The position numbers and the translations under genes were made by a program. The notes under the pieces were generated by a model. The model was not told where the DNA came from. It worked only from the letters and a program-made list of their open reading frames with translations, and did not search any database. Of a stretch of DNA of 64,000 nucleotides, positions 1-64,000 are shown in pieces; position 1 is the stretch's first letter, and each line of letters starts with the position of its first letter. This DNA comes from Alitabrizicola rongguiensis (lineage in GTDB: Bacteria > Pseudomonadota > Alphaproteobacteria > Rhodobacterales > Rhodobacteraceae), in NCBI RefSeq assembly GCF_021491355.1, contig NZ_JAKENF010000002.1, forward strand, positions 868,001 through 932,000, in the 5' to 3' direction.

Positions 1-220
1 TCATGGTCGTGAGCGTGCGCACGACGCCCGGAATGTCGAACAGCCGTTCGTTCAGATAGCGGCCCACATCCTCTTCCTCGGGGATGTAGACCTTGGCGAT
101 GAGATCGTATTCGCCCGAGGTCGAGTAAAGCTCCGACACGAGTTCGCGGTCATAAATCGCGTCGGCGACCTCATAGGTCTTGCCGGGTGCGCAGCGGAAC
201 TGGACGAAGACGCAGTGCAT
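1..220 (-). CDS. Lrp/AsnC ligand-binding-domain protein, 3' end cut by window edge
   Basis: The minus strand encodes about 73 residues starting MHCVFVQFRCAPGKTYEV and reading into the window edge. The pattern (beta strand, helix, then SGEYDLIAKVYIP and the FDIPGVVRTLT end) is that of the RAM/AsnC ligand-binding domain of Lrp-family proteins. No helix-turn-helix domain precedes it, so it belongs to the stand-alone one-domain class, which usually has about 78 residues; only a few are missing. I chose the ATG at 220 because GAGAAGGA lies just upstream; an in-frame GTG further up is less well placed. Such proteins bind amino acids or partner with full-length Lrp proteins; the ligand is unknown. 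Confidence 0.75.
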   Translation of the reverse strand, partial: MHCVFVQFRCAPGKTYEVADAIYDRELVSELYSTSGEYDLIAKVYIPEEEDVGRYLNERLFDIPGVVRTLTTM

Positions 221-363
221 GAAGGAATCCTTCTCGGGTGACGCCACGGAGAATAGTCGGCTTCAGTCTCTAGCGGAAGCGATGCAGGGGGCTTTACGTC
301 CCATCGACTCTGCGGGGCTCTCTCCCGAGGATACTTCGAAACAGAAGAAGCTGGCAGTGTGTC

Positions 364-1890
364 TCATTCTGCCTCGGCCTCGAGTGCCAGCGGCGCGGCC
401 CGTGTCGGCAGGTCGTCGGTCGAAAGCGCGCGCTGCGGCATGGCAAGACGGTTGCGCACGACCCAGTGCAAGCGGTGCTCGGCGCGGGTGATCGCCACAT
501 AGGCCAGGCGCTTCCACAGCGGCAGGCCCGCCTCCATCCGTCCGGATTGCGCCGCGGCGTAGAGGTCAGGCGCAAAGACCTGGACCTCTTCCCATTGCGA
601 GCCCTGCGCCTTGTGAATCGTCACCGCGGCGCCGTGCAGGAAGGCCGCGCCCATCGTGGCGGCATGGGGGATGAAGGGCTCTTCCTCGTCGGGCTTCTCG
701 ATCTTGATGATCGCCGCGGCCGAGAGCTGCGGCTCTTCGGCGCCAATCACGTGCAGCTTGGCAAAGCCGCTGCGGTTGCCTGCGCCAAGGTAGATGACCT
801 GGGCCCCCTTGATGAGGCCGCGCGCCTCGAGGTCGATGCGCTTCTTGCGGTGCTTCAGCGGAAGTTCGATCCCGTCGCAGATAAGGGGCTCGCCGGGCAG
901 AAGTTCGAAATCTGGCGCGCCATGGGCGGTCCGGAAGGCGGTGATGAGCCGCACGCGTGTTGCGTTGCGCCAGACAAGAACCGGCGAGCGTGCCATCAGG
1001 TCGGAGTCGACCCTTTGCGCCAGCACCACACGGTCGTCATGCCGAGCCACCTCCTCGACCATCCGCTCGAAATCCTCGAAGCTCAGTGCCGGGTCGGCGA
1101 GCGCATGGGCCAGGTCGAGGATAGGATTGCCCTCGACCTGCCGGTGGATGCGATCGAGGATCAGCTTTCGGGTGTCGCCGAGCTTGTTGAACACCATCTC
1201 GCCTGATTGGCCGACCGGGGCCAACTGCGCCGGGTCGCCAAACAGCACCAGTGTCGGGAAGATCTCGCGCAGGTCATCGAACTGGCGTTCGTCGAGCATC
1301 GAGCTTTCATCGACAAAACCGATGTCGAGTGGTTCTTCCCGCCGCTTCCAGCCCTTGATAAAGTCGCTGCCCCTCAGCCCCGCCGCCGCCAGCGCGCCTG
1401 GGATCGAGGGCAGGCTGTCGTAGAATGCCTTGGCTCGATCAAGCTGCGTCTCGGTCAGGCCTTCGACCACGGGACGCGTGGCCTGACCAGCCAGCCAGTC
1501 GGCGATCTTCTCGTATTGCGGGTCATAGACCGGGGTATAGAGGATGCGGTGGATCGTGGTGGCCGGAACCCCCCGCATGCGCAGGACCGACGCGGCCTTG
1601 TTCGTGGGGGCCAGGATGGCAAGGGTTCGACGATCCTTGCGGCGGCGCCCCTCGTAATCACCCGTGACGATCTCGACCCCGGCTGACTTTAGGGCGTGGT
1701 AGAGGCTTGCGAGCAGCATGGTCTTTCCCGACCCGGCCTTGCCCAGAACGGCGAGGACAGAGGCCTTGCCATCGGCCTGCGGGGTCAGCGTGCCCTCGAC
1801 CAGATCGACACCCATGCCGCGAAGCTGGTCAGCGACGCGATCCCAGGCCTCGGCCTGGTCGTCGGAAAAGGTCAGCGCGGGGGCCTGCAT
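364..1890 (-). CDS. RecD-like ATP-dependent DNA helicase (superfamily 1)
   Basis: A 508-residue superfamily 1 helicase. Visible motifs are Walker A GKAGSGKT (about 50-57), an adenine-contact-like APTNKAA (about 94-100), Walker B-type DESSMLD (about 194-200), FGDPAQLAPVG (about 217), and a C-terminal UvrD-like part with TIHKAQGSQW and YVAITRAEHR. This is the AAA_30/UvrD_C_2 layout of RecD-like proteins. It lacks RecBCD partners nearby and is shorter than RecD2. The reading frame extends 43 codons upstream, but that stretch is arginine- and proline-rich without family features, so I start at MQAPALTFSDDQAEAW (1890). A small gene lies just upstream on the same strand. Family assignment is firm; the exact repair role is unknown. 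Confidence 0.85.
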   Translation of the reverse strand: MQAPALTFSDDQAEAWDRVADQLRGMGVDLVEGTLTPQADGKASVLAVLGKAGSGKTMLLASLYHALKSAGVEIVTGDYEGRRRKDRRTLAILAPTNKAASVLRMRGVPATTIHRILYTPVYDPQYEKIADWLAGQATRPVVEGLTETQLDRAKAFYDSLPSIPGALAAAGLRGSDFIKGWKRREEPLDIGFVDESSMLDERQFDDLREIFPTLVLFGDPAQLAPVGQSGEMVFNKLGDTRKLILDRIHRQVEGNPILDLAHALADPALSFEDFERMVEEVARHDDRVVLAQRVDSDLMARSPVLVWRNATRVRLITAFRTAHGAPDFELLPGEPLICDGIELPLKHRKKRIDLEARGLIKGAQVIYLGAGNRSGFAKLHVIGAEEPQLSAAAIIKIEKPDEEEPFIPHAATMGAAFLHGAAVTIHKAQGSQWEEVQVFAPDLYAAAQSGRMEAGLPLWKRLAYVAITRAEHRLHWVVRNRLAMPQRALSTDDLPTRAAPLALEAEAE

Positions 1891-1930
1891 GGCGCGGACC
1901 TTAGACGCTGCCGAAGAGCAGTGCCAGCGG

Positions 1931-2122
1931 TCAGTTTGGACGGGACCGATGCGGCTGAACCTCGCCGTCTTCTTCTTCCCGATCGGGGCGGCGGGTCGTG
2001 GCAAGCTCTCGCCTTGCAATCCTCATCGCCTCTTCGACCTTGCCGGCCAGGCCCGGCATGTCGTTGGACAAGGCATAGAGACGAAGGTCTGCCAATACGT
2101 CAAAAATCCAATCGTGAGCCAT
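1931..2122 (-). CDS. Small conserved-looking hypothetical protein
   Basis: A 63-residue protein starting MAHDWIFDVLADLRLYA, mostly helical, with a polar arginine-rich tail. It sits 40 bp upstream of the RecD-like helicase on the same strand and may be co-transcribed. No domain is recognised. From memory, similar small proteins occur in other Rhodobacterales. No strong ribosome binding site precedes the chosen ATG; an earlier in-frame ATG at 2161 would add 13 residues. Confidence 0.5.
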   Translation of the reverse strand: MAHDWIFDVLADLRLYALSNDMPGLAGKVEEAMRIARRELATTRRPDREEEDGEVQPHRSRPN

Positions 2123-2230
2123 GTGAAACGACCCGAGCAAAAAACCAACTCGGAAAATCATAACACAAATTCAAAGGATTTTATTGTTCGTAGCCAAGCA
2201 ACAGACCGTTGTCGGGCCCTAAACAACGAA

Positions 2231-2257
2231 CCCCGGCGCCCAGATTGGGCGCCGGGG
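2231..2257 (-). terminator. Hairpin terminator of ccr
   Basis: Two perfect 12-base arms (2231-2242 and 2246-2257, CCCCGGCGCCCA and its complement) flank a 3-base loop, 8 bp past the ccr stop codon. On the minus strand the stem is followed by TTCGTTGTTT, a moderate T-rich tail, as expected for an intrinsic terminator. Confidence 0.8.
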
Positions 2258-2265
2258 CTGGAATT

Positions 2266-3555
2266 TCAGCGCTGCCCGGCGTCCAGCGCGTCTTCGAAGG
2301 TGCGCAGGCCGGTCCGCGGAGCTTGCACCAGCACCGCCATGTTCCCCGGCTTGTGCTGGTTCTTGTACATCTTGGTATGGGCCTGCGGGATCTCGTTCCA
2401 GGCGAAGACCTCCGACATGCAGGGGTCGAGACGGCGTTCGCACATCAGCCGGTTGGCCGCCGCGGCCTGCTTGAGATGGGCGAAGTGGCTGCCCTGCAGG
2501 CGCTTCTGGTGCATCCACATGTAGCGCACGTCGAAGGTGCAGTTGAAGCCGGTCGTCCCGGCGCAGATCACCACCATGCCGCCCTTCTTGCAGACCAGCG
2601 ACGAGACCGGGAAGGTCGCCTCGCCCGGATGCTCGAACACCATGTCGACGTTCACGCCCTTGCCGGTGATGTCCCAGATCGCCTTTCCGAACTTGCGGGC
2701 TTCCTTCAGCCACTCGTTGTATTCGGCCGAGTTGACCTTGGGCAGCTGCCCCCAGCACTTGAACTCCTTGCGGTTGATGACGCCCTTCGCGCCCAGCCCC
2801 ATCACGAAGTCGCGCTTGTCCTCTTCGCTGATGACGCCGATCGCGTTCGCGCCCGCGGTGTTGATGAGCTGGATCGCATAGGAGCCAAGGCCGCCCGAGG
2901 CACCCCAGACCAGCACGTTCTGGCCCGGCTGCAGGTCATGCGGCGGATGGCCGAAAAGCATCCGGTAGGCGGTAGCAAGCGTCAGCGTGTAGCAGGCCGA
3001 CTCTTCCCAGGTCAGGTGCTTCGGCCGCGGCATCAACTGCTGGGCCTGCACGCGGGTGAACTGGGCAAAGGAACCGTCCGGCGTCTCATAACCCCAGATG
3101 CGCTGCGTCGGGCTGAACATCGGGTCGCCGCCGTTGCACTCCTCGTCGTCACCATCGTCCTGGTTGCAGTGAATGACCACCTCGTCGCCGACCTTCCAGC
3201 GCTTGACCTTGTCGCCCACCGCCCAGACGATCCCCGACGCGTCCGAGCCGGCGATGTGATAGGGCTGCTTGTGGCCGTCGAACGGGCTGATCGGCTGGCC
3301 GAGGCCAGCCCAAACGCCATTGTAGTTCACGCCAGCGGCCATAACGAGCACAAGGACCTCGTGGCTGTCGATCTTCCAGGTATCGACCACCTCGACCTGC
3401 ATGGCCTTTTCAGGCTCGCCATGCCGCTCGCGCCGGATCGCCCAGGCGTACATTTTCGGCGGCACGTAGCCGAGCGGAGGCATCTCTCCAATCTCGTAGA
3501 GGTCTTTCTGCGGCGCGTCGTAAGTTGCGATGCCTTCTTGCGCGTCCAATGCCAT
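2266..3555 (-). CDS. ccr: Crotonyl-CoA carboxylase/reductase
   Basis: A 429-residue medium-chain dehydrogenase/reductase of the crotonyl-CoA carboxylase/reductase type. It reductively carboxylates crotonyl-CoA to (2S)-ethylmalonyl-CoA with NADPH and CO2, the signature step of the ethylmalonyl-CoA pathway. The N-terminal acyl-CoA-binding half (YAWAIRRERHGEP, AGVNYNGVWAGLG, HIAGSDASG) is followed by the Rossmann motif GASGGLGSYAI (about 218-228). Length is normal for the family. The frame has GTG then ATG; I use the ATG (3555) behind GGGAGAG. A terminator follows directly. ecm, the next-but-one enzyme of the pathway, lies 2.6 kb away on the opposite strand. The upstream region carries a TTGCGA-type repeat (3631-3650). 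Confidence 0.97.
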   Translation of the reverse strand: MALDAQEGIATYDAPQKDLYEIGEMPPLGYVPPKMYAWAIRRERHGEPEKAMQVEVVDTWKIDSHEVLVLVMAAGVNYNGVWAGLGQPISPFDGHKQPYHIAGSDASGIVWAVGDKVKRWKVGDEVVIHCNQDDGDDEECNGGDPMFSPTQRIWGYETPDGSFAQFTRVQAQQLMPRPKHLTWEESACYTLTLATAYRMLFGHPPHDLQPGQNVLVWGASGGLGSYAIQLINTAGANAIGVISEEDKRDFVMGLGAKGVINRKEFKCWGQLPKVNSAEYNEWLKEARKFGKAIWDITGKGVNVDMVFEHPGEATFPVSSLVCKKGGMVVICAGTTGFNCTFDVRYMWMHQKRLQGSHFAHLKQAAAANRLMCERRLDPCMSEVFAWNEIPQAHTKMYKNQHKPGNMAVLVQAPRTGLRTFEDALDAGQR

Positions 3556-3630
3556 CACTTTGCTCTCCCTCGGGAAACCTGTGCCGCGACGCAGAATCGC
3601 ACCGCTTTCTGGGGAGAGAATTAGAATCGA

Positions 3631-3650
3631 GGAAGCAATATCGCAATAGG
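3631..3650 (-). promoter_or_regulatory. Possible TTGCGA-type regulatory repeat upstream of ccr
   Basis: On the minus strand this reads CCTATTGCGATATTGCTTCC, two TTGC half-sites 8 bp apart, about 75-95 bp upstream of the ccr start. Related TTGCGA elements occur upstream of ecm, sdhC, mcl2 and sucC. RamB/PccR (ScfR) regulators of short-chain acyl-CoA metabolism bind TTTGCAAA-like half-sites, so such a regulator is a candidate. This is inference only. Confidence 0.35.
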
Positions 3651-3671
3651 TTTAAGATCAATTTTGTAATT

Positions 3672-5069
3672 TTATGTCTGCGGCGTTGCAGCAACGCGCT
3701 CGAGCATCTGCAGGATCGGGCTGGCGTAGTAGGCCAGAAGCGCTTCCTTGCCGGGGGCCGGACAGAGCGCGTTTTCCAGCTCCAGGATCATGTCGCGCTG
3801 GATCAGAGCGCCCAACCCTTCGACAATCGCACCAAGTGCGCCCCCCTCCGGCAGTTCAAGCGGCTGGCCCGCAGCCTCCAGCCGCTCGACAATATCTGCC
3901 ACCCGCCCCGGCAATTCGGCGCGGGGCACAGGCGAGGTCCCGATGGCCGCGGCGACCAGCGGCACGGGCAGGACGGGCACGCTTTTCTGAACCTCTTCCA
4001 TGAGTCGCACGCCAAGTCCGACAGTTACCCGCTCGAACGAAAGTCCCTCAGTCCTGTCGCCCACGAATTCGCGAAGGCTGAGCGGGGCGCCAAAGGCCAC
4101 GGTGGCCGTGCCAAAGCCCGGAAAGCGTCCGGTCAGCTTGCGCCAGATCATGCGCCAGATGAAACCGAGGATCGCCAGAGGCCGGGCACGAAACCGCCTG
4201 ATGCCTGTCTGATGTGCCTCGGTCAGCAGGCGATCCTCCAGCACCCGGTCATAGGCCAGCCCCACCGGCACGAAGACGACATCGCGCGACGGCTCGTGCT
4301 CGAAGCCCTGCACCATGTAGGACAAAAGCCCAAGTTTGGCTGCGCCAACCCGTCCATCCAGAGAGAGGCCCCCTTCCGGGAAGATTGCCTGCGTCGTTCC
4401 TTCGGCGGTGGCCATCTGCACATAGCGCGCCAGGACCTGACGATAGAGATGGTTGCGTGAATTGCGGCGGATAAAGTAGGCGCCGGTCGACCGGATCAGC
4501 GCCGACAGGGGCCAGATGCGCGCCCATTCGCCCACGGCGTAGGAAATGGCAGAGCGGTCTGCAACCAGCCACGTGACCAGCACGTAATCCATGTTGCTGC
4601 GGTGGTTCATGACGAAGACCACCGTCGCGCGCGGATCGATCTCGGCGATCGCGTCATCGACCTTGCCCACCTTGACCCGGTAGAAGAGCTGGCTCAGCCA
4701 GCGCGCCGCCGAGGTGGCGAAGCCGAAATAGAGCGTGGCCGAAAATGCGGGCGCAATCTCGCGCGCGTAGCTGCGCGCCTCGTCGAAGACGACGTTCTCG
4801 GGCTTGCCGGTCTCGGTCGCCTCCTCGACGACCGCAGCCATGACCTTGGGATCGTAGGCAAGGCGTACGACAACATCCTGCCTCCGCATGAACTTGAAGG
4901 GAGAGATCGGCCGCACCAGCCGGGCATTCAGCCGGGCAACGGCCCGTTCCATCCTCCGGCGGAAGAACCAGCGCACCGAAGGGAACAGGAAATGCGACAG
5001 GAATGCCACCGCCGCGAAGGCGACGATCAGCACGAACAGCCACAGCGGCAGCTCAACGGTTGAGAACAT
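3672..5069 (-). CDS. Membrane-anchored glycerolipid acyltransferase (PlsB/PlsC family)
   Basis: A 465-residue protein with an N-terminal membrane segment (LPLWLFVLIVAFAAVAFL) and a PlsC-type acyltransferase domain in its middle. The catalytic HX4D motif appears as NHRSNMDYVL and the phosphate-binding motif as FPEGG. It is longer than a plain lysophosphatidate acyltransferase and resembles the alphaproteobacterial proteins annotated as glycerol-3-phosphate acyltransferase. It probably transfers acyl chains to glycerol-3-phosphate or lysophosphatidate at the inner membrane. It lies upstream of ccr on the same strand, but the 116-bp gap and the ccr-proximal element suggest separate promoters. 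The exact acceptor is uncertain. Confidence 0.82.
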   Translation of the reverse strand: MFSTVELPLWLFVLIVAFAAVAFLSHFLFPSVRWFFRRRMERAVARLNARLVRPISPFKFMRRQDVVVRLAYDPKVMAAVVEEATETGKPENVVFDEARSYAREIAPAFSATLYFGFATSAARWLSQLFYRVKVGKVDDAIAEIDPRATVVFVMNHRSNMDYVLVTWLVADRSAISYAVGEWARIWPLSALIRSTGAYFIRRNSRNHLYRQVLARYVQMATAEGTTQAIFPEGGLSLDGRVGAAKLGLLSYMVQGFEHEPSRDVVFVPVGLAYDRVLEDRLLTEAHQTGIRRFRARPLAILGFIWRMIWRKLTGRFPGFGTATVAFGAPLSLREFVGDRTEGLSFERVTVGLGVRLMEEVQKSVPVLPVPLVAAAIGTSPVPRAELPGRVADIVERLEAAGQPLELPEGGALGAIVEGLGALIQRDMILELENALCPAPGKEALLAYYASPILQMLERVAATPQT

Positions 5070-5114
5070 GGCCCCCGTCTCGGTGGGCCGCGGGGCTGGC
5101 GGAGGGGAAGCCCG

Positions 5115-5540
5115 TCACTGGAAAGCCAGCGTCGCCATGAGCACGATCAGTGCGAACATGCCCATCCCGACCCTGCCCAGCACCGGCCCGCGCGCTGCAG
5201 CCGCCATATCCCCTGCCCGCGCTCTTGCGCCGTTGCGGACAGTGTAGATCACAAGCGCGATCAGGAGGACCACGAGCAGCATCTTGGCCCAGAAAGTGGC
5301 CGGCATTTCCGCCGCATCGTAGCGCGCCCAGACAAGGAAAAGCCCGGAAACGATCAGCACTCCGATTGCCGCGCGCCCCATCTTCGACAGCCTGTCGATG
5401 GTTCCGCCGAAGGAGGGCCGCGCCTCGGGCGGGCCCTGTAGCATCATCCGCCCCACGACGGGAATGCCGAAAGTCGCGCTTCCTCCGACACCAATGGCCA
5501 GAAAGTGCGACCAGAGCGCAATCTTCACCAACAGATCCAT
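5115..5540 (-). CDS. Four-helix membrane protein, CopD-like
   Basis: A 141-residue integral membrane protein with about four hydrophobic segments and a short polar tail. It starts MDLLVKIALWSHFLAIGVGGSATFG; the early histidine in the first helix and the two-by-two helix layout resemble small CopD/DUF2214-like proteins, but the similarity is only in pattern. I chose the ATG at 5540 because the in-frame extension upstream (GYPRGPCPRGR) is not protein-like. It lies 45 bp upstream of the acyltransferase on the same strand and may be co-transcribed. Function unknown. Confidence 0.65.
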   Translation of the reverse strand: MDLLVKIALWSHFLAIGVGGSATFGIPVVGRMMLQGPPEARPSFGGTIDRLSKMGRAAIGVLIVSGLFLVWARYDAAEMPATFWAKMLLVVLLIALVIYTVRNGARARAGDMAAAARGPVLGRVGMGMFALIVLMATLAFQ

Positions 5541-5630
5541 GAACCTCCCCCGCGGACATGGCCCACGGGGGTAGCCTTTCAAATTTCAGGCTGATTGGGA
5601 AGGCCCGGCGGCGTAGCGTGCATGCCTTAA

Positions 5631-5963
5631 TCAGGGCTGATAGTAATAGTCGCCGATCTCGCAGACATTGACATTGCCGCGGGTCAGTTCGGTGCCATCC
5701 TCGAAGATCGCCCTAAAGTCGAACTCGCAATAGCCGTACTTGTTGTCGAAATTCATGTTCATCACGCCGCCCGGCGGCAGGGTCGAGGACCCCATGACGT
5801 CCTTGCCCCATTTGGGCGAGCCAGAGTTCGTCGAATAGAAGCGGTACAGCGTCAGGCCGGTTTCGTTGTGGATCCGGACATTGCGGTCGACAGCAAGAGC
5901 CGGAGAGGCAAGAGTGAGCGTTACAGCGACTGCCAGGGTGGCGCGCATGGCATTCTTCAGCAT
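5631..5963 (-). CDS. Secreted hypothetical protein
   Basis: A 110-residue protein with a clear Sec signal peptide (MLKNAMRATLAVAVTLTLAS, cleavage after ALA) and a mature domain of about 86 residues rich in aromatic residues and beta-strand-like stretches (VRIHNETGLTLYRFYS, YCEFDFRAIFEDG). Two cysteines in the mature part could form a disulfide. The ATG at 5963 follows GAGGGAA. No family name is recognised; small periplasmic proteins with a similar N-D-x-G-x-x-I/L-Y pattern are common in alphaproteobacteria. It is divergent from ecm. Confidence 0.7.
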   Translation of the reverse strand: MLKNAMRATLAVAVTLTLASPALAVDRNVRIHNETGLTLYRFYSTNSGSPKWGKDVMGSSTLPPGGVMNMNFDNKYGYCEFDFRAIFEDGTELTRGNVNVCEIGDYYYQP

Positions 5964-6045
5964 CAAATTCCCTCATTCTCTGTAAGTGCCGGAAATCCGC
6001 CGGCAGGAGGTAACGTCGTCGTGATCCGGGGCAAAATGATGGAGA

Positions 6046-6063
6046 CTTGCGAATTTTTGCAAG
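6046..6063. promoter_or_regulatory. Imperfect palindrome CTTGC-N8-GCAAG upstream of ecm
   Basis: The sequence CTTGCGAATTTTTGCAAG pairs at 7 of 9 positions about its centre and lies 116-133 bp upstream of the ecm ATG. Its first 11 bases (CTTGCGAATTT) recur exactly upstream of sdhC on the minus strand. It is a candidate binding site for a short-chain acyl-CoA regulator of the RamB/PccR type; no binding is shown. Confidence 0.45.
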
Positions 6064-6178
6064 ACTTTGTGGCGGCGACCCGGCCGCGCCGCAGTGCAGC
6101 ACATTTTGAGTTGACAGTTTATGTCGCCTGTGAATTCTTCCGTGAAAGAAAATTACGCGCCCGAATCCGGAGGCCCCG

Positions 6179-8146
6179 ATGACCGCAGCCGCAAAGGAAC
6201 AGCCCTGGCTCTTCCGCACCTATGCCGGCCATTCGACTGCTGCGGCCTCGAACGCACTCTACCGCACCAATCTTGCCAAGGGGCAGACGGGCCTTTCCGT
6301 CGCCTTCGACCTGCCGACACAAACCGGCTATGACAGCGACCACGAACTCGCCAGGGGCGAGGTCGGCAAGGTCGGCGTTCCGATCAGCCATCTGGGTGAC
6401 ATGCGGACCCTGTTCCAGGACATTCCACTGGAGCAGATGAACACCTCGATGACGATCAACGCGACCGCGCCGTGGCTGCTTGCGCTCTACATCGCTGTGG
6501 CCGAGGAACAGGGCGCAGACGTCGCCAAGCTGCAGGGCACCGTCCAGAACGACATCATCAAGGAATACCTGTCGCGCGGGACCTATATCTGCCCGCCGAA
6601 ACCCAGCTTGCGCATGATCACCGATGTCGCGGCCTATACCGCGACCCACCTACCCAAGTGGAACCCAATGAACGTCTGCTCCTACCACCTGCAAGAGGCA
6701 GGCGCGACGCCCGAGCAGGAGTTGGCCTTTGCCCTCGCGACCGCCTGCGCGGTGCTCGATGATCTGAAAGGGAAAGTTCCGGGGGTAGATTTCCCCAACA
6801 TGGTCGGCCGCATCTCGTTCTTCGTGAACGCGGGAATCCGCTTCGTGACCGAGATGTGCAAGATGCGGGCGTTCGTCGACCTTTGGGACGAGATCCTGCA
6901 GGAGCGCTATGGCATCACCGACGCCAAGTACCGCCGCTTCCGCTACGGCGTCCAGGTCAACTCGCTCGGCCTGACCGAGCAGCAGCCGGAAAACAACGTC
7001 TACCGCATCCTGCTCGAGATGCTGGCTGTCACTCTCTCGAAAAAGGCCCGCGCCCGCGCCGTCCAGCTTCCCGCCTGGAACGAGGCACTTGGCCTTCCGC
7101 GCCCGTGGGATCAGCAATGGTCGCTCCGGATGCAGCAGATCCTCGCCTACGAGACCGACCTTCTGGAATACGATGACCTGTTCGACGGCAATCCGGCCGT
7201 GGACCGCAAGGTTGCCGAACTGCAGGATGGCGCCCGCGCCGAGCTTGCCCAGATCGATGCGATGGGCGGCGCTGTGGCCGCGATCGAATACATGAAGTCG
7301 CGACTGGTGGAGTCGAACTCCGAACGCCTTGCCCGCATTGAAGCGAAAGAGACGGTCGTGGTCGGCGTCAACCGCTGGACCGAGGCGGCCCCCTCCCCTC
7401 TCACAGCCGGCGACGGCGCAATCATGGTTGTGGACGAGGCAGCGGAGCGTGACCAACTCGACCGCCTGACCTCCTGGCGTGCCGCGCGTGACGAAAGCAA
7501 GGTCAAGGCCGCGCTCGAAGCCGTCCGCCAAGCTGCCGCGTCTGGCGCCAACATCATGCCGCCCTCGATCGCCGCGGCCAAGGCCGGCGCGACCACCGGC
7601 GAATGGGGCGACGTGGTGCGCAAGGCCTTCGGCCAGTATCGCGGGCCGACCGGGGTCTCGAAGAACCCCTCGAACCGCACCGAGGGCCTCGACCCGATCC
7701 GCGAGGCGGTCGATGCCGTCTCGGCCAAGCTCGGCCGCAAGCTCAAGTTCCTCGTCGGCAAGCCCGGCCTCGACGGCCATTCGAACGGCGCCGAACAGAT
7801 CGCCGCCCGCGCCCGCGACTGCGGCATGGACATCCATTACGAGGGCATCCGCCTGACCCCGGCCGAGATCGTCTCGGCCGCCGCCGACCAGCAGGCGCAT
7901 GTCGTGGGCCTGTCGATCCTGTCGGGCAGCCACCTGCCGCTGATCGCCGAAGTCATGGACCGCATGCGCGCTTCGGGCCTATCGGATGTGCCAGTTGTCG
8001 TCGGTGGCATCATTCCTGAAGAGGATGCAGCCCAGCTTCGCGCCATGGGTGTCGCCGCCGTCTACACGCCGAAGGACTTCGAGTTGAACCGCATCATGCT
8101 CGACATCGTCGCATTGGTAGACGCCCGTCCCATCGCCGCTGAATGA
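6179..8146 (+). CDS. ecm: Ethylmalonyl-CoA mutase (coenzyme B12-dependent)
   Basis: A 655-residue acyl-CoA mutase. The N-terminal part holds the substrate barrel (FRTYAGHSTAAASNALYRTNLAKGQTGLSVAFDLPTQ is split here only by family features: the AGHS and FDLPTQTGYDSDH signatures). The C-terminal cobalamin-binding domain carries DGHSNG (about 532-537), the DxHxxG motif whose histidine ligates cobalt, plus GLSILSGSHL and VVVGGIIPEED. It converts (2R)-ethylmalonyl-CoA to methylsuccinyl-CoA. Length and the MeaA-like lack of a long N-terminal extension separate it from methylmalonyl-CoA mutase, and ccr nearby supports this. Its promoter region has a CTTGC-N8-GCAAG palindrome. Confidence 0.95.
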   Translation: MTAAAKEQPWLFRTYAGHSTAAASNALYRTNLAKGQTGLSVAFDLPTQTGYDSDHELARGEVGKVGVPISHLGDMRTLFQDIPLEQMNTSMTINATAPWLLALYIAVAEEQGADVAKLQGTVQNDIIKEYLSRGTYICPPKPSLRMITDVAAYTATHLPKWNPMNVCSYHLQEAGATPEQELAFALATACAVLDDLKGKVPGVDFPNMVGRISFFVNAGIRFVTEMCKMRAFVDLWDEILQERYGITDAKYRRFRYGVQVNSLGLTEQQPENNVYRILLEMLAVTLSKKARARAVQLPAWNEALGLPRPWDQQWSLRMQQILAYETDLLEYDDLFDGNPAVDRKVAELQDGARAELAQIDAMGGAVAAIEYMKSRLVESNSERLARIEAKETVVVGVNRWTEAAPSPLTAGDGAIMVVDEAAERDQLDRLTSWRAARDESKVKAALEAVRQAAASGANIMPPSIAAAKAGATTGEWGDVVRKAFGQYRGPTGVSKNPSNRTEGLDPIREAVDAVSAKLGRKLKFLVGKPGLDGHSNGAEQIAARARDCGMDIHYEGIRLTPAEIVSAAADQQAHVVGLSILSGSHLPLIAEVMDRMRASGLSDVPVVVGGIIPEEDAAQLRAMGVAAVYTPKDFELNRIMLDIVALVDARPIAAE

Positions 8147-8147
8147 C

Positions 8148-8161
8148 TTGATCCGCGTCAA
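8148..8161. promoter_or_regulatory. FNR/FnrL-type box upstream of the DUF6455 gene
   Basis: TTGATCCGCGTCAA matches TTGAT-N4-ATCAA with one change (GTCAA), a variant common in Rhodobacter FnrL sites. It begins 1 bp after the ecm stop codon and its centre is 67 bp upstream of the GTG start at 8222, suitable for activation. Confidence 0.6.
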
Positions 8162-8221
8162 GGTCGGATCGCCTTCTTTCCGGTATCGCCCGCTTCGGGG
8201 GAACTGGAATGGAGAGAACCG

Positions 8222-8581
8222 GTGTTTGAACGCTTGCGCATGATGTTCGATCTCTGGCGCGACCAGCGCGAGATCGAAGCCCTGAGTGACCGCGAAGTCG
8301 AGGATCTGGGCGTGACCCGTGACCAGCTCCGCGCCTTTGCCCGTCTGCCGATGGATGTCCCCGAGCGGCTGACGGCGATGGCTGCCATATTTGGATTGTC
8401 CGAAGCCGACCTGAAGCAGAACTATGCGGACTACCTCGAGTTGCTAGAGGTGTGCGCCCATTGCGGCGCGCGACGCCAATGCGCCGAGACGCTGGACTCT
8501 TTCGCGACAGCCAGGCCTGAAGCCTGCGGTTTCTGTCCGAATGCGGGCACCTACGCCCAGAAGGCCGGCCTCGCCGCCTGA
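8222..8581 (+). CDS. DUF6455 family protein with two CxxC pairs
   Basis: A 119-residue protein from a GTG start, preceded by GGAGAGAACC. The N-terminal half resembles DUF1127-like helical segments (SDREVEDLGVTRDQL). The C-terminal part has CAHCGARRQC and CGFCPNA, a cysteine arrangement of the DUF6455 family that could bind a metal or an iron-sulfur cluster. It is soluble and has no signal peptide. An FNR-type box lies 67 bp upstream, so expression under low oxygen is likely. It follows ecm by 75 bp, but the box suggests its own promoter. Molecular function is unknown. Confidence 0.8.
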   Translation: MFERLRMMFDLWRDQREIEALSDREVEDLGVTRDQLRAFARLPMDVPERLTAMAAIFGLSEADLKQNYADYLELLEVCAHCGARRQCAETLDSFATARPEACGFCPNAGTYAQKAGLAA

Positions 8582-8673
8582 CCGGCGCGAAACCGCGAAA
8601 CTCTTTGTAGAAGTCTGCCAGACGCCCTTGATGACGTTTAGCTGCGCTTGGCTGCCCATTATTAAACAAAGTT

Positions 8674-8707
8674 GTTGAACGACAGCCTGTCCGTGCTATC
8701 GTTCAAC
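8674..8707. promoter_or_regulatory. Inverted repeat over the arsR-type promoter
   Basis: Perfect 9-base arms GTTGAACGA (8674-8682) and TCGTTCAAC (8699-8707) end 3 bp before the ArsR-family start codon. TTGAAC (8675) and TATCGT (8697), spaced 16 bp, could be the -35 and -10 boxes, so the repeat would span the promoter. This fits self-repression by the ArsR protein and would place the transcript start within a few bases of the ATG. Confidence 0.6.
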
Positions 8708-8710
8708 ATT

Positions 8711-9097
8711 ATGGTTGAATCAGAATCGCTCCAACTCGATACGCTGTTCAACGCCTTGGGTGATCCGACGCGGCGCGGCATGCTGCGCCAGTTGGCCGAG
8801 CGCGAACGAACAGTCACCGAACTCGCCGCGCCCTACGACATGTCGCTGGCGGCGGCCTCTCGCCACGTCAAGGTTCTGGAAAGTGCCGGCCTGATCCGCC
8901 GCGAAGTGCGCTGGCGCACCCATTACTGCCGACTGAATGCCGAACCGCTCTCAGCTGCGCAGAATTGGCTTGCCTTCTATCAACGCTTCTGGACCGACCG
9001 TCTCGACCTGCTCGATCAGATCCTGCGCGAGGAAGACGCAAGACCCCAACCACCCGCGTCCCCAAGTCCGAACCCGAAACCCGGAGAAAAGACATGA
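8711..9097 (+). CDS. ArsR/SmtB-family winged-helix repressor
   Basis: A 128-residue winged-helix protein: FNALGDPTRRGMLRQLAERE leads into the recognition helices TVTELAAPYDMSLAAASRHVKVLESAGLI and the wing REVRWRTHYC. No metal-binding ELCVCDL motif is present, so it is not a classical arsenic or zinc sensor. The reading frame continues upstream, but family members start MVE just as at 8711. It overlaps the SRPBCC gene by ATGA. ArsR-SRPBCC pairs are common in proteobacteria; the ligand is usually unknown. A perfect inverted repeat over its promoter suggests autorepression. Confidence 0.88.
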   Translation: MVESESLQLDTLFNALGDPTRRGMLRQLAERERTVTELAAPYDMSLAAASRHVKVLESAGLIRREVRWRTHYCRLNAEPLSAAQNWLAFYQRFWTDRLDLLDQILREEDARPQPPASPSPNPKPGEKT

Positions 9098-9627
9098 CCC
9101 GACTCGCCGAACGCAGCCCCTACGGCACGCTCATTGAACCCACCACGTTCCGCATTGAACGGCGCCTGCCCGGCCCGATCGAGCGGGTCTGGTCCTACCT
9201 GACTGACAGCGACCTGCGGCAGCTCTGGCTCGCCTCGGGCAAAATGGAACTCAAGGTCGGCGCGCCCTTCGAACTCGTCTGGCGGAACGACCGCCTGACC
9301 GACGATCCCGGCCAGCGCCCCGAGGAGTTCGGTGAAGAGCATCGGATGGCAAGCCGGATCCTTCTGGTCGATCCTCCGCGCAAGCTGGTCTTTTCGTGGT
9401 TCGAGACCGGGGAGGTGACGATTGAACTCGTCCCAGACGGTGAGGACGTGCTCCTGACCCTGACGCATCGCCGCCTCTCCGGTCGTTCGGGCCTCCTGAG
9501 CGTTTCTGCCGGCTGGCACGCGCATCTCGATGTTCTGATGGCCCGCCTGAATGGCGTTCCCTTCGGCACCTTCTGGGACAAGTGGCGGGCGCTGAAGGAA
9601 GAGTATACCTGCCGCATTCCCGAATAG
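9094..9627 (+). CDS. SRPBCC-domain (AHSA1-type) protein
   Basis: A 177-residue protein with the START/Bet v1-like fold signature of AHSA1 proteins: IERRLPGPIERVWSYLTD near the N-terminus, then LWLASG, and the last helix region HAHLDVLMARLNG. These proteins bind hydrophobic ligands in a deep pocket. The start ATG overlaps the stop codon of the ArsR gene, so the pair is translated together and the SRPBCC protein may bind the inducing ligand or act on it. A strong hairpin follows. No specific ligand can be read from the sequence. Confidence 0.82.
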   Translation: MTRLAERSPYGTLIEPTTFRIERRLPGPIERVWSYLTDSDLRQLWLASGKMELKVGAPFELVWRNDRLTDDPGQRPEEFGEEHRMASRILLVDPPRKLVFSWFETGEVTIELVPDGEDVLLTLTHRRLSGRSGLLSVSAGWHAHLDVLMARLNGVPFGTFWDKWRALKEEYTCRIPE

Positions 9628-9633
9628 GGTCTT

Positions 9634-9666
9634 GCCGGGGCGGGTGCCACGTACCCTCGCCCCGGC
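9634..9666 (+). terminator. Hairpin after the ArsR-SRPBCC operon
   Basis: Nine-base arms GCCGGGGCG (9634-9642) and CGCCCCGGC (9658-9666) with extra inner pairing (GGGT/ACCC). It starts 6 bp after the stop codon. The tail TGCTTC is only weakly T-rich. Confidence 0.55.
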
Positions 9667-9794
9667 TGCTTCAAGTGCCAGACGCAAGCTATACGGCTTC
9701 CAGACGCTTTCCTGTCGCGCTTTTCCCCGCTATCCCATGGCGTTAACCCCGATTCCGAGCAGCCTGCCGGATCAGGGCGTCAGGGAGCCCCAGA

Positions 9795-10499
9795 ATGACC
9801 GTCCATATCGGTGCGAAACCCGGCGACATCGCCGAAACCGTCCTCCTGCCGGGCGACCCTTACCGTGCGCGGTGGGCGGCCGAAACCTTTCTCAAGGACG
9901 CAAGGCTGGTCAACGAGGTGCGCGGCATGCTTGGCTTTACCGGCACCTGGAAAGGCCGTCCGGTCACGATCCACGGCACCGGTATGGGCATGCCGTCGCT
10001 CTCGATCTACGTCAACGAACTGATCCGCGACTATGGCGCAAAGACCCTGATCCGCATCGGTTCTGCCGGCGGAATGCAGGAGCATGTGAAGGTCCGCGAC
10101 GTGGTGCTGGCCATGTCGGCCTCGACCCTTTCCACCCCGTCGCGCGGCATTTTCCGCGAGCTGAACTTCGCCCCCACGGCGGATTTCGGGCTGCTCAAGG
10201 CCGCGTGGGAGGCGGGCAGCGGCACTGGCGTTGGCCTGCATGCCGGCACCATATACTCCTCAGACGTGTTCTACGACGAACGCCCCGATCTGAATGAACA
10301 ATTGCGCCGCCATGGTGTGCTCTGCGTCGAGATGGAAGCGGCCGAGCTCTACACGCTCGCCGCCCGCTACAACCGCCGCGCCCTGGCCGTACTGACCATT
10401 TCCGACCACCTTCTCACGCACGAAGCGCTGCCCGCCGCCGACAGGGAGAAAAGCTTCGGCGACATGGTCGAGATCGCGCTCACCGCCGCATTTGCCTGA
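9795..10499 (+). CDS. deoD: Purine-nucleoside phosphorylase, DeoD type
   Basis: A 234-residue hexameric-type purine nucleoside phosphorylase that cleaves purine (deoxy)ribonucleosides with phosphate in the salvage pathway. It shows the usual start [22 protein letters not shown], the phosphate-site region [18 protein letters not shown], the base and ribose contact VEMEAAELY, and the catalytic aspartate in SDHLLT. Length equals that of the E. coli enzyme. It precedes an aldo/keto reductase by 76 bp on the same strand and may share its transcript. Confidence 0.95.
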
Positions 10500-10575
10500 G
10501 GACCGGCGCTTTCGCCCTTGACCAGATCGATTCGCGGACGTTTGCTCGGCTCCCCCCAAGGACAAGGAGCAGGAC

Positions 10576-11553
10576 ATGCGCAAACGGCGACTGGGTGCAG
10601 GCGGACCCGAGGTTTCGGCGATCGGTCTTGGCTGCATGAGCTTTGGCGGCATCTTCGGCCCCACGACCGAGGCAGAGAGCTTTGCCTGCCTTGATGCCGC
10701 GCTCGACCACGGCATCGACTTCCTCGACACCGCCAACATCTACGGCAGCGGCGTCTCTGAAACCGTGATGGGCCGCTGGCTGGCCTCGCGCAAACCGCAG
10801 GTGGTGATCGCGACAAAGGCCTCGATCGTGCGCGGAGGCGGTTTCGACAATTCCGAGGCCCACCTGCGCGCGGAACTAGAGGGCTCGCTCAAGCGCCTGG
10901 GCGTGGACCGGGTGGAGCTGTTCTACATCCATCGCCGCGAGCAGGCCCGGCCGATCGAAGAGGTGGTTGAGACACTTAAATCCCTGATAAAAGAAGGAAA
11001 GATCGGCGGATACGGTCTGTCCGAAATCTCCCCCACGACGCTGCGCCGGGCCCATGCTGTCCATCCCTGCATGGCCGTGCAGAACGAATACTCGCTATGG
11101 ACACGCCTGCCCGAACTTGGCCTGATCCGCACCTGCGCCGAACTGAGTGTGGCCTTCGTGCCCTTCTCTCCCCTCGCCCGCGGTGCGCTCGGAACGCCGA
11201 TGGCTGATCCGGCGGCGTTCGCAAAGGACGATTTCCGCGCAACGATCCCGCGCTTCCATGACCCCAACTGGTCCGAGAACCGTAAGCGCATCGCCGCCTT
11301 TTCCACATTCTGCGCCGCGCGCGGGTGGTCGGTTCCAGCCGCTGCCCTGGCATGGATCCTGGATCGCGGTGACCACCTGATCCCGATCCCCGGCACGCGG
11401 ACGGCAGATCATCTGGCCGCCTGGGCCGGCGCCGATCGAATTCGCCTGACCGAGTCCGACCGCATCGAGATCGACCGGCTGTTGCCCGTGGGTTGGGCAC
11501 ATGGCGACCGCTATGGCGACGACCAAGCCGCCAATGTCGAGCGCTACTGCTGA
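10576..11553 (+). CDS. Aldo/keto reductase
   Basis: A 325-residue NADPH-dependent aldo/keto reductase. The catalytic tetrad is visible as D and Y in DTANIYGSG, K in ATKAS and H in FYIHRRE; GLGCMSFGG near the N-terminus and IPIPGTRTADHL near the C-terminus are family marks for cofactor binding. It resembles the AKR13/YakC group. The substrate is unknown. AGGAGC precedes the ATG. It ends 3 bp from the convergent chaC gene. Confidence 0.9.
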   Translation: MRKRRLGAGGPEVSAIGLGCMSFGGIFGPTTEAESFACLDAALDHGIDFLDTANIYGSGVSETVMGRWLASRKPQVVIATKASIVRGGGFDNSEAHLRAELEGSLKRLGVDRVELFYIHRREQARPIEEVVETLKSLIKEGKIGGYGLSEISPTTLRRAHAVHPCMAVQNEYSLWTRLPELGLIRTCAELSVAFVPFSPLARGALGTPMADPAAFAKDDFRATIPRFHDPNWSENRKRIAAFSTFCAARGWSVPAAALAWILDRGDHLIPIPGTRTADHLAAWAGADRIRLTESDRIEIDRLLPVGWAHGDRYGDDQAANVERYC

Positions 11554-11556
11554 GGC

Positions 11557-12273
11557 TCAGACCTCCTCGGCTCGCCCATGCGGCGGGCCGTGGTGAATGG
11601 CAACGATTTCCTCTGCAACCAGCGCCTGCAGCTTCCACAGATAGGCGTCATGGATGCCGAGTTGTTCCAGATGCTCGACGGTGTTGCGCAAATAGGCTGC
11701 TCCACTCCCGACATGGCCGCAGGCCCGCGCCAGCCGGGCGGCCTGGCCCTCGATCGGCAGATGAATGTAATAGGGATCGCGGCGAGGCACACAGTAGAAG
11801 GCCAGAGCAGGAAAACGCTCGGCGCCGTCGCGCACGGTCAACCAGCGAACCGAAGGCATATCCTCGTGATAGGCGACTTCGCGTTCGAACAGGCGCAGCA
11901 TCCGACCAAGCCGGTCGTCTTCTGGCATCCTGTAGGCGACGCCATTGCACGACCCGCCCTGTTCCAGCGCCAGCATCAGGCCGGGCTGTTCCGGACTGGC
12001 ACGCCAGCGATCAATATCCAGACAGAACGATCGTCGCCAGCCATGCGCCACCACGCGACGTGCCTCGACATGCTCGAAGGCAGGTTTCCAGATGAGCGAG
12101 CCGTAGGCGAAGACGCGGAAAGGCTGACCGTCAATCTGCTTCAGAAAGGACCGAGCAAAGGCTTCCCGCTCCCCCGGCGTCAACTCGACAAGGCTCTTGT
12201 CGGGGCCGGGATCGACTTCCTCGCGCTCGACCCGCGCGACAAGGTCTTCGGTCAGGGAAAGCTGGCGCGGCAT
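11557..12273 (-). CDS. chaC: ChaC-type gamma-glutamylcyclotransferase
   Basis: A 238-residue protein of the ChaC family, which degrades glutathione to 5-oxoproline and Cys-Gly. The substrate-loop motif FAYGSLIWKP, the arginine-rich HGWRRSFCLDI stretch and the later FEREVAYHED with candidate catalytic glutamates are all present. Length is close to E. coli ChaC with a short N-terminal extension. It is followed 34 bp upstream on the same strand by two small zinc-ribbon membrane genes, which read toward it and may form an operon with it. Confidence 0.88.
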   Translation of the reverse strand: MPRQLSLTEDLVARVEREEVDPGPDKSLVELTPGEREAFARSFLKQIDGQPFRVFAYGSLIWKPAFEHVEARRVVAHGWRRSFCLDIDRWRASPEQPGLMLALEQGGSCNGVAYRMPEDDRLGRMLRLFEREVAYHEDMPSVRWLTVRDGAERFPALAFYCVPRRDPYYIHLPIEGQAARLARACGHVGSGAAYLRNTVEHLEQLGIHDAYLWKLQALVAEEIVAIHHGPPHGRAEEV

Positions 12274-12307
12274 GATGCGACAAGCCTCGCGCCGTGCTGC
12301 ACGGCTG

Positions 12308-12514
12308 TCAATCTTCGGCAGATGGTTTCAGGCAATCGCGCGGTGCCTTTCCGGGCGGCAGATCGATTTCCGCGCCGCAGGCGGCGCAGCGCCAGTGGTT
12401 CGGCGCCACGGTCCGGTCGAGACGCCAAAGACAACCGCGGGTCAGCGACGAATTACGCCGCATAAGCCAGAGGGCAAGAAAGACCGCGATGAGGCCGAGT
12501 GGCAGTAGGAACAT
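12308..12514 (-). CDS. Small membrane protein with C-terminal zinc-ribbon-like motif
   Basis: A 68-residue protein: one N-terminal transmembrane helix (MFLLPLGLIAVFLALWLM), then SLTRGCLW, WRCAACGAE and a final PRDCL. The four cysteines suggest a small metal-binding ribbon on one side of the membrane. An earlier in-frame ATG (12541) would add nine residues. The neighbour at 12557-13036 ends with the same SLTR-x-C-x-W, W-x-C-x2-C, P-x2-CL pattern, so the two are paralogues. No known function. Confidence 0.6.
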   Translation of the reverse strand: MFLLPLGLIAVFLALWLMRRNSSLTRGCLWRLDRTVAPNHWRCAACGAEIDLPPGKAPRDCLKPSAED

Positions 12515-12556
12515 GCGGCAGAAGTGCCCGGAGAAAGACAACCATGCAAGGGCAAC

Positions 12557-13036
12557 TCAGGCAGTGCGCAGGCAGATGCCAGGCGAGACCTCATGTTCGG
12601 TTGTGCAAGTTGCGCTGCAACGTGTGCAGAACCATTCGGTTCCGGTTCCGTCCGCCGCAGCCTGAAGCTGCTTCCAGGCACATCGCCGGGTAAGGGACGT
12701 CGCAAAGCTCCGGCCAGGTTCGGCATACTTTCGGGTCTTTATCCGCACCTTGCCGGGCGCGCCCCGCGGCGCCTTCGCGACCGAGGCCGCCACCGCATGC
12801 CCAACCCGTGCGGGCGCAGGCGGCGCCTTGGCGACCGTGTGCCGGTCAAGCCCCCACCGAGCGAGGCGCATCAGGCCCCAACTGAGCAATATCACACCGA
12901 ACAGGGCAATGGCCTGATCCTGTGCATTATCGAGACCAAGCGCATAGATGAATCCGGTCAGCCCGCTTTGCTCGTGCTGCTGATCGGCAACCACGATCCA
13001 ACGGGACCCTTCCGCAACATGCTTTTCGTCTGCCAT
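12557..13036 (-). CDS. Membrane protein with C-terminal zinc-ribbon-like motif
   Basis: A 159-residue protein with one transmembrane segment (about 45-60, AIALFGVILLSWGLMRLARWG), an alanine-, proline- and arginine-rich linker, and a C-terminal cysteine module SLTRRCAW ... WFCTRCSA ... PGICL. The cysteine module matches the C-terminus of the downstream gene, although the rest differs. I start at MADEKHVAEG (13036); a GTG two codons upstream is also possible. It is transcribed toward the smaller paralogue and chaC. Function unknown. Confidence 0.6.
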   Translation of the reverse strand: MADEKHVAEGSRWIVVADQQHEQSGLTGFIYALGLDNAQDQAIALFGVILLSWGLMRLARWGLDRHTVAKAPPAPARVGHAVAASVAKAPRGAPGKVRIKTRKYAEPGRSFATSLTRRCAWKQLQAAADGTGTEWFCTRCSATCTTEHEVSPGICLRTA

Positions 13037-13110
13037 GGTCACACCATGCCCAAGAAATCAGACCCGTATTGCATGACGATAGGGCCAAACTGTGTCGAAA
13101 TCAGTGGCAA

Positions 13111-13878
13111 TCAGACAGCGCTGAACCCATTGTCCACGAAAAGCTGTGCCCCATTCACGAATTCGGCGTCATCCGAAGCGAGATACAGGGCCGCCCTCGC
13201 AATATCCTCGGGACGACCCATCCGACCTTGCGCAGCCCGGATCGCTTCTTCCGATACGTCTACGCCCAAGGCCCGAAGCTCCCGCACTTCGCGCAAGCCA
13301 TGTGGAGTCTCGATGAAGCCCGGACAGACGGCATTGCAGCGGATGCCACGGTCACGGAATTCGACGGCGATGGCACGGGTGAACATGTGGCACGCGCCCT
13401 TCGTCGCGTCGTAGAGTACCTCCATCGGCGTGGCATAGACGGCCGAGATCGACGAGGTGCAGACGATCGAACCTCCCCCCGCCTCCAGCATGTGGGGAAG
13501 AACGGCCCTGGTCATGAGATACATCGACTTCACGTTGACATCGAAGAGAAAGTCCCAGTCCGCCTCCTCGGTCTCGAGGAACGGCTTGATGACGATGGTG
13601 CCGGCATGGTTGAAAAGCACCGTCACCGGACCAAGTGCCGCCACCACCTTTGCGACTGCCGCCCTGACCTCGGCCCCATCGGCGACATTCGCCCCGGCGA
13701 AGACAACGCGATGCCCCGCCGCGACCAGTTCCGCCGCCAGCGCTTCGCCCCGCGTGACGTCGCGGTCGATGATGCCAACAGCGGCCCCTTCCTGCGCGAA
13801 GAGCCGTACCGCAGCTGCCCCGCAGCCCCCGGCACCACCGGATACGATCGCCACCTTGCCCGCCAGCCGTTGTGCCAT
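13111..13878 (-). CDS. Short-chain dehydrogenase/reductase (SDR)
   Basis: A 255-residue classical SDR with the cofactor motif in the variant form SGGAGGCG near residues 12-19, the NAG motif in FNHAGTI, the active-site YDATKGA (Y-x3-K) and the serine in TSSISA. GFIETPHG is typical of the region after the active site. Aspartate IIDRD after strand beta 2 suggests NAD(H) preference. The ATG at 13878 sits behind a near-perfect AAGGAGGTG ribosome binding site, so the longer in-frame start at 13953 can be excluded. The substrate is unknown. It stands alone, well apart from the sdh operon. Confidence 0.9.
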   Translation of the reverse strand: MAQRLAGKVAIVSGGAGGCGAAAVRLFAQEGAAVGIIDRDVTRGEALAAELVAAGHRVVFAGANVADGAEVRAAVAKVVAALGPVTVLFNHAGTIVIKPFLETEEADWDFLFDVNVKSMYLMTRAVLPHMLEAGGGSIVCTSSISAVYATPMEVLYDATKGACHMFTRAIAVEFRDRGIRCNAVCPGFIETPHGLREVRELRALGVDVSEEAIRAAQGRMGRPEDIARAALYLASDDAEFVNGAQLFVDNGFSAV

Positions 13879-14141
13879 GATGCACCTCCTTGTCCGAAGC
13901 CAGCCTAGCAGCAGGAAAAGGCCCGCATCAACGAGCCCTTGAATACCGGACAAATCCAGACGTTGCGGATCGTTCCCGGGCTATCCGGACGATGACATCG
14001 CTTACCCAGACGATCGATGCTCGCCTGCAGCGGCCGCCAGCCTGTCTTGGTCTTGCGATGCGGCGGGGTGGCCGGATCCCACTCTGCCATGGCGCAATAC
14101 CGGCCCCCGCGGTCACCGGAGTGGCCCCGGGATCGGGCGGA

Positions 14142-14921
14142 TCAGACGATCCGCTCGACCATCATCTTCTTGATCTCGGCAATCGCCTTGGCCGGGTTCA
14201 GCCCCTTCGGGCAGGTCTTGGCGCAGTTCATGATCGTGTGGCAGCGGTAAAGCTTGAACGGATCCTCAAGGTTGTCGAGCCGTTCGCCCGTCGCTTCGTC
14301 GCGGCTGTCGATGATCCAGCGATAGGCATGAAGCAGCGCCGCCGGGCCAAGATACTTGTCGCCGTTCCACCAATAGCTCGGGCAGGAGGTGGAGCAGGAG
14401 GCGCACATGACGCACTCGTACAGCCCGTCGAGTTTCTTGCGATCCTCGATCGACTGCCGCCATTCCTTCTCGGGGCGGTTCGTCTTGGTTTCAAGCCAGG
14501 GCATGATCGAGGCATGCTGGGCATAGAAATGGGTCAGATCGGGGATCAGGTCCTTGATCACCGGCATGTGCGGCAGCGGATAGATCTTCACGTCGCCCTT
14601 GATCTCGTCGAGACCATAGATGCAGGCAAGCGTATTGATCCCGTCGATGTTCATCGCGCAAGAGCCGCAAATCCCCTCGCGGCAGGACCGGCGGAAGGTC
14701 AGGGTCGGATCGACCTCGTTCTTGATCTTGATGAGCGCGTCCAGAACCATCGGACCGCACTTGTCCATGTCGAGGAAATAGGTGTCGACCCGCGGATTTT
14801 CACCGTCATCGGGGTTCCAGCGATAGATGTGGAAGGCGCGCACGTTCTTCGCACCCGTGGGCTTCGGCCAGGTCTTGCCGGTGCGGACCTTGGAGTTCTT
14901 GGGAAGCGTGAACTGGACCAT
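14142..14921 (-). CDS. sdhB: Succinate dehydrogenase iron-sulfur subunit
   Basis: A 259-residue SdhB that carries electrons from SdhA to ubiquinone. The [2Fe-2S] ligands are in [16 protein letters not shown], and the [4Fe-4S] and [3Fe-4S] ligands are in [16 protein letters not shown] and [17 protein letters not shown]. All expected cysteines are present and length is normal. It is the last gene of the sdhCDA operon but is separated from sdhA by three lipoprotein genes. Confidence 0.97.
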
Positions 14922-14924
14922 CTC

Positions 14925-15284
14925 TTACCCTTTCAGTTCCGGGCGTTTCGCGAACGGTGTGACCGGCGGCTGGCCGGATCTGCGGATCACACAGTCATTA
15001 TACTGCTGAGCGGGGTTCACCCGCGATGCCACAGGGACAGTGGTCGACACGGCAACGCCGGTGCCGCCCCAACCGCCATAGCCGGGGCCACCGTCCCAGC
15101 CCCAGCCGCCATAGCCGGTGCCAACCCCGAAGGTGACAGACGAGTTGCCGGTATTGCCGGACAGCACCTGCTGCACACACTGCGCCTCGGCCAGTTCGAC
15201 CGGAACGGGCTTGGGCGGCGCGCATCCTGCCAGGGCGGCAGCGGCACCGATCGCTGAAGAGGTGATGGCGGATGTTAGGCGCAA
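14925..15284 (-). CDS. Lipoprotein with glycine/tyrosine-rich segment, inside the sdh operon
   Basis: A 119-residue lipoprotein. I place the start at a TTG (15284), preceded by GAGG at good spacing; the protein then begins MRLTSAITSSAIGAAAALAG with lipobox LAGC. The mature part has a Gly/Tyr/Trp-rich low-complexity run (GTGYGGWGWDGGPGYGGWGG) and two further cysteines (QCVQQV, DCVIRR). It ends 3 bp before sdhB and begins 7 bp after the next lipoprotein gene, so it is part of the operon. Function unknown. An ATG start at 15341 would destroy the signal peptide. Confidence 0.7.
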   Translation of the reverse strand: MRLTSAITSSAIGAAAALAGCAPPKPVPVELAEAQCVQQVLSGNTGNSSVTFGVGTGYGGWGWDGGPGYGGWGGTGVAVSTTVPVASRVNPAQQYNDCVIRRSGQPPVTPFAKRPELKG

Positions 15285-15291
15285 GATGACC

Positions 15292-15612
15292 TCACAATTC
15301 CGGAACCCCGAAGCCGAGCCCGTCGATGCAGGAAATGACATTCGGGCGCGAAATGATCTGGCGCACGATCTCGACCGTCTCGCGGTTGACGGGGTTTGCC
15401 TCGTTCGCCGAAAGCGTCTTCACCTCTTCCTGGCTGGTATAGGTCATGGCACAGACCGCGATGTACTTGGCCGAGCTGGCAGGAGCTGCCGTGGTGACAA
15501 CCTGAATCAAGACCTTTTCGGCCGTCTCGACTTCCGCCTTGTCGGATGACTTGCCTCCGACACAGGCGGCGAGGGGAAGAAGCAGCGACAGCAGGATGGC
15601 AAGGCGCTTCAA
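15292..15612 (-). CDS. Small lipoprotein inside the sdh operon (Cx40C type)
   Basis: A 106-residue lipoprotein with signal [17 protein letters not shown] and lipobox LAAC. The mature domain has two cysteines exactly 41 residues apart (AVC ... ISC) with the closing motif TVEIVRQIISRPNVISC. The upstream lipoprotein has the same spacing and a similar closing motif, so the two are diverged tandem copies. Its start overlaps the stop of that gene by 4 bp. No family is recognised. Its place between sdhA and sdhB suggests co-expression with complex II, though it would be periplasmic. Confidence 0.75.
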   Translation of the reverse strand: MKRLAILLSLLLPLAACVGGKSSDKAEVETAEKVLIQVVTTAAPASSAKYIAVCAMTYTSQEEVKTLSANEANPVNRETVEIVRQIISRPNVISCIDGLGFGVPEL

Positions 15613-15941
15613 TTTGCCACCGCCGCTTTTGGCAGGGCCTGCAGACAGGCCGCAACTGGCTTTCTCTGCGCGACTTCCTTGACCGTGATGACATGGTCCT
15701 GCGTCAGCTTGCCTTGGTACGAAGTCCCGAACTTGACGACCTCCAGCGGTTTCATCCCCTTGACCACGCAGGCAGCAGCCTGATCGGCTGGAATGTCAGG
15801 CCGCTCGCCCGTCATCACCCGCGACACACCATCAAGCGCCTCGGTCCGCGAACCGCCATAGATCCCGGCCCCAACCGCGATGCAGCCGCTCTGGCTGAAC
15901 AAGGCAAGACCCAAAGCCGCCAGGCGGATCATCAACATCAA
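15609..15941 (-). CDS. Small lipoprotein inside the sdh operon (Cx40C type)
   Basis: A 110-residue lipoprotein (signal up to LFSQSGC, lipobox QSGC) with two cysteines 41 residues apart (AAAC ... VAAC) and the closing motif [17 protein letters not shown], matching the next gene. It overlaps the sdhA stop codon by 4 bp and the following lipoprotein by 4 bp, so translation is coupled. ATG codons at 15941 and 15938 are both possible. Function unknown. Confidence 0.75.
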
Positions 15942-17746
15942 TACACCCTGGCTTTAGGCGCGATCTTCTTGAGTGAGATCCCGCCTTCGTCTTCCTTGGT
16001 CAATGGTTCCAGATGCACCGGGCGGTAGGCGAGCTTTACATGATCGCCCTCGATCCAGGCCAGCGAATGCTTTCGCCAGTTTGCGTCGTCGCGGTTCGGA
16101 TAGTCCTCGTGGGCGTGAGCGCCGCGGCTTTCCTTCCGTGCCTCGGCCGCCACGATGGTAGCCAGCGCGTTCGGCATGAGGTTGGTGAGTTCCAGCGTCT
16201 CCATCAGGTCCGAGTTCCAGACAAGGCTGCGGTCGGTGACCTGGATGTCGCCCATCTTGGCGGCGATTGCCTCCATCTTCTTCACACCTTCGGCCAGCGT
16301 CTTGTCGGTGCGGAACACCGCCGCATCGGCCTGCATCGTGCGCTGCATCTCAAGCCGCAGGTCCGCCGTGGGCGTGCCGCCCTTGGCATTGCGCAACGTG
16401 TCGAAACGGTCGAAGGCCTTGTCCACGCCGGCCTTGTTCAGCGGGTGGTTCGGCGCGCCGGGCGTCAGGATTTCGCCCGCGCGGATTGCCGCAGCGCGGC
16501 CAAAGACCACGAGGTCGATGAGGCTGTTCGACCCGAGCCGGTTCGCTCCGTGAACACTGGCGCAGCCGGCCTCGCCCACGGCCATCAGGCCGGGGAAGAT
16601 CGCATCGGGGTTGTCGGCGGTCGGGTTCAGCACCTCACCCCAGTAGTTCGTCGGAATGCCGCCCATGTTGTAGTGTACGGTCGGCAGGACCGGGATCGGC
16701 TCCTTCGTCAGGTCCACACCCGCGAAGATCCGCGCGCTTTCCGAGATGCCGGGCAGCCGCAGCTCCAGCGTCTCTTTCGGCAGGTGGTTCAGGTGCAGGT
16801 GGATGTGGTCCTTGTGCTCACCCACGCCGCGGCCTTCGCGGATTTCGAGCGTCATGCAGCGTGAAACCACGTCGCGGCTGGCAAGGTCCTTGTAGGTGGG
16901 GGCATAGCGCTCCATGAACCGCTCGCCGTTCGAGTTGGTCAGGTAGCCACCCTCGCCGCGTGCGCCTTCGGTGATTAGGCAACCCGAGCCGTAGATGCCG
17001 GTCGGGTGGAACTGGACGAACTCCATGTCCTGCAGCGGCAGGCCGGCGCGGGCCACCATCCCGCCGCCGTCACCGGTGCAGGTATGGGCCGAGGTCGCGC
17101 TGAAATAGGCCCGGCCATAGCCACCCGTCGCGAGCACCACCATCTTGGCCGAGAAGACATGCATCGTGCCGTCGTCAAGCTTCCACGCGACGACGCCGAC
17201 GCAACGCTTGCCGTCCTCGGACAGGATCAGGTCGAGCGCGAAGTATTCGATGTAGAACTCGGCGTTGTTCTTGAGGCTCTGACCATAAAGCGTGTGCAGG
17301 ATGGCGTGGCCGGTGCGGTCGGCGGCGGCGCAGGTGCGCTGCACGGGCGGGCCTTCGCCGAATTCGGTCGTGTGGCCGCCGAAGGGCCGCTGGTAGATCT
17401 TGCCCTGCTCGGTGCGGCTAAAGGGCACGCCGTAATGCTCAAGCTCGTAAACCGCCTTGGGGGCCTCGCGGGCGAGGTATTCCATCGCGTCGGTGTCACC
17501 CAGCCAGTCCGACCCCTTCACGGTATCGTACATGTGCCACTGCCAACTGTCGGGGCCCATGTTGCCCAGGCTCGCCGCGATGCCGCCCTGCGCGGCGACA
17601 GTGTGCGAGCGGGTCGGGAAGACCTTGGTGATGCAGGCCGTGCGCAGGCCCTGCTCGGCCATGCCGAGCGTCGCGCGCAGGCCCGCGCCACCGGCGCCGA
17701 CGACCACGACGTCATAGACATGCGTCTCGTAAGGGTAAGCAGCCAT
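15938..17746 (-). CDS. sdhA: Succinate dehydrogenase flavoprotein subunit
   Basis: A 602-residue flavoprotein that oxidises succinate to fumarate. The FAD-binding motif [12 protein letters not shown] is near the N-terminus, the histidine that covalently binds FAD lies in [10 protein letters not shown], and the substrate region [12 protein letters not shown] and the conserved [19 protein letters not shown] follow. Length is normal. The start [17 protein letters not shown] (17746) is chosen over an in-frame upstream ATG because it matches family length. It is third in sdhCDA; its stop overlaps the first embedded lipoprotein gene. Confidence 0.97.
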
Positions 17747-17759
17747 TTCGTTTCTTCCT

Positions 17760-18131
17760 TCAGAGCGCCAGGCGGACCAGGGCGAACAGACCAACCGCGA
17801 TGCAGGCGTAGCACAGGCAGGTCACGCCGATGATGAGCGCCTTGCGGGTCAGACCGTGGGCGTAGTCCTCGATCGCCACCTGCGCGCCGTTCTTGAAGTG
17901 GATAAAGGACACGAACAGCGTCAGCCCGGTCACGATCGCCGGGAACGGACGGCCGAAATACTCAAGCACCTCGGGGTAAGGCGCGCCAAGGATGCCGCCG
18001 AAGGTGAAGATGAACACAGGGACCAGGATCGCCAGGGCAACCGCGCTGACCTGCATGTGCCAGAAATGCTCGGTGCCGGTCTTTGACGATCCCAGACCTT
18101 CCGCGCGCTTGCGATCGGTAAGATAGGCCAT
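17760..18131 (-). CDS. sdhD: Succinate dehydrogenase membrane anchor SdhD
   Basis: A 123-residue membrane protein with three transmembrane helices. The [19 protein letters not shown] region and [16 protein letters not shown], which carries the aspartate-tyrosine pair near the quinone site, are typical of SdhD. It anchors SdhAB and helps bind heme b and ubiquinone. It lies 11 bp after sdhC and 13 bp before sdhA. Confidence 0.93.
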
Positions 18132-18142
18132 CTTCGCCCCCT

Positions 18143-18526
18143 TCACAGAATGATGACGGTGAGAACCGTCAGAACGGCCGAACCGATTATGACACCCCAG
18201 CCCAGCTTTTCCGCCGTCGGGATGTCGAGCCCGCGGCCGCTGTCGTAGTAGAGGTGCCGCAGCCCGGCGAGGAAGTGATACCAGACCGCCCAGATCGAGC
18301 CGAAGAACACGAGCTTGCCGAACCAGGACCGCAGGACGGCGTCGGCAAAGGCGAAGTATTCCGGGCCGGTTGCAGCAGCCAGAAGCCACCAGACGATCAG
18401 GACAGCCGCTACGATCAGCCCATTGCCCGTGATCCGGGTCAGGATCGACGTCACCGAGGTCAATTGCTTGCGGTAGATCTGAAGGTGGGGGGAAAGCGGC
18501 CGATTGCCCCGGTTCACGTCAGCCAT
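18143..18526 (-). CDS. sdhC: Succinate dehydrogenase cytochrome b556 subunit SdhC
   Basis: A 127-residue membrane protein, first gene of the operon. It carries the family signatures NRPLSPHLQIYR and HRTG-like SILTRITGNGL, three helices, and the heme-ligand histidine in HFLAGLRHLYYD. The ATG at 18526 follows GGGAG; the longer frame upstream is rejected. About 170 bp upstream lie two GTGATCAC palindromes and a CTTGCGAATTT element, the likely control region of the whole operon. Confidence 0.95.
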   Translation of the reverse strand: MADVNRGNRPLSPHLQIYRKQLTSVTSILTRITGNGLIVAAVLIVWWLLAAATGPEYFAFADAVLRSWFGKLVFFGSIWAVWYHFLAGLRHLYYDSGRGLDIPTAEKLGWGVIIGSAVLTVLTVIIL

Positions 18527-18667
18527 GATCGGCTCCCTCGTTCTGGCGCGCCGACCCAGTTGCAGAGCTGCGGCGGGCCTGTGGCGGGCTGGATAGATTT
18601 CAAAGCTGTGAATAGCGGATTTTTGCGGCATGTCACGCCTCACGAGCGACGCGGATGCTGCAAGGCA

Positions 18668-18682
18668 GCGCAAATTCGCAAG
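18668..18682 (-). promoter_or_regulatory. CTTGCGAATTT element upstream of sdhC
   Basis: On the minus strand this reads CTTGCGAATTTGCGC. The first 11 bases are identical to the start of the palindrome in front of ecm (6046-6056). It lies between the twin GTGATCAC sites and sdhC, 11 bp from the nearer site, about 145 bp upstream of the start codon. Confidence 0.45.
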
Positions 18683-18693
18683 ATTTTTCGTTT

Positions 18694-18724
18694 TGTGATC
18701 ACGATTTTCAAACCCGTGATCACA
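18694..18724. promoter_or_regulatory. Twin GTGATCAC operator upstream of sdhC
   Basis: Two perfect 8-base palindromes GTGATCAC (18695-18702 and 18716-18723), centres 21 bp apart, both flanked on one side by T/A to give TGTGATCAC or GTGATCACA. The spacer contains TTTTC-AA. The same pair with the same spacing lies upstream of sucC. The site is 30 bp from the end of mch, so it serves sdhC. The regulator is unknown. Confidence 0.65.
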
Positions 18725-18754
18725 CCATGGTCGATTTGCGCGACTCGGTTAGCG

Positions 18755-19786
18755 CTAGCGGGGCATCAAGGCCCAGTAGTCGAGATCCAGAAGCACCTCT
18801 GGCAGGTATTTGCCGTCCTCTCCCTTCAGGGCGAAGGGCGCGGCCCCCTGCTTGACGGCGACCAGTCGCAGACGGATCGCGCCAACACCAGGCGCGGCAG
18901 TCTCCGCCTTGTCCAACACCTCTGACCAGGCGCGCACCGTGTCGCCAGCGAAGCACGGATTGGCATGAGCACCGCCGTTCAGCGCAATGATCATCTGCGC
19001 GTTGGCCAGCCCGTTGAAGCTCAGCGCGCGCGCAAGGCTGATGACATGGCCCCCATAGATCAGCCGCTTGCCATCCTCGCGCTGTGTCGCGTCGAAATGC
19101 ACCTTGGCAGTGTTCTGCCACAGGCGGGTCGCCAGCATGTGCTCGGCCTCTTCCACCGTGACGCCATCGACATGATCGATCATCTCGCCAACCGCATAGT
19201 CGCCCCAGCGATGCGGCTCGCCCGCTAGGGTGAAGTCGTAGCGGCTGAAGTCGAGGCCCTCGGGCACCACCAACGCCTCAGGGGCCAGCGCAGGCGCCAG
19301 TTTGGGCACCACCGCCTCGGGCGCCGCCACGTCGAGCCGCTTCTTCCGCACCATCACCCAGCGGACGTAGTCGAGCACGACCTCGCCACGCTGGTTCAGT
19401 CCGCGCGTGCGCACGTAGACAACGCCCGACTTGCCGTTCGAATTCTCCTTGAGGCCGATCACCGTCGACTCCGACCGAAGCGTGTCGCCCGACCAGACCG
19501 GGGCCAGCCAGCGGCCCTCGGCGTAGCCAAGGTTCGCCACCGCATTCAGGCTGATGTCGGGCACCGTCTTGCCGAAAACGGTGTGAAAGGCGATCAGGTC
19601 ATCCAGGGGCGAGGCCGCAAGTCCACAGGACCGGGCGAATTCATCCGAGGAATAGACCGCGTGCCGTGCTGGATAGAGCGCGTGATAAAGCGCCCGCTCG
19701 CCCCCCGACAACGTGCGCGGCACCGCATGGACGATGGTCTCGCCCAGACGGTAGTCCTCGAAGAAACGGCCGGGATTGGTCTTCAT
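18755..19786 (-). CDS. mch: Mesaconyl-CoA hydratase (beta-methylmalyl-CoA dehydratase)
   Basis: A 343-residue double MaoC/hot-dog protein. It hydrates mesaconyl-CoA to beta-methylmalyl-CoA in the ethylmalonyl-CoA pathway. The N-terminal hot-dog part (FFEDYRLGETIVHAVPRTLSG split by family features FFEDYRLGE and HALYPARHAVYSS) and the second half with IDHVDGVTVEEAEH and FDATQREDGKRLIYGGHVISLA match this enzyme, as does the length. The start MKTNPGRFF (19786) overlaps the end of the DUF1737 gene region by only 1 bp spacing. It is last in the operon mcl2-nnrU-DUF1737-mch, which supports the pathway assignment. Confidence 0.93.
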   Translation of the reverse strand: MKTNPGRFFEDYRLGETIVHAVPRTLSGGERALYHALYPARHAVYSSDEFARSCGLAASPLDDLIAFHTVFGKTVPDISLNAVANLGYAEGRWLAPVWSGDTLRSESTVIGLKENSNGKSGVVYVRTRGLNQRGEVVLDYVRWVMVRKKRLDVAAPEAVVPKLAPALAPEALVVPEGLDFSRYDFTLAGEPHRWGDYAVGEMIDHVDGVTVEEAEHMLATRLWQNTAKVHFDATQREDGKRLIYGGHVISLARALSFNGLANAQMIIALNGGAHANPCFAGDTVRAWSEVLDKAETAAPGVGAIRLRLVAVKQGAAPFALKGEDGKYLPEVLLDLDYWALMPR

Positions 19787-19787
19787 G

Positions 19788-19991
19788 TCACAGTTCGCCC
19801 AGCTTGAGATCGGGGTGGTAGTCGCCCGGCGCATCTTTCACGACGGCCTGCCCGCAGCGCATGACGTTGTGCGCAGCGTCATAGGCATAGGTTGGCCCGC
19901 CATAGAGCTCCCACCCGGCGTTCAGCGCCTTGGTGACCTTGTGGCAGAAGGCCGACGTGTCATCCTCGGTCAGGAAACGGTAGAGTCTCAT
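19788..19991 (-). CDS. DUF1737 domain protein
   Basis: A 67-residue protein, MRLYRFLTEDDTSAFCHKVT at the start, then WELYGGPTYAYD and MRCGQAVVK. This is the DUF1737 pattern: a short beta-alpha fold with conserved WxLxG and CGQA. It overlaps nnrU by 4 bp (ATGA) and ends 1 bp before mch, so it is translated together with them. Function unknown; position suggests a link with mesaconyl-CoA hydratase. Confidence 0.85.
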   Translation of the reverse strand: MRLYRFLTEDDTSAFCHKVTKALNAGWELYGGPTYAYDAAHNVMRCGQAVVKDAPGDYHPDLKLGEL

Positions 19992-20545
19992 GCGTAGGTT
20001 CCCAGAAATGGATTGTGGCCAAGCCAGGAGTGGAGTCCGGCAATGATCGCGTAAAGGACGACTGTCCCCACGAAGTTCATAACGTCGCCCTTCACGCCCC
20101 GGCCGCTGGTCGGTCGGGTCCAGGGACCGGCGCGATTGATCGCCGCCATTGCGGTCAGCGCCCAAAGTCCGAGCCCCCCGAACAGAAGGATCGAGGCAAG
20201 GTCGCCGTTCACCAGAAGATGCGCGATCGACCATAGCACAGTGCCGGTCAGCATCGGATGACGCATCCGCGTGTACAGCGTGCCCTTTGTTCCCCCGACG
20301 CCGAAAAGGAAGATCGAGATCAGCATCAAGAGATTGTTCAGATGGCCGATGCCGGGGACTGGCGTATAGACCGGCACGTAATCCGCCGAGCGATAGCCGA
20401 TCACCATCAGGACGACCGACACGATCAGGACAAGCGCGACGAGGCCCTTGCCCCGGTCTCCCATCGCCGCGCGCTGCGCGGGCGCGATCCGCTTGAACAG
20501 GTGGGCCGCCCACCACAGTATTATGCCGAAAATGAGAAGCGTCAT
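19988..20545 (-). CDS. NnrU family membrane protein
   Basis: A 185-residue integral membrane protein with about five to six helices and the NnrU signatures ILWWAAHLFKR, YVPVYTPVPGIGHLNNLLM and TRMRHPMLTG. NnrU was named from a denitrification locus in Rhodobacter, but many paralogues occur without it. The RHPM motif and helix layout also recall isoprenylcysteine methyltransferase-like (NnrU/ICMT) membrane enzymes. It sits in an ethylmalonyl-CoA pathway operon between mcl2 and mch; a role there is unproven. Confidence 0.88.
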   Translation of the reverse strand: MTLLIFGIILWWAAHLFKRIAPAQRAAMGDRGKGLVALVLIVSVVLMVIGYRSADYVPVYTPVPGIGHLNNLLMLISIFLFGVGGTKGTLYTRMRHPMLTGTVLWSIAHLLVNGDLASILLFGGLGLWALTAMAAINRAGPWTRPTSGRGVKGDVMNFVGTVVLYAIIAGLHSWLGHNPFLGTYA

Positions 20546-20583
20546 TGCTGCCTCCGGTCAGGTTGCTCGCTCCAGACCTGCAC

Positions 20584-21438
20584 CTATTCCGCCATGGCTG
20601 CAATCGCCGCCGCGCGGGCAAGGGTCGCTTCTGCGGTAACGATATGCAGGTTCTCCACGATCCGACCATCGACCACGGCAACCCCCTGCCCCGCCGCCTT
20701 CGCCGCATGAAAGGCATCTATCTGCCGGCGGGCGAGTTCGATTTCAGACTGCGACGGCGCGAAAGCCTCGTTGGCAACGGCCAGTTGCGCCGGGTGGATC
20801 AGCGTCTTGCCGTCGAACCCCATGTCGCGCCCCTGCTCGCACTCCGCCTTCAGGCCCTCTTCGTCCTTGAAGGCGTTGTAGACGCCATCGACAATGATCA
20901 GACTGTTTGCCTTGGCCGCCAGCAGGCACAGCCCGAGGCCGGTCTGCAGCGCCAGACGGTCTGGGCGGAAGCGGCTGCCAAGCTCCTTGGCGAGATCGTT
21001 GGTGCCCATCACCATGCCTTTCAGCCGGGGATGAGCGCCGATCGCGGCGGCGTTCAACATCCCAGCCGCCGTCTCCATCATCGCCCAAAGATCGACGTTG
21101 GGCGCAACAGCCGCCACGGCATCCAGATCGGCTGGAGAGGAGACCTTGGGCACAAGCAGCGCATCGATCTTTGCCGTTGCGAAGGCGGCAGCGTCGTCCC
21201 GGCCCCATTCGGTATCGAAGCCATTGATGCGCACGATCTTCGCCCGGCCGCCATAGTCGTCTTCCGCCAACACCTTGGCGAGAAGCTCGCGCGCTGCAGG
21301 TTTCTCATCGGGCGCAACGGCGTCCTCCAGATCGAAAATGATCGCATCTGCCGGCAGTTCACGCGCCTTTTCAAGCGCCCGCTCCTTCGAGCCCGGAATG
21401 TAAAGCACCGAACGCCAGGGACGCGTTTGCTGAATCAT
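20584..21438 (-). CDS. mcl2: (3S)-malyl-CoA thioesterase (CitE-like)
   Basis: A 284-residue CitE-family TIM-barrel protein. Residues typical of the family are RSVLYIPGSKERALEKA, the metal-binding IFDLEDAVAPDEK, VRING, WAMMETAAG and GFDGKTLIHP. In Rhodobacter a malyl-CoA lyase (Mcl1) and a shorter thioesterase (Mcl2) exist; this length, the PWRSVLYIPG start and linkage to mch fit Mcl2, which hydrolyses malyl-CoA to malate and CoA. A lyase activity cannot be fully excluded from sequence. AAGGTG precedes the ATG. TTGCGAA and TTGCGCAA elements lie just upstream. Confidence 0.88.
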   Translation of the reverse strand: MIQQTRPWRSVLYIPGSKERALEKARELPADAIIFDLEDAVAPDEKPAARELLAKVLAEDDYGGRAKIVRINGFDTEWGRDDAAAFATAKIDALLVPKVSSPADLDAVAAVAPNVDLWAMMETAAGMLNAAAIGAHPRLKGMVMGTNDLAKELGSRFRPDRLALQTGLGLCLLAAKANSLIIVDGVYNAFKDEEGLKAECEQGRDMGFDGKTLIHPAQLAVANEAFAPSQSEIELARRQIDAFHAAKAAGQGVAVVDGRIVENLHIVTAEATLARAAAIAAMAE

Positions 21439-21448
21439 GATTCGCACC

Positions 21449-21468
21449 TTCGCAACTTTATTGCGCAA
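21449..21468 (-). promoter_or_regulatory. TTGCGCAA and TTGCGAA elements upstream of mcl2
   Basis: On the minus strand TTGCGCAA (21461-21468, a perfect 8-base palindrome) is followed by TTGCGAA (21449-21455), 11-30 bp upstream of the mcl2 start. The half-site matches those upstream of ecm, sdhC, sucC and ccr. So close to the start codon it would more likely repress. Confidence 0.35.
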
Positions 21469-21613
21469 CGAATGGCAGGTTTGGCATTTTCGGCAAGGGC
21501 TGATTTGCCGCATCGCAGAAATTCTCGGTCGCGCACTGCAGCACCGAGCAATTAACCGATGATGCAGGAACCTTGGGCAGGCTGTTGCCGTTATCTGCCA
21601 GAAAGGTTGGACG

Positions 21614-21901
21614 ATGTGGCGAACCCTGCCTTGCCTCTTCCCGATTTTCCTTGCCGGCCAGCCCGCTGCCGCAAGTGGTGGCTGCGACCTGCGCCCGGAC
21701 ATCGTCGCCGATCTCGGAACGCGGCTCGGCCAGACGCGGCGGGGCCTTGGGGTCACTCAGGAGCATACGGTTCTGGAGCTTTTCGCGGCGGAAGATGGCG
21801 GATGGACCCTCATCGCCACGACGCCAAGCGGGATCGCCTGCCCGGTTGCCAGCGGCCGGGACTGGAGAGAAGCAGCCATCGCCCTTCCGGCGCGGGGCTG
21901 A
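21614..21901 (+). CDS. Secreted hypothetical protein
   Basis: A 95-residue protein with a Sec signal peptide (MWRTLPCLFPIFLAGQPAAA) and a mature domain of about 74 residues with two cysteines (GGCDLR, IACPVASG). The closing ACxVASGxDW pattern recurs in small periplasmic proteins of Rhodobacterales that I know only as hypothetical. It converges on the TauE/SafE gene, ending 3 bp from it. Confidence 0.65.
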   Translation: MWRTLPCLFPIFLAGQPAAASGGCDLRPDIVADLGTRLGQTRRGLGVTQEHTVLELFAAEDGGWTLIATTPSGIACPVASGRDWREAAIALPARG

Positions 21902-23809
<1,908 letters not shown>

Positions 23810-23832
23810 TCCGCGCAGATCGCGCAGCCATC

Positions 23833-23867
23833 ACGGGGCGACCGGAGCGATCCGGTCGCCCCGTTTT
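23833..23867 (+). terminator. Strong intrinsic terminator of mdh
   Basis: Perfect 14-base arms (23833-23846 and 23851-23864, ACGGGGCGACCGGA and its complement) with loop GCGA, followed by TTTCGTT. It starts 24 bp after the mdh stop. Confidence 0.9.
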
Positions 23868-23903
23868 CGTTCGCGGGCTGAGTCGCAGCGACCCGCAACA
23901 CCG

Positions 23904-23926
23904 TTTGCGATAACAGAATTGCGAAA
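23904..23926 (+). promoter_or_regulatory. Two TTGCGA elements upstream of sucC
   Basis: TTTGCGA (23904-23910) and ATTGCGAAA (23918-23926) are spaced 15 bp start to start, immediately before the twin GTGATCAC sites. A further CTGCGATTT lies on the other side, 15 bp after the second GTGATCAC, similar to the arrangement upstream of sdhC. Confidence 0.35.
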
Positions 23927-23957
23927 TGTGATCACACTTTTCCAAACTGTGATCACA
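23927..23957. promoter_or_regulatory. Twin GTGATCAC operator upstream of sucC
   Basis: Perfect palindromes GTGATCAC at 23928-23935 and 23949-23956, both extended to TGTGATCACA, centres 21 bp apart, 122-151 bp upstream of the sucC ATG. The spacer carries TTTTC-x-AA as at sdhC. The same operator in front of two TCA-cycle operons in one window is unlikely to be chance. Confidence 0.65.
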
Positions 23958-24078
23958 AACCTCATTTTTCTGCGATTTAAGGCGCTTTTCCCGCAGATCG
24001 CGTTTTGAAACTGCCTACATCTGTGGCATCAGGCCCCCGAACGGCGATTTCGACACAACCAAGTAGCGGGACGGTTCC

Positions 24079-25272
24079 ATGAACATCCACGAATACCAGG
24101 CCAAGGCGCTCCTTCGCAGCTACGGCGCCCCGGTTTCCGACGGCCGCGCCGTCCTGAAGGCGGAAGAGGCCAAGACCGCAGCAGGCGAACTCGATGGGCC
24201 GCTTTGGGTGGTCAAGGCCCAGATCCATGCTGGCGGTCGCGGCAAGGGCAAGTTCAAGGAAGCCGAAGCCGGCGAAAAGGGCGGCGTCCGCCTTGCCAAG
24301 TCAGTGGAAGAGGCGGCGACGCTCGCCCGCCAGATGCTGGGCCGCACGCTTGTCACCCACCAGACCGGCCCGGCTGGCAAGCAGGTGAACCGCATCTATA
24401 TCGAGGATGGCAGCGACATCGCCCGCGAGCTGTATCTCGCGCTGCTGATCGATCGGAAGACCAGCCGCATTTCCTTCGTCTGCTCGACCGAAGGCGGCAT
24501 GGACATCGAAGAGGTAGCGGCCCATACGCCCGAGAAAATCCTGTCCTTCTCGGTCGATCCCGCTTCGGGCCTGTCTGATTTCCACGGCCGCCGCGTGGCC
24601 TTCGCCCTGGGCCTCGAAGGCAACCAGGTCAAGCAATGCGTCACCCTCATCAGGACGCTCTACAAGGCCTTCGTCGAGAAGGACATGGAGATGCTCGAGA
24701 TCAACCCGCTGATCGTGATGCCTAACGGCAACCTCAAGGTGCTGGACGCCAAGATCGGCTTCGACAACAACGCGCTCTTCCGCCAGCCCGACATCCTGGC
24801 GCTGCGTGACGAGACCGAGGAAGACCCCAAGGAACTCGCGGCCTCCAAGTTCGACCTCAACTACATCGCCCTCGACGGCGAGATCGGCTGCATGGTGAAC
24901 GGCGCCGGCCTTGCCATGGCGACGATGGACATCATCAAGCTTTACGGCGCGGAACCGGCGAACTTCCTCGACGTGGGCGGCGGCGCCACCAAGGAGAAGG
25001 TCACCGAGGCCTTCAAGATCATCACCTCCGACCCGAACGTGAAGGGCATCCTCGTCAACATCTTCGGCGGCATCATGCGCTGCGACATCATCGCGGAAGG
25101 CATCATCGCCGCCGTCAAGGAAGTGGGCCTGCAGGTGCCGCTGGTCGTGCGCCTCGAAGGGACCAACGTCGAACTGGGCAAGGAGATCATCCAGAACTCC
25201 GGCCTGAACGTGATCGCGGCCGACAACCTCAGCGACGCGGCACAGAAAATCGTCAAGGCGGTGAAGGGGTAG
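24079..25272 (+). CDS. sucC: Succinyl-CoA synthetase beta subunit
   Basis: A 397-residue ADP-forming succinyl-CoA ligase beta subunit. It has an N-terminal ATP-grasp domain ([30 protein letters not shown]) and a C-terminal CoA-ligase domain ([32 protein letters not shown]). It works with SucD to make ATP from succinyl-CoA, the end product of the ethylmalonyl-CoA route. Twin GTGATCAC sites lie upstream. Uncommonly, sucD does not follow directly: an unrelated secreted-protein gene lies between them. Confidence 0.97.
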
Positions 25273-25276
25273 TTCG

Positions 25277-25825
25277 TTGCGCAAGTTCTCCAAGATCGCT
25301 TGCGCCGGGATCATTCTGGTCGCATGCGCTGGAAGCGGGTTTGCGAATGCTGCAGGCGTCGACCCTTCACGGGCGATTGCTGCTTTCCAGCAGGCATGTC
25401 TTTCAAGCGCGCCAGCCTACGGCGACTGGAAAGCGATATTCAAGGCTGCGGGGATAGTGTCCCTTAACCGAAACAAACTTGGGATGCCTTCCACATTCCC
25501 AGCCGGGGACGCAATCACTGACCCCAAAATCGTGTCCAAGAATATCGGCGGTCCTGTCGTCGCTGACTGCGCAGTCGTCATAGCCGGAGACGCCGGCAAT
25601 CAGGCGAAGCGAAGCATCAAGTCCTACCTCGCGTCTGGCGCGTTTCCCCTGAAGAGCAAATCAGACATGTCCTATACCCCTCCCAATTCCCGCGAGAAGG
25701 TCGTCTTTCAGAAGGCGTACAGCGTGAATGGAATGAATTTTCATGTCTTGGTCGAAACAAAAGACTCCAAAGAATTCGGGCTTCTGACGACTTTGAATGC
25801 GTCTTTGATCAGGGATGTGAAATGA
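25277..25825 (+). CDS. Secreted hypothetical protein inserted between sucC and sucD
   Basis: A 182-residue protein from a TTG start 4 bp after sucC, with AAGGGG about 10 bp upstream lying in the end of sucC. A Sec signal peptide ([19 protein letters not shown], cleavage after ANA) precedes a mature domain of about 155 residues with two cysteines ([13 protein letters not shown]) and a lysine/serine-rich second half. Base composition is visibly less GC-rich than sucC or sucD, which suggests acquisition. The motif MPSTFPAGD and [15 protein letters not shown] are not recognised from any named family. Same strand and tight spacing place it in the suc operon. Confidence 0.7.
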
Positions 25826-25870
25826 CGACCGCCTGTCGCTGCAGGCTGTTCAACAAAGGTTGAGAATCAA

Positions 25871-26755
25871 ATGGCCGTACTCGTCAACGAAAACACCCGT
25901 GTCATCTGCCAGGGCATCACCGGCAGCCAGGGCACGTTCCACACCGAACAGGCGATCGCCTACGGCACCAAGATGGTCGGCGGCGTCACCCCCGGCAAAG
26001 GCGGGACCGAGCATCTGGGCCTGCCCGTGTTCAACTCGGTCCACGACGCCAAGGAAAAGACCCAGGCCAATGCCACGGTGATCTATGTTCCCCCGCCCTT
26101 CGCGGCCGACTCGATCCTCGAAGCGATCGACGCCGAGATGGAACTGATCGTGGCGATCACCGAGGGCATCCCGGTGCTGGACATGATGAAGGTCAAGCGC
26201 GCACTGGAAGGCTCGAAATCCCGCCTGATCGGGCCGAACTGCCCCGGCGTAATCACCCCCGGAGCCTGCAAGATCGGCATCATGCCCGGCCACATCCATA
26301 AGCGCGGCTCGGTCGGCGTCGTGTCGCGCTCGGGTACGCTGACCTATGAGGCGGTGAAGCAGACCTCCGACCTCGGCCTTGGCCAGTCCTCGGCCGTGGG
26401 CATCGGCGGCGACCCGATCAAGGGCACCGAACATATCGACGTGCTCGAGATGTTCCTGGCCGACCCCGAAACCCAGTCGATCATCATGATCGGCGAGATC
26501 GGCGGCTCGGCCGAAGAAGATGCCGCGCAGTTCCTGGCCGACGAAAAGAAGCGTGGCCGCTGGAAACCGACCGCCGGCTTCATCGCCGGACGCACGGCGC
26601 CGAAGGGCCGCCGCATGGGTCATGCTGGCGCGATCGTCGCGGGCGGCAAGGGCGATGCGGAATCGAAGATTGAGGCGATGAAGGCCGCCGGCATCATCGT
26701 GGCCGACAGCCCGGCCCATCTGGGCGAAGCCGTGATGAAGGCGATCGGCAAGTGA
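25871..26755 (+). CDS. sucD: Succinyl-CoA synthetase alpha subunit
   Basis: A 294-residue SucD. The CoA-binding domain starts [21 protein letters not shown], and the active-site histidine that is phosphorylated lies in [32 protein letters not shown] and [15 protein letters not shown] are also typical. It pairs with SucC. It is separated from sucC by 598 bp that hold an accessory gene and a 45-bp leader. A perfect palindrome follows it, before sucA. Confidence 0.97.
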
Positions 26756-26760
26756 TTTTC

Positions 26761-26786
26761 GTAGGGCGGGGTTAACCCCGCCCTAC
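26761..26786. repeat. Perfect 26-bp palindrome between sucD and sucA
   Basis: Each 13-base arm is GTAGGGCGGGGTT and its complement, with no loop. No T-run follows (TACTCAAG), so it is a poor terminator. GTAGGGCGGG-type palindromes are dispersed intergenic repeats in many proteobacteria, so a REP-like element is likely. It could also protect or process the mRNA between sucD and sucA. Confidence 0.6.
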
Positions 26787-26837
26787 TCAAGACTTACGTC
26801 ATCTTGGCGGGGTGCACACCGCCGCACGGAGGCACTG

Positions 26838-29804
26838 ATGACCGAACAATCCCCCAACAACCAATTCCGCGCTTCGGCCTTCATGGACGGCGCGAATGCC
26901 GACTACATCGACCAGCTCCAGGCCCGCTTTGCCTCTGACCCGGCAAGCGTCGATGCCGGATGGGCCGAGTTCTTCAAGGCGCTCGGCGACAGCGAGCTTG
27001 ACGCCAAGCGCGCCGCAGCTGGTCCGTCCTGGGCCCGCACCGACTGGCCGCCGCAGCCCGCCGACGACCTGACCTCGGCGCTGACCGGCGAATGGCCGCA
27101 ATCCTCTCCGAAAGAGGCGAAGGCCGCGGCGCAGAAGATCGTCGAGAAGGCGACCGAACAGGGCGTGAGCCTGACCGACGCGCAGGTGCAGCGCGCCGTG
27201 CTCGACTCGATCCGCGCGCTGATGATCATCCGCGCCTACCGGATCCGCGGCCACCTCGCCGCAGACCTCGACCCGCTTGGCATCCGCGACCGCTCGAACC
27301 ACCCCGAGCTCGACCCGAAATCCTACGGTTTCTCCGATGCCGACATGGACCGGCCGATCTTCATCGACAACGTGCTTGGTCTTCAGGTCGCGTCGATGCG
27401 CCAGATCATCGAGATCGTGAAGCGCACCTATTGCGGCACCTTCGCACTCCAGTACATGCACATCTCCGACCCCGAGCAGGCCGCCTGGCTCAAGGAACGG
27501 ATCGAAGGCTACGGCAAGGAAATCGCCTTCACCCGCGAGGGCCGCAAGGCCATCCTCAACAAGCTGGTCGAGGCCGAGGGCTACGAGAAGTTCCTGCATG
27601 TCAAGTACATGGGTACCAAGCGTTTCGGCCTGGACGGTGGTGAGGCGCTGATCCCGGCGATGGAGCAGATCATCAAGCGCGGCGGCGCGCTTGGGGTGAA
27701 GGAAATCGTCATCGGCATGCCGCACCGCGGTCGCCTTAACGTGCTCGCCAACGTGATGGGCAAGCCCTACCGCGCCATCTTCCACGAATTCCAGGGCGGC
27801 TCCTACAAGCCCGAAGACGTGGATGGCTCTGGCGACGTGAAATACCACCTCGGCGCCTCGTCCGACCGGACCTTCGACGGCAACACCGTCCACCTGTCGC
27901 TGACCGCCAACCCCAGCCACCTCGAGGCGGTAAACCCGGTCGTCCTCGGCAAGGTCCGCGCCAAGCAGGACCAGCTCCACGACACCGACCGGCACGAGGT
28001 CCTGCCGATCCTGCTGCACGGCGACGCGGCCTTTGCCGGCCAGGGCGTCGTGGCGGAATGCTTCCAGCTCTCGGGCATCCGCGGCCACCGCACCGGCGGG
28101 ACCATCCATCTGGTCGTCAACAACCAGATCGGCTTCACCACCGCCCCGTCCTTCAGCCGGACCTCGCCCTACCCGACCGACATCGCGCTGATGGTCGAGG
28201 CGCCGATCTTCCACGTCAACGGCGACGACCCAGAGGCCGTGGTACACGCGGCCAAGGTCGCGACCGAGTTCCGCCAGACGTTCCACAAGGACGTGGTGAT
28301 CGACATCTTCTGCTACCGCCGCTTCGGTCACAACGAAGGCGACGAGCCGATGTTCACCAACCCGGCGATGTACACCCGCATCCGCAAGCAGAAGACGACG
28401 CTCCAGCTCTATACCGAGCGTCTGGTCCGCGACGGGTTGATCCCCGAAGGCGAAATCGAGGACATGAAGGCGGCCTTCCAGGCCACCCTGAATGCCGAGA
28501 TGGAAGCGGGCAAGGACTATCGCCCGAACAAGGCCGACTGGCTTGATGGCCGCTGGAAGAACCTCGCCCGCGAAGATGCCGAAAGCTACCAGCGCGGCGA
28601 TACAGCGATCCCGCCCGAGAGGCTTGCCGAGGTCGGAGCGGCGCTGACCCGCGTGCCCGAAGGTTTCGACATCCACAAGACAGTCGCCCGCCAACTCGAG
28701 GCGAAAGCCAAGATGTTCGAAACCGGACGCGGCTTCGACTGGGCCACTGCCGAGGCACTCGCCTTCGGCAGCCTCCTCTCCGAAGGATTCCCTGTGCGCC
28801 TCTCGGGCCAGGACTCAACCCGCGGCACCTTCAGCCAGCGTCATTCGGCCTTCATCGACCAGGCGACCGAGGACCGCTACTACCCGCTGAACCACATCAA
28901 GGCGGGTCAGGCGCGCTACGAGGTCACAGACTCGATGCTGTCGGAATATGCCGTGCTCGGCTTCGAATACGGCTATTCGCTGGCGGAACCGAACGCGCTG
29001 ACTCTCTGGGAAGCCCAGTTCGGCGATTTCGCCAATGGCGCGCAGATCATGTTCGACCAGTTCATCAACTCGGGCGAGTCGAAATGGCTGCGCATGTCAG
29101 GGCTCGTCTGCCTTCTGCCCCATGGCTTCGAAGGTCAGGGGCCGGAACATTCCTCTGCCCGTCTCGAGCGCTTCCTCCAGATGTCGGCCAATGACAACTG
29201 GATCGTGGCGAACGTCTCGACCCCGTCGAACTACTTCCACATCCTGCGCCGCCAGATCCATCGCAGCTTCCGCAAGCCGCTGATCCTGATGACGCCGAAA
29301 TCGCTTCTACGCCATCCGCTCTGCGTCTCGGATGTCGAGGATTTCACCACAGGCTCCAGCTTCCACCGCGTCCTCTGGGACGATGCGCAGAAGGGTCATT
29401 CCGAGCTGAAACTGAAGCCCGATGCCAAGATCCGCCGTGTCGTGATCTGCTCGGGCAAGGTCTACTACGACCTTCTCGCCGAGCGCGATGCGCGTGGGCT
29501 GAGCGACGTCTATCTGCTGCGTCTAGAGCAGTTCTATCCCTTCCCGGCCCTGTCTCTGGTCAAGGAACTCGAACGTTTCAAGCAGGCCGAGATCGTCTGG
29601 TGCCAGGAAGAACCCAAGAACCAGGGAGCGTGGAGCTTCGTCGAGCCGAACATCGAATGGGTGCTCGGCAAGGTCGGCGCAAAGAACGGCCGGCCGAGCT
29701 ATGCCGGCCGCGCGGCCAGCGCCTCGCCCGCCACGGGCCTTGCCTCGCGCCACAAGGCCGAGCAGGAGGCCCTGGTGAACGATGCGCTGACGATTGGCGG
29801 CTGA
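26838..29804 (+). CDS. sucA: 2-oxoglutarate dehydrogenase E1 component
   Basis: A 988-residue thiamine-diphosphate enzyme that decarboxylates 2-oxoglutarate and passes the succinyl group to SucB. The N-terminal SucB-binding stretch ([19 protein letters not shown] split here as [14 protein letters not shown]), the catalytic [25 protein letters not shown], the ThDP-binding region with NNQIGFTT, and [11 protein letters not shown] are present. The C-terminal half has the transketolase pyrimidine domain ([20 protein letters not shown] is only named by [14 protein letters not shown]). Length is usual for alphaproteobacteria. sucB starts 1 bp after its stop codon. Confidence 0.97.
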
Positions 29805-29805
29805 G

Positions 29806-31326
29806 ATGGCAGTCGAAGTTCGGGTTCCCACGCTTGGCGAAAGCGTCAGCGAGGCGACGGTCGCCACCTGGTACAAGAAGCTGGGGGACGCGGTCGCGCA
29901 GGACGAGATGCTGTGCGAGCTGGAGACCGACAAGGTGACGGTAGAGGTGCCCGCCCCCGCGGCCGGGCGCCTTGTTGAAATCGTGGCGCCGGAAGGAACG
30001 ACCGTCGGGGTCGCCGCCTTGCTGGCGCAGATCGCCGAGGGTGCGGGCGAACCCGCCCCGGCACAGATTGACAAAGGCGCAGCGGCCACGGCCAGCGCGG
30101 GAGAGGGCAAGATGATCGACGTGATGGTTCCGACCCTGGGTGAAAGCGTGTCCGAAGCGACCGTCTCCACCTGGTTCAAGAAGCCCGGCGATGCCGTGGC
30201 GCAGGATGAGATGTTGTGCGAACTCGAGACCGACAAGGTCTCGGTCGAGGTTCCGTCGCCCGCAGCCGGCGTGCTGGCCGAAATACTTGCCCCAGAAGGC
30301 ACGACCGTCGCCGCCAACGCCAAGCTTGCGGTGATCTCGACCGATGCAAAGGCCGCCGCGCCCGCTCCGGCCGCCGAAGCCCCGGCTGCCGCACCGGCGC
30401 CCGCCGCCGCTCCTGCGGTGAAGGACGTCGAGGATGCGCCTTCGGCGAAAAAGGCGATGGCCGAGGCTGGCGTGTCGCGTGACGCCGTTACCGGCACCGG
30501 CCGCGATGGCCGCGTGATGAAGGAAGACGTCGCCCGCGCCGTCGCCGCCGGCAATGCAGCCCCGGCCCCTGCCGCCGCGCCCGCGCCTGTCGTGGTGCCG
30601 CGCGGCGCCGTGGCCGCCGAAGACGCGGCGCGGGAAGAACGGGTCAAGATGACCCGCCTGCGCCAGACCATCGCCCGCCGCCTGAAGGATGCGCAGAACA
30701 CCGCCGCGATGCTCACGACCTACAACGAGGTCGACATGAAGGGCATCATGGACCTGCGCAACGAGTACAAGGACCTGTTCGAGAAGAAGCACAAGGTGAA
30801 GCTCGGCTTCATGTCCTTCTTCGTGAAGGCCTGCTGCCATGCGCTGAAGGAAGTGCCCGAGGTCAATGCCGAAATCGACGGCACCGACATCATCTACAAG
30901 AACTTCGTGCATATGGGCGTGGCCGTCGGCACGCCGACCGGGCTTGTCGTGCCGGTGGTGCGCGACGCGGACCGCATGAGCTTTGCCGATATCGAGAAGA
31001 AGATCGCCGAATTGGGCATCCGCGCCCGCGACGGCAAGCTCTCGATGGCAGAGATGCAGGGCGGCTCCTTCACCATCTCGAACGGCGGCGTCTATGGCTC
31101 GCTGATGTCCTCGCCGATCCTGAACCCGCCGCAGTCGGGCATCCTCGGCATGCACAAGATCCAGGACCGCCCGGTCGTGGTCGGCGGCCAGATCGTCATT
31201 CGTCCGATGATGTATCTCGCGCTCAGCTACGATCACCGCATCGTCGACGGCAAGGGCGCCGTGACCTTCCTCGTGCGCGTCAAGGAAGCGCTCGAGGATC
31301 CGCGCCGGCTCTTGATGGATTTGTAA
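29806..31326 (+). CDS. sucB: 2-oxoglutarate dehydrogenase E2, dihydrolipoyl succinyltransferase with two lipoyl domains
   Basis: A 506-residue E2. Two lipoyl domains are visible, with lipoyl lysines at about 43 (ETDKVTVEV) and 144 (ETDKVSVEV), joined by Ala/Pro-rich linkers. A peripheral-subunit-binding domain follows (about 205-247, [26 protein letters not shown]). The catalytic domain ends with [13 protein letters not shown] (His about 477, Asp about 481). Many bacterial SucB proteins have only one lipoyl domain; the copies here are nearly the same in protein but differ at synonymous sites, so the duplication is not recent. The frame begins earlier, but the ATG right after sucA (29806) fits the domain. 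Confidence 0.96.
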
Positions 31327-31327
31327 A

Positions 31328-31741
31328 ATGGATCGCCTGCGTCCTGTTTTCGATACCGAACTCGGCGAGAACGTCGCTTGGCGCATCGAAAACATGGATC
31401 GCACTTGGACATTTCTCGAACCTGAACGAAGTGCGATTCCACAGTTCGAATATCGAGCTTACAAAGCACCTAGCGCCAACTGGAATCACGACCATTGTGC
31501 TGGATGCAATACGAAGCTCATGGAAGCCGGTGTCCCTGAGGGACTTGCCTTCGGGTGGGCGACAGTCGGGATGGGCATCAAAAAGGGCCAAAAGGTTTCG
31601 GTGAACTCAAAGGCATTTCTGGATGGAAGTCTGTTGATCGAACACCCGGATGGTGCGCCAACTTGGTTATGTTGCGACTGTCATCGGATTCTCGAGCAGG
31701 TGAGGTCCGGAAAACTGTCGGTCTCAACGGCAAACAACTGA
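31328..31741 (+). CDS. Hypothetical protein with CxxC pairs, downstream of sucB
   Basis: A 137-residue soluble protein starting 1 bp after the sucB stop. It has DHCAGCNTKL in the middle and WLCCDCHRIL near the C-terminus, two CxxC pairs about 54 residues apart that may bind zinc, and aromatic-rich stretches before them. The DNA is less GC-rich than sucB or lpd, and codon use differs, which suggests gain by transfer. I do not recognise the family. It shares the transcript direction and spacing of the suc operon. Confidence 0.65.
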   Translation: MDRLRPVFDTELGENVAWRIENMDRTWTFLEPERSAIPQFEYRAYKAPSANWNHDHCAGCNTKLMEAGVPEGLAFGWATVGMGIKKGQKVSVNSKAFLDGSLLIEHPDGAPTWLCCDCHRILEQVRSGKLSVSTANN

Positions 31742-31802
31742 TGCAGTCATCAAGCAAAGGGCGCTTCGAAAAGAAGCCTCCCGAGAGCGATTGGGAAGAG
31801 CC

Positions 31803-32042
31803 GTGCAACTGATCCTAGAATTCGCCGCACCGGACTACGTCGTGTGGAAAGCGTCCTTCGACGCCCAGTTTGAGTCCATCGACAACGCCGGTCTCTCGAC
31901 GTTGCAGATCTGGCGCGCCGCGGACGAGCCGAAGACGCTCGTGCTGTTCGAGGTCCACAACCGCAAGAATGCCGAAGGCTGGCTTGCCCGCGAGCGTGCC
32001 TTCGCGGGCGCCGCCCGAGCGACCTTCGTGGAGACGGTATGA
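31803..32042 (+). CDS. Small ferredoxin-like-fold hypothetical protein
   Basis: A 79-residue protein from a GTG start at 31803 behind GGAAGAG. Its pattern (LILEFAAPDYVVWKASFDAQ, TLQIWRAADEPKTLVLFEV) resembles small dimeric alpha/beta-barrel or ABM/EthD-like proteins. It overlaps the MAPEG gene by 4 bp (ATGA), so the two are translated together. A TTG at 31791 would add four residues. No specific function can be given. Confidence 0.6.
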   Translation: MQLILEFAAPDYVVWKASFDAQFESIDNAGLSTLQIWRAADEPKTLVLFEVHNRKNAEGWLARERAFAGAARATFVETV

Positions 32043-32437
32043 CCCCGGAACTGACCGTCCTCACTCTGGCCGGCCTGCTGCAGTTCCTGCAGTTCTCACT
32101 GATGTCCGTTGCCGTCAACCGCGAGATCGGGCCAGAGCGAACAGCAGGCCCCCGCGATGGCGATGACCTGCGCCGCGATCTGTCGCCCCGCACCGGGCGG
32201 CTGGTCCGGGCGATGGACAACCATTTCGAGGCGCTGATCCTCTTCACCCTCGCCGTGGTCGTCGTGACCCTCTCGGGCAAGGCCAGTCTCTTCACTGCGA
32301 TCTGTGCCTGGGCCTATCTGGCCGCCCGCATCGCCTATGTTCCCGCTTACTATTTCGGGCTGGTGCCCTGGCGGTCGGCCATCTTCGGGGTCGGCTGGCT
32401 CGCCACCCTTCTCATGCTTCTGGCGGCACTCCTATGA
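32039..32437 (+). CDS. MAPEG family membrane protein
   Basis: A 132-residue protein with four hydrophobic helices. RAMDNHFEALILFTLAVVVV and AYLAARIAYVPAYYFGL carry the MAPEG (membrane-associated eicosanoid and glutathione metabolism) signatures N-H-x-E and R-x2-Y-x3-Y. Bacterial MAPEG proteins are usually of unknown substrate; some have glutathione transferase activity. It sits between sucB and lpd, coupled to the small gene upstream. Confidence 0.85.
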   Translation: MTPELTVLTLAGLLQFLQFSLMSVAVNREIGPERTAGPRDGDDLRRDLSPRTGRLVRAMDNHFEALILFTLAVVVVTLSGKASLFTAICAWAYLAARIAYVPAYYFGLVPWRSAIFGVGWLATLLMLLAALL

Positions 32438-32545
32438 CACATCTCGCCAGACCCCATCCCCTTTCCGACGGTCTCCATAAGCATAGGGAAGCCGTAGGGA
32501 AACCAGACGCGTTCCAGACGGGCCGGAATGGCCAAGGAGACCCAA

Positions 32546-33934
32546 ATGGCAGAGTTTGACGTCATCATCATCGGTGCCGGCCCCGGCGGTTATGTCAGCG
32601 CGATCCGCTGCGCGCAGCTTGGCCTCAAGACGGCCGTGGTCGAGGCGCGCGAAACACTCGGCGGCACATGTCTCAACGTGGGATGCATCCCCTCCAAGGC
32701 GCTGCTGCATGCCAGCCACCTTCTGCATGAAACCCATGAGAACTTTGAGAAAATGGGCCTGATGGGCGGCAAACCCAAGGTCGATTGGACCAAGATGCAG
32801 GGCTACAAGGCCGATGTCGTCGGCCAGAACACCAAGGGCATCGAATTCCTGTTCAAGAAGAACAAGATCACCTGGCTGAAAGGCTGGGGCTCGATCCCCG
32901 CCCCGGGCCAGGTCAAGGTCGGTGACGAGGTTCACAGCGCGAAGAACATCGTGATCGCCACGGGGTCCGAGCCGTCCTCGCTGCCCGGCGTCATCGTGGA
33001 CGAGCAGACCGTCGTCACCTCGACCGGCGCGCTCGCGCTGCCGAAGATCCCGAAGTCGATGGTCGTGATCGGCGCCGGCGTAATCGGCCTTGAACTCGGC
33101 TCGGTCTATGCCCGACTCGGCACCGAGGTGACGGTGGTGGAATACCTCGATGGGATCACCCCCGGCATGGACGGCGAGGTAGCCAAGGCCTTCCAGAGAA
33201 TCCTGGCGAAGCAGGGGCTGAAGTTCATCCTCGGCGCCGCAGTGCAGGGGGTCGACGCCGCCAAATCTGGCGCAACCGTCCGCTACAAGCTGCGGAAGGA
33301 CGACAGCGAGGCAAGTCTGAAGGCCGATGTGGTGCTCGTCGCCACCGGCCGCCGCCCCTACACTTCTGGCCTGGGGCTCGAGGCGCTAGGAGTCGAGATT
33401 GAACCGCGCGGCCAGATCAAGACCGACGGTCATTTTGCCACCAATATCAAGGGCATCTACGCCATCGGCGACGCGATCACCGGCCCGATGCTGGCCCACA
33501 AGGCCGAGGACGAGGGTATGGCGGTGGCCGAGATCCTCGCAGGAAAGGCCGGCCATGTGAACTACGCGGTCATCCCCGGCGTGATCTACACCACGCCCGA
33601 GGTTTCCTCGGTGGGCCAGACCGAGGAACAACTGAAGGCGGAAGGGCACGCCTACAAGGTCGGCAAGTTCCCGTTCATGGGCAATGCCCGTGCAAAGGCG
33701 GTGTTCCAGGGGGAAGGCTTCGTCAAGATGCTGGCCGATGCCGCGACCGACCGTGTGCTTGGCTGCCACATCATCGGCCCCGGCGCCGGCGACCTGATCC
33801 ACGAGGTTTGCGTGGCGATGGAGTTCGGCGCCTCTGCCCAGGATATTGCCCTGACCTGCCACGCCCACCCGACCTATTCGGAAGCGGTGCGCGAGGCCGC
33901 TCTGGCTTGCGGCGACGGCGCAATCCACGTCTGA
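32546..33934 (+). CDS. lpd: Dihydrolipoyl dehydrogenase (E3)
   Basis: A 462-residue flavoprotein that re-oxidises the lipoyl groups of 2-oxoglutarate dehydrogenase. FAD motif [15 protein letters not shown], redox-active disulfide in [19 protein letters not shown] motif [28 protein letters not shown], and the catalytic His-Glu pair in [14 protein letters not shown] are all visible. I use the ATG at 32546 behind AAGGAG rather than the earlier in-frame ATG at 32528. It ends the suc cluster and converges with a gntR gene. Confidence 0.96.
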
Positions 33935-33966
33935 CTCGACTTCGATTTTTCCGCGTAAAATCAGTG

Positions 33967-33989
33967 GCCTGCGGGAAATTCCCGCAGGC
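33967..33989. terminator. Hairpin between convergent lpd and GntR gene
   Basis: Arms GCCTGCGGGAA and TTCCCGCAGGC (11 bases each) around one base, in the 108 bp between two convergent genes. T-runs are weak on the plus strand and modest on the minus strand (GATTTT), so it may serve both directions. Confidence 0.55.
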
Positions 33990-34042
33990 TACCTGTTATG
34001 GAGCATGTGGCTCGGACAGACTATCACATAGAGATCGCGCAC

Positions 34043-34693
34043 TTAGCTGGCCAAGTGCCGCAGCCCCTGCGTCACGTCGGTGCGGATCGCAAGCCGCAGC
34101 CCCGGCTCGTCCCCGGCCTTCAACGCCGCGATAATCGTACGGTGATGCTGGGGCGGTTCGTTGCGCCGAAGCCGCGCATAAAGCGCCCGCATGGTCGGCC
34201 CAAGCTGCAGCCAGACCGTCTCGGTCATGGCCAGCATCGCCGGGGCTTGGGCGCGCAGGTAAATCGTGCGGTGGAACTCGAGATTGGTCCGTATGTAGGC
34301 GATCGCGTCCTGCTTCGCGACTGCCTCGGTATTGGCCGCATTGATCGTCTTCAGCCGCTCGACCAATGCCAGATGGATCCTCGGCAGGGCCCGGGAGGCG
34401 AGTTCCGGTTCAAGAAGCGCGCGGATCGCCGCCAGTTCCTCGATCCGCTCGGCCGAGAGTTCAGGCGTCGAAATCCGCCCCGACAGGGACAACGTCAGTG
34501 CCCCTTCCGCTGCCAACCGCTGCACCGCCTCCCGCGCCGGGGTCATGGACACGCCGAAGGTCCGCGCCAAGCCGCGCAGCGTGAGGGCCTGGCCCGGCGC
34601 CAGTTCGCCATGCATCACCTGCGTGCGCAACGCCCGGTACAGCCGGTCATGCGCAGCGATCGTCGGATCTGTAGGGCGGGCCTGGGTCAACAT
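34043..34693 (-). CDS. GntR-family regulator with FCD domain
   Basis: A 216-residue FadR-subfamily regulator: winged helix at the N-terminus (LYRALRTQVMHGELAPGQALT, then LARTFGVSMTPAREAVQRLAAEGALT named only by FGVSMTPAREAVQRL) and an all-helical FCD ligand domain with metal-type histidines (NLEFHRTIYL, HHRTIIAAL). FCD regulators sense small organic acids. I start at MLTQARPT (34693). It is convergent with lpd and could be a candidate for the local operators, but nothing links it directly. Confidence 0.88.
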   Translation of the reverse strand: MLTQARPTDPTIAAHDRLYRALRTQVMHGELAPGQALTLRGLARTFGVSMTPAREAVQRLAAEGALTLSLSGRISTPELSAERIEELAAIRALLEPELASRALPRIHLALVERLKTINAANTEAVAKQDAIAYIRTNLEFHRTIYLRAQAPAMLAMTETVWLQLGPTMRALYARLRRNEPPQHHRTIIAALKAGDEPGLRLAIRTDVTQGLRHLAS

Positions 34694-34725
34694 GTGCCAA
34701 AGCGAAACACCGCCCCGTTGCCGGG

Positions 34726-35421
34726 TCAATCCCCGCCGGCGTCAAAACGGTATGCATGGAGCGCCTGTCCCTGCCGCTTGAGCCACGCCCGCCGCTGCGC
34801 ATAGCCGGGCATCAGCCGCGCCACGACCGCCCAAAATGCATCCGAATGGTTCATTTCGGCCAGATGCGCCACCTCATGGGCCGCGACATAGTCCAGCACC
34901 TCGGGCGGAGCCATGATCAGCCGCCACGAATACATCAACGATCCATCCACCGTGCATGACCCCCACCGCGACCGCGTGTCGCGCAGCGTAATGCGCCGGA
35001 AAGGTCGCCCGAGTGCTGCGGCGTGCCGGTCGCTCGCCTCGGTCAGCCGGTCCCTGGCCAGGGTGCGCAGAAAGGCGGCGGTTCGTGTACCCGCCTGCGC
35101 CGCTTCGCCCGGCACAAGGAGCGATTCGCCGTAAACCCGTACCAGCCGTCCGGTGGCGGGCTCGATCCGCAGCATCCGCCCCTCGACCGGAATCGTGCTG
35201 CCATGGCCGACAAGGTCAAGTTTCGGCATCCGTGCCAGGGCTGATCGAATCCAGTCCTCCTGTGCCCGGGCGAAGGCAAGCGCCTCGGCTTCCCGCGCGC
35301 GGGGTGGCAGGCTGAGGGTCACGGTGCCGTCAAGCCGCGAGACACGCAGCGAAAACCGCCGCGCCCGGGCCGAACGGCGCAGCGTGATCTCGATTGGCGG
35401 ATGTCCGGGCAGATGCGGCAT
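34726..35421 (-). CDS. YgjP-like (M48/SprT-type) metallopeptidase domain protein
   Basis: A 231-residue protein with the zinc-binding motif HEVAHLAEMNHSDAFW: HExxH followed by a second histidine in NHS. DTRSRWGSCTVDGSLMYSWRL upstream of it is the standard signature of the YgjP/DUF45 family (here WGSC and MYSWRL). Members are often labelled metal-dependent hydrolases; one was reported as a UTP pyrophosphatase. The N-terminal half is beta-rich. It reads toward the gntR gene, 32 bp upstream of it. Confidence 0.88.
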   Translation of the reverse strand: MPHLPGHPPIEITLRRSARARRFSLRVSRLDGTVTLSLPPRAREAEALAFARAQEDWIRSALARMPKLDLVGHGSTIPVEGRMLRIEPATGRLVRVYGESLLVPGEAAQAGTRTAAFLRTLARDRLTEASDRHAAALGRPFRRITLRDTRSRWGSCTVDGSLMYSWRLIMAPPEVLDYVAAHEVAHLAEMNHSDAFWAVVARLMPGYAQRRAWLKRQGQALHAYRFDAGGD

Positions 35422-35589
35422 GACGGTCCCTTATCACCTCGAAAGAATAACCTTGCGGAGGCTGGGCGAAACCCCCATATGCCGGGCATCCGCAGGGGGC
35501 AGATGCCACGAGGAAAGGCTTTGACAGCCGCCCGGCCTTGTGGCAAGCGACTGCGACTCTGGACCTGCCAGCATTTCAAGGGGACGACC

Positions 35590-35925
35590 ATGCCCAAGGA
35601 AGAATGGGGCACGAAGCGTGTTTGCCCGACCACCGGCAAGCGCTTCTACGACCTGAACCGGACGCCGATCATCAGCCCCTACACGGGCGAGGTCGTCGAC
35701 ATCGAAAGTGCACGCCGCAAGGCCGCCTCGGCCGTGATCTCGCGCGCCGTGCCCGAGAAGGACGACGATCTGCTCGTCGAAGATCTGGAAGCCGATGACG
35801 ACCTGATCGAAGGCGGTGTCGCGGCCGATGACGATCTGGATGACGAGCTGCTCGAGGATGACGCGGATGACACCGTTTCGCTCGACGATCTGACAGACGT
35901 CGCCGGCGACGAAGAGGAAGTCTGA
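35590..35925 (+). CDS. TIGR02300 family protein, acidic tail
   Basis: A 111-residue protein with an N-terminal module containing WGTKRVCPTTGKRFYDLNRTP and SPYTGE (the TIGR02300 signature, listed here in parts as WGTKRVCPTTGKRFYD) and a long Asp/Glu-rich tail of about 60 residues. The ATG at 35590 follows AAGGGG. The family is common in alphaproteobacteria and of unknown function; the acidic tail suggests binding to a basic partner. It lies just upstream of tRNA-Ala, which could be read through from it. Confidence 0.92.
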   Translation: MPKEEWGTKRVCPTTGKRFYDLNRTPIISPYTGEVVDIESARRKAASAVISRAVPEKDDDLLVEDLEADDDLIEGGVAADDDLDDELLEDDADDTVSLDDLTDVAGDEEEV

Positions 35926-36019
35926 TTTCCGGGAAGGGCGCAAATTGGGGCTTGCACGCCTCCGCGCCCTTCCGTAAAGAACCGCAGCGGTCCGCAAGGG
36001 CCGCTTCCCAAGACGGATC

Positions 36020-36095
<76 letters not shown>

Positions 36096-36112
36096 AATCC
36101 GGAAGGTAGATG

Positions 36113-36143
36113 AAAGGCCGCCTCGGGGCGGCCCTTTTCTTTT
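36113..36143 (+). terminator. Terminator of tRNA-Ala
   Basis: Stem GGCCGCC (36116-36122) / GGCGGCC (36127-36133) with loop TCGG, followed by CTTTTCTTTT and flanked by AAA on the left. It lies 20 bp past the tRNA 3' end. Confidence 0.9.
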
Positions 36144-36175
36144 GCGCATTGCGCTGGCTCACTCCGCCGGAATGC

Positions 36176-36201
36176 GAAACGCGCCCCGAAGGGCGCGTTT
36201 C
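36176..36201 (-). terminator. Hairpin, likely terminator of the small minus-strand gene
   Basis: Perfect 11-base arms GAAACGCGCCC (36176-36186) and GGGCGCGTTTC (36191-36201) with loop CGAA. It lies 22 bp past the stop of the minus-strand ORF at 36224, supporting that ORF. The T-run beyond the stem is short. Confidence 0.6.
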
Positions 36202-36223
36202 ACCGAGGACAATGACCGAAGGT

Positions 36224-36418
36224 TCAGCGGGCGCCAACCGCCAGCAGAACCATGCCAAGAAGAACCACCATCTCGGACATCGGCAGGGCCTGCGGGCAAT
36301 TCAGCAGGCGGTCGACAATCGAGGCATTTGCCGCCATGTCCCTGTGCCAGGGAGAGGGCGGCGGATCAAACTGAAAGTCAACAGACGAGAACCGGCTGTT
36401 GCGGCGGAAAAACTGCAT
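36224..36418 (-). CDS. Small hypothetical protein with C-terminal membrane helix
   Basis: A 64-residue ORF starting MQFFRRNSRFSS, with PPSPWHRDMAAN in the middle and a hydrophobic end (MSEMVVLLGMVLLAVGAR) that could span or insert in the membrane. GAGGG lies 6 bp before the ATG, and a hairpin follows the stop. Longer in-frame starts up to 36568 exist but lack such sites. No family is recognised. Evidence is modest. Confidence 0.45.
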   Translation of the reverse strand: MQFFRRNSRFSSVDFQFDPPPSPWHRDMAANASIVDRLLNCPQALPMSEMVVLLGMVLLAVGAR

Positions 36419-36950
36419 GAAACCCTCGTGAACTACCGAACGATTAGACACGCCCAGAAGGCGAGCTAGCAGTGCGGTCATTGCCGACAGCGATGTCACA
36501 ACTGCAATTAGAGAATAACCTTTCAGCCAATGTGGCACAACTTTGGCGCGTCGCGGCCCAATATCCACTTCTTGCCATGATTGAGCCGGCTAACGTTCTT
36601 GGATCGAGAACAGCGACGCATTCTTCCACATGCCAACCTGTCCAAAGAGACAAGCATCCGGGACGGAAGTCGCAATCCTTTGGACAATCGGTTAACTTCT
36701 GCGCGTGCAAAGCACTGATGTTTGGTTGTTTCCATTTTCGGGAATATGCGTTGCCAGTCTGGAAATTGCGCGACTGATACCGGTTTGGACTTCCCGGGAA
36801 GTGCCGAAGGCGTCGTATTGGGTGACTACGGGCAAGTCTCGATCGTCAAATTTACCAGATGTTCCTCTGCAAGAAACTTGCGCGCGTCAATCTTGTGCCC
36901 CGCCAGCAGCAGGACGTATCAAGACGGAGCAGGAACGGGAGGAGCCGAAA
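36419..36950. other. 532-bp gap before the AGE epimerase, no clear gene
   Basis: This stretch is visibly less GC-rich than its surroundings. ORFs in it have no start signals or domain patterns. Near its right end is the perfect palindrome ACTTCCCGGGAAGT (36789-36802), which could be an operator for the downstream epimerase gene. No integrase or direct repeat of the tRNA 3' end was seen, so I do not call an island. Confidence 0.5.
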
Positions 36951-38228
36951 ATGCAGGATCGTTATGACTGGCCGGGCGCAACCGGACCAGATTTTCTTTC
37001 CCGACCTATTCACAGGCAGTGGCTCTTGGATCAGGCCAAGTCGCTCTTCGCCTTCTTCCATCCCGCGGCATTGAACCCCAAGGGGGGATTCCATCCACTT
37101 GACGATGCCGGACGCCCGTTTGCCGCGCCCGGCCCCAACGGCGCGGCGCGTCACCTGCACGAGGCGACCCGCATGGTGCATTGCTACGCGATGGCACATC
37201 AACTCGGGCTGCCTGGTGCAGATCGGATGATCGATCACGGAATGGACTTCATCTGGACCCGGCACCGCGACCAGAAGAACGGTGGCTATTTCTGGGGCAT
37301 CGATGACAGCGGACCCGTGAATCCCACGAAGCAGGCCTATGGCCATGCTTTCGTCTTGCTCGCCGGTTCCTCGGCGAAAGTGGTGGGGCACCCTGATGCA
37401 GACCAAATGATCTCTGACGTGACCGAAATCCTGCTCCACCACTTCTGGGACAATGCTGCGGGCGCGACGACCGAGGAATATGCTGCCGACTGGCAGCCGC
37501 TAGGGTCGTATCGCGGTCAGAATTCGAACATGCACCTGACCGAAGCGCTGATGGCTGCCTTCGAGGCAACGGGCGATCGCAGCTATCTCGTCATGGCCGA
37601 ACGGATCGCGAGCCTCATCATCAACTGCCATGCCCGGGCCGAGGGCTGGCGTGTGGCCGAGCATTTCCACGCCGATTGGACAGTGGACCGCGACTATGCG
37701 GGCGACCCGATGTTCCGCCCGGCCGGGACCACGCCCGGTCATGCGCTCGAATGGTCGCGGCTGCTGGTGCAACTGTGGGAACTTGGCGGCCGCCAGCATG
37801 CGTGGATGCACGAGGCGGCGCAGGCGCTGTTCCTCAAGACCTGTGCCATTGGCTGGGATCGCGCGCAGGGAGGATTCTACTACACGCTTGACTGGCAGGA
37901 CCGGCCCGATCGCTCTGATCGCTATTGGTGGCCCTGCGCCGAAGGTATCGCGGCGGCCTCGGTTCTGCGGCAGGTCAGCGACGATCCGCGCTTCGAACTC
38001 TGGTATCGGCGGATCTGGAGCTTCGTCGCGACCCATGTCATCGACCACCAGGGCGGCAGCTGGTGGCCCGAGATCGATGATGACCTGAAGCCGGTCTCCC
38101 GGGTCTTCACGGGGAAGCCCGACCTCTATCACGCGGTGCAGGCCTGCCTGATTCCCCTCCTGCCCTCTTCAGGCAGTGCGACTCGCGGTCTGGCCAGCAA
38201 AGCCGGGGCTGTGATCGTTACTGGCTGA
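36951..38228 (+). CDS. AGE-family sugar epimerase/isomerase
   Basis: A 425-residue (alpha/alpha)6-barrel protein of the N-acylglucosamine 2-epimerase family. It has HLHEATRMVHCYAMAH, GGYFWGIDD, KQAYGHAFVLLA, NSNMHLTEALMAAFE, PGHALEWSRLLVQL and WWPCAEGIAA, with histidines in the positions used by aldose-ketose isomerases such as YihS and mannose isomerase. It most likely interconverts mannose and fructose or a similar pair; the substrate cannot be decided. GGGAGGAG precedes the ATG. It converges with nadK, whose stop abuts its own. Confidence 0.85.
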   Translation: MQDRYDWPGATGPDFLSRPIHRQWLLDQAKSLFAFFHPAALNPKGGFHPLDDAGRPFAAPGPNGAARHLHEATRMVHCYAMAHQLGLPGADRMIDHGMDFIWTRHRDQKNGGYFWGIDDSGPVNPTKQAYGHAFVLLAGSSAKVVGHPDADQMISDVTEILLHHFWDNAAGATTEEYAADWQPLGSYRGQNSNMHLTEALMAAFEATGDRSYLVMAERIASLIINCHARAEGWRVAEHFHADWTVDRDYAGDPMFRPAGTTPGHALEWSRLLVQLWELGGRQHAWMHEAAQALFLKTCAIGWDRAQGGFYYTLDWQDRPDRSDRYWWPCAEGIAAASVLRQVSDDPRFELWYRRIWSFVATHVIDHQGGSWWPEIDDDLKPVSRVFTGKPDLYHAVQACLIPLLPSSGSATRGLASKAGAVIVTG

Positions 38229-38987
38229 TCAAAGGAACTGCTCTCGCAGCAAGCGCTCGTCCAGGCCATGACCAGGGTCGAACAGGATCCGATGGCGGAT
38301 GCTTGGCTCGGACCGTATCTCGACCGTGATGACATCGCGGACCGAGCGGCTGTCGGCATCGGCCATGACCGGCCGCTTATCCGGCTCCATCACGTCAAAG
38401 CGCACGACGGCCGATTTGGGCAAGAGGGCGCCGCGCCAGCGCCGAGGCCGGAACGGGGCGATCGCCGTCAGGGCAAGCACATCAGATCCGACCGGAAGGA
38501 TCGGACCATAGGCAGAATAATTGTAGGCCGTGGACCCTGCAGGCGTGCAGACGAGCGCGCCGTCGCAGACCAGTTCGTCCAGCCGGGTCCGTCCGTCGAT
38601 GGTGATCTTCAGCTTGGCGGCCTGAGGGCCGGCGCGCAGCAAGGACACCTCGTTGATGGCCAGACCTTCCTCGACCAAGCCGCTCCGGGTCGTAGCCCGC
38701 ATGGCCAAGGGGTTGATCACCTCTTCCTCGGCCACATCAAGGCGCCTCAATAGACCCTCGCTGTCATAGGCATTCATCAGGAAGCCGATGGTGCCGCAAT
38801 TCATTCCATAGACCGGAGTGTCCAGCCGCTCGATTTCGTGCAGGGTCTGTAGCATGAACCCGTCACCGCCAAGCGCAACGACGACATCCGCCGAGGCGAG
38901 GTCGTGCTGACCGTATTCCGCTGTCAGCACCTGAAGCGCCTTTTGCGCTTCCGGGGCCGCACTTGCCCTGAAGGTGATCCGCCGCAT
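38229..38987 (-). CDS. nadK: NAD kinase
   Basis: A 252-residue NAD kinase that makes NADP+ with ATP or polyphosphate. Family motifs are VVALGGDGFMLQTLH (GGDG), the NE motif in AINEVSLLR, and the glycine/threonine-rich TPAGSTAYNYSAYGP. Length is that of the alphaproteobacterial type. The ATG at 38987 is preceded only by weak ACAGG; the longer frame upstream is rejected because MRRITFRAS is the usual start. It is divergent from glyA. Confidence 0.93.
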   Translation of the reverse strand: MRRITFRASAAPEAQKALQVLTAEYGQHDLASADVVVALGGDGFMLQTLHEIERLDTPVYGMNCGTIGFLMNAYDSEGLLRRLDVAEEEVINPLAMRATTRSGLVEEGLAINEVSLLRAGPQAAKLKITIDGRTRLDELVCDGALVCTPAGSTAYNYSAYGPILPVGSDVLALTAIAPFRPRRWRGALLPKSAVVRFDVMEPDKRPVMADADSRSVRDVITVEIRSEPSIRHRILFDPGHGLDERLLREQFL

Positions 38988-39226
38988 GACCTGTCCGTTC
39001 ACTTCGCGCCCACCCGATCCCGCCCGTTGCCATTCAGTCTTGTCGCCCCGATGCAGCAAACTCAACCCTTGCCGGAGGGGACTTGGCGATTTCGCTTCAG
39101 CGCCAAGGTTTCCGATCTGCTGCGCCAATTTCGCCTGCGACACGGTTCAGGTCGTTTTCCAGCCTTTCCCGACCCGTGGGCATGCACTAAATGAAGCGCG
39201 ATTTCAGCCCCCGAGAGGAGCCGCCT

Positions 39227-40522
39227 ATGAACGCCCCGCACCGCGACGCCGGTTTCTTCACCGAAAGCCTGTCTAGTCGTGATCCTGAGATTTTTGGCGC
39301 CGTGACCAACGAGCTTGGCCGCCAACGCGACGAGATCGAACTGATCGCGTCGGAGAACATCGTCTCGCTCGCCGTGCTGCAGGCGCAGGGGTCGGTGCTG
39401 ACCAACAAATATGCCGAAGGCTATCCCGGCAAGCGCTACTACGGCGGCTGCCAGTTCGTGGACGTGGCCGAGACGCTGGCGATCGAGCGGGCGAAGCAGC
39501 TCTTCGGTTGTAACTACGCCAACGTGCAACCGAACTCCGGCAGCCAGATGAACCAGGCGGTATTCCTGGCGCTGCTGAAGCCCGGCGACACCTTCATGGG
39601 CCTCGACCTGAACTCGGGTGGCCACCTGACGCACGGCTCGCCGGTCAACATGTCGGGCAAGTGGTTCAACGTCGTCTCCTACGGCGTGCGTCAGCAAGAC
39701 CAGCGGCTGGACATGGACGAGGTGCGCGCCAAGGCGCTGGAGCATCGTCCGAAGCTGATCCTTGCCGGCGGCACAGCCTATAGCCGCGAATGGGACTGGG
39801 CTGCCTTCCGTGCCATCGCCGACGAAATCGGGGCTTACCTGCATGTCGACATGGCCCATATCGCCGGTCTGGTGGCGGGCGGCGTCCATGCCTCGCCAAT
39901 CCCGCATGCGCATGTTGTAACCTCGACCACGCACAAATCCCTTCGCGGTCCGCGCGGCGGCCTGATCCTGTGCAACGACGAGGACATCGCCAAGAAGATG
40001 AATTCGGCGGTGTTCCCCGGCCTGCAGGGCGGTCCGCTGATGCATGTGATCGCCGCCAAGGCGGTGGCCTTTGGCGAAGCGCTGCGGCCCGAGTTCAAGG
40101 CCTATGCGGCGCAGGTGAAGAAGAACGCCGCCGCCATGGCCGACCAGCTGATGAAGGGCGGGATCGACATCGTTTCCGGCGGCACCGACAACCACCTGTG
40201 TCTGGCTGACCTGCGCCCGAAGAAGGTGACCGGCAAGGCCGCCGAGGCTGCCCTTGGCCGTGCCCACATCACCTGCAACAAGAACGGCGTGCCCTTCGAC
40301 CCCGAGAAGCCCTTTGTGACCAGCGGCATCCGCCTCGGCGCGCCCGCGGGCACGACCCGCGGCTTTGGTGAGGCCGAGTTCCGCCAGATTGCCGACTGGA
40401 TCGTCGAGGTCGTTGACGGCCTTGCCGCGCATGGCGAAGAGGGCAATGCTGCCGTCGAGGCGAAGGTGAAGGCAGAAGTCGAGGCGCTCTGCGCCCGGTT
40501 CCCGATCTACCCGTCGCTCTGA
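39227..40522 (+). CDS. glyA: Serine hydroxymethyltransferase
   Basis: A 431-residue PLP enzyme that converts serine and tetrahydrofolate to glycine and methylene-tetrahydrofolate. [38 protein letters not shown] and the PLP-lysine motif [16 protein letters not shown] are present. The start MNAPHRDAG follows GAGGAG. Upstream, CTTGGCG (39082-39088) and CGCCAAG (39101-39107) form a possible operator or hairpin in the 239-bp divergent region with nadK. A convergent hairpin follows. Confidence 0.97.
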
Positions 40523-40532
40523 TCTCTCGTCT

Positions 40533-40562
40533 CTGGCGCGGCTTCAGAAGTAGCCGCGCCAG
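40533..40562. terminator. Bidirectional hairpin at the glyA 3' end
   Basis: Perfect 11-base arms CTGGCGCGGCT (40533-40543) and AGCCGCGCCAG (40552-40562). It begins 10 bp past glyA and covers the last five codons and stop of the convergent gene, so it can stop both transcripts. Confidence 0.65.
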
Positions 40563-40915
40563 TGCAAGACGCCAAGCGTCAGCACGAGCACCGCGAACAG
40601 GCTGATTGCAATCGAGTTCGCGACCCCGATCCAGGTGTTTCGCCGCCGCGCCGAGGCATCGATGCGGCTGAGATGCCGGACGCTCAGATCGAAGGCCCTC
40701 GCCACGCGAGCCTCGTCAATGCGCAGCTTCAGCTTCGGATTCTGGGCATGGCGCGCCGCTTCCTCGATCACGCCGATCTCGGAGCGGATCGCGGCGGGCA
40801 GCACGCGACCGGAGCGGCGCAATTTGTCGGCCAGCGAACGCCCACGCAGGCCCAGCCGCTCTTCCATCAGCGCCGCGACCCGGTCTGCCATCTGCTGAAT
40901 AGTTACTGCACCCAT
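40544..40915 (-). CDS. Hypothetical protein with one C-terminal membrane helix
   Basis: A 123-residue protein: a soluble helical part rich in charged residues (MADRVAALMEERLGLRGRSLADKLRR region, here noted by RLGLRGRSLADKLRR) and a C-terminal transmembrane helix (ANSIAISLFAVLVLTLGVL) ending HWRGYF. Tail-anchored with the bulk in the cytoplasm is likely. Proteins like this occur near glyA in other Rhodobacterales, as far as I recall. Function unknown. Confidence 0.75.
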   Translation of the reverse strand: MGAVTIQQMADRVAALMEERLGLRGRSLADKLRRSGRVLPAAIRSEIGVIEEAARHAQNPKLKLRIDEARVARAFDLSVRHLSRIDASARRRNTWIGVANSIAISLFAVLVLTLGVLHWRGYF

Positions 40916-41007
40916 TCCCTGCTCCTGACCTGCCGGATCAGACTATGGCGGCAGGGGCGCGGCATCAACATCTGGCAGGACAGTGACTTGACCGCTATGA
41001 GATTGCC

Positions 41008-41778
41008 ATGCTGACCCTCATTAGCCATCCCGCCCAGACCGCCACCGATGCACTGCCCCTGGTAATCGCCCACGGTCTGTTCGGCTGTGGCAGGAACTGG
41101 GGCGTCATCGCCCGCCGCCTCTCGGACAGGCGCGACGTGTACGCGGTCGACATGCGCAACCATGGCGACAGCGCCTGGACCCCGACCCACAGCTACTTCG
41201 ATCTTGCGGCGGATCTGGCCGAAGTTATCGGATCGATTGGCGGGAAGGCAGACCTTCTTGGCCACTCGATGGGGGGAAAGGCATCCATGACGCTTGCCCT
41301 GACCCAAGGCGACCTGATCCGCCGGCTCGTCGTGGCCGACATCGCGCCTGTAGCCTATGAGCACGATCAGTCGCGCCACATCGACGCAATGCGGGCGCTC
41401 GACCTGACCGGCCTCAAGGGGCGCAGCGAAGCCGATCGTCGGTTTGCTGCGCTGGTTCCTGATGACTCTCTGCGCGCCTTCTTCCTGCAATCGCTCGACT
41501 TGCGGAGCGATCCGCCGCGCTGGCGGCTGAACTTGGATACACTGGAAGCCGAAATGCCAAAGATCGTCGGCTGGCCCGATCCGCCCGGCCACTTCGAAGG
41601 AGCGGCACTTTTCCTGACCGGTGCGGACTCCCACTACGTCAAGCCCGAGGATCGCGCCCGGATCCTTTCCCTGTTTCCGCGCGCGCGCTTTGCGAAGCTT
41701 CCCGGGGCAGGCCACTGGCTGCATGCAGAAAAGCCGCGTGAGTTCGAGGAAACCGTGCGCGTCTTTCTCGAGGCGTGA
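41008..41778 (+). CDS. Alpha/beta-hydrolase (YbfF-like esterase)
   Basis: A 256-residue alpha/beta-hydrolase. The oxyanion motif HGLFGCGRNWG, the nucleophile elbow LGHSMGGKA, an acid in FLTGADSHY and the catalytic histidine in GAGHWLHAEKP give the full triad. VDMRNHGDSAW is typical of the YbfF/ABHD11-like esterases. It acts on a small ester or thioester; the substrate is unknown. It meets the cytochrome b561 gene stop to stop. Confidence 0.9.
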   Translation: MLTLISHPAQTATDALPLVIAHGLFGCGRNWGVIARRLSDRRDVYAVDMRNHGDSAWTPTHSYFDLAADLAEVIGSIGGKADLLGHSMGGKASMTLALTQGDLIRRLVVADIAPVAYEHDQSRHIDAMRALDLTGLKGRSEADRRFAALVPDDSLRAFFLQSLDLRSDPPRWRLNLDTLEAEMPKIVGWPDPPGHFEGAALFLTGADSHYVKPEDRARILSLFPRARFAKLPGAGHWLHAEKPREFEETVRVFLEA

Positions 41779-42264
41779 TCAGGCCTCGGGCTGCCGCATC
41801 CGGTTCAAGAGATTGTCCTTCAGCCCGAACTGGTGCCAAAGCGCCGCCGCGATGTGGAGAACCGCCAGGATCAGGATCGCGGGCTTCATCGCCTCGTGGA
41901 CTTCCGCTGCCGAGGCGATCCCGCCGAACCAGGCCGCAAGCCCGGTCATTGGGGTGACGATCAGCAGAGCATAGAGCAGCCAATGCACAAGGCCGGCTGC
42001 CTTCTGTTGCAGCCCCGCCCCCAACGCCTCAGGCGCGCCGCGGGTGAAGCGCAGGCCAAGCCGCCACAGCACCAAGAGCAGGATCACGATGCCAAGACCG
42101 ATGTGCAACCATGCCAAGGTACCCGTCTGTGACGGCTCCCCTCGCTCGACGGCCCGCCACGCGCCCTTTATCCCGTCTTCCAGAAAGAGCTGCGGCACCA
42201 GCAGAATCGCGACGATCCAGTGAAGAGAGATCTGGGTTCTCGAATAGCCCTTGGGCGTCGGCAT
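41779..42264 (-). CDS. Cytochrome b561 family protein
   Basis: A 161-residue membrane protein with four transmembrane helices and the cytochrome b561 (YodB/CybB) pattern: SRTQISLHWIVAILL with the first heme histidine, LHIGLGIVILLLVLWRLGLRF, LVHWLLYALLIVTPMTGLAAWF, and LHIAAALWHQF. It probably binds two b hemes and moves electrons from ubiquinol. It is the second gene, 72 bp after a small membrane protein that has an FNR box, and could share that promoter. Confidence 0.9.
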   Translation of the reverse strand: MPTPKGYSRTQISLHWIVAILLVPQLFLEDGIKGAWRAVERGEPSQTGTLAWLHIGLGIVILLLVLWRLGLRFTRGAPEALGAGLQQKAAGLVHWLLYALLIVTPMTGLAAWFGGIASAAEVHEAMKPAILILAVLHIAAALWHQFGLKDNLLNRMRQPEA

Positions 42265-42336
42265 ATGCGCCTCCTCAGTTCGGCGATCTGATAGGGACGC
42301 AGCCTAACCTACCCTATCCCTTGCACCAGAGCGAAA

Positions 42337-42513
42337 TCACGCAAGCCGCCTTGCAATTATCGCACTGACCGGAATTGCGACCACGGCCCCCAGGACTGCG
42401 GCCGCAATGATTGCCTTGGCCGTGAAATAGCCCATGGACAACACCGCCACGATCGCCATGCCGGCCAGACTTACGCCCGCCATCGAATAGATCACCATCA
42501 TCAGCCGCGTCAT
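42337..42513 (-). CDS. 58-residue two-helix membrane protein
   Basis: Read from the sequence: MTRLMMVIYSMAGVSLAG opens the protein, with two hydrophobic helices and the end AIIARRLA. The ATG at 42513 has a strong GTAGGAGGG site. Proteins of this form are widespread in Rhodobacterales and, from memory, often carry the misleading label CTP synthetase. A perfect FNR box lies 66-79 bp upstream, so it is probably induced at low oxygen. Molecular function unknown. Confidence 0.8.
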   Translation of the reverse strand: MTRLMMVIYSMAGVSLAGMAIVAVLSMGYFTAKAIIAAAVLGAVVAIPVSAIIARRLA

Positions 42514-42578
42514 TGCCCGACCCTCCTACAGATCAAATTGTTCGAATGTGAAAATGGCTCCACAAAGGGGGCCACTCC

Positions 42579-42592
42579 TTGATCCGGATCAA
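42579..42592. promoter_or_regulatory. Perfect FNR/FnrL box
   Basis: TTGATCCGGATCAA matches TTGAT-N4-ATCAA at every defined position and is a full 14-bp palindrome. Its centre is 72 bp upstream of the small membrane protein start, so a -41.5 site would give a leader of about 30 bases. It is also 15 bp past the end of frcA. Confidence 0.75.
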
Positions 42593-42607
42593 CTGGATGT
42601 GCGGTTT

Positions 42608-43387
42608 TTAGGCTGCGACGGCTTCGCGCGGCGGTTCCTTGGCGCCGGTCATGAAGGCCACGGCATCGGACATCGTGTAGTCCTTGGGATTGATGACGCA
42701 CAGCCGCCGGCCAAGCCGATGCACATGGATGCGGTCCGCCACTTCGAACACATGCGGCATGTTGTGGCTGATGAGCACGATCGGCAGCCCGCGCCGCTTC
42801 ACGTCAAGGATCAGTTCCAGCACGCGCCGGCTCTCCTTCACCCCAAGAGCCGCCGTCGGTTCGTCCATGATGACGACCTTGGAGCCGAAAGCGGCAGCCC
42901 GTGCCACGGCCACACCTTGGCGCTGGCCGCCGGAAAGGGTTTCCACAGCCTGGCCGATGTTCTGGATGGTCATCAGGCCAAGCTCGGTCAGCTTCTCGCG
43001 GGCCCTCTTTTCCATTGCGTTGCGGTCAAGCATTCTGAACCACTGGCCAAGCGGCCCTGGTTTGCGGATCTCGCGCCCCAGGAACATGTTGTCCGAGATG
43101 GATAGCGCCGGAGACAAGGCGAGGTTCTGGTAGACGGTCTCGATCCCGGCATTGCGCGCTTCCATCGGATTGGAAAACTGCATCACTTGGCCATCCAGCC
43201 GGATTTCGCCCTCATCCGGAGTGACGGCGCCGCAAAGCGCCTTGATGAGCGTGGATTTCCCGGCGCCGTTGTCACCGATGACGGCGAGGATCTCGCCCGG
43301 CATCAGATCGAAATCGGCATTGTCGAGGGCAGTTACCCGGCCATAGCGCTTGACGAGGCCACGGGCAGTCAGAACGGGTTGCGTCAT
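42608..43387 (-). CDS. frcA: Sugar ABC transporter ATP-binding protein (fructose type)
   Basis: A 259-residue single-domain ABC ATPase: Walker A GDNGAGKSTLIKAL, signature LSGGQRQGVAVARA, Walker B VVIMDEPTAALG, and H-loop VLISHNMPHVF. Ribose-type transporters usually have a two-domain ATPase; the one-domain form is typical of FrcA from the fructose/mannose/ribose system of rhizobia. It powers import through FrcC. Third in frcBCA. Confidence 0.88.
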   Translation of the reverse strand: MTQPVLTARGLVKRYGRVTALDNADFDLMPGEILAVIGDNGAGKSTLIKALCGAVTPDEGEIRLDGQVMQFSNPMEARNAGIETVYQNLALSPALSISDNMFLGREIRKPGPLGQWFRMLDRNAMEKRAREKLTELGLMTIQNIGQAVETLSGGQRQGVAVARAAAFGSKVVIMDEPTAALGVKESRRVLELILDVKRRGLPIVLISHNMPHVFEVADRIHVHRLGRRLCVINPKDYTMSDAVAFMTGAKEPPREAVAA

Positions 43388-43399
43388 TTGAGCCTCCTC

Positions 43400-44461
43400 T
43401 TAGCCCGAAACCTTGCGGATCCACTGGTCGACCGACACGGCGGCGATGATCAGCACACCCGTCAGCAGCACTTTCCATTGCGGATCGGCGTTCATCATGT
43501 TCAGACCCATGCTCATGACGCCCACGATAAGCGCCCCGAACAGCGTGCCAAGGATCGAGCCGCGTCCGCCAAAGAGCGAAATCCCCCCAATCACGGCCGC
43601 GGTGATGGCCTGCAGGTTGAAGTCGGTGACGACCGTCGAAGGAGAGATTGAGCCGTTGCGGCCGATCGAGACCCATGCGGCAAGACCCGCAATCAGGCCT
43701 GCCAGGGTATAGGTCGCGATCAGGACCTTGGAGGTCTGGATGCCGGCCAGCTGCGCGGCATCGGGATCGTCGCCCACGGCGTAGATGTGGCGCCCGAACG
43801 CGGTGTAGTTCAGCATGTACCACAGGACGAAATAGAGGGCGATCATCGCCACGACGCCCAGGGTCACGACGGCACCGCCCAGTTTGAACGACATGCCGAA
43901 GATGTGCAGCCAAGGCGTTGCAGCGGTCAGGTCGGCCTCGCGCATGGTCTCGTTTGCTGAATAGATCAGCACGATTGCCATGATGATGTTCCAGGTGCCG
44001 AGCGTCACGATGAACGGCGGCAGCTTGACCCGCGCGACCAGGAAGCCGTTCAGCAAACCGCATGCGCCTGCCACGATGAAGCCGAGTGCAAGCGCGATTA
44101 TGGCCCAAAGGCCGTAGCTCACGACGGCATTGCCCATGATGACGAAGGCAAAGACCATGATGACGCCGATCGACAGATCGATTCCAGCTGTCAGCACGAC
44201 CAGGGTCTGTGCCGCCGCAAGGATGCCGACGACCGCGACCTGCTGCATGATTAGGGTCAGCGTGTATGCGGAAAAGAACCGCTCTCCCCGCGCCAGGCCA
44301 AAGAAGACGATAAGCGCGACCAGAACGATCAGCGGAACCATCGCCGGGTTGGAATGCAGGAAATGCTGGAGGCGGTGCAGGAAAGACCGCTTCTCTTCGA
44401 AATGCGCGACGTTGGTCGCACTTCCCGATAGGACCTTCTCGAATTCCTGTGGCTGACTCAT
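43400..44461 (-). CDS. frcC: Sugar ABC transporter permease (fructose type)
   Basis: A 353-residue permease with about nine to ten transmembrane helices of the ribose/fructose (BPD_transp_2) family, with AGIDLSIGVIMVFAFVIMGNAV and IAAVIGGISLFGGRGSILGT as conserved stretches (listed only by AGIDLSIG and GGISLFGGRGS). An N-terminal cytoplasmic part of about 40 residues precedes the first helix. The ATG at 44461 is chosen over an upstream in-frame start. It lies 12 bp before frcA. Confidence 0.9.
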   Translation of the reverse strand: MSQPQEFEKVLSGSATNVAHFEEKRSFLHRLQHFLHSNPAMVPLIVLVALIVFFGLARGERFFSAYTLTLIMQQVAVVGILAAAQTLVVLTAGIDLSIGVIMVFAFVIMGNAVVSYGLWAIIALALGFIVAGACGLLNGFLVARVKLPPFIVTLGTWNIIMAIVLIYSANETMREADLTAATPWLHIFGMSFKLGGAVVTLGVVAMIALYFVLWYMLNYTAFGRHIYAVGDDPDAAQLAGIQTSKVLIATYTLAGLIAGLAAWVSIGRNGSISPSTVVTDFNLQAITAAVIGGISLFGGRGSILGTLFGALIVGVMSMGLNMMNADPQWKVLLTGVLIIAAVSVDQWIRKVSG

Positions 44462-44511
44462 GGTGCCTCCCCTGTCCCCATGCAGCACCGAACGCGGTGC
44501 GCATCTTGAAT

Positions 44512-44535
44512 CAGGGCGGCCCGAAAGCCGCCCTG
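44512..44535 (-). promoter_or_regulatory. Hairpin between frcB and frcC, possible attenuator
   Basis: CAGGGCGGC (44512-44520) and GCCGCCCTG (44527-44535) pair around CCGAAA in the 137-bp space after frcB. No T-run follows. Such stems commonly stabilise the upstream part of the mRNA so that the binding protein is made in excess. A smaller stem TCCCC-TTGC-GGGGA lies next to it. Confidence 0.5.
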
Positions 44536-44598
44536 CTTTCTCCCCTTGCGGGGATCATGCCGGGGGGAAAGCCCCAGCGCAATGATTGAGCTAGTGGA

Positions 44599-45627
44599 TC
44601 AGCCCCAGCAGAGCTCGGTGCCCTTGGTGGTGTCGATCGAGGGCACGCCAGCGGCCGGCTTGTCGGTCACTAGGTTCACGCCGGTATCGAAGAACGATTT
44701 GCCGGGGGTCGGCTGCGGCTTCTCGCCGGTGTCGGCCCACTTCTTGATCGCTTCGACGCCCAGAGCAGCCATCTGCAGCGGGTACTGCTGCGAGGTCGCG
44801 CCGATGACGCCTTCCTTCACCGCCGCAACGCCCGGGCAGCCGCCGTCGACCGACACGATCAGCACGTCGTTCTCCTTGCCGACGGCCTTCAGCGCCTGAT
44901 AGGCGCCGACGGCGGCCGGCTCGTTGATCGTGTGGATCACGTTGATGTCCGGGTCTTTCTGCAGAAGGTTCTCCATCGCCTTGCGGCCGCCTTCTTCGTT
45001 GCCGTTGGTCACGTCGTGGCCGACGATCCGGGGATCATCCTCGTCGCCGATCTTGTTGGCGTCCTTCGGGTCGATCCCGAAGCCGATCATGAAGCCCTGG
45101 TCGCGCAGCACGTCCACGGTCGGCTGCGACGGGGTCAGGTCGAGGAAGCCGATCTTGGCGGTCTTTGCGCCTTCGCCCATGGTCGCGGCGGCCCAAGCGC
45201 CGATCAGCTTGCCGGCTTCAAGGTTGTCGGTCGCAAAGGTCGCGTCAGCGGCGTCAGCCGGGTCGAGGGGCGTGTCGAGCGCGATCACGACCATACCGGC
45301 CGCCTGCGCTTTCTTCACGGCATCGACGATTGCCTTGGTGTCCGAAGCGGCGATCAGGATACCTTTGGCGCCATCGGCGATGCAGGCCTCGATCGCAGCC
45401 ACCTGGCTGTCATGGTCGCCGTCAACCTTGCCGGCAAAGGTCTTGAGGGTCACGCCCAGTTCGGCGGCTTTCTTTTCTGCGCCTTCCTTCATCTTCACGA
45501 AGAAGGGGTTGGTGTCGGTCTTGGTGATAAGGCAAGCCGTCACGTCGGCGGCCGAGGCCGAAGTGGCGGTCATCAGAGCCGCAGTCGCAGCGCCGAGAAT
45601 GAGTCCGCCAAGGGTGCTTTTGTGCAT
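44599..45627 (-). CDS. frcB: Sugar ABC transporter substrate-binding protein (fructose type)
   Basis: A 342-residue periplasmic binding protein of the Peripla_BP_4 family. It has a Sec signal peptide ([20 protein letters not shown], cleavage after SAA) and conserved [38 protein letters not shown] and [10 protein letters not shown]. The closest named type is FrcB for fructose, which also accepts mannose and ribose in rhizobia. First gene of frcBCA, divergent from the ROK regulator. Confidence 0.9.
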
Positions 45628-45745
45628 CACGGTATATCCTCCCGAATGAATGTCACGGCCACCCTTCTCGGCGGTCCGTCGCGCGGCAGCTCCGTAACCC
45701 CTGCCGTGCGGCCTTACATGAACCCGATTCCGCCTCGACGTCAAG

Positions 45746-45768
45746 ATAATTAAATCACTCTGAATTAT
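45746..45768. promoter_or_regulatory. Likely FrcR operator between frcB and frcR
   Basis: Inverted repeat ATAATT (45746-45751) and AATTAT (45763-45768) with 11 bp between, in an AT-rich patch that stands out from the region. Minus-strand TTGACG (45738-45743) with TCATGT 17 bp on could be the frcB promoter, and plus-strand TTGACA (45771-45776) could serve frcR. The repeat sits between the two. Confidence 0.5.
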
Positions 45769-45842
45769 TATTGACAGATCGACTGCAACATCGCCAAATT
45801 CAGTCTGGGGGCCCGGTGCAGCACCGGGGCGAGGAGGACGTC

Positions 45843-47045
45843 GTGACCACCATCCAGGACTTGGCAGCGGACCGGGGCATTCCCGATCCGCCGCTCCTGC
45901 GAGGATCGAACCAAAGCGGGATGCGCGCGTATAACGAGCGGCTCGTGCTGTCCCTTGTGCGCCGAGACGGCGCCCTCTCGAAATCCGACATCGCACGTAT
46001 GACCGGGCTGTCAGCGCAGACCGTCTCGGTTATCATGCGCTCGCTTGAGGCAGATGGCCTGCTCGCCCGCGGCGAGCCGGTTCGCGGCAAGATCGGGCAG
46101 CCATCGGTGCCCATGTCGCTTGCGGCTGATGGCGCCTATTTCTTTGGCCTCAAGATCGGACGGCGTTCCGTCGATCTCGTTCTGATCGACCTCCTTGGTG
46201 AGCCAGTCGCGTTGCGCCGCCAAACCTATCGCTATCCGTCGCCTGATGCGGTGGTCGAATTCGTCTCAAAGAACCTGCCGGCCCTGACTGAAACGCTGTC
46301 CGCCGAACAAAGGCAGCGTATTGGAGGGCTGGGTGTCGCGATGCCGTTTCAGCTATGGAGTTGGGCGCAGCATATCGACTCGCCGCCCGGCGCCCTCGAT
46401 CTCTGGCAGGATTTCGACATCGCCACGGAGCTGTCGGCGTTGTGCGAGATGCCGGTCTATGTGCAGAACGATGCCACTGCCGCCTGCGGGGCCGAGCTTG
46501 TTTTCGGAACGGGCGACCGACCGCAGGACTTTCTCTATTTCTATATCGGGTTTTTCATCGGCGGCGGGCTTGTGCTCAACGGAAAGCTGTTCCCCGGACG
46601 CACCGGAAACGCCGCAGCCGTGGGGCCCCTTCCCGTTCCGGGACCGGACGGCAGGATGCGTCGCTTGATGACGATTGCCTCATTGTCAACGTTGGCGGAC
46701 GGGCTTCAGGAGGCCGGCGTCAACCCGGACCAACTCTGGGAAATGCCGGGGCCTTGGACCATACCTGCCTACGTGCTCGACCGCTGGATCGCGGGCGCGG
46801 CTGAGGGCCTGGCCAGCGCCACGCTAAGCGCTGCGACTCTGATCGAGATCGATACGGTGATGATCGATGGATGGATGCCATCCGACATCCGTGATCGGCT
46901 TGTCGAAGCGACAAATGCCGCTTTCCTCGGGCTAGATCTGGCAGGTGTTACGTTGCCGGTGATCCGCGCCGGCACGGTCGGCCCCCGGGCGCGTGAGCTT
47001 GGCGGTGCCGCGATTCCGCTTTCGCAGCGCTTCCTGGTTGACTAG
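45843..47045 (+). CDS. frcR: ROK-family transcriptional regulator of the frc operon
   Basis: A 400-residue NagC/XylR-type repressor. An N-terminal winged helix ([20 protein letters not shown] named as [13 protein letters not shown], then [10 protein letters not shown]) is followed by a ROK domain ([47 protein letters not shown]). The zinc-binding CxCGxxGCxE motif of ROK kinases is missing, consistent with a pure regulator. The GTG at 45843 has GAGGAGG upstream. It is divergent from frcBCA and probably binds a sugar or sugar phosphate. Confidence 0.88.
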
Positions 47046-47071
47046 TCCGCCCTGCCCAGGTGCCGAGCCGG

Positions 47072-47767
47072 TCAAACCGAGACAGCAGCCCGCAAGTCAG
47101 CTTCAGAGAGCTCCGACTTTGTGCCCTGCATCGAGACGGCGCCGCGCTTCAGCACGTAGAACCGGTCGGCCAGACCATAGGCGAAGTCGAAGTATTGCTC
47201 GACGAGGATGATCGCCATGTCCCCCTTCGAACGGAGATAGTCGATCACCCGGCCGATCTGCTGGATGATGTTGGGCTGAATCCCCTCGGTCGGCTCGTCC
47301 AGCAACAGCAGTTTGGGACGCATGATCATCGCGCGCCCGATGGCAAGCTGCTGCTGCTGGCCACCTGACAGGTCGCCGCCGCGACGGTTCGTCATGTCCT
47401 TGAGGACCGGGAACAGCTCGTAGATCTCGTCCGGGATGCGGTGCTCGGATTTCGGAAGCACGGCAAAGCCGGTTTCCAGGTTTTCCTTCACCGTCAGAAG
47501 CGGAAAGATCATGCGACCCTGCGGGACATAGCCCACGCCACGCCGCGCCATTGCCTGCGGCGGCACCCGGCCCACCTGTTCGCCGTCCAGTTCCAGCATC
47601 CCGCCCGACCGAGGATGCGTTCCCGAGATTGCCTTGAGCAGGCTCGTCTTGCCGACCCCGTTGGTGCCGACAAGGCAAGTCACCTGTCCCTGCAGTGCCT
47701 CCATGCTGATCCCGTTCAGGATCTGCGAGCCGCCGTAGTGGAGGGTGAGATTCTCGACCTTCAGCAT
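47072..47767 (-). CDS. urtE: Urea ABC transporter ATP-binding protein UrtE
   Basis: A 231-residue LivF-like ATPase: Walker A GTNGVGKTSLLKAI, the GVGYVPQGRMIFPLLTV motif, signature LSGGQQQQLAIGRA, Walker B LLLDEPTEGIQPN, and H-loop VEQYFDFAYGLADRFY. The sequence EGIQPNIIQQI is typical of UrtE. Last of urtABCDE; it starts 3 bp after urtD and ends near the convergent frcR. Confidence 0.93.
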   Translation of the reverse strand: MLKVENLTLHYGGSQILNGISMEALQGQVTCLVGTNGVGKTSLLKAISGTHPRSGGMLELDGEQVGRVPPQAMARRGVGYVPQGRMIFPLLTVKENLETGFAVLPKSEHRIPDEIYELFPVLKDMTNRRGGDLSGGQQQQLAIGRAMIMRPKLLLLDEPTEGIQPNIIQQIGRVIDYLRSKGDMAIILVEQYFDFAYGLADRFYVLKRGAVSMQGTKSELSEADLRAAVSV

Positions 47768-47770
47768 CTT

Positions 47771-48511
47771 TCAGCGCCCCAGATAAACTTCGATGACCTC
47801 GGGATTCTGCGTCACGAAATCAAGCGAGCCTTCGGCCAGCACCGCCCCCTCATGCAGGACCGTCACACGGCAATCGAGGCGGCGGACGAATTCCATGTCG
47901 TGCTCGACCACCACCACCGCCCGGGTCTTGGCCGCCTCGCGCAAGAGCGTCGTCGTATGCTCGCGCTCGGCGAGCGTCATGCCCGCCGCCGGTTCGTCGA
48001 CCAGCAGCAGCTTCGGCTCCTGCGCCAGGAGCATCCCGATTTCCAGCCATTGCTTCTGACCGTGGCTCAACTCCCCCGACTTGCGGTCGAGCTGATCGGC
48101 GAGGCCGATTTCACCGGCCAGTTCCTCGACCCGCTCACGGTCTGCCGCCGACGGGCGGAAGAACAGCACTGGCACCGGGCCGCGCGGGCGCTTGACTGCC
48201 ATCATCAGGTTCTCACGCACCAACTGGTCCTCGAAGACGGTCGGGCGCTGGAACTTGCGTCCAATGCCAACCTGGGCAATCTGGCTTTCGGACAGCTTCA
48301 GCAGGGAAATCGCCCGCTCTCCCCAGACGACCCGTCCGGTATCCGGTTTGGTTTTGCCGGTGACGATGTCCATGAAGGTGGTTTTTCCCGCACCGTTCGG
48401 CCCGATGATCGCCCGCATCTCCTGCGGTCCGATCGTGAAGGACAGGTTGTTGATGGCGCGGAAGCCATCGAAGGTGACAGAGACGCCTGAAACCTCGAGA
48501 AGCGAGTTCAT
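47771..48511 (-). CDS. urtD: Urea ABC transporter ATP-binding protein UrtD
   Basis: A 246-residue LivG-like ATPase: Walker A GPNGAGKTTFMDIVTGKT, GIGRKFQRPTVFEDQ, signature LSHGQKQWLEIGMLLA and Walker B LLLVDEPAAGMT. The SHGQKQWLEIGM form is characteristic of UrtD. It overlaps urtC by 4 bp. Confidence 0.93.
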   Translation of the reverse strand: MNSLLEVSGVSVTFDGFRAINNLSFTIGPQEMRAIIGPNGAGKTTFMDIVTGKTKPDTGRVVWGERAISLLKLSESQIAQVGIGRKFQRPTVFEDQLVRENLMMAVKRPRGPVPVLFFRPSAADRERVEELAGEIGLADQLDRKSGELSHGQKQWLEIGMLLAQEPKLLLVDEPAAGMTLAEREHTTTLLREAAKTRAVVVVEHDMEFVRRLDCRVTVLHEGAVLAEGSLDFVTQNPEVIEVYLGR

Positions 48512-49755
48512 TCCACCGCCTCCTTCTCGCGCAGCGCACCATCATCGGGGCCGAGCGGTTCGCCCTTGCGGTCTGGGCTTTTCACCCCTTCGAACCAGTC
48601 GAAGAGGCCGCCGATTCCCTTGGGCGCCACGATCGTCACGATGACGAAGGCAATCCCGAGCATCACCTGCCACCAGTCGACCCACTGGATGGTGTAGAAG
48701 CCAAGGTTGACGTCCGGCACGCGCCCGCCGGTAAAGACGCTGGAGACAAGACTGACGAAGGCGGCGCCGATCACCGCGCCGTAAAGCCGCCCCCTGCCCC
48801 CGATCGCCACCCAGACTGCGAGATAGACCGAGGCAATCGGCGCCATCTCGGCCGGGTTTATGATGCCGGCCTGAGGATAGTAGAGCGCCCCGGCCAGACC
48901 GGCGAGCACCGCCGTCAGGGTGAAGACAAAGAGCTTAAACCCCTCGACCGGGTAACCAAGGAACCGCACCCGAGCCTCGTCATCCCGGATGCCGCGCAGG
49001 ACAGAGCCGAACTTGCCCGAGACGATCCAGAAGCAGAGCAGGTAGGCCAGGCCAAGCGCCGCTGCTGACGCCCAGAAGAACCAGATCGAGACGTAGCTTT
49101 GCGGGATGGCATCGGCGCCCGGCAGGTTCTGCAGGCCCGAGAGGCCGTTGTTGCCGCGCAACCCGCTGTCGTTCTGGAACAGCCAAAGTGCCAGAGCCAG
49201 CGTCATCGCCTGCGTCAGGATCGACAGGTAAACCCCCGTCACTCGGCTGCGGAAGGCAAGCCAGCCGAAGACCAGTGCCAGAAGGCCGGGCACAAGGACC
49301 ACAAGCGCGAGCTGCGCCCAGAAGCTCGAAGCGAAATACCAGATCGTCGGAAAGGTATTGCCGCCGACCACGCCGAAGATCTGCACTGCGACCGCATCGC
49401 GGATTTCCTCGGGCGTCGGGGGCAGCGCGCCATTGGCGAGAGAGGCCACGACGATGTCGCGGGTCCGCGCATACATCAGCCACATGCCGATCATGTAGCC
49501 ACCGAGCCCGAAGAAGGCGAAATGGCCAAGGCTCAGAATGCCAGTGTAGCCCCAGACCAGATCCATCGCGAGCGCGATCAGGCATAGGCACAGCGTCTTG
49601 CCAAGCGTCTTGACGAAGGAGGCCGAGATGATACCGGGGCCATAGGCCTCGGACATCAGGGTAACGGCAAGGGTGAACAGCGCCAGCACCCCGAGGAAGA
49701 TCAGGAGCGAGGGATGCTTGCGTAGAAGCGGCATGCGGGTCGATGCGGCAGCCAT
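48508..49755 (-). CDS. urtC: Urea ABC transporter permease UrtC
   Basis: A 415-residue LivM-like permease with about ten transmembrane helices. LVWGYTGILSLGHFAFFGLGGY and GWLAFRSRVTGVYLSI are family marks (given in part as GYTGILSLGHFAFFG). The large loop after the third helix (TPEEIRDAVAVQIFG) and VAIGGRGRLYGAVIGA are usual for UrtC. It ends with an acidic, charged C-terminal tail and overlaps urtD. Confidence 0.92.
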   Translation of the reverse strand: MAAASTRMPLLRKHPSLLIFLGVLALFTLAVTLMSEAYGPGIISASFVKTLGKTLCLCLIALAMDLVWGYTGILSLGHFAFFGLGGYMIGMWLMYARTRDIVVASLANGALPPTPEEIRDAVAVQIFGVVGGNTFPTIWYFASSFWAQLALVVLVPGLLALVFGWLAFRSRVTGVYLSILTQAMTLALALWLFQNDSGLRGNNGLSGLQNLPGADAIPQSYVSIWFFWASAAALGLAYLLCFWIVSGKFGSVLRGIRDDEARVRFLGYPVEGFKLFVFTLTAVLAGLAGALYYPQAGIINPAEMAPIASVYLAVWVAIGGRGRLYGAVIGAAFVSLVSSVFTGGRVPDVNLGFYTIQWVDWWQVMLGIAFVIVTIVAPKGIGGLFDWFEGVKSPDRKGEPLGPDDGALREKEAVE

Positions 49756-49756
49756 G

Positions 49757-51715
49757 TCAATCTCCCGCCGCGCGGCCCTTGAGGGCGATGATGCCCCGCG
49801 GCCGGAACTGGATGAAGATGATGATGAAGATGATCATGTAGGTCTGGGCCGCCAGCGTGTTCGACGGGTTCAGCCATTCGATCCCCTTTTGCAGGAAGCC
49901 GATCAGCATCGCTCCAAGCAGCGTGCCCCAGATATTGCCCACACCGCCGACAACCACCGTCATGAAGCTTTGCACGATATAGTCCTGGCCAAGCTCGGAC
50001 GTGACCTTGGCGAAAAGTCCGATCGCGACGCCGGCAATCCCGGCAATGCCGGAGCCGAGCGCAAAGGTCATCATGTTGATGCGTTCGGGGTTGATGCCCA
50101 TGCTGGCGGCCATCTTCGGGTTCTGGGTGACGGCTCGTACCTCGAGGCCAAGGCGCGTGCGCTTCATGATGAACAGGAAGACGCCCAGGAAGATCAGTGC
50201 GAGCACGAAGATCGCGATGCGGATGTAGCTGATCGAGACGATGTCGTTGAACGTCAGCGCGCCCCCCAGCCAGTCGGGCGAGGTCAGCGGCCGCGCCTGG
50301 GTGCCGAAGATGTTCTTGGCGAGCTGCTGCAGCGCGATTGACACGCCGAAGGTGGCGAGCAAGGTTTCCAGCGGCCGGTGATAGAGGCGACGGATCACCA
50401 ACCGCTCCATCGCGATGCCCGCAAGGGCGCCTACGACGAAGGCTGCCGGAAGTGCCACGAGGATCGATATCGTATAGTCCGCGATGTATTGCTGGACGAC
50501 ATAGCCCGTATAGGCGCCCATCATGATGAACTCGCCATGGGCCATGTTGATGACCCGCATGACCCCGAAGGTGATGGCAAGGCCGATAGCGGCCAGGAAA
50601 TAGATCGAGGCGAGCGACAGCGCGTCGAGTGCGAGGTCGATGAACTGGTTCAGTGCCAGCCTCAGTTCCACCGAACGCAGGGTGACAAGTGCGGCATCCG
50701 TCACCGCAGGCGACGGCTCGGCATATGTCTCGTAAAAGACCGCCGAAGACATGGCCGCAGCGACATCGGCATCGGATGCAGCGGGCGGGACGGCCCCAGC
50801 CACTTCGAGCGCCTCGTATGCGGCACTGCGGTTGGCCTCGGAGTCAAGATCGGCAACGGCAACGCCTCCGACCTGGCCATCAACGATGTTGGCAACCAGA
50901 GCCTTGGCGCGTTCGGCGGGGGTTATGACCGGCGGAAGGATGCCCGCGCTGACGAGAAGCGCCTTCGCCTCGTCTTCCGACAAGGCGGAAGAGCCGGGGG
51001 TGAGCATCTGCGCGACGTTCGCCCCTTGCGGCACGGCCGGACCGGCGGCCCGGGTGGTGGCGACGATTGGGTTCAGGGCGGCGCGCAGATCGACGCCGAT
51101 ATCACCCGAAAAGCTCTTGATGGCGGAAACCCGAGCGGCCTCGTCGGGATCGAAGCGCAGCGTCAGCAGCCGCTCGAGACGCTCCTTCTGCGCCTTGAGA
51201 ACCGGATCGGCCTCGCCCGCGATGGAGGCACGCAACGGCGCCAGTTGATCGGTCGAAGGATCGCGCGCAATCGAGGCCAGCGCCTTTTCCCGCGTCGCCC
51301 GGTCGGGTGAGCTCAACTGGAACTGCACCATGGCCGAAGCGATGACCGACTTGATGCCGGAATTGGGCCGCAGCTGATCGAAATCGGCCTTGGGTGCGGT
51401 GCCGATGGGCTGGCCGCTGTCGACGTCGGTCAGCGCAAGATCGTTGCCGGAGGTCTCGGCGATGGCGAAGAAGCCGTCGGTCTTGCGGACCCAGAGGGAC
51501 CGATCCGACCAGGCCTGCAGCACGGTTTCCGCCCCAGGAAGGCCGCTACCAGCCAGCGCGGCAATGGCCGGGCCGACCGTCGTGCGGGAGCTCTTCTGGA
51601 TTGGCTCACGATAGGTCTGGAGAATGGTCTGCAGGGGGCCAGGAGCGTCCTGCGCGAGGGCCATGGTGGCCAGCGTCAGAACGGCCGCGAGTGCCGCAAG
51701 GAGGGAACGCATCAT
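49757..51715 (-). CDS. urtB: Urea ABC transporter permease UrtB with long N-terminal periplasmic domain
   Basis: A 652-residue protein. After a signal-type segment (MMRSLLAALAAVLTLATMALA) come about 330 residues of helical, HEAT-like sequence, rich in Ala, Ser, Asp and Leu, that would be periplasmic. The LivH-like permease follows from about residue 355 (INMAHGEFIMMGAYTG, GIAMERLVIRRLYHRPLETLL in parts). UrtB proteins commonly have such an extension; here it is on the long side. It lies 1 bp before urtC and 54 bp after urtA. Confidence 0.92.
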   Translation of the reverse strand: MMRSLLAALAAVLTLATMALAQDAPGPLQTILQTYREPIQKSSRTTVGPAIAALAGSGLPGAETVLQAWSDRSLWVRKTDGFFAIAETSGNDLALTDVDSGQPIGTAPKADFDQLRPNSGIKSVIASAMVQFQLSSPDRATREKALASIARDPSTDQLAPLRASIAGEADPVLKAQKERLERLLTLRFDPDEAARVSAIKSFSGDIGVDLRAALNPIVATTRAAGPAVPQGANVAQMLTPGSSALSEDEAKALLVSAGILPPVITPAERAKALVANIVDGQVGGVAVADLDSEANRSAAYEALEVAGAVPPAASDADVAAAMSSAVFYETYAEPSPAVTDAALVTLRSVELRLALNQFIDLALDALSLASIYFLAAIGLAITFGVMRVINMAHGEFIMMGAYTGYVVQQYIADYTISILVALPAAFVVGALAGIAMERLVIRRLYHRPLETLLATFGVSIALQQLAKNIFGTQARPLTSPDWLGGALTFNDIVSISYIRIAIFVLALIFLGVFLFIMKRTRLGLEVRAVTQNPKMAASMGINPERINMMTFALGSGIAGIAGVAIGLFAKVTSELGQDYIVQSFMTVVVGGVGNIWGTLLGAMLIGFLQKGIEWLNPSNTLAAQTYMIIFIIIFIQFRPRGIIALKGRAAGD

Positions 51716-51769
51716 GTCCGCCTTGGATGGGGAATGCGGGCGGGGGTCAGACCCCCGCCCAGGCTGCGA

Positions 51770-53065
51770 TCAGTAGTTCGACTTGAGCTGCACGCAGGTC
51801 TTGGTCTGCGTGTTGTACATGCCGCAGTTTAGCGAGACCCAGTCGGACTCGAGCACCGCCGATTCCGGCAGGAAGTCGGTCCAGGCATCGCCAGGCACCG
51901 GTTCGGTCTGGCTGATGATGTCGAACTGGCCATCTTCCTTGATCTCGCCGATCAGGACCGGCTTGGTCAGGTGATGGTTCGGCAGCATCTTGGCGGTAGT
52001 GCCGGTCAGGTTCGGGAATTCCTGCCCGATCATCGCTTCCGAGACCTTGTCCACGTCGGTGGTGCCGGCCTTCTCGACCGCGTTCACCCACATGTTGAAG
52101 CCGATATAGGTAGCTTCCATCGGGTCGTTGGTCGTGCGCTTCGGATTGCCGGTGAAGGCGTGCCACTGTTCGATGAACGCCTTGTTTTCCGGAGTGTCGG
52201 CGCTTTGGAAGTAGTTCCAGGCGGCGAGTTGGCCGACGAGGTTCTTCAGATCGCCTGCGCCAAGGCCGGACAATTCTTCTTCGCCCACGGAGAAGGCGAC
52301 GACCGGGATCTGCTCAGCGGTAATGCCGGACGCTGCGAGTTCCTTGTAGAAGCCGATGTTCGCGTCGCCATTGATGGTCGAGATCACGCCGACCTTCTTA
52401 CCGTCGGCGCCGAGCGCCTTCACATCGGACACGATCTTGGCCCAGTCCGACTGCCCGAAGGGCGTGTAGTTCACGAAGATATCGCTCTCCGGGATGCCCT
52501 TGGACTTCAGGTAGGCGGTGAGGATGTTGTTCGTCGTGCGCGGATAGACGTAGTCAGTGCCGAGCAGCGCGAATTTCTGCACGCCAAGCTCGTTCAGGAA
52601 GTAATCCACCGCAGGGATCGCCTGCTGGTTCGGCGCGGCGCCAGTGTAGAAGACGTTCTTCGACGATTCCTCGCCCTCATACTGCACGGGATAGAACAGC
52701 AGGCCGTTCAGTTCCTCGATGACCGGCAGGACCGACTTTCGCGAAACCGAAGTCCAGCAGCCGAAGATCACATCGACATCATCCACGGTGATGAGTTCGC
52801 GCGCCTTCTCGGCGAAGAGTGGCCAGTCGGAGGCCGGGTCGACCACGACTGCCTCGAGCTTCTTGCCCAGAAGCCCGCCCTTCTTGTTCTGCTCTTCGAC
52901 CAGCATCAGGACGGTGTCCTTCAGCGTGGTCTCGGAGATGGCCATCGTGCCAGAGAGCGAGTGCAGGACGCCGATCTTGATCGTATCCTCCTCCGCCATT
53001 GCGACGCTCGACATCAGTGACGCCGCCACCGTCGCTCCGGTGATCAGTCTCGTCATGTAGCTCAT
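51770..53065 (-). CDS. urtA: Urea ABC transporter substrate-binding protein UrtA
   Basis: A 431-residue periplasmic binding protein of the AmiC/UrtA type with a signal peptide (MTRLITGATVAASLMSSVAMA) and conserved IKIGVLHSLSGTMAISETTL (family mark HSLSGTMAISE), FGCWTSVSRKSVLPV, YPVQYEGEESSKNV and DYVYPRTTNNI. TKTCVQLKSN at the end is also typical. The order urtABCDE and the SGTMAISE motif fix it as the urea type. ATGs at 53065 and 53056 are both possible. No urease genes lie in the window. Confidence 0.94.
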   Translation of the reverse strand: MSYMTRLITGATVAASLMSSVAMAEEDTIKIGVLHSLSGTMAISETTLKDTVLMLVEEQNKKGGLLGKKLEAVVVDPASDWPLFAEKARELITVDDVDVIFGCWTSVSRKSVLPVIEELNGLLFYPVQYEGEESSKNVFYTGAAPNQQAIPAVDYFLNELGVQKFALLGTDYVYPRTTNNILTAYLKSKGIPESDIFVNYTPFGQSDWAKIVSDVKALGADGKKVGVISTINGDANIGFYKELAASGITAEQIPVVAFSVGEEELSGLGAGDLKNLVGQLAAWNYFQSADTPENKAFIEQWHAFTGNPKRTTNDPMEATYIGFNMWVNAVEKAGTTDVDKVSEAMIGQEFPNLTGTTAKMLPNHHLTKPVLIGEIKEDGQFDIISQTEPVPGDAWTDFLPESAVLESDWVSLNCGMYNTQTKTCVQLKSNY

Positions 53066-53378
53066 CTTCAGGGAAACCCTTCTTGGGCTGCGGCATGGCG
53101 CGCATCGGCTTGAAGGCGGCTGGAAAACCCGACGCCCAACGCCTATCTTGGCCCCGCAGCATGTTGTTGCACCCCGTGCGGCGGTGACGGACCGCCAAGT
53201 ACGATCGCCGCCGCACACCCTTGTCACGAACCGGTGAGACCGGGCCGCCCGGCCAATTGAGCGAATTCCGAGCCGTGGGGGAAAGAATTCTGGAGCTGCG
53301 GCATAAGCAGCCGGATCAGGTCAGGCTAACTGCACAAAATGCAGGCCAACAAGGTCGGTAACGCCTAATTCGTAACCT
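53066..53378. other. 313-bp leader region of urtA, downstream of opgC
   Basis: No gene is seen. Within it, GTGCGGCGG (53176-53184) and CCGCCGCAC (53208-53216) could fold in the urtA leader. Near the opgC side, TGCACAAAATGCA (53331-53343) is an inverted repeat resembling an NtrC half-site pair (TGCA ends). A nitrogen-regulated promoter would suit a urea transporter, but no clear sigma-54 GG-N10-GC element was found. Confidence 0.4.
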
Positions 53379-54557
53379 TCATCTGGCCGTCACCGTCGGA
53401 ATCTGATTCCGATGCGCCGCTTTTCTGGTGGACTGGCGGTGCCTTTCGCGTGCCCAGGCGAGCGCAAGCTGGATCAGCAATCCGGCAAAAATGATCGCCG
53501 AATCCAGCGCGAAGCCGCCGTTTACCACCTCCTTGATTGACTGTCCTGTCAGCGCAAGAAGGCTGCCACAGGCAAAAACCGGCAGCGAATGGCGGCCCAG
53601 AAGGGCAAGCGGAGCGGCGAAACGCGATGCTGCTGCCGTGCGGACCCAGCCGAGTGTAGAAAGCAGATAGCCGAGAGCCAGGATATGAAGTAGCCGGGGC
53701 CAGGTTTCGTGCATCTTGTCGATGGTGGTGATGAATCTCGGCCAGCCATCCTGCAACGCCTGCCAAAGCCAGGTGTTGAAGGCATCGCCCAACAGGTGAA
53801 TCTGCGCCAGGAGAGCACTGATCAGAAGGTATATCCCGGAAATCCACTGCAGGTCGCGGCGGATCGGCACAAGGCGCCGTCCCTGCTTCAGTTCGACGCC
53901 CGTGACGATGCCAAAGATGAAGACGATCTGCCAGGTCAGCGGATTGAAGAACCAACCGCCGGGCTTGGGATACGAGGGAAAGTTCCAACCACTGAAACCG
54001 GCGACGACCCACAACAGGATCGAGAAGGCCAAGAGCGCCCAAGGTTTCCGCAATGCGACCCAGAGCATGAGGGGCGCGCAGAACATCAGGACCGCATAGA
54101 GCGGCAGGATATTGATGTATCCCAACTGCAGAGTCATCAGCGGCAAGCCGATCAGAAAGGCCAGAGGCGACTCGAACAGGAAGTTGATCTCATTGAGGAA
54201 GAGCCGGTTGACCGCTCCGAAGTGCAAGGCTGCTGTCGCGGCAATCGCCAGCGCCCAGACCGAGATCATCAGATGGACAAGATAGAGGGTCCAGACACGC
54301 CCCCAAACGCGTGAGAGGCCCGGCCAATAAGGCGGCGCGCGGAAAGACATGCCGTAGGCCAGGCCGGCCGATACACCGGACATCAGGACAAAGCCTTCGG
54401 CCGCGTCGGAAAACCCGAAGTTTCGGCTGGTGAAGTTCTCGTAAATGGTTCCGGGCACGTGGTTGATGAAGATCATCACCAGCGCAAGGCCGCGAAACAC
54501 GTCGAGGCGTGGGTCCCGCTCTGACCGCGCGGCCCGAGGCAGCGGCTGATCAGGCAT
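53379..54557 (-). CDS. opgC: OpgC-type glucan succinyltransferase
   Basis: A 392-residue membrane protein with about ten helices and the OpgC signature near the N-terminus (DPRLDVFRGLALVMIFINHVPG in parts: RLDVFRGLALVMIFINH). In Rhodobacter sphaeroides OpgC adds succinyl groups to osmoregulated periplasmic glucans and its gene follows opgGIH, as here. The histidine in INHVPG is a likely catalytic residue. It overlaps the opgH end by 8 bp. Confidence 0.93.
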   Translation of the reverse strand: MPDQPLPRAARSERDPRLDVFRGLALVMIFINHVPGTIYENFTSRNFGFSDAAEGFVLMSGVSAGLAYGMSFRAPPYWPGLSRVWGRVWTLYLVHLMISVWALAIAATAALHFGAVNRLFLNEINFLFESPLAFLIGLPLMTLQLGYINILPLYAVLMFCAPLMLWVALRKPWALLAFSILLWVVAGFSGWNFPSYPKPGGWFFNPLTWQIVFIFGIVTGVELKQGRRLVPIRRDLQWISGIYLLISALLAQIHLLGDAFNTWLWQALQDGWPRFITTIDKMHETWPRLLHILALGYLLSTLGWVRTAAASRFAAPLALLGRHSLPVFACGSLLALTGQSIKEVVNGGFALDSAIIFAGLLIQLALAWARERHRQSTRKAAHRNQIPTVTAR

Positions 54558-56364
54558 GAACGGTCGGCGTGGCTCCGTCCGGGCGTGTTGCAGTCTCGGT
54601 CATTGTCTCGTCCTCCCCGAGCCAGGCCCGCACACAGGTGTCGTGCAGTCCGATGACTGGCGAAGGCGCAATCTCGGACGGCACGGTCATGAGCCCGGAC
54701 CGGCTGTCCTGCGACGACCAAGAAATCACCAGAGGTGCCAGGATCATCGGCAGGGTTACCGGCAGCAGCCATAGGACAAGACCGGGCGCAAGGAAATAGA
54801 CTACCGAAAGTCCAACCAGACCGTTCAGGGATATCCAGCGGGATGCAGCCCATGCCTCGCCCACCGTCAGCCTGCCATCGCCACGATTGTTGGTCGGCCA
54901 TCCGCCATCACGTCCGAAGATGACCTGAAACACAGACCGCGTCTGATACATCAGCAACACCGGCGCAATGATCGAGGACAGAAGCAGTTCAACTATGGTC
55001 GAGACCAAGGCCCGCAGGCCTCCGCCAAAACTGCGTGCGCGTCCCGTGGCCATGGCATCGAGCGCGATCAGAAGCTTCGGCAGCAGGAGAAGGCCGAAGA
55101 TGCCGACGGCCAGGCCGATGGCCTTGGCAGATTCCGAAACGGGGAAGACAGGGAAAGGCCAACCTGCCTCGGGGAAGTAGTTCGGCGGAGGCGCGAATTC
55201 CTGGGCGAGGACGCTTGCCAGGATGAAGGCTAGCCAGAAGAGTGGCGCGATGTAGGCCAGCACACCCTGCACAAAGACCCACCGGCTCCAGAATTTCAGG
55301 CCGGGCGCGGCAATCAGGCGGCTGTGCTGGAGGTTGCCCTGGCACCAGCGGCGGTCGCGCTTTGCGTGATCGACGATGTTCTCGGGCCCTTCCTCGAAAG
55401 AGCCGTCCAGATCGTCGTCAAGCCGCACGGTCCATCCCGCCCGGGCGAGCAGTGCCGCTTCAACATAGTCATGGCTCAGGATGTGGCCGCCGAAGGGGGG
55501 CTTGCCCTTCAATTCGGGCAGACCGCAGCTCGCGGCGAAAGCACGCACACGGACAATGGCATTGTGCCCCCAGAAGGGGCCCGTGCGGCCCTGCATCATC
55601 GCAAGGCCACGGGCGAAGATCGGAGAAAAGAAACTCGCCGAGAACTGCATGGCCCGGCCGAACCGCGACCTGGCGCGAATGACCCGCGGCAGCGTCTGCA
55701 ACAGCCCGAGATCGGGTGCCGCCTCCATCCTCCGGATCATCTCGAGGATGGTCTCGCCTTCCATCAGGCTATCGGCATCAAGGATCACCGCATAGTCGTA
55801 AGCTCCGCCCGACCACGTGAAGAAATCCTCGATATTGCCAGCCTTGCGCCCGGTATTCTTCTCGCGGCGCCGATAGAAGATCCGCCCTTGGCCATCGCGA
55901 TCGCGCACAAGCCGCAGGAACCAGAGCGCCTCGCGCGCTGCAATTTCTTCGTTGCGGGTGTCGGAGAGGATGGCGAAATGAACGGTCGCATCGGTTCCCG
56001 TCGCGGCAATCGACTGGTCCATTGCGGCCACACGCGCAAAGGTGATGACCGGATCCTCGTTGTAGACAGGAACGAGGATCGCCGTACGTCCGTTGATCGG
56101 CTTATGCGGGACATCCGGCGCTTCCGGTCGGGTCGTCAGGCCCAGCAGGCCCTGTGCGGCCCCCCAGGCCAGCCAGAAGGTGGAAAGACCGATAAGTACG
56201 GACCGGACGATATCCCAACCATCAAGACCGTCGGCCTGTCCGAACTGCAGGAACAGCATGAAGCCGGTCGCAGCGGCGGCAAGGCTAAGCGCAAAGACCG
56301 ACAGGCGCGCGGTTAGAACGGCTGCCCCGTTGTGGGCACCGTCACTTCGCCCGTCTGGTTGCAT
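54550..56364 (-). CDS. opgH: Glucan backbone glucosyltransferase OpgH
   Basis: A 604-residue inner-membrane GT2 enzyme that builds the beta-glucan chain from UDP-glucose. Two N-terminal helices, the GT domain with VPVYNEDP, DADSLMEGET (DxD), SHDYVEAALL and RDRRWCQGN, and several C-terminal helices are seen. It is shorter than E. coli OpgH, which has a longer cytoplasmic N-terminus. The ATG follows directly on TGATAG, the tandem stops of opgI in the same frame. Confidence 0.95.
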   Translation of the reverse strand: MQPDGRSDGAHNGAAVLTARLSVFALSLAAAATGFMLFLQFGQADGLDGWDIVRSVLIGLSTFWLAWGAAQGLLGLTTRPEAPDVPHKPINGRTAILVPVYNEDPVITFARVAAMDQSIAATGTDATVHFAILSDTRNEEIAAREALWFLRLVRDRDGQGRIFYRRREKNTGRKAGNIEDFFTWSGGAYDYAVILDADSLMEGETILEMIRRMEAAPDLGLLQTLPRVIRARSRFGRAMQFSASFFSPIFARGLAMMQGRTGPFWGHNAIVRVRAFAASCGLPELKGKPPFGGHILSHDYVEAALLARAGWTVRLDDDLDGSFEEGPENIVDHAKRDRRWCQGNLQHSRLIAAPGLKFWSRWVFVQGVLAYIAPLFWLAFILASVLAQEFAPPPNYFPEAGWPFPVFPVSESAKAIGLAVGIFGLLLLPKLLIALDAMATGRARSFGGGLRALVSTIVELLLSSIIAPVLLMYQTRSVFQVIFGRDGGWPTNNRGDGRLTVGEAWAASRWISLNGLVGLSVVYFLAPGLVLWLLPVTLPMILAPLVISWSSQDSRSGLMTVPSEIAPSPVIGLHDTCVRAWLGEDETMTETATRPDGATPTVHA

Positions 56365-56367
56365 CTA

Positions 56368-56568
56368 TCAGCGCTCACCCCGTTGCGCGCCGCTTGTCGT
56401 TTCGGCGCGACCCGATCCTAGCATAAGTCGCGTCATCGCAAGCCCCAGCTTTCGCGAGGGAGCCTCCAGCATCTGCTTGGGCATGGCCAGAGGAGCTTGG
56501 GGCAGAGCGCCGATGCGGCCCGCCAGTTCCACGAATTCACGATCCATCATGCCCTCGGACGATTGCAT
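56368..56568 (-). CDS. opgI: OpgI, small protein between opgG and opgH
   Basis: A 66-residue ORF whose ATG overlaps the opgG stop (TGATG). It has a hydrophilic start, then GALPQAPLAMPKQMLEAPSRK and a basic helical end (only APLAMPKQMLEAPSRK is quoted as the key part). The operon opgGIHC of R. sphaeroides has a gene of unknown role, opgI, in this place. The frame is the same as opgH, from which it is split only by TGATAG, so it may be a detached N-terminal part of OpgH. Confidence 0.75.
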   Translation of the reverse strand: MQSSEGMMDREFVELAGRIGALPQAPLAMPKQMLEAPSRKLGLAMTRLMLGSGRAETTSGAQRGER

Positions 56569-58211
56569 CACGCCACCACCCATTGATAAAGCCAGAGTTC
56601 AGTCAGTTTCCGCCCGAAACCCGCGACATGCGCCGAGAGTTCCACCGTTGCTCCAGGCTGGGCCGACACATCGACCACGAGCCTCCAGATATCTTCGCGA
56701 CCCGAGATATGCTGCAAAGTCTGCTGCACAATCTCGCCTCCCGTGATCGTGACCACAGGCTCTACAGCAGCATCGCCCGGCAGATTGCCAAGCAAGCCAC
56801 CCTTGAAATCGACCACGAACTTTCTCGTGCCGTCGCTGGCGTCGCTTCCCGCGACCCCACCCTTGCCGGCCCGAGTTTCGTATACGTAGGCCAGAGTCTC
56901 GTTGCTATCATGCGGCAGGTCACCCCACCGCAGCCGGTAGGCATACTCCCGCGAATCCCCGGCCTTGATATGGCCATCCGGCACCCAAAACGCAACGATG
57001 TTATCGTTAGCCTCGGATTCTGTCGGAATTTCGAACAATCGCACGAAACCCGACCCCCAGTCGCCCACCGGCTCGACGTTAAGAGACGGGCGCCGGTGAT
57101 AAGCAGTTCCTGGATCCTGATAGTTTTCGAAGTTGCGGTCGCGCTGGAAAAGGCCGAAGGCGCGCGGATTGGTTTCCTGGAAATAGGACCCCGACAGACG
57201 CGGCGGATTATTGAGCGGCCGCCAGATCGTGTCGCCGTCTGACCCGACGATCCGCAATCCGTCGCTGTCATGGACGTTCGGGCGGAAGTCGTCGAACTGA
57301 TGCCGGTTCTTTTCCGAGAACAGGAACATCGAGGTCAGCGGTGCCACGCCCAACTGCTGCACGTCCTGCCGGAAGAACAGCCGCGCCGTGACGTCCATCA
57401 CCGTTTCGGCGCCAGGGGCAACGACAAAACGATAGGCACCGGTCACGCTCGGGCTTTCAAGCGCAGCGTAGATCGTGATCGTCTGCCGCGAGTCGACGGG
57501 CTTTTCGATGTAGAAACGTGAGAAGCGCGGGAACTCCTCAGCGGTGTCGAGGCCGGAATTGATCGCCAGTCCACGCGCGGAGATACCGTAGGCATTGCCG
57601 CGGCCAAGCGCGCGGAAATAGCTGGCACCGAGAAATGCCACGACCTCGTCCCATACGTCGGGCCGGTTCAGCGGCGTGTGCAGGCGAAACCCGGCCACTC
57701 CCGGCAACTGCGGGTTCGGCGGCAGGCGGGTGGCAAGATCGTTCAGGAATTGGAAATCATCGGTTGCGACGACAATGGGTGTCGCCTGATCGCCGGTGAC
57801 CTCGTAAAGCTGGACCGGGTCCTTGAACAGCCAACCCATCGGCAGCGCATGCAGGCGGAAGAAGCTGCCGTCTTCCTGCCACCGCGCCCGCTCGGGACGA
57901 AAGCTGATCAAGCGGTAGTCGTCGTAGCTCAGCTCGTCGAATGCCGTTTCCTTGCGCTCGGGCGCGGCATAGGCCTGAGATGCGAGCGCCCGCATCTCCT
58001 CCGTCAACTGGTCAAAGCTGAATTTCTGCGCCGCGGCATTCGCCGAGGCCTCTTGCGCCCCTGCCCGGAGGGGCCAGCCCATGCCTGCCAGCGCCACTGC
58101 CGTCATCGAGACGGCAGCCAGAACGTCACGACGACGGACGTGCGGCGAAAATTGGAAAGCAGGAGGCATGGTCTCTGTTGTTTTCAGCAGCTTCGGGCGG
58201 GTAAATGACAT
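56568..58211 (-). CDS. opgG: Periplasmic glucan biosynthesis protein OpgG/OpgD
   Basis: A 547-residue periplasmic protein with a Tat signal (SPHVRRRDVLAAVSMTA, twin arginine followed by a hydrophobic stretch and cleavage after AGA). The mature part has FDELSYDDYRLISFRPE and the OpgG fold ending with an immunoglobulin-like domain. Tat export is usual for OpgD, Sec for OpgG, but operon position with opgH fits OpgG in R. sphaeroides. Starts at 58211 or 58169 (MPPAFQFSPH) are both possible. It shapes or helps assemble the glucans. Confidence 0.92.
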   Translation of the reverse strand: MSFTRPKLLKTTETMPPAFQFSPHVRRRDVLAAVSMTAVALAGMGWPLRAGAQEASANAAAQKFSFDQLTEEMRALASQAYAAPERKETAFDELSYDDYRLISFRPERARWQEDGSFFRLHALPMGWLFKDPVQLYEVTGDQATPIVVATDDFQFLNDLATRLPPNPQLPGVAGFRLHTPLNRPDVWDEVVAFLGASYFRALGRGNAYGISARGLAINSGLDTAEEFPRFSRFYIEKPVDSRQTITIYAALESPSVTGAYRFVVAPGAETVMDVTARLFFRQDVQQLGVAPLTSMFLFSEKNRHQFDDFRPNVHDSDGLRIVGSDGDTIWRPLNNPPRLSGSYFQETNPRAFGLFQRDRNFENYQDPGTAYHRRPSLNVEPVGDWGSGFVRLFEIPTESEANDNIVAFWVPDGHIKAGDSREYAYRLRWGDLPHDSNETLAYVYETRAGKGGVAGSDASDGTRKFVVDFKGGLLGNLPGDAAVEPVVTITGGEIVQQTLQHISGREDIWRLVVDVSAQPGATVELSAHVAGFGRKLTELWLYQWVVA

Positions 58212-58527
58212 TTCCGGGTCAAGCTATCCAGCAAAAGACCCTTGTGTTTGGCGCATTGCTGCCATGCATCCAATGCAATCTCCTTGCAAATGCGTGCCAC
58301 GAACATCGCCACATCACAATTGCAGCGTGCGATAGCAACATTCTGCAAGTGCAGCCTAGAGGAGCAGTAACATTCTGCTTCCATCCGGAAAAGCTGCCGG
58401 ACCGCTCTGCCTTAAAATTGGGCAGGTTCCTGCCCAAGAGAGGGGGCATTGCCGGGCAATAGACGCGAAAACGGGCAGAAAAACGAATCAGAGGCGCTGC
58501 ATTATGCACTTCCGCGTCACCGGGCGG
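58212..58527. other. 316-bp region between opgG and mtlK
   Basis: Holds the opgGIHC promoter, which I cannot place, and the mtlK terminator (58412-58437). CATGCATCCAATGCAA-type short repeats are present but show no clear operator. No ORF with a start signal or domain is seen. Confidence 0.5.
58412..58437 (-). terminator. Intrinsic terminator of the polyol operon
   Basis: Perfect palindrome with arms TTGGGCAGG (58418-58426) and CCTGCCCAA (58429-58437). On the minus strand it is followed by TTTTAAGG. It lies 91 bp past the mtlK stop, the last gene of the smo/mtl operon. Confidence 0.75.
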
Positions 58528-59964
58528 TCACCTGCGCAGGTAGTCCTCCAGCACGGACCGTGTACCTCGCGACCAGAGAGCGTTCAGCCATTTGGTGAAG
58601 CTCGACCGAACCCGGGGATCGCGCCCGATCTCGCCATAGATATCATCCATTGCCAGCCAGCGAGACGGGTCGTCTTTCGCCGATTGCGCAACAATCGTCA
58701 GCCGGTCCCAGTTGGGATCGTTTGGCGCAGTGACAGCGCCGCTGTCGGTCGTGCCCGCGCAATAGCGGCACCAGAGCGCACATTCGAGGATGAGACCCTC
58801 GGGCACCCGACCTGACGCCAGATTGTCACGCAGGGACGGAAGGATGAACTTCGGCTGCCGGTTCGAACCATCCAGGCAAAGCCGGCGGACCGTGTCGGCG
58901 ATTTCGGGATTGGCGAAGCGGCTTTCGATCAACCGGAGATAACTGCCAAGGTCAGTGTTTGGCACGGGCGCCACAAACGGGACGATATCATCGCGTTCGA
59001 CCTTCGAAAGGAAAGCCGCGATCTGCGGATCCGCCATCGCCTCGTGCACCAGTTCGATGTCCAAAAGGCCGCCGGGATAGGCGATGATGGCGTGCCCGCC
59101 GTTCAGGATGCGGATCTTCATCGCCTCATAGGCATGGACGTGATCGGTGAAGGTCACGCCAACCTCTTCAAGCGCCGGGCGACCGGCGGTGAAATGATCT
59201 TCGAGCACCCATTGGCGGAAAGGTTCGCAAGTCACCGGGACGGGGTCGTCTAGGCCGAACTCGGCTGCCAGTGCGCGCTCGCGTGGGCCTGTCGCCGGGG
59301 TGATGCGGTCGACCATGCCATTGGGGAAAGCCACATTGCCCCGCACCCATTCAGCAAACGCGGTATCGGAAAGCTCCGCGAGGCCCGTGACCGCATCGCG
59401 GGTGACATGACCATTGCCCGGCAGGTTGTCGCAGGACATGACGGTAAAGGGTTGCACACCGGCCAACCATCTCGCCTTGAGCGCAGCCAGGATCGCGCCG
59501 AACGCGGTTACCGGCCGACCGGGCTGACGGGAGTCCGCCAAGATGTCGGCGGCCGCGGGGTCGAAGCGACCGGTCGCCGGATCGACGAAGTATCCCCCCT
59601 CGGTCACAGTCAGCGAAACGATACGGACGGCGGGATCGGACATGGCGGCGATCAGCGGGGCATTGTCGGGCGCAACTTCGGCAAAGTCGATCATTGCACC
59701 GATGCGGCGCGCCTTATGCCCCGCCGGATCGAGCTCGATGACTGTCGAAAGGTAGTCCTGCGCTCGAAGCTGTTCGCGCATGCGCGCGTCGCCGTCCCGA
59801 ACCCCGGCGCCGACAATGGCCCAGTCGTGATCGTGCCCCTTGGCGAAAAGGTCGTCCAGATAGACGGCCTGGTGCGCACGGTGGAAGTTGCCAAGGCCGA
59901 TATGGACGATGCCGCGGCTCAGGCGGCTGCGGTCATAGGCGGGAAGGGAAATGGAACGCGGCAT
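58528..59964 (-). CDS. mtlK: Mannitol 2-dehydrogenase
   Basis: A 478-residue polyol-specific long-chain dehydrogenase that oxidises mannitol (and often arabitol or sorbitol) to the ketose with NAD+. IVHIGLGNFHRAHQAVY is the NAD-binding start, TVTEGGYFVD and SCDNLPGNGHVTRDAV follow, and KIRILNGGHAIIAY holds the catalytic lysine, asparagine and histidine (K-x4-N-x2-H). It matches MtlK of R. sphaeroides in size and in position after smoS. Confidence 0.94.
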   Translation of the reverse strand: MPRSISLPAYDRSRLSRGIVHIGLGNFHRAHQAVYLDDLFAKGHDHDWAIVGAGVRDGDARMREQLRAQDYLSTVIELDPAGHKARRIGAMIDFAEVAPDNAPLIAAMSDPAVRIVSLTVTEGGYFVDPATGRFDPAAADILADSRQPGRPVTAFGAILAALKARWLAGVQPFTVMSCDNLPGNGHVTRDAVTGLAELSDTAFAEWVRGNVAFPNGMVDRITPATGPRERALAAEFGLDDPVPVTCEPFRQWVLEDHFTAGRPALEEVGVTFTDHVHAYEAMKIRILNGGHAIIAYPGGLLDIELVHEAMADPQIAAFLSKVERDDIVPFVAPVPNTDLGSYLRLIESRFANPEIADTVRRLCLDGSNRQPKFILPSLRDNLASGRVPEGLILECALWCRYCAGTTDSGAVTAPNDPNWDRLTIVAQSAKDDPSRWLAMDDIYGEIGRDPRVRSSFTKWLNALWSRGTRSVLEDYLRR

Positions 59965-60033
59965 GGCTTGGCCTCGGGATTGGGCGGTCGTGAGATTGCG
60001 GATGGCGGCACTTGGCCGTGGCGGCTGTGCCGT

Positions 60034-60800
60034 TCAGCTCATCCAGTTCCCGCCATCAACGTTGTAGGTCTGCGAAACGACGTAGTCAGAGTCTGCGGAG
60101 GCGAGGAAGATCGCCATGCCGGTCAGGTCCTGCGCGGTGCCCATGCGGCCGAACGGCACCTCGAGGCCAACCCGGCGTTTCTTCTCGCCCTTGGGAAGAC
60201 CCTCATACTTGGCAAATAGCGCATCGACCCCGTCCCAGTGGTCGCCGTCGACTACGCCGGGCGCGATGGCATTGACGTTGATGCCGTGCTTGATGAGATC
60301 CAGGCCTGCGCTTTGGGTCAGGCTGATGACGGCAGCCTTTGTAGCGCAGTAGACCGCCACCAGGGCCTCGCCCCGACGCCCGGCCTGACTGGCCATGTTG
60401 ATGATCTTGCCACCGCCGCCGCGCGCGATCATGTGCCGGGCAACCGCCTGCATCGTAAAGAGAGTGCCAGCGACGTTGATGGAGAACAGTCGGTCGTAGC
60501 TTGCGCGCGTGATCTCGACGATCGGGGCAAGGTCGAACAAGGCGGCATTGTTGACCAGTATATCAATCCGGCCCATCCGCTCGATGGCCTCTGCAACTGC
60601 GGCGTCGATGCTTGCCTGCTCGCTTACATCCATGCGGATCGGAATGGCGCCTTCGCCCAGTTGGCTCGCTGCCAGGTCAGCAGCGGCAAAGTTGATGTCT
60701 GCGATCGCGACCCGCGCCCCTTCGCGCAGATAGGCGCGCGCAAATTCAAGGCCGATGCCCCGTGCGGCGCCGGTTATCAGCGCACATTTGCCTTCCAGTT

Positions 60801-60804
<4 letters not shown>
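60034..60804 (-). CDS. smoS: Sorbitol dehydrogenase SmoS (SDR)
   Basis: A 256-residue classical [18 protein letters not shown] for NAD, the D in ADINF, NNAALF, and the active-site [15 protein letters not shown] (Y-x3-K). The whole protein fits R. sphaeroides sorbitol dehydrogenase, which oxidises D-sorbitol to D-fructose and galactitol to tagatose. It overlaps smoK by 4 bp (ATGA) and precedes mtlK by 69 bp. Confidence 0.93.
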
Positions 60805-61802
<998 letters not shown>

Positions 61803-61812
61803 GTCTTTCCCC

Positions 61813-62643
61813 TTACTTCACGGCGCCGAAGGTCAGGCCGCGGACGAGTTGCTTCTGGCTGAACCAGCCGAGGATCAGGATCGGCGCGATGGCCATGGTG
61901 CTGGCCGCGCTGAGTTTCGCGTAGAACAGGCCCTGCGGCGCCGAGAAGCTGGCAATGAAGGCCGAAAGCGGCGCCGCCTTGGTGGTGGTCAGCGTGATGG
62001 TCCAGAACGCCTCGTTCCAGGCGAGGATCACGTTGAGGAGCAACGTCGACGCGATGCCGGGAACGGCCATCGGCGTCAGGACGTAGACGATCTCGTTCCA
62101 CAAACTCGCGCCGTCCATCCGCGCGGCTTCCAGGATTTCGCCCGGGATTTCGCGGAAGTAGGTGTAAAGCATCCAGACGATGATCGGCAGGTTCATCAGC
62201 ATCAGCGCCAGAACGAGACCGATCTTGGTGTCAAACAACCCGACCCGCTGAAACACGAGGTAGAGCGGGATCATGACAGCGACGGCCGGCATCATCTTGG
62301 TGGACAGCATCCACATCAGCAGGTCCTTGGTGCGCTTGGTCGGCACAAAGGCCATCGACCAGGCCGCAGGGATCGCTATGGCCAGACCAAGCAGGGTCGA
62401 GCCGATCGAGATGACGACCGAGTTCCAGAAGAACCGAGGATAGTCGGATCGTGCCCAGACTTCGGTGTAATTCTCGAATGTCCAGTCGGCGGAGAACAGT
62501 TCAGGCGGCGAGGCGACGGCGGAAGCCTCGGTCTTGAAGCTGGTGATCAGCATCCAGAGGACCGGAAAGAATATCAGCAGGGCGACGAACCAGGCGGCGA
62601 TTGTGGTCAGCAGGCGGCGTCGGGGCGAAAGGGCGCGGGCCAT
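61813..62643 (-). CDS. smoG: Polyol ABC transporter permease SmoG
   Basis: A 276-residue MalG-like permease with six transmembrane helices and the EAA loop [20 protein letters not shown] (EAA-x3-G). It pairs with SmoF. It is 10 bp before smoK and 14 bp after smoF. Confidence 0.93.
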
Positions 62644-62657
62644 GTGTTTTCCTCCGC

Positions 62658-63530
62658 TCAGGCGTCAAGGTTCTTGCCAAGGCCGCGCATCAGGAAGACC
62701 GCGACGATGTTTGCGAGGATGACCGCGATGATCCCGCCCGCAGCCGCGCGACCGATATCCTTGGCCACGATTGCCTGCTTGAAGATCATGTAGGGCAGCG
62801 TGGTCGAGGCCGAGCCGGGCCCGCCTTGAGTGGTCGTGTAGATCTCGCCGAAGATCCCGAGCAGGAAGATCGTCTGGATCAGGATTACCGCCGTGATTGC
62901 CCGGGTCAGGTGCGGCAGGATGATGTAGCGGAAGCGGCTGAAGGCGCTTGCGCCATCCATCTCGGCCGCCTCGATCTGTTCCGAGGACAGCGATTGCAGG
63001 GCAGTCAGCAGGATCAGCGTGGCGAAGGGTAGCCATTCCCAGGCGACGATGGCAATGACCGACGGCATCGGGTGCTGCTCGAGAAAGAGGATCGGTTGCG
63101 CGCCGAATCCGCGAGAAATGGCGGCGAACAGCCCATTCTGGGGATGCATGAACAGGTTTTCCCAGATCGAGGCGGCAACCGGCGGCATCACGAAGAAGGG
63201 CGCGATCACCAGAATGCGGAGGACGCCCTGCCCCTTTACCGGCTGGTCGATCAGCAGTGCGACAAGCGTCCCCAGCACGACGGTGATGACAAGAACGCCG
63301 CCGACCAGGGCCAGAGTGTTCCAGATCGCCAGCCAGAAGTCCGGCGAGTTCAGGAACCAGATGTAGTTGTTGAACCCGACCCAGCCCGTCCGTTCGGGCG
63401 ATAGGAGCCGATACAGCCGGAACGAGAAGTAGAGCGTCATTGCCAGCGGGACGATCATCCAGATGAAAAGCAGGATGACCGAGGGCGCCACCATCAGGCG
63501 CGCGGCAAGACGGGTGGATTGCGTCGACAT
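62658..63530 (-). CDS. smoF: Polyol ABC transporter permease SmoF
   Basis: A 290-residue MalF-like permease with six transmembrane helices; the EAA loop is EAAEMDGASAFSRFRYIILP. It forms the membrane channel with SmoG. It follows smoE after a 181-bp gap with hairpins. Confidence 0.93.
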   Translation of the reverse strand: MSTQSTRLAARLMVAPSVILLFIWMIVPLAMTLYFSFRLYRLLSPERTGWVGFNNYIWFLNSPDFWLAIWNTLALVGGVLVITVVLGTLVALLIDQPVKGQGVLRILVIAPFFVMPPVAASIWENLFMHPQNGLFAAISRGFGAQPILFLEQHPMPSVIAIVAWEWLPFATLILLTALQSLSSEQIEAAEMDGASAFSRFRYIILPHLTRAITAVILIQTIFLLGIFGEIYTTTQGGPGSASTTLPYMIFKQAIVAKDIGRAAAGGIIAVILANIVAVFLMRGLGKNLDA

Positions 63531-63635
63531 GGCAGTCTCCGGGGGCTGGGACCGGGAAGTGGCGCGCCAGACGGCCAGAAGCGGCCGTGGACGTACCGTT
63601 GCTATCTGAGTGGGGCCGCGCGCGGCGACCGGAGG

Positions 63636-63702
63636 CGAAGGGCGAAACAGGCGGAACGTTCCGCCCTTCGCGGGAGGCGGGGCTAGACCTAAGGCCAGCC
63701 CC
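63636..63702 (-). promoter_or_regulatory. Two stems between smoE and smoF, possible attenuator
   Basis: CGAAGGGCG (63636-63644) pairs with CGCCCTTCG (63662-63670); inside it GGCGGAACGTTCCGCC (63650-63665) is an alternative perfect palindrome. A second stem GGGGCT/AGCCCC lies at 63679-63702, right after the smoE stop. They probably set the ratio of binding protein to permease, as often seen in such operons. Confidence 0.5.
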
Positions 63703-63711
63703 GAACGCGGA

Positions 63712-64000
63712 TCACTTGATGTAACCGGCTGCCTTCATCTCATCGGCGACCGCAGCCTGGGCTTCCGCCAGCGCGTCATCGGCCGATTTCTGTCCGGCAA
63801 GTGCCGCCGAGAACAGTTCGCCGACAGTCGTGCCGAGCCCCTGGAACTCCGGGATCGCCACGAACTGGACACCGACATAGGGAACCGGCTTGACCGTGGG
63901 TTTGGTCGGATCAGCCGAGTTGATCGAGTCGAGCGTCATCTTCGCGAACGGAACCTTGGCGTATTCCGGGTTCTCATAGAGCGAGGTCCGGGTACCCGGA
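63712..64000 (-). CDS. smoE: Polyol ABC transporter substrate-binding protein, C-terminal part
   Basis: The last 95 residues or so of a periplasmic binding protein, cut by the window edge (5' end is beyond 64000). RTSLYENPEYAKVPFAK, VGVQFVAIPEFQGLGTTVGE in parts (VAIPEFQGLGT) and ALAEAQAAVADEMKAAGY are typical of the C-terminal helices of family 1 sugar-binding proteins such as SmoE. It is the first gene of smoEFGK-smoS-mtlK. Confidence 0.9.
   Translation of the reverse strand, partial: PGTRTSLYENPEYAKVPFAKMTLDSINSADPTKPTVKPVPYVGVQFVAIPEFQGLGTTVGELFSAALAGQKSADDALAEAQAAVADEMKAAGYIK

Follow-up and report, generated by a model that had tools for sequence, protein, structure and literature searches.

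The locus lies in a 64-kb window of the Alitabrizicola rongguiensis genome (by the window we mean the whole stretch of DNA analysed) and is built around a short gene on the minus strand. This gene (42337..42513, stop included) begins with ATG and encodes a 58-residue, two-helix membrane protein; a Shine-Dalgarno sequence, AGGAGG (42522..42527, minus strand), can be read 8 nt before the start codon. Further upstream on the same strand stands an FNR box, TTGATCCGGATCAA (42579..42592), a perfect palindrome of the form TTGATN4ATCAA, centred 72 bp before the ATG. A reading of the locus made from the sequence alone (hereafter the sequence-only reading) had measured these 72 bp to the ribosome binding site, which is the wrong end point, since it is the start codon that lies 72 bp from the box centre. 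A second half-site, TTTGATCTGTAGGAG, is visible on the minus strand at about 42538-42530, overlapping the beginning of the ribosome binding site. The next ORF on the strand begins 72 bp past the stop of the small ORF and encodes a cytochrome b561 (41779..42264, minus strand; PF01292, 2e-25, 90.1 bits against a gathering score of 30.1), probably cotranscribed with the small gene. Beyond it lies a convergent gene (41008..41778, plus strand) which we take, from its sequence and not from a family scan, to encode an alpha/beta-hydrolase; it falls outside the unit and serves as a synteny marker. On the upstream side, the context is given by the ATP-binding gene of a sugar ABC transporter (42608..43387, minus strand), which ends 15 bp short of the box. 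It belongs to a transporter cluster of ribose/fructose type (ATPase, permease and binding protein, 42608-46000 of the window), and the divergent gene at 45771-47045 resembles one for a ROK-family regulator.

The box is a rare object in this genome. It is the single TTGATN4ATCAA of the window, compared with a shuffle mean of 0.03 and at least one occurrence in 3 of 100 shuffles. The whole 4.2-Mb genome contains seven such sites, while the reversed pattern used as a control gives none. Other perfect boxes of the genome stand between what we take to be ccoN and uspA and before a presumed coxI, and a near-perfect one lies between the presumed fnrL and hemN, the gene names being read from the sequences. 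These are places of known FnrL action in Rhodobacter.

Several lines of evidence indicate that the small ORF is a real gene under purifying, protein-level selection. A BLAST-level search of 295 family genomes finds homologues in 142, and a profile built from 30 members finds them in 205 of 394, the remaining 189 showing no match at E<=0.001. In a class-wide sample the profile matches only 5 of 289 genomes, four of these five within the same family, Rhodobacteraceae; a search of the plasmid collection gives no match. Among the first 30 aligned members, R3, L4, L16, G18, G42 and P48 are invariant, and G18, G42 and P48 remain so across all 104 loci described below. The 15 closest pairs have pN/pS of 0.13-0.32; the three closest pairs of the window protein are more diverged, with pS of 0.54-0.68 and pN of 0.29-0.31, uncorrected for saturation. 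In the AlphaFold2 model (mean pLDDT 94) residues 2-26 and 32-57 form the two arms of a helical hairpin, with no charged residue inside the helices, and given the positive residues at both ends, both termini are probably cytoplasmic. The two-helix, 58-residue ORF with a strong ribosome binding site proposed earlier is thus borne out.

None of the libraries searched names the family to which the protein belongs. The window protein has no match in Pfam or NCBIfam, and neither it nor the 30 members match CydX/YbgT or any other named small-subunit family there above the curated cut-off; a PDB sequence search with the protein gives no match, and Foldseek against the PDB returns nothing below E 2.5. 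Weak matches to Pfam DUF4229 (PF14012) appear in 17 of the 30 members at E<=0.1, the best at 1.2e-4, the window protein itself having none. 'CTP synthetase' and similar names, possible misannotations of the family, led to no paper in a literature search and are not used here. In several genomes the small gene occurs as two or three diverged tandem copies (L015/L117, L092, L114, L115, L116, L118, L066, L090, L101, L050). Some of these copies end in an extended charged C-terminus (..DPDWDE..), and from several an FNR box at the usual distance is missing.

The association of the box with the small gene is not confined to the window. We read the loci of 104 genomes, the window's included, out of the 205 with a match (the other 101 being left out); these are mostly the best scorers together with several multi-copy genomes, and one best-scoring copy per genome was counted, so that paralogous copies (e.g. 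L015, L092, L114-L118), several of which lack a box at the usual distance, do not enter the box counts. A box centred 58-85 bp before the ATG is perfect in 12 of the 103 other genomes and present with at most one mismatch in 65, at most two in 98 and at most three in all 103. At control distances of 120-147 bp and 200-227 bp the corresponding counts are 0, 0, 0 and 3 in each case, and column shuffles of the upstream stretch yield on average 0.76 boxes at up to two mismatches, with a maximum of 4. The box is kept in these relatives; its absence there is what the sequence-only reading had named as counting against it. Neighbouring genes in the same loci do not share this feature: no box stands 50-95 bp before any of 53 hydrolase or 26 b561 genes; for two of the hydrolase genes a box lies at another place within 130 bp. 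The box, its spacing and the small protein recur over about a hundred related genera.

The two halves of the box differ in character. Throughout the 104 upstream regions the right half-site, ATCAA, hardly varies and the left half is much looser. The conserved stretch also extends past the canonical motif (+8 to +10 from the centre), where A/G-G follows ATCAA and a G occupies +9 in 93% of loci.

A box-centred alignment of the same 104 upstream regions reveals a second common element, T/C-A-n-n-n-T, at +30 to +35, with A in 71% of loci at +31 and T in 47% at +30 and in 41% at +35. The mean number of TATAAT matches at this offset is 2.34, compared with 0.97-2.14 at other offsets. If the element is given the usual -10 placing of -12 to -7, the box falls at -41.5, an activator position established for FNR and CRP. 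The geometry across the 104 loci thus points to a class II activator site, and the window has the corresponding TTGAT-N4-ATCAA site together with a weak hexamer: the predicted -10 element is CATTTT (42551..42556, minus strand), 30-35 bp past the box centre, with three of six positions matching TATAAT. A sigma-70 consensus scan did not report it, as is expected of an activator-dependent promoter. The predicted transcription start would lie near 42544 and leave a leader of about 31 nt. We found no terminator-like site in 41700-42700 and no Rfam family in 41500-43500, and the RNA between the small gene and b561 folds no better than shuffled sequences.

How general is the pairing with cytochrome b561? 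Among the 104 loci, 21, the window's included, have b561 after the small gene in the same orientation and 6 have it before, again on the same strand; in 77 it is not found in the flanks. As these flanks are 1.5-2 kb in nearly all loci, a more distant b561 would be missed. The hydrolase gene lies beside the small gene in 65 of the 104. A congener (G274) keeps the b561, hydrolase and sugar-transporter neighbours and has no match to the small protein; its nearest box-like site, CTGATCCGCATCAG, has two mismatches and lies 288 bp before b561. The place taken in the window by the box and the small gene is occupied in this congener by a kinase-like gene, situated between the transporter ATPase and b561 (L207 2275-2916). 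The locus counts and the congener together suggest that b561 is optional and that the small gene is the usual owner of the box. The partnership with b561 proposed by the sequence-only reading accordingly stands as a possibility for the window, where the two genes are adjacent, and fails as a general rule.

What protein could recognise the box? Eight places in the genome have the Crp/Fnr helix-turn-helix as their best match, and one of the eight alone (L119) has four cysteines within the first 60 residues (CHDCPIRHRAVCARC) together with an ETVSR helix. We take N-terminal cysteines and an ETVSR recognition helix as the marks of FnrL, and hence this protein to be FnrL; an FNR-type regulator with cluster cysteines and an E-x-x-S-R helix is in any case encoded. 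A second Crp/Fnr protein (L126) has an E-x-x-S-R helix (AENLSR) without N-terminal cysteines and may be DNR-like.

In vivo evidence comes from Rhodobacter sphaeroides. One of the genomes (G051) has a PufL identical to the R. sphaeroides query sequence, and the majority of its perfect boxes map within 5-88 bp of sites in Table 2 of PMC2908626; on these two grounds we take it as R. sphaeroides 2.4.1. Its homologue of the small gene is at 2566089-2566262, preceded by the box TTGATGCGGATCAA at 2566006-2566019, and it is followed, as in the window, by b561, the convergent hydrolase and one more shared gene. The box corresponds to a published FnrL ChIP-chip site: PMC2908626 gives a peak at 2565774-2566660, with TTGATgcggATCAA at 2566094 and positive for sigma-70, listed as activating ('+') RSP0820, a cytochrome b561. 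The passages of PMC4263372 concerned with this site report a 13-fold FnrL ChIP-seq signal at RSP_0820, binding of CrpK to the same site, and a PrrA target written 'RSP_0820-RSP_6134', in which RSP_6134 is likely the small ORF. In its R. sphaeroides orthologue the promoter is thus a known FnrL target, listed under the name of its second gene. The RSP_0820 operon and the window agree in gene order and in the type and place of the box, and they differ in description: the relevant passages of PMC2908626 and PMC4263372 name b561 alone. The FnrL ChIP data of relatives, to which the sequence-only reading had pointed as a check, thus place the orthologous R. sphaeroides box within an FnrL peak of positive effect.

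Two other R. sphaeroides sites were considered and set aside. RSP_6116, a hypothetical gene and strong FnrL target, was rejected as the orthologue since its box at 2206676 precedes a different ORF, and the orphan FnrL site at 792521 lacks an adjacent small-gene homologue. The latter (L186, G051:C4:792521-792534) is an FnrL and sigma-70 ChIP site without an assigned gene, situated at an ORF end. The second family match in R. sphaeroides is a divergent paralogue with a charged C-terminus (L184, G051:C4:848763-848936); no FNR box was seen in the 300 bp read before it.

Data from Rhodobacter capsulatus may bear on the same region. According to PMC4634722, RCC00426 is the orthologue of RSP0820, and the hypothetical gene RCC00424, two gene numbers away, has an FnrL ChIP site, ATGATTCAGATCAA, with 20-fold enrichment and an expression change of +3.51; the same paper calls the control of RSP0820 unique to R. 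sphaeroides. RCC00424 is a candidate counterpart of the small gene. A full-text literature search on RSP_6134, RSP_0820 and rcc00424 gave no paper shown to study the small protein.

The conserved box, the -10 geometry, the encoded FnrL and the R. sphaeroides ChIP data support the low-oxygen control of FnrL type that had been proposed from the sequence, and FNR-type activation of the small gene at low oxygen is very probable, with FnrL as the acting protein by extension from R. sphaeroides. The box might instead be used mainly by another Crp/Fnr regulator, an NO sensor of DNR/NnrR type or CrpK, so that the signal would be NO or something else and not oxygen through FnrL. The second protein with an AENLSR helix and no N-terminal cysteines would be a candidate for this role, Dinoroseobacter shibae is described as using FnrL along with three Dnr regulators, and the RSP_0820 site is common to FnrL and CrpK according to PMC4263372. 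We nevertheless consider such a main user unlikely: FnrL occupies the orthologous R. sphaeroides site in the published data, R. sphaeroides is stated to be without a DNR orthologue, and FnrL is encoded in the genome studied here. Alternatively, the small gene could be transcribed at the end of the sugar transporter operon that precedes it, the box having a minor or repressing function, and the 15-bp distance from the last transporter gene to the box on the same strand would agree with this, as would the lack of a terminator-like site in 41700-42700. The upstream neighbours vary, however, R. sphaeroides for instance having a DEAD-box helicase gene there, and the box, the -10 element and their spacing are kept despite these changes, with the box at -41.5, an activator position; such read-through control is very unlikely. 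That FnrL is aimed at b561 and the small ORF is an incidental leader or translational element before it, as the assignment of the R. sphaeroides peak to RSP0820 in PMC2908626 and the place of b561 as the next gene on the strand in the window might suggest, is likewise very improbable, because the box is kept in 98 of 103 genomes although b561 lies downstream in 21 of 104 loci and is unseen in the flanks of 77, no box stands 50-95 bp before b561 in 26 loci, and the small ORF is under selection as a protein.

With low-oxygen activation by FnrL as the preferred reading, the following sequence of events can be envisaged. As oxygen falls, FnrL would keep its iron-sulphur cluster and dimerise on the box at -41.5, recruiting RNA polymerase to the -10 element at 42551-42556. 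Transcription from near 42544 would produce a short transcript with the gene for the 58-residue protein and then, in this genome, cytochrome b561, and the strong Shine-Dalgarno sequence would ensure translation of the small ORF into a helical hairpin of the inner membrane.

What could a protein of this kind contribute when oxygen is scarce? Its size, its regulation and the occasional pairing with b561 would suit a part in the structure or assembly of an electron-transfer complex used at low oxygen, and we tentatively suggest that it assists or stabilises such a membrane complex as an accessory subunit, for which b561 would be one candidate partner. CydX/YbgT and CcoQ, small accessory subunits of terminal oxidases, resemble it in being short, hydrophobic and co-expressed with genes of low-oxygen respiration. 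The small protein differs from them in that it matches no such family in Pfam or NCBIfam, has two helices and is mostly encoded in a transcription unit of its own. A link to photosynthesis is not apparent: the gene occurs in 73 of the 166 PufL-bearing genomes and in 132 of the 228 that lack PufL, labels inherited by descent for which a p-value is not independent evidence, and its presence does not follow photosynthesis.

The type of site described here is already known, and FnrL control of the R. sphaeroides operon is in print under the b561 name. What is new is that the box, the promoter geometry and the distance to the start codon follow the small gene, and not b561, in about a hundred genera. 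The small gene also lends itself readily to knock-out and pull-down in R. sphaeroides. The family may possibly serve the low-oxygen respiratory chain of Rhodobacteraceae as a dedicated assembly factor or small subunit, independent of photosynthesis, overlooked because it is short, and among the most constantly kept FNR-box targets. As the box follows the small gene, the unnamed 58-residue protein would be a constant part of the low-oxygen response.
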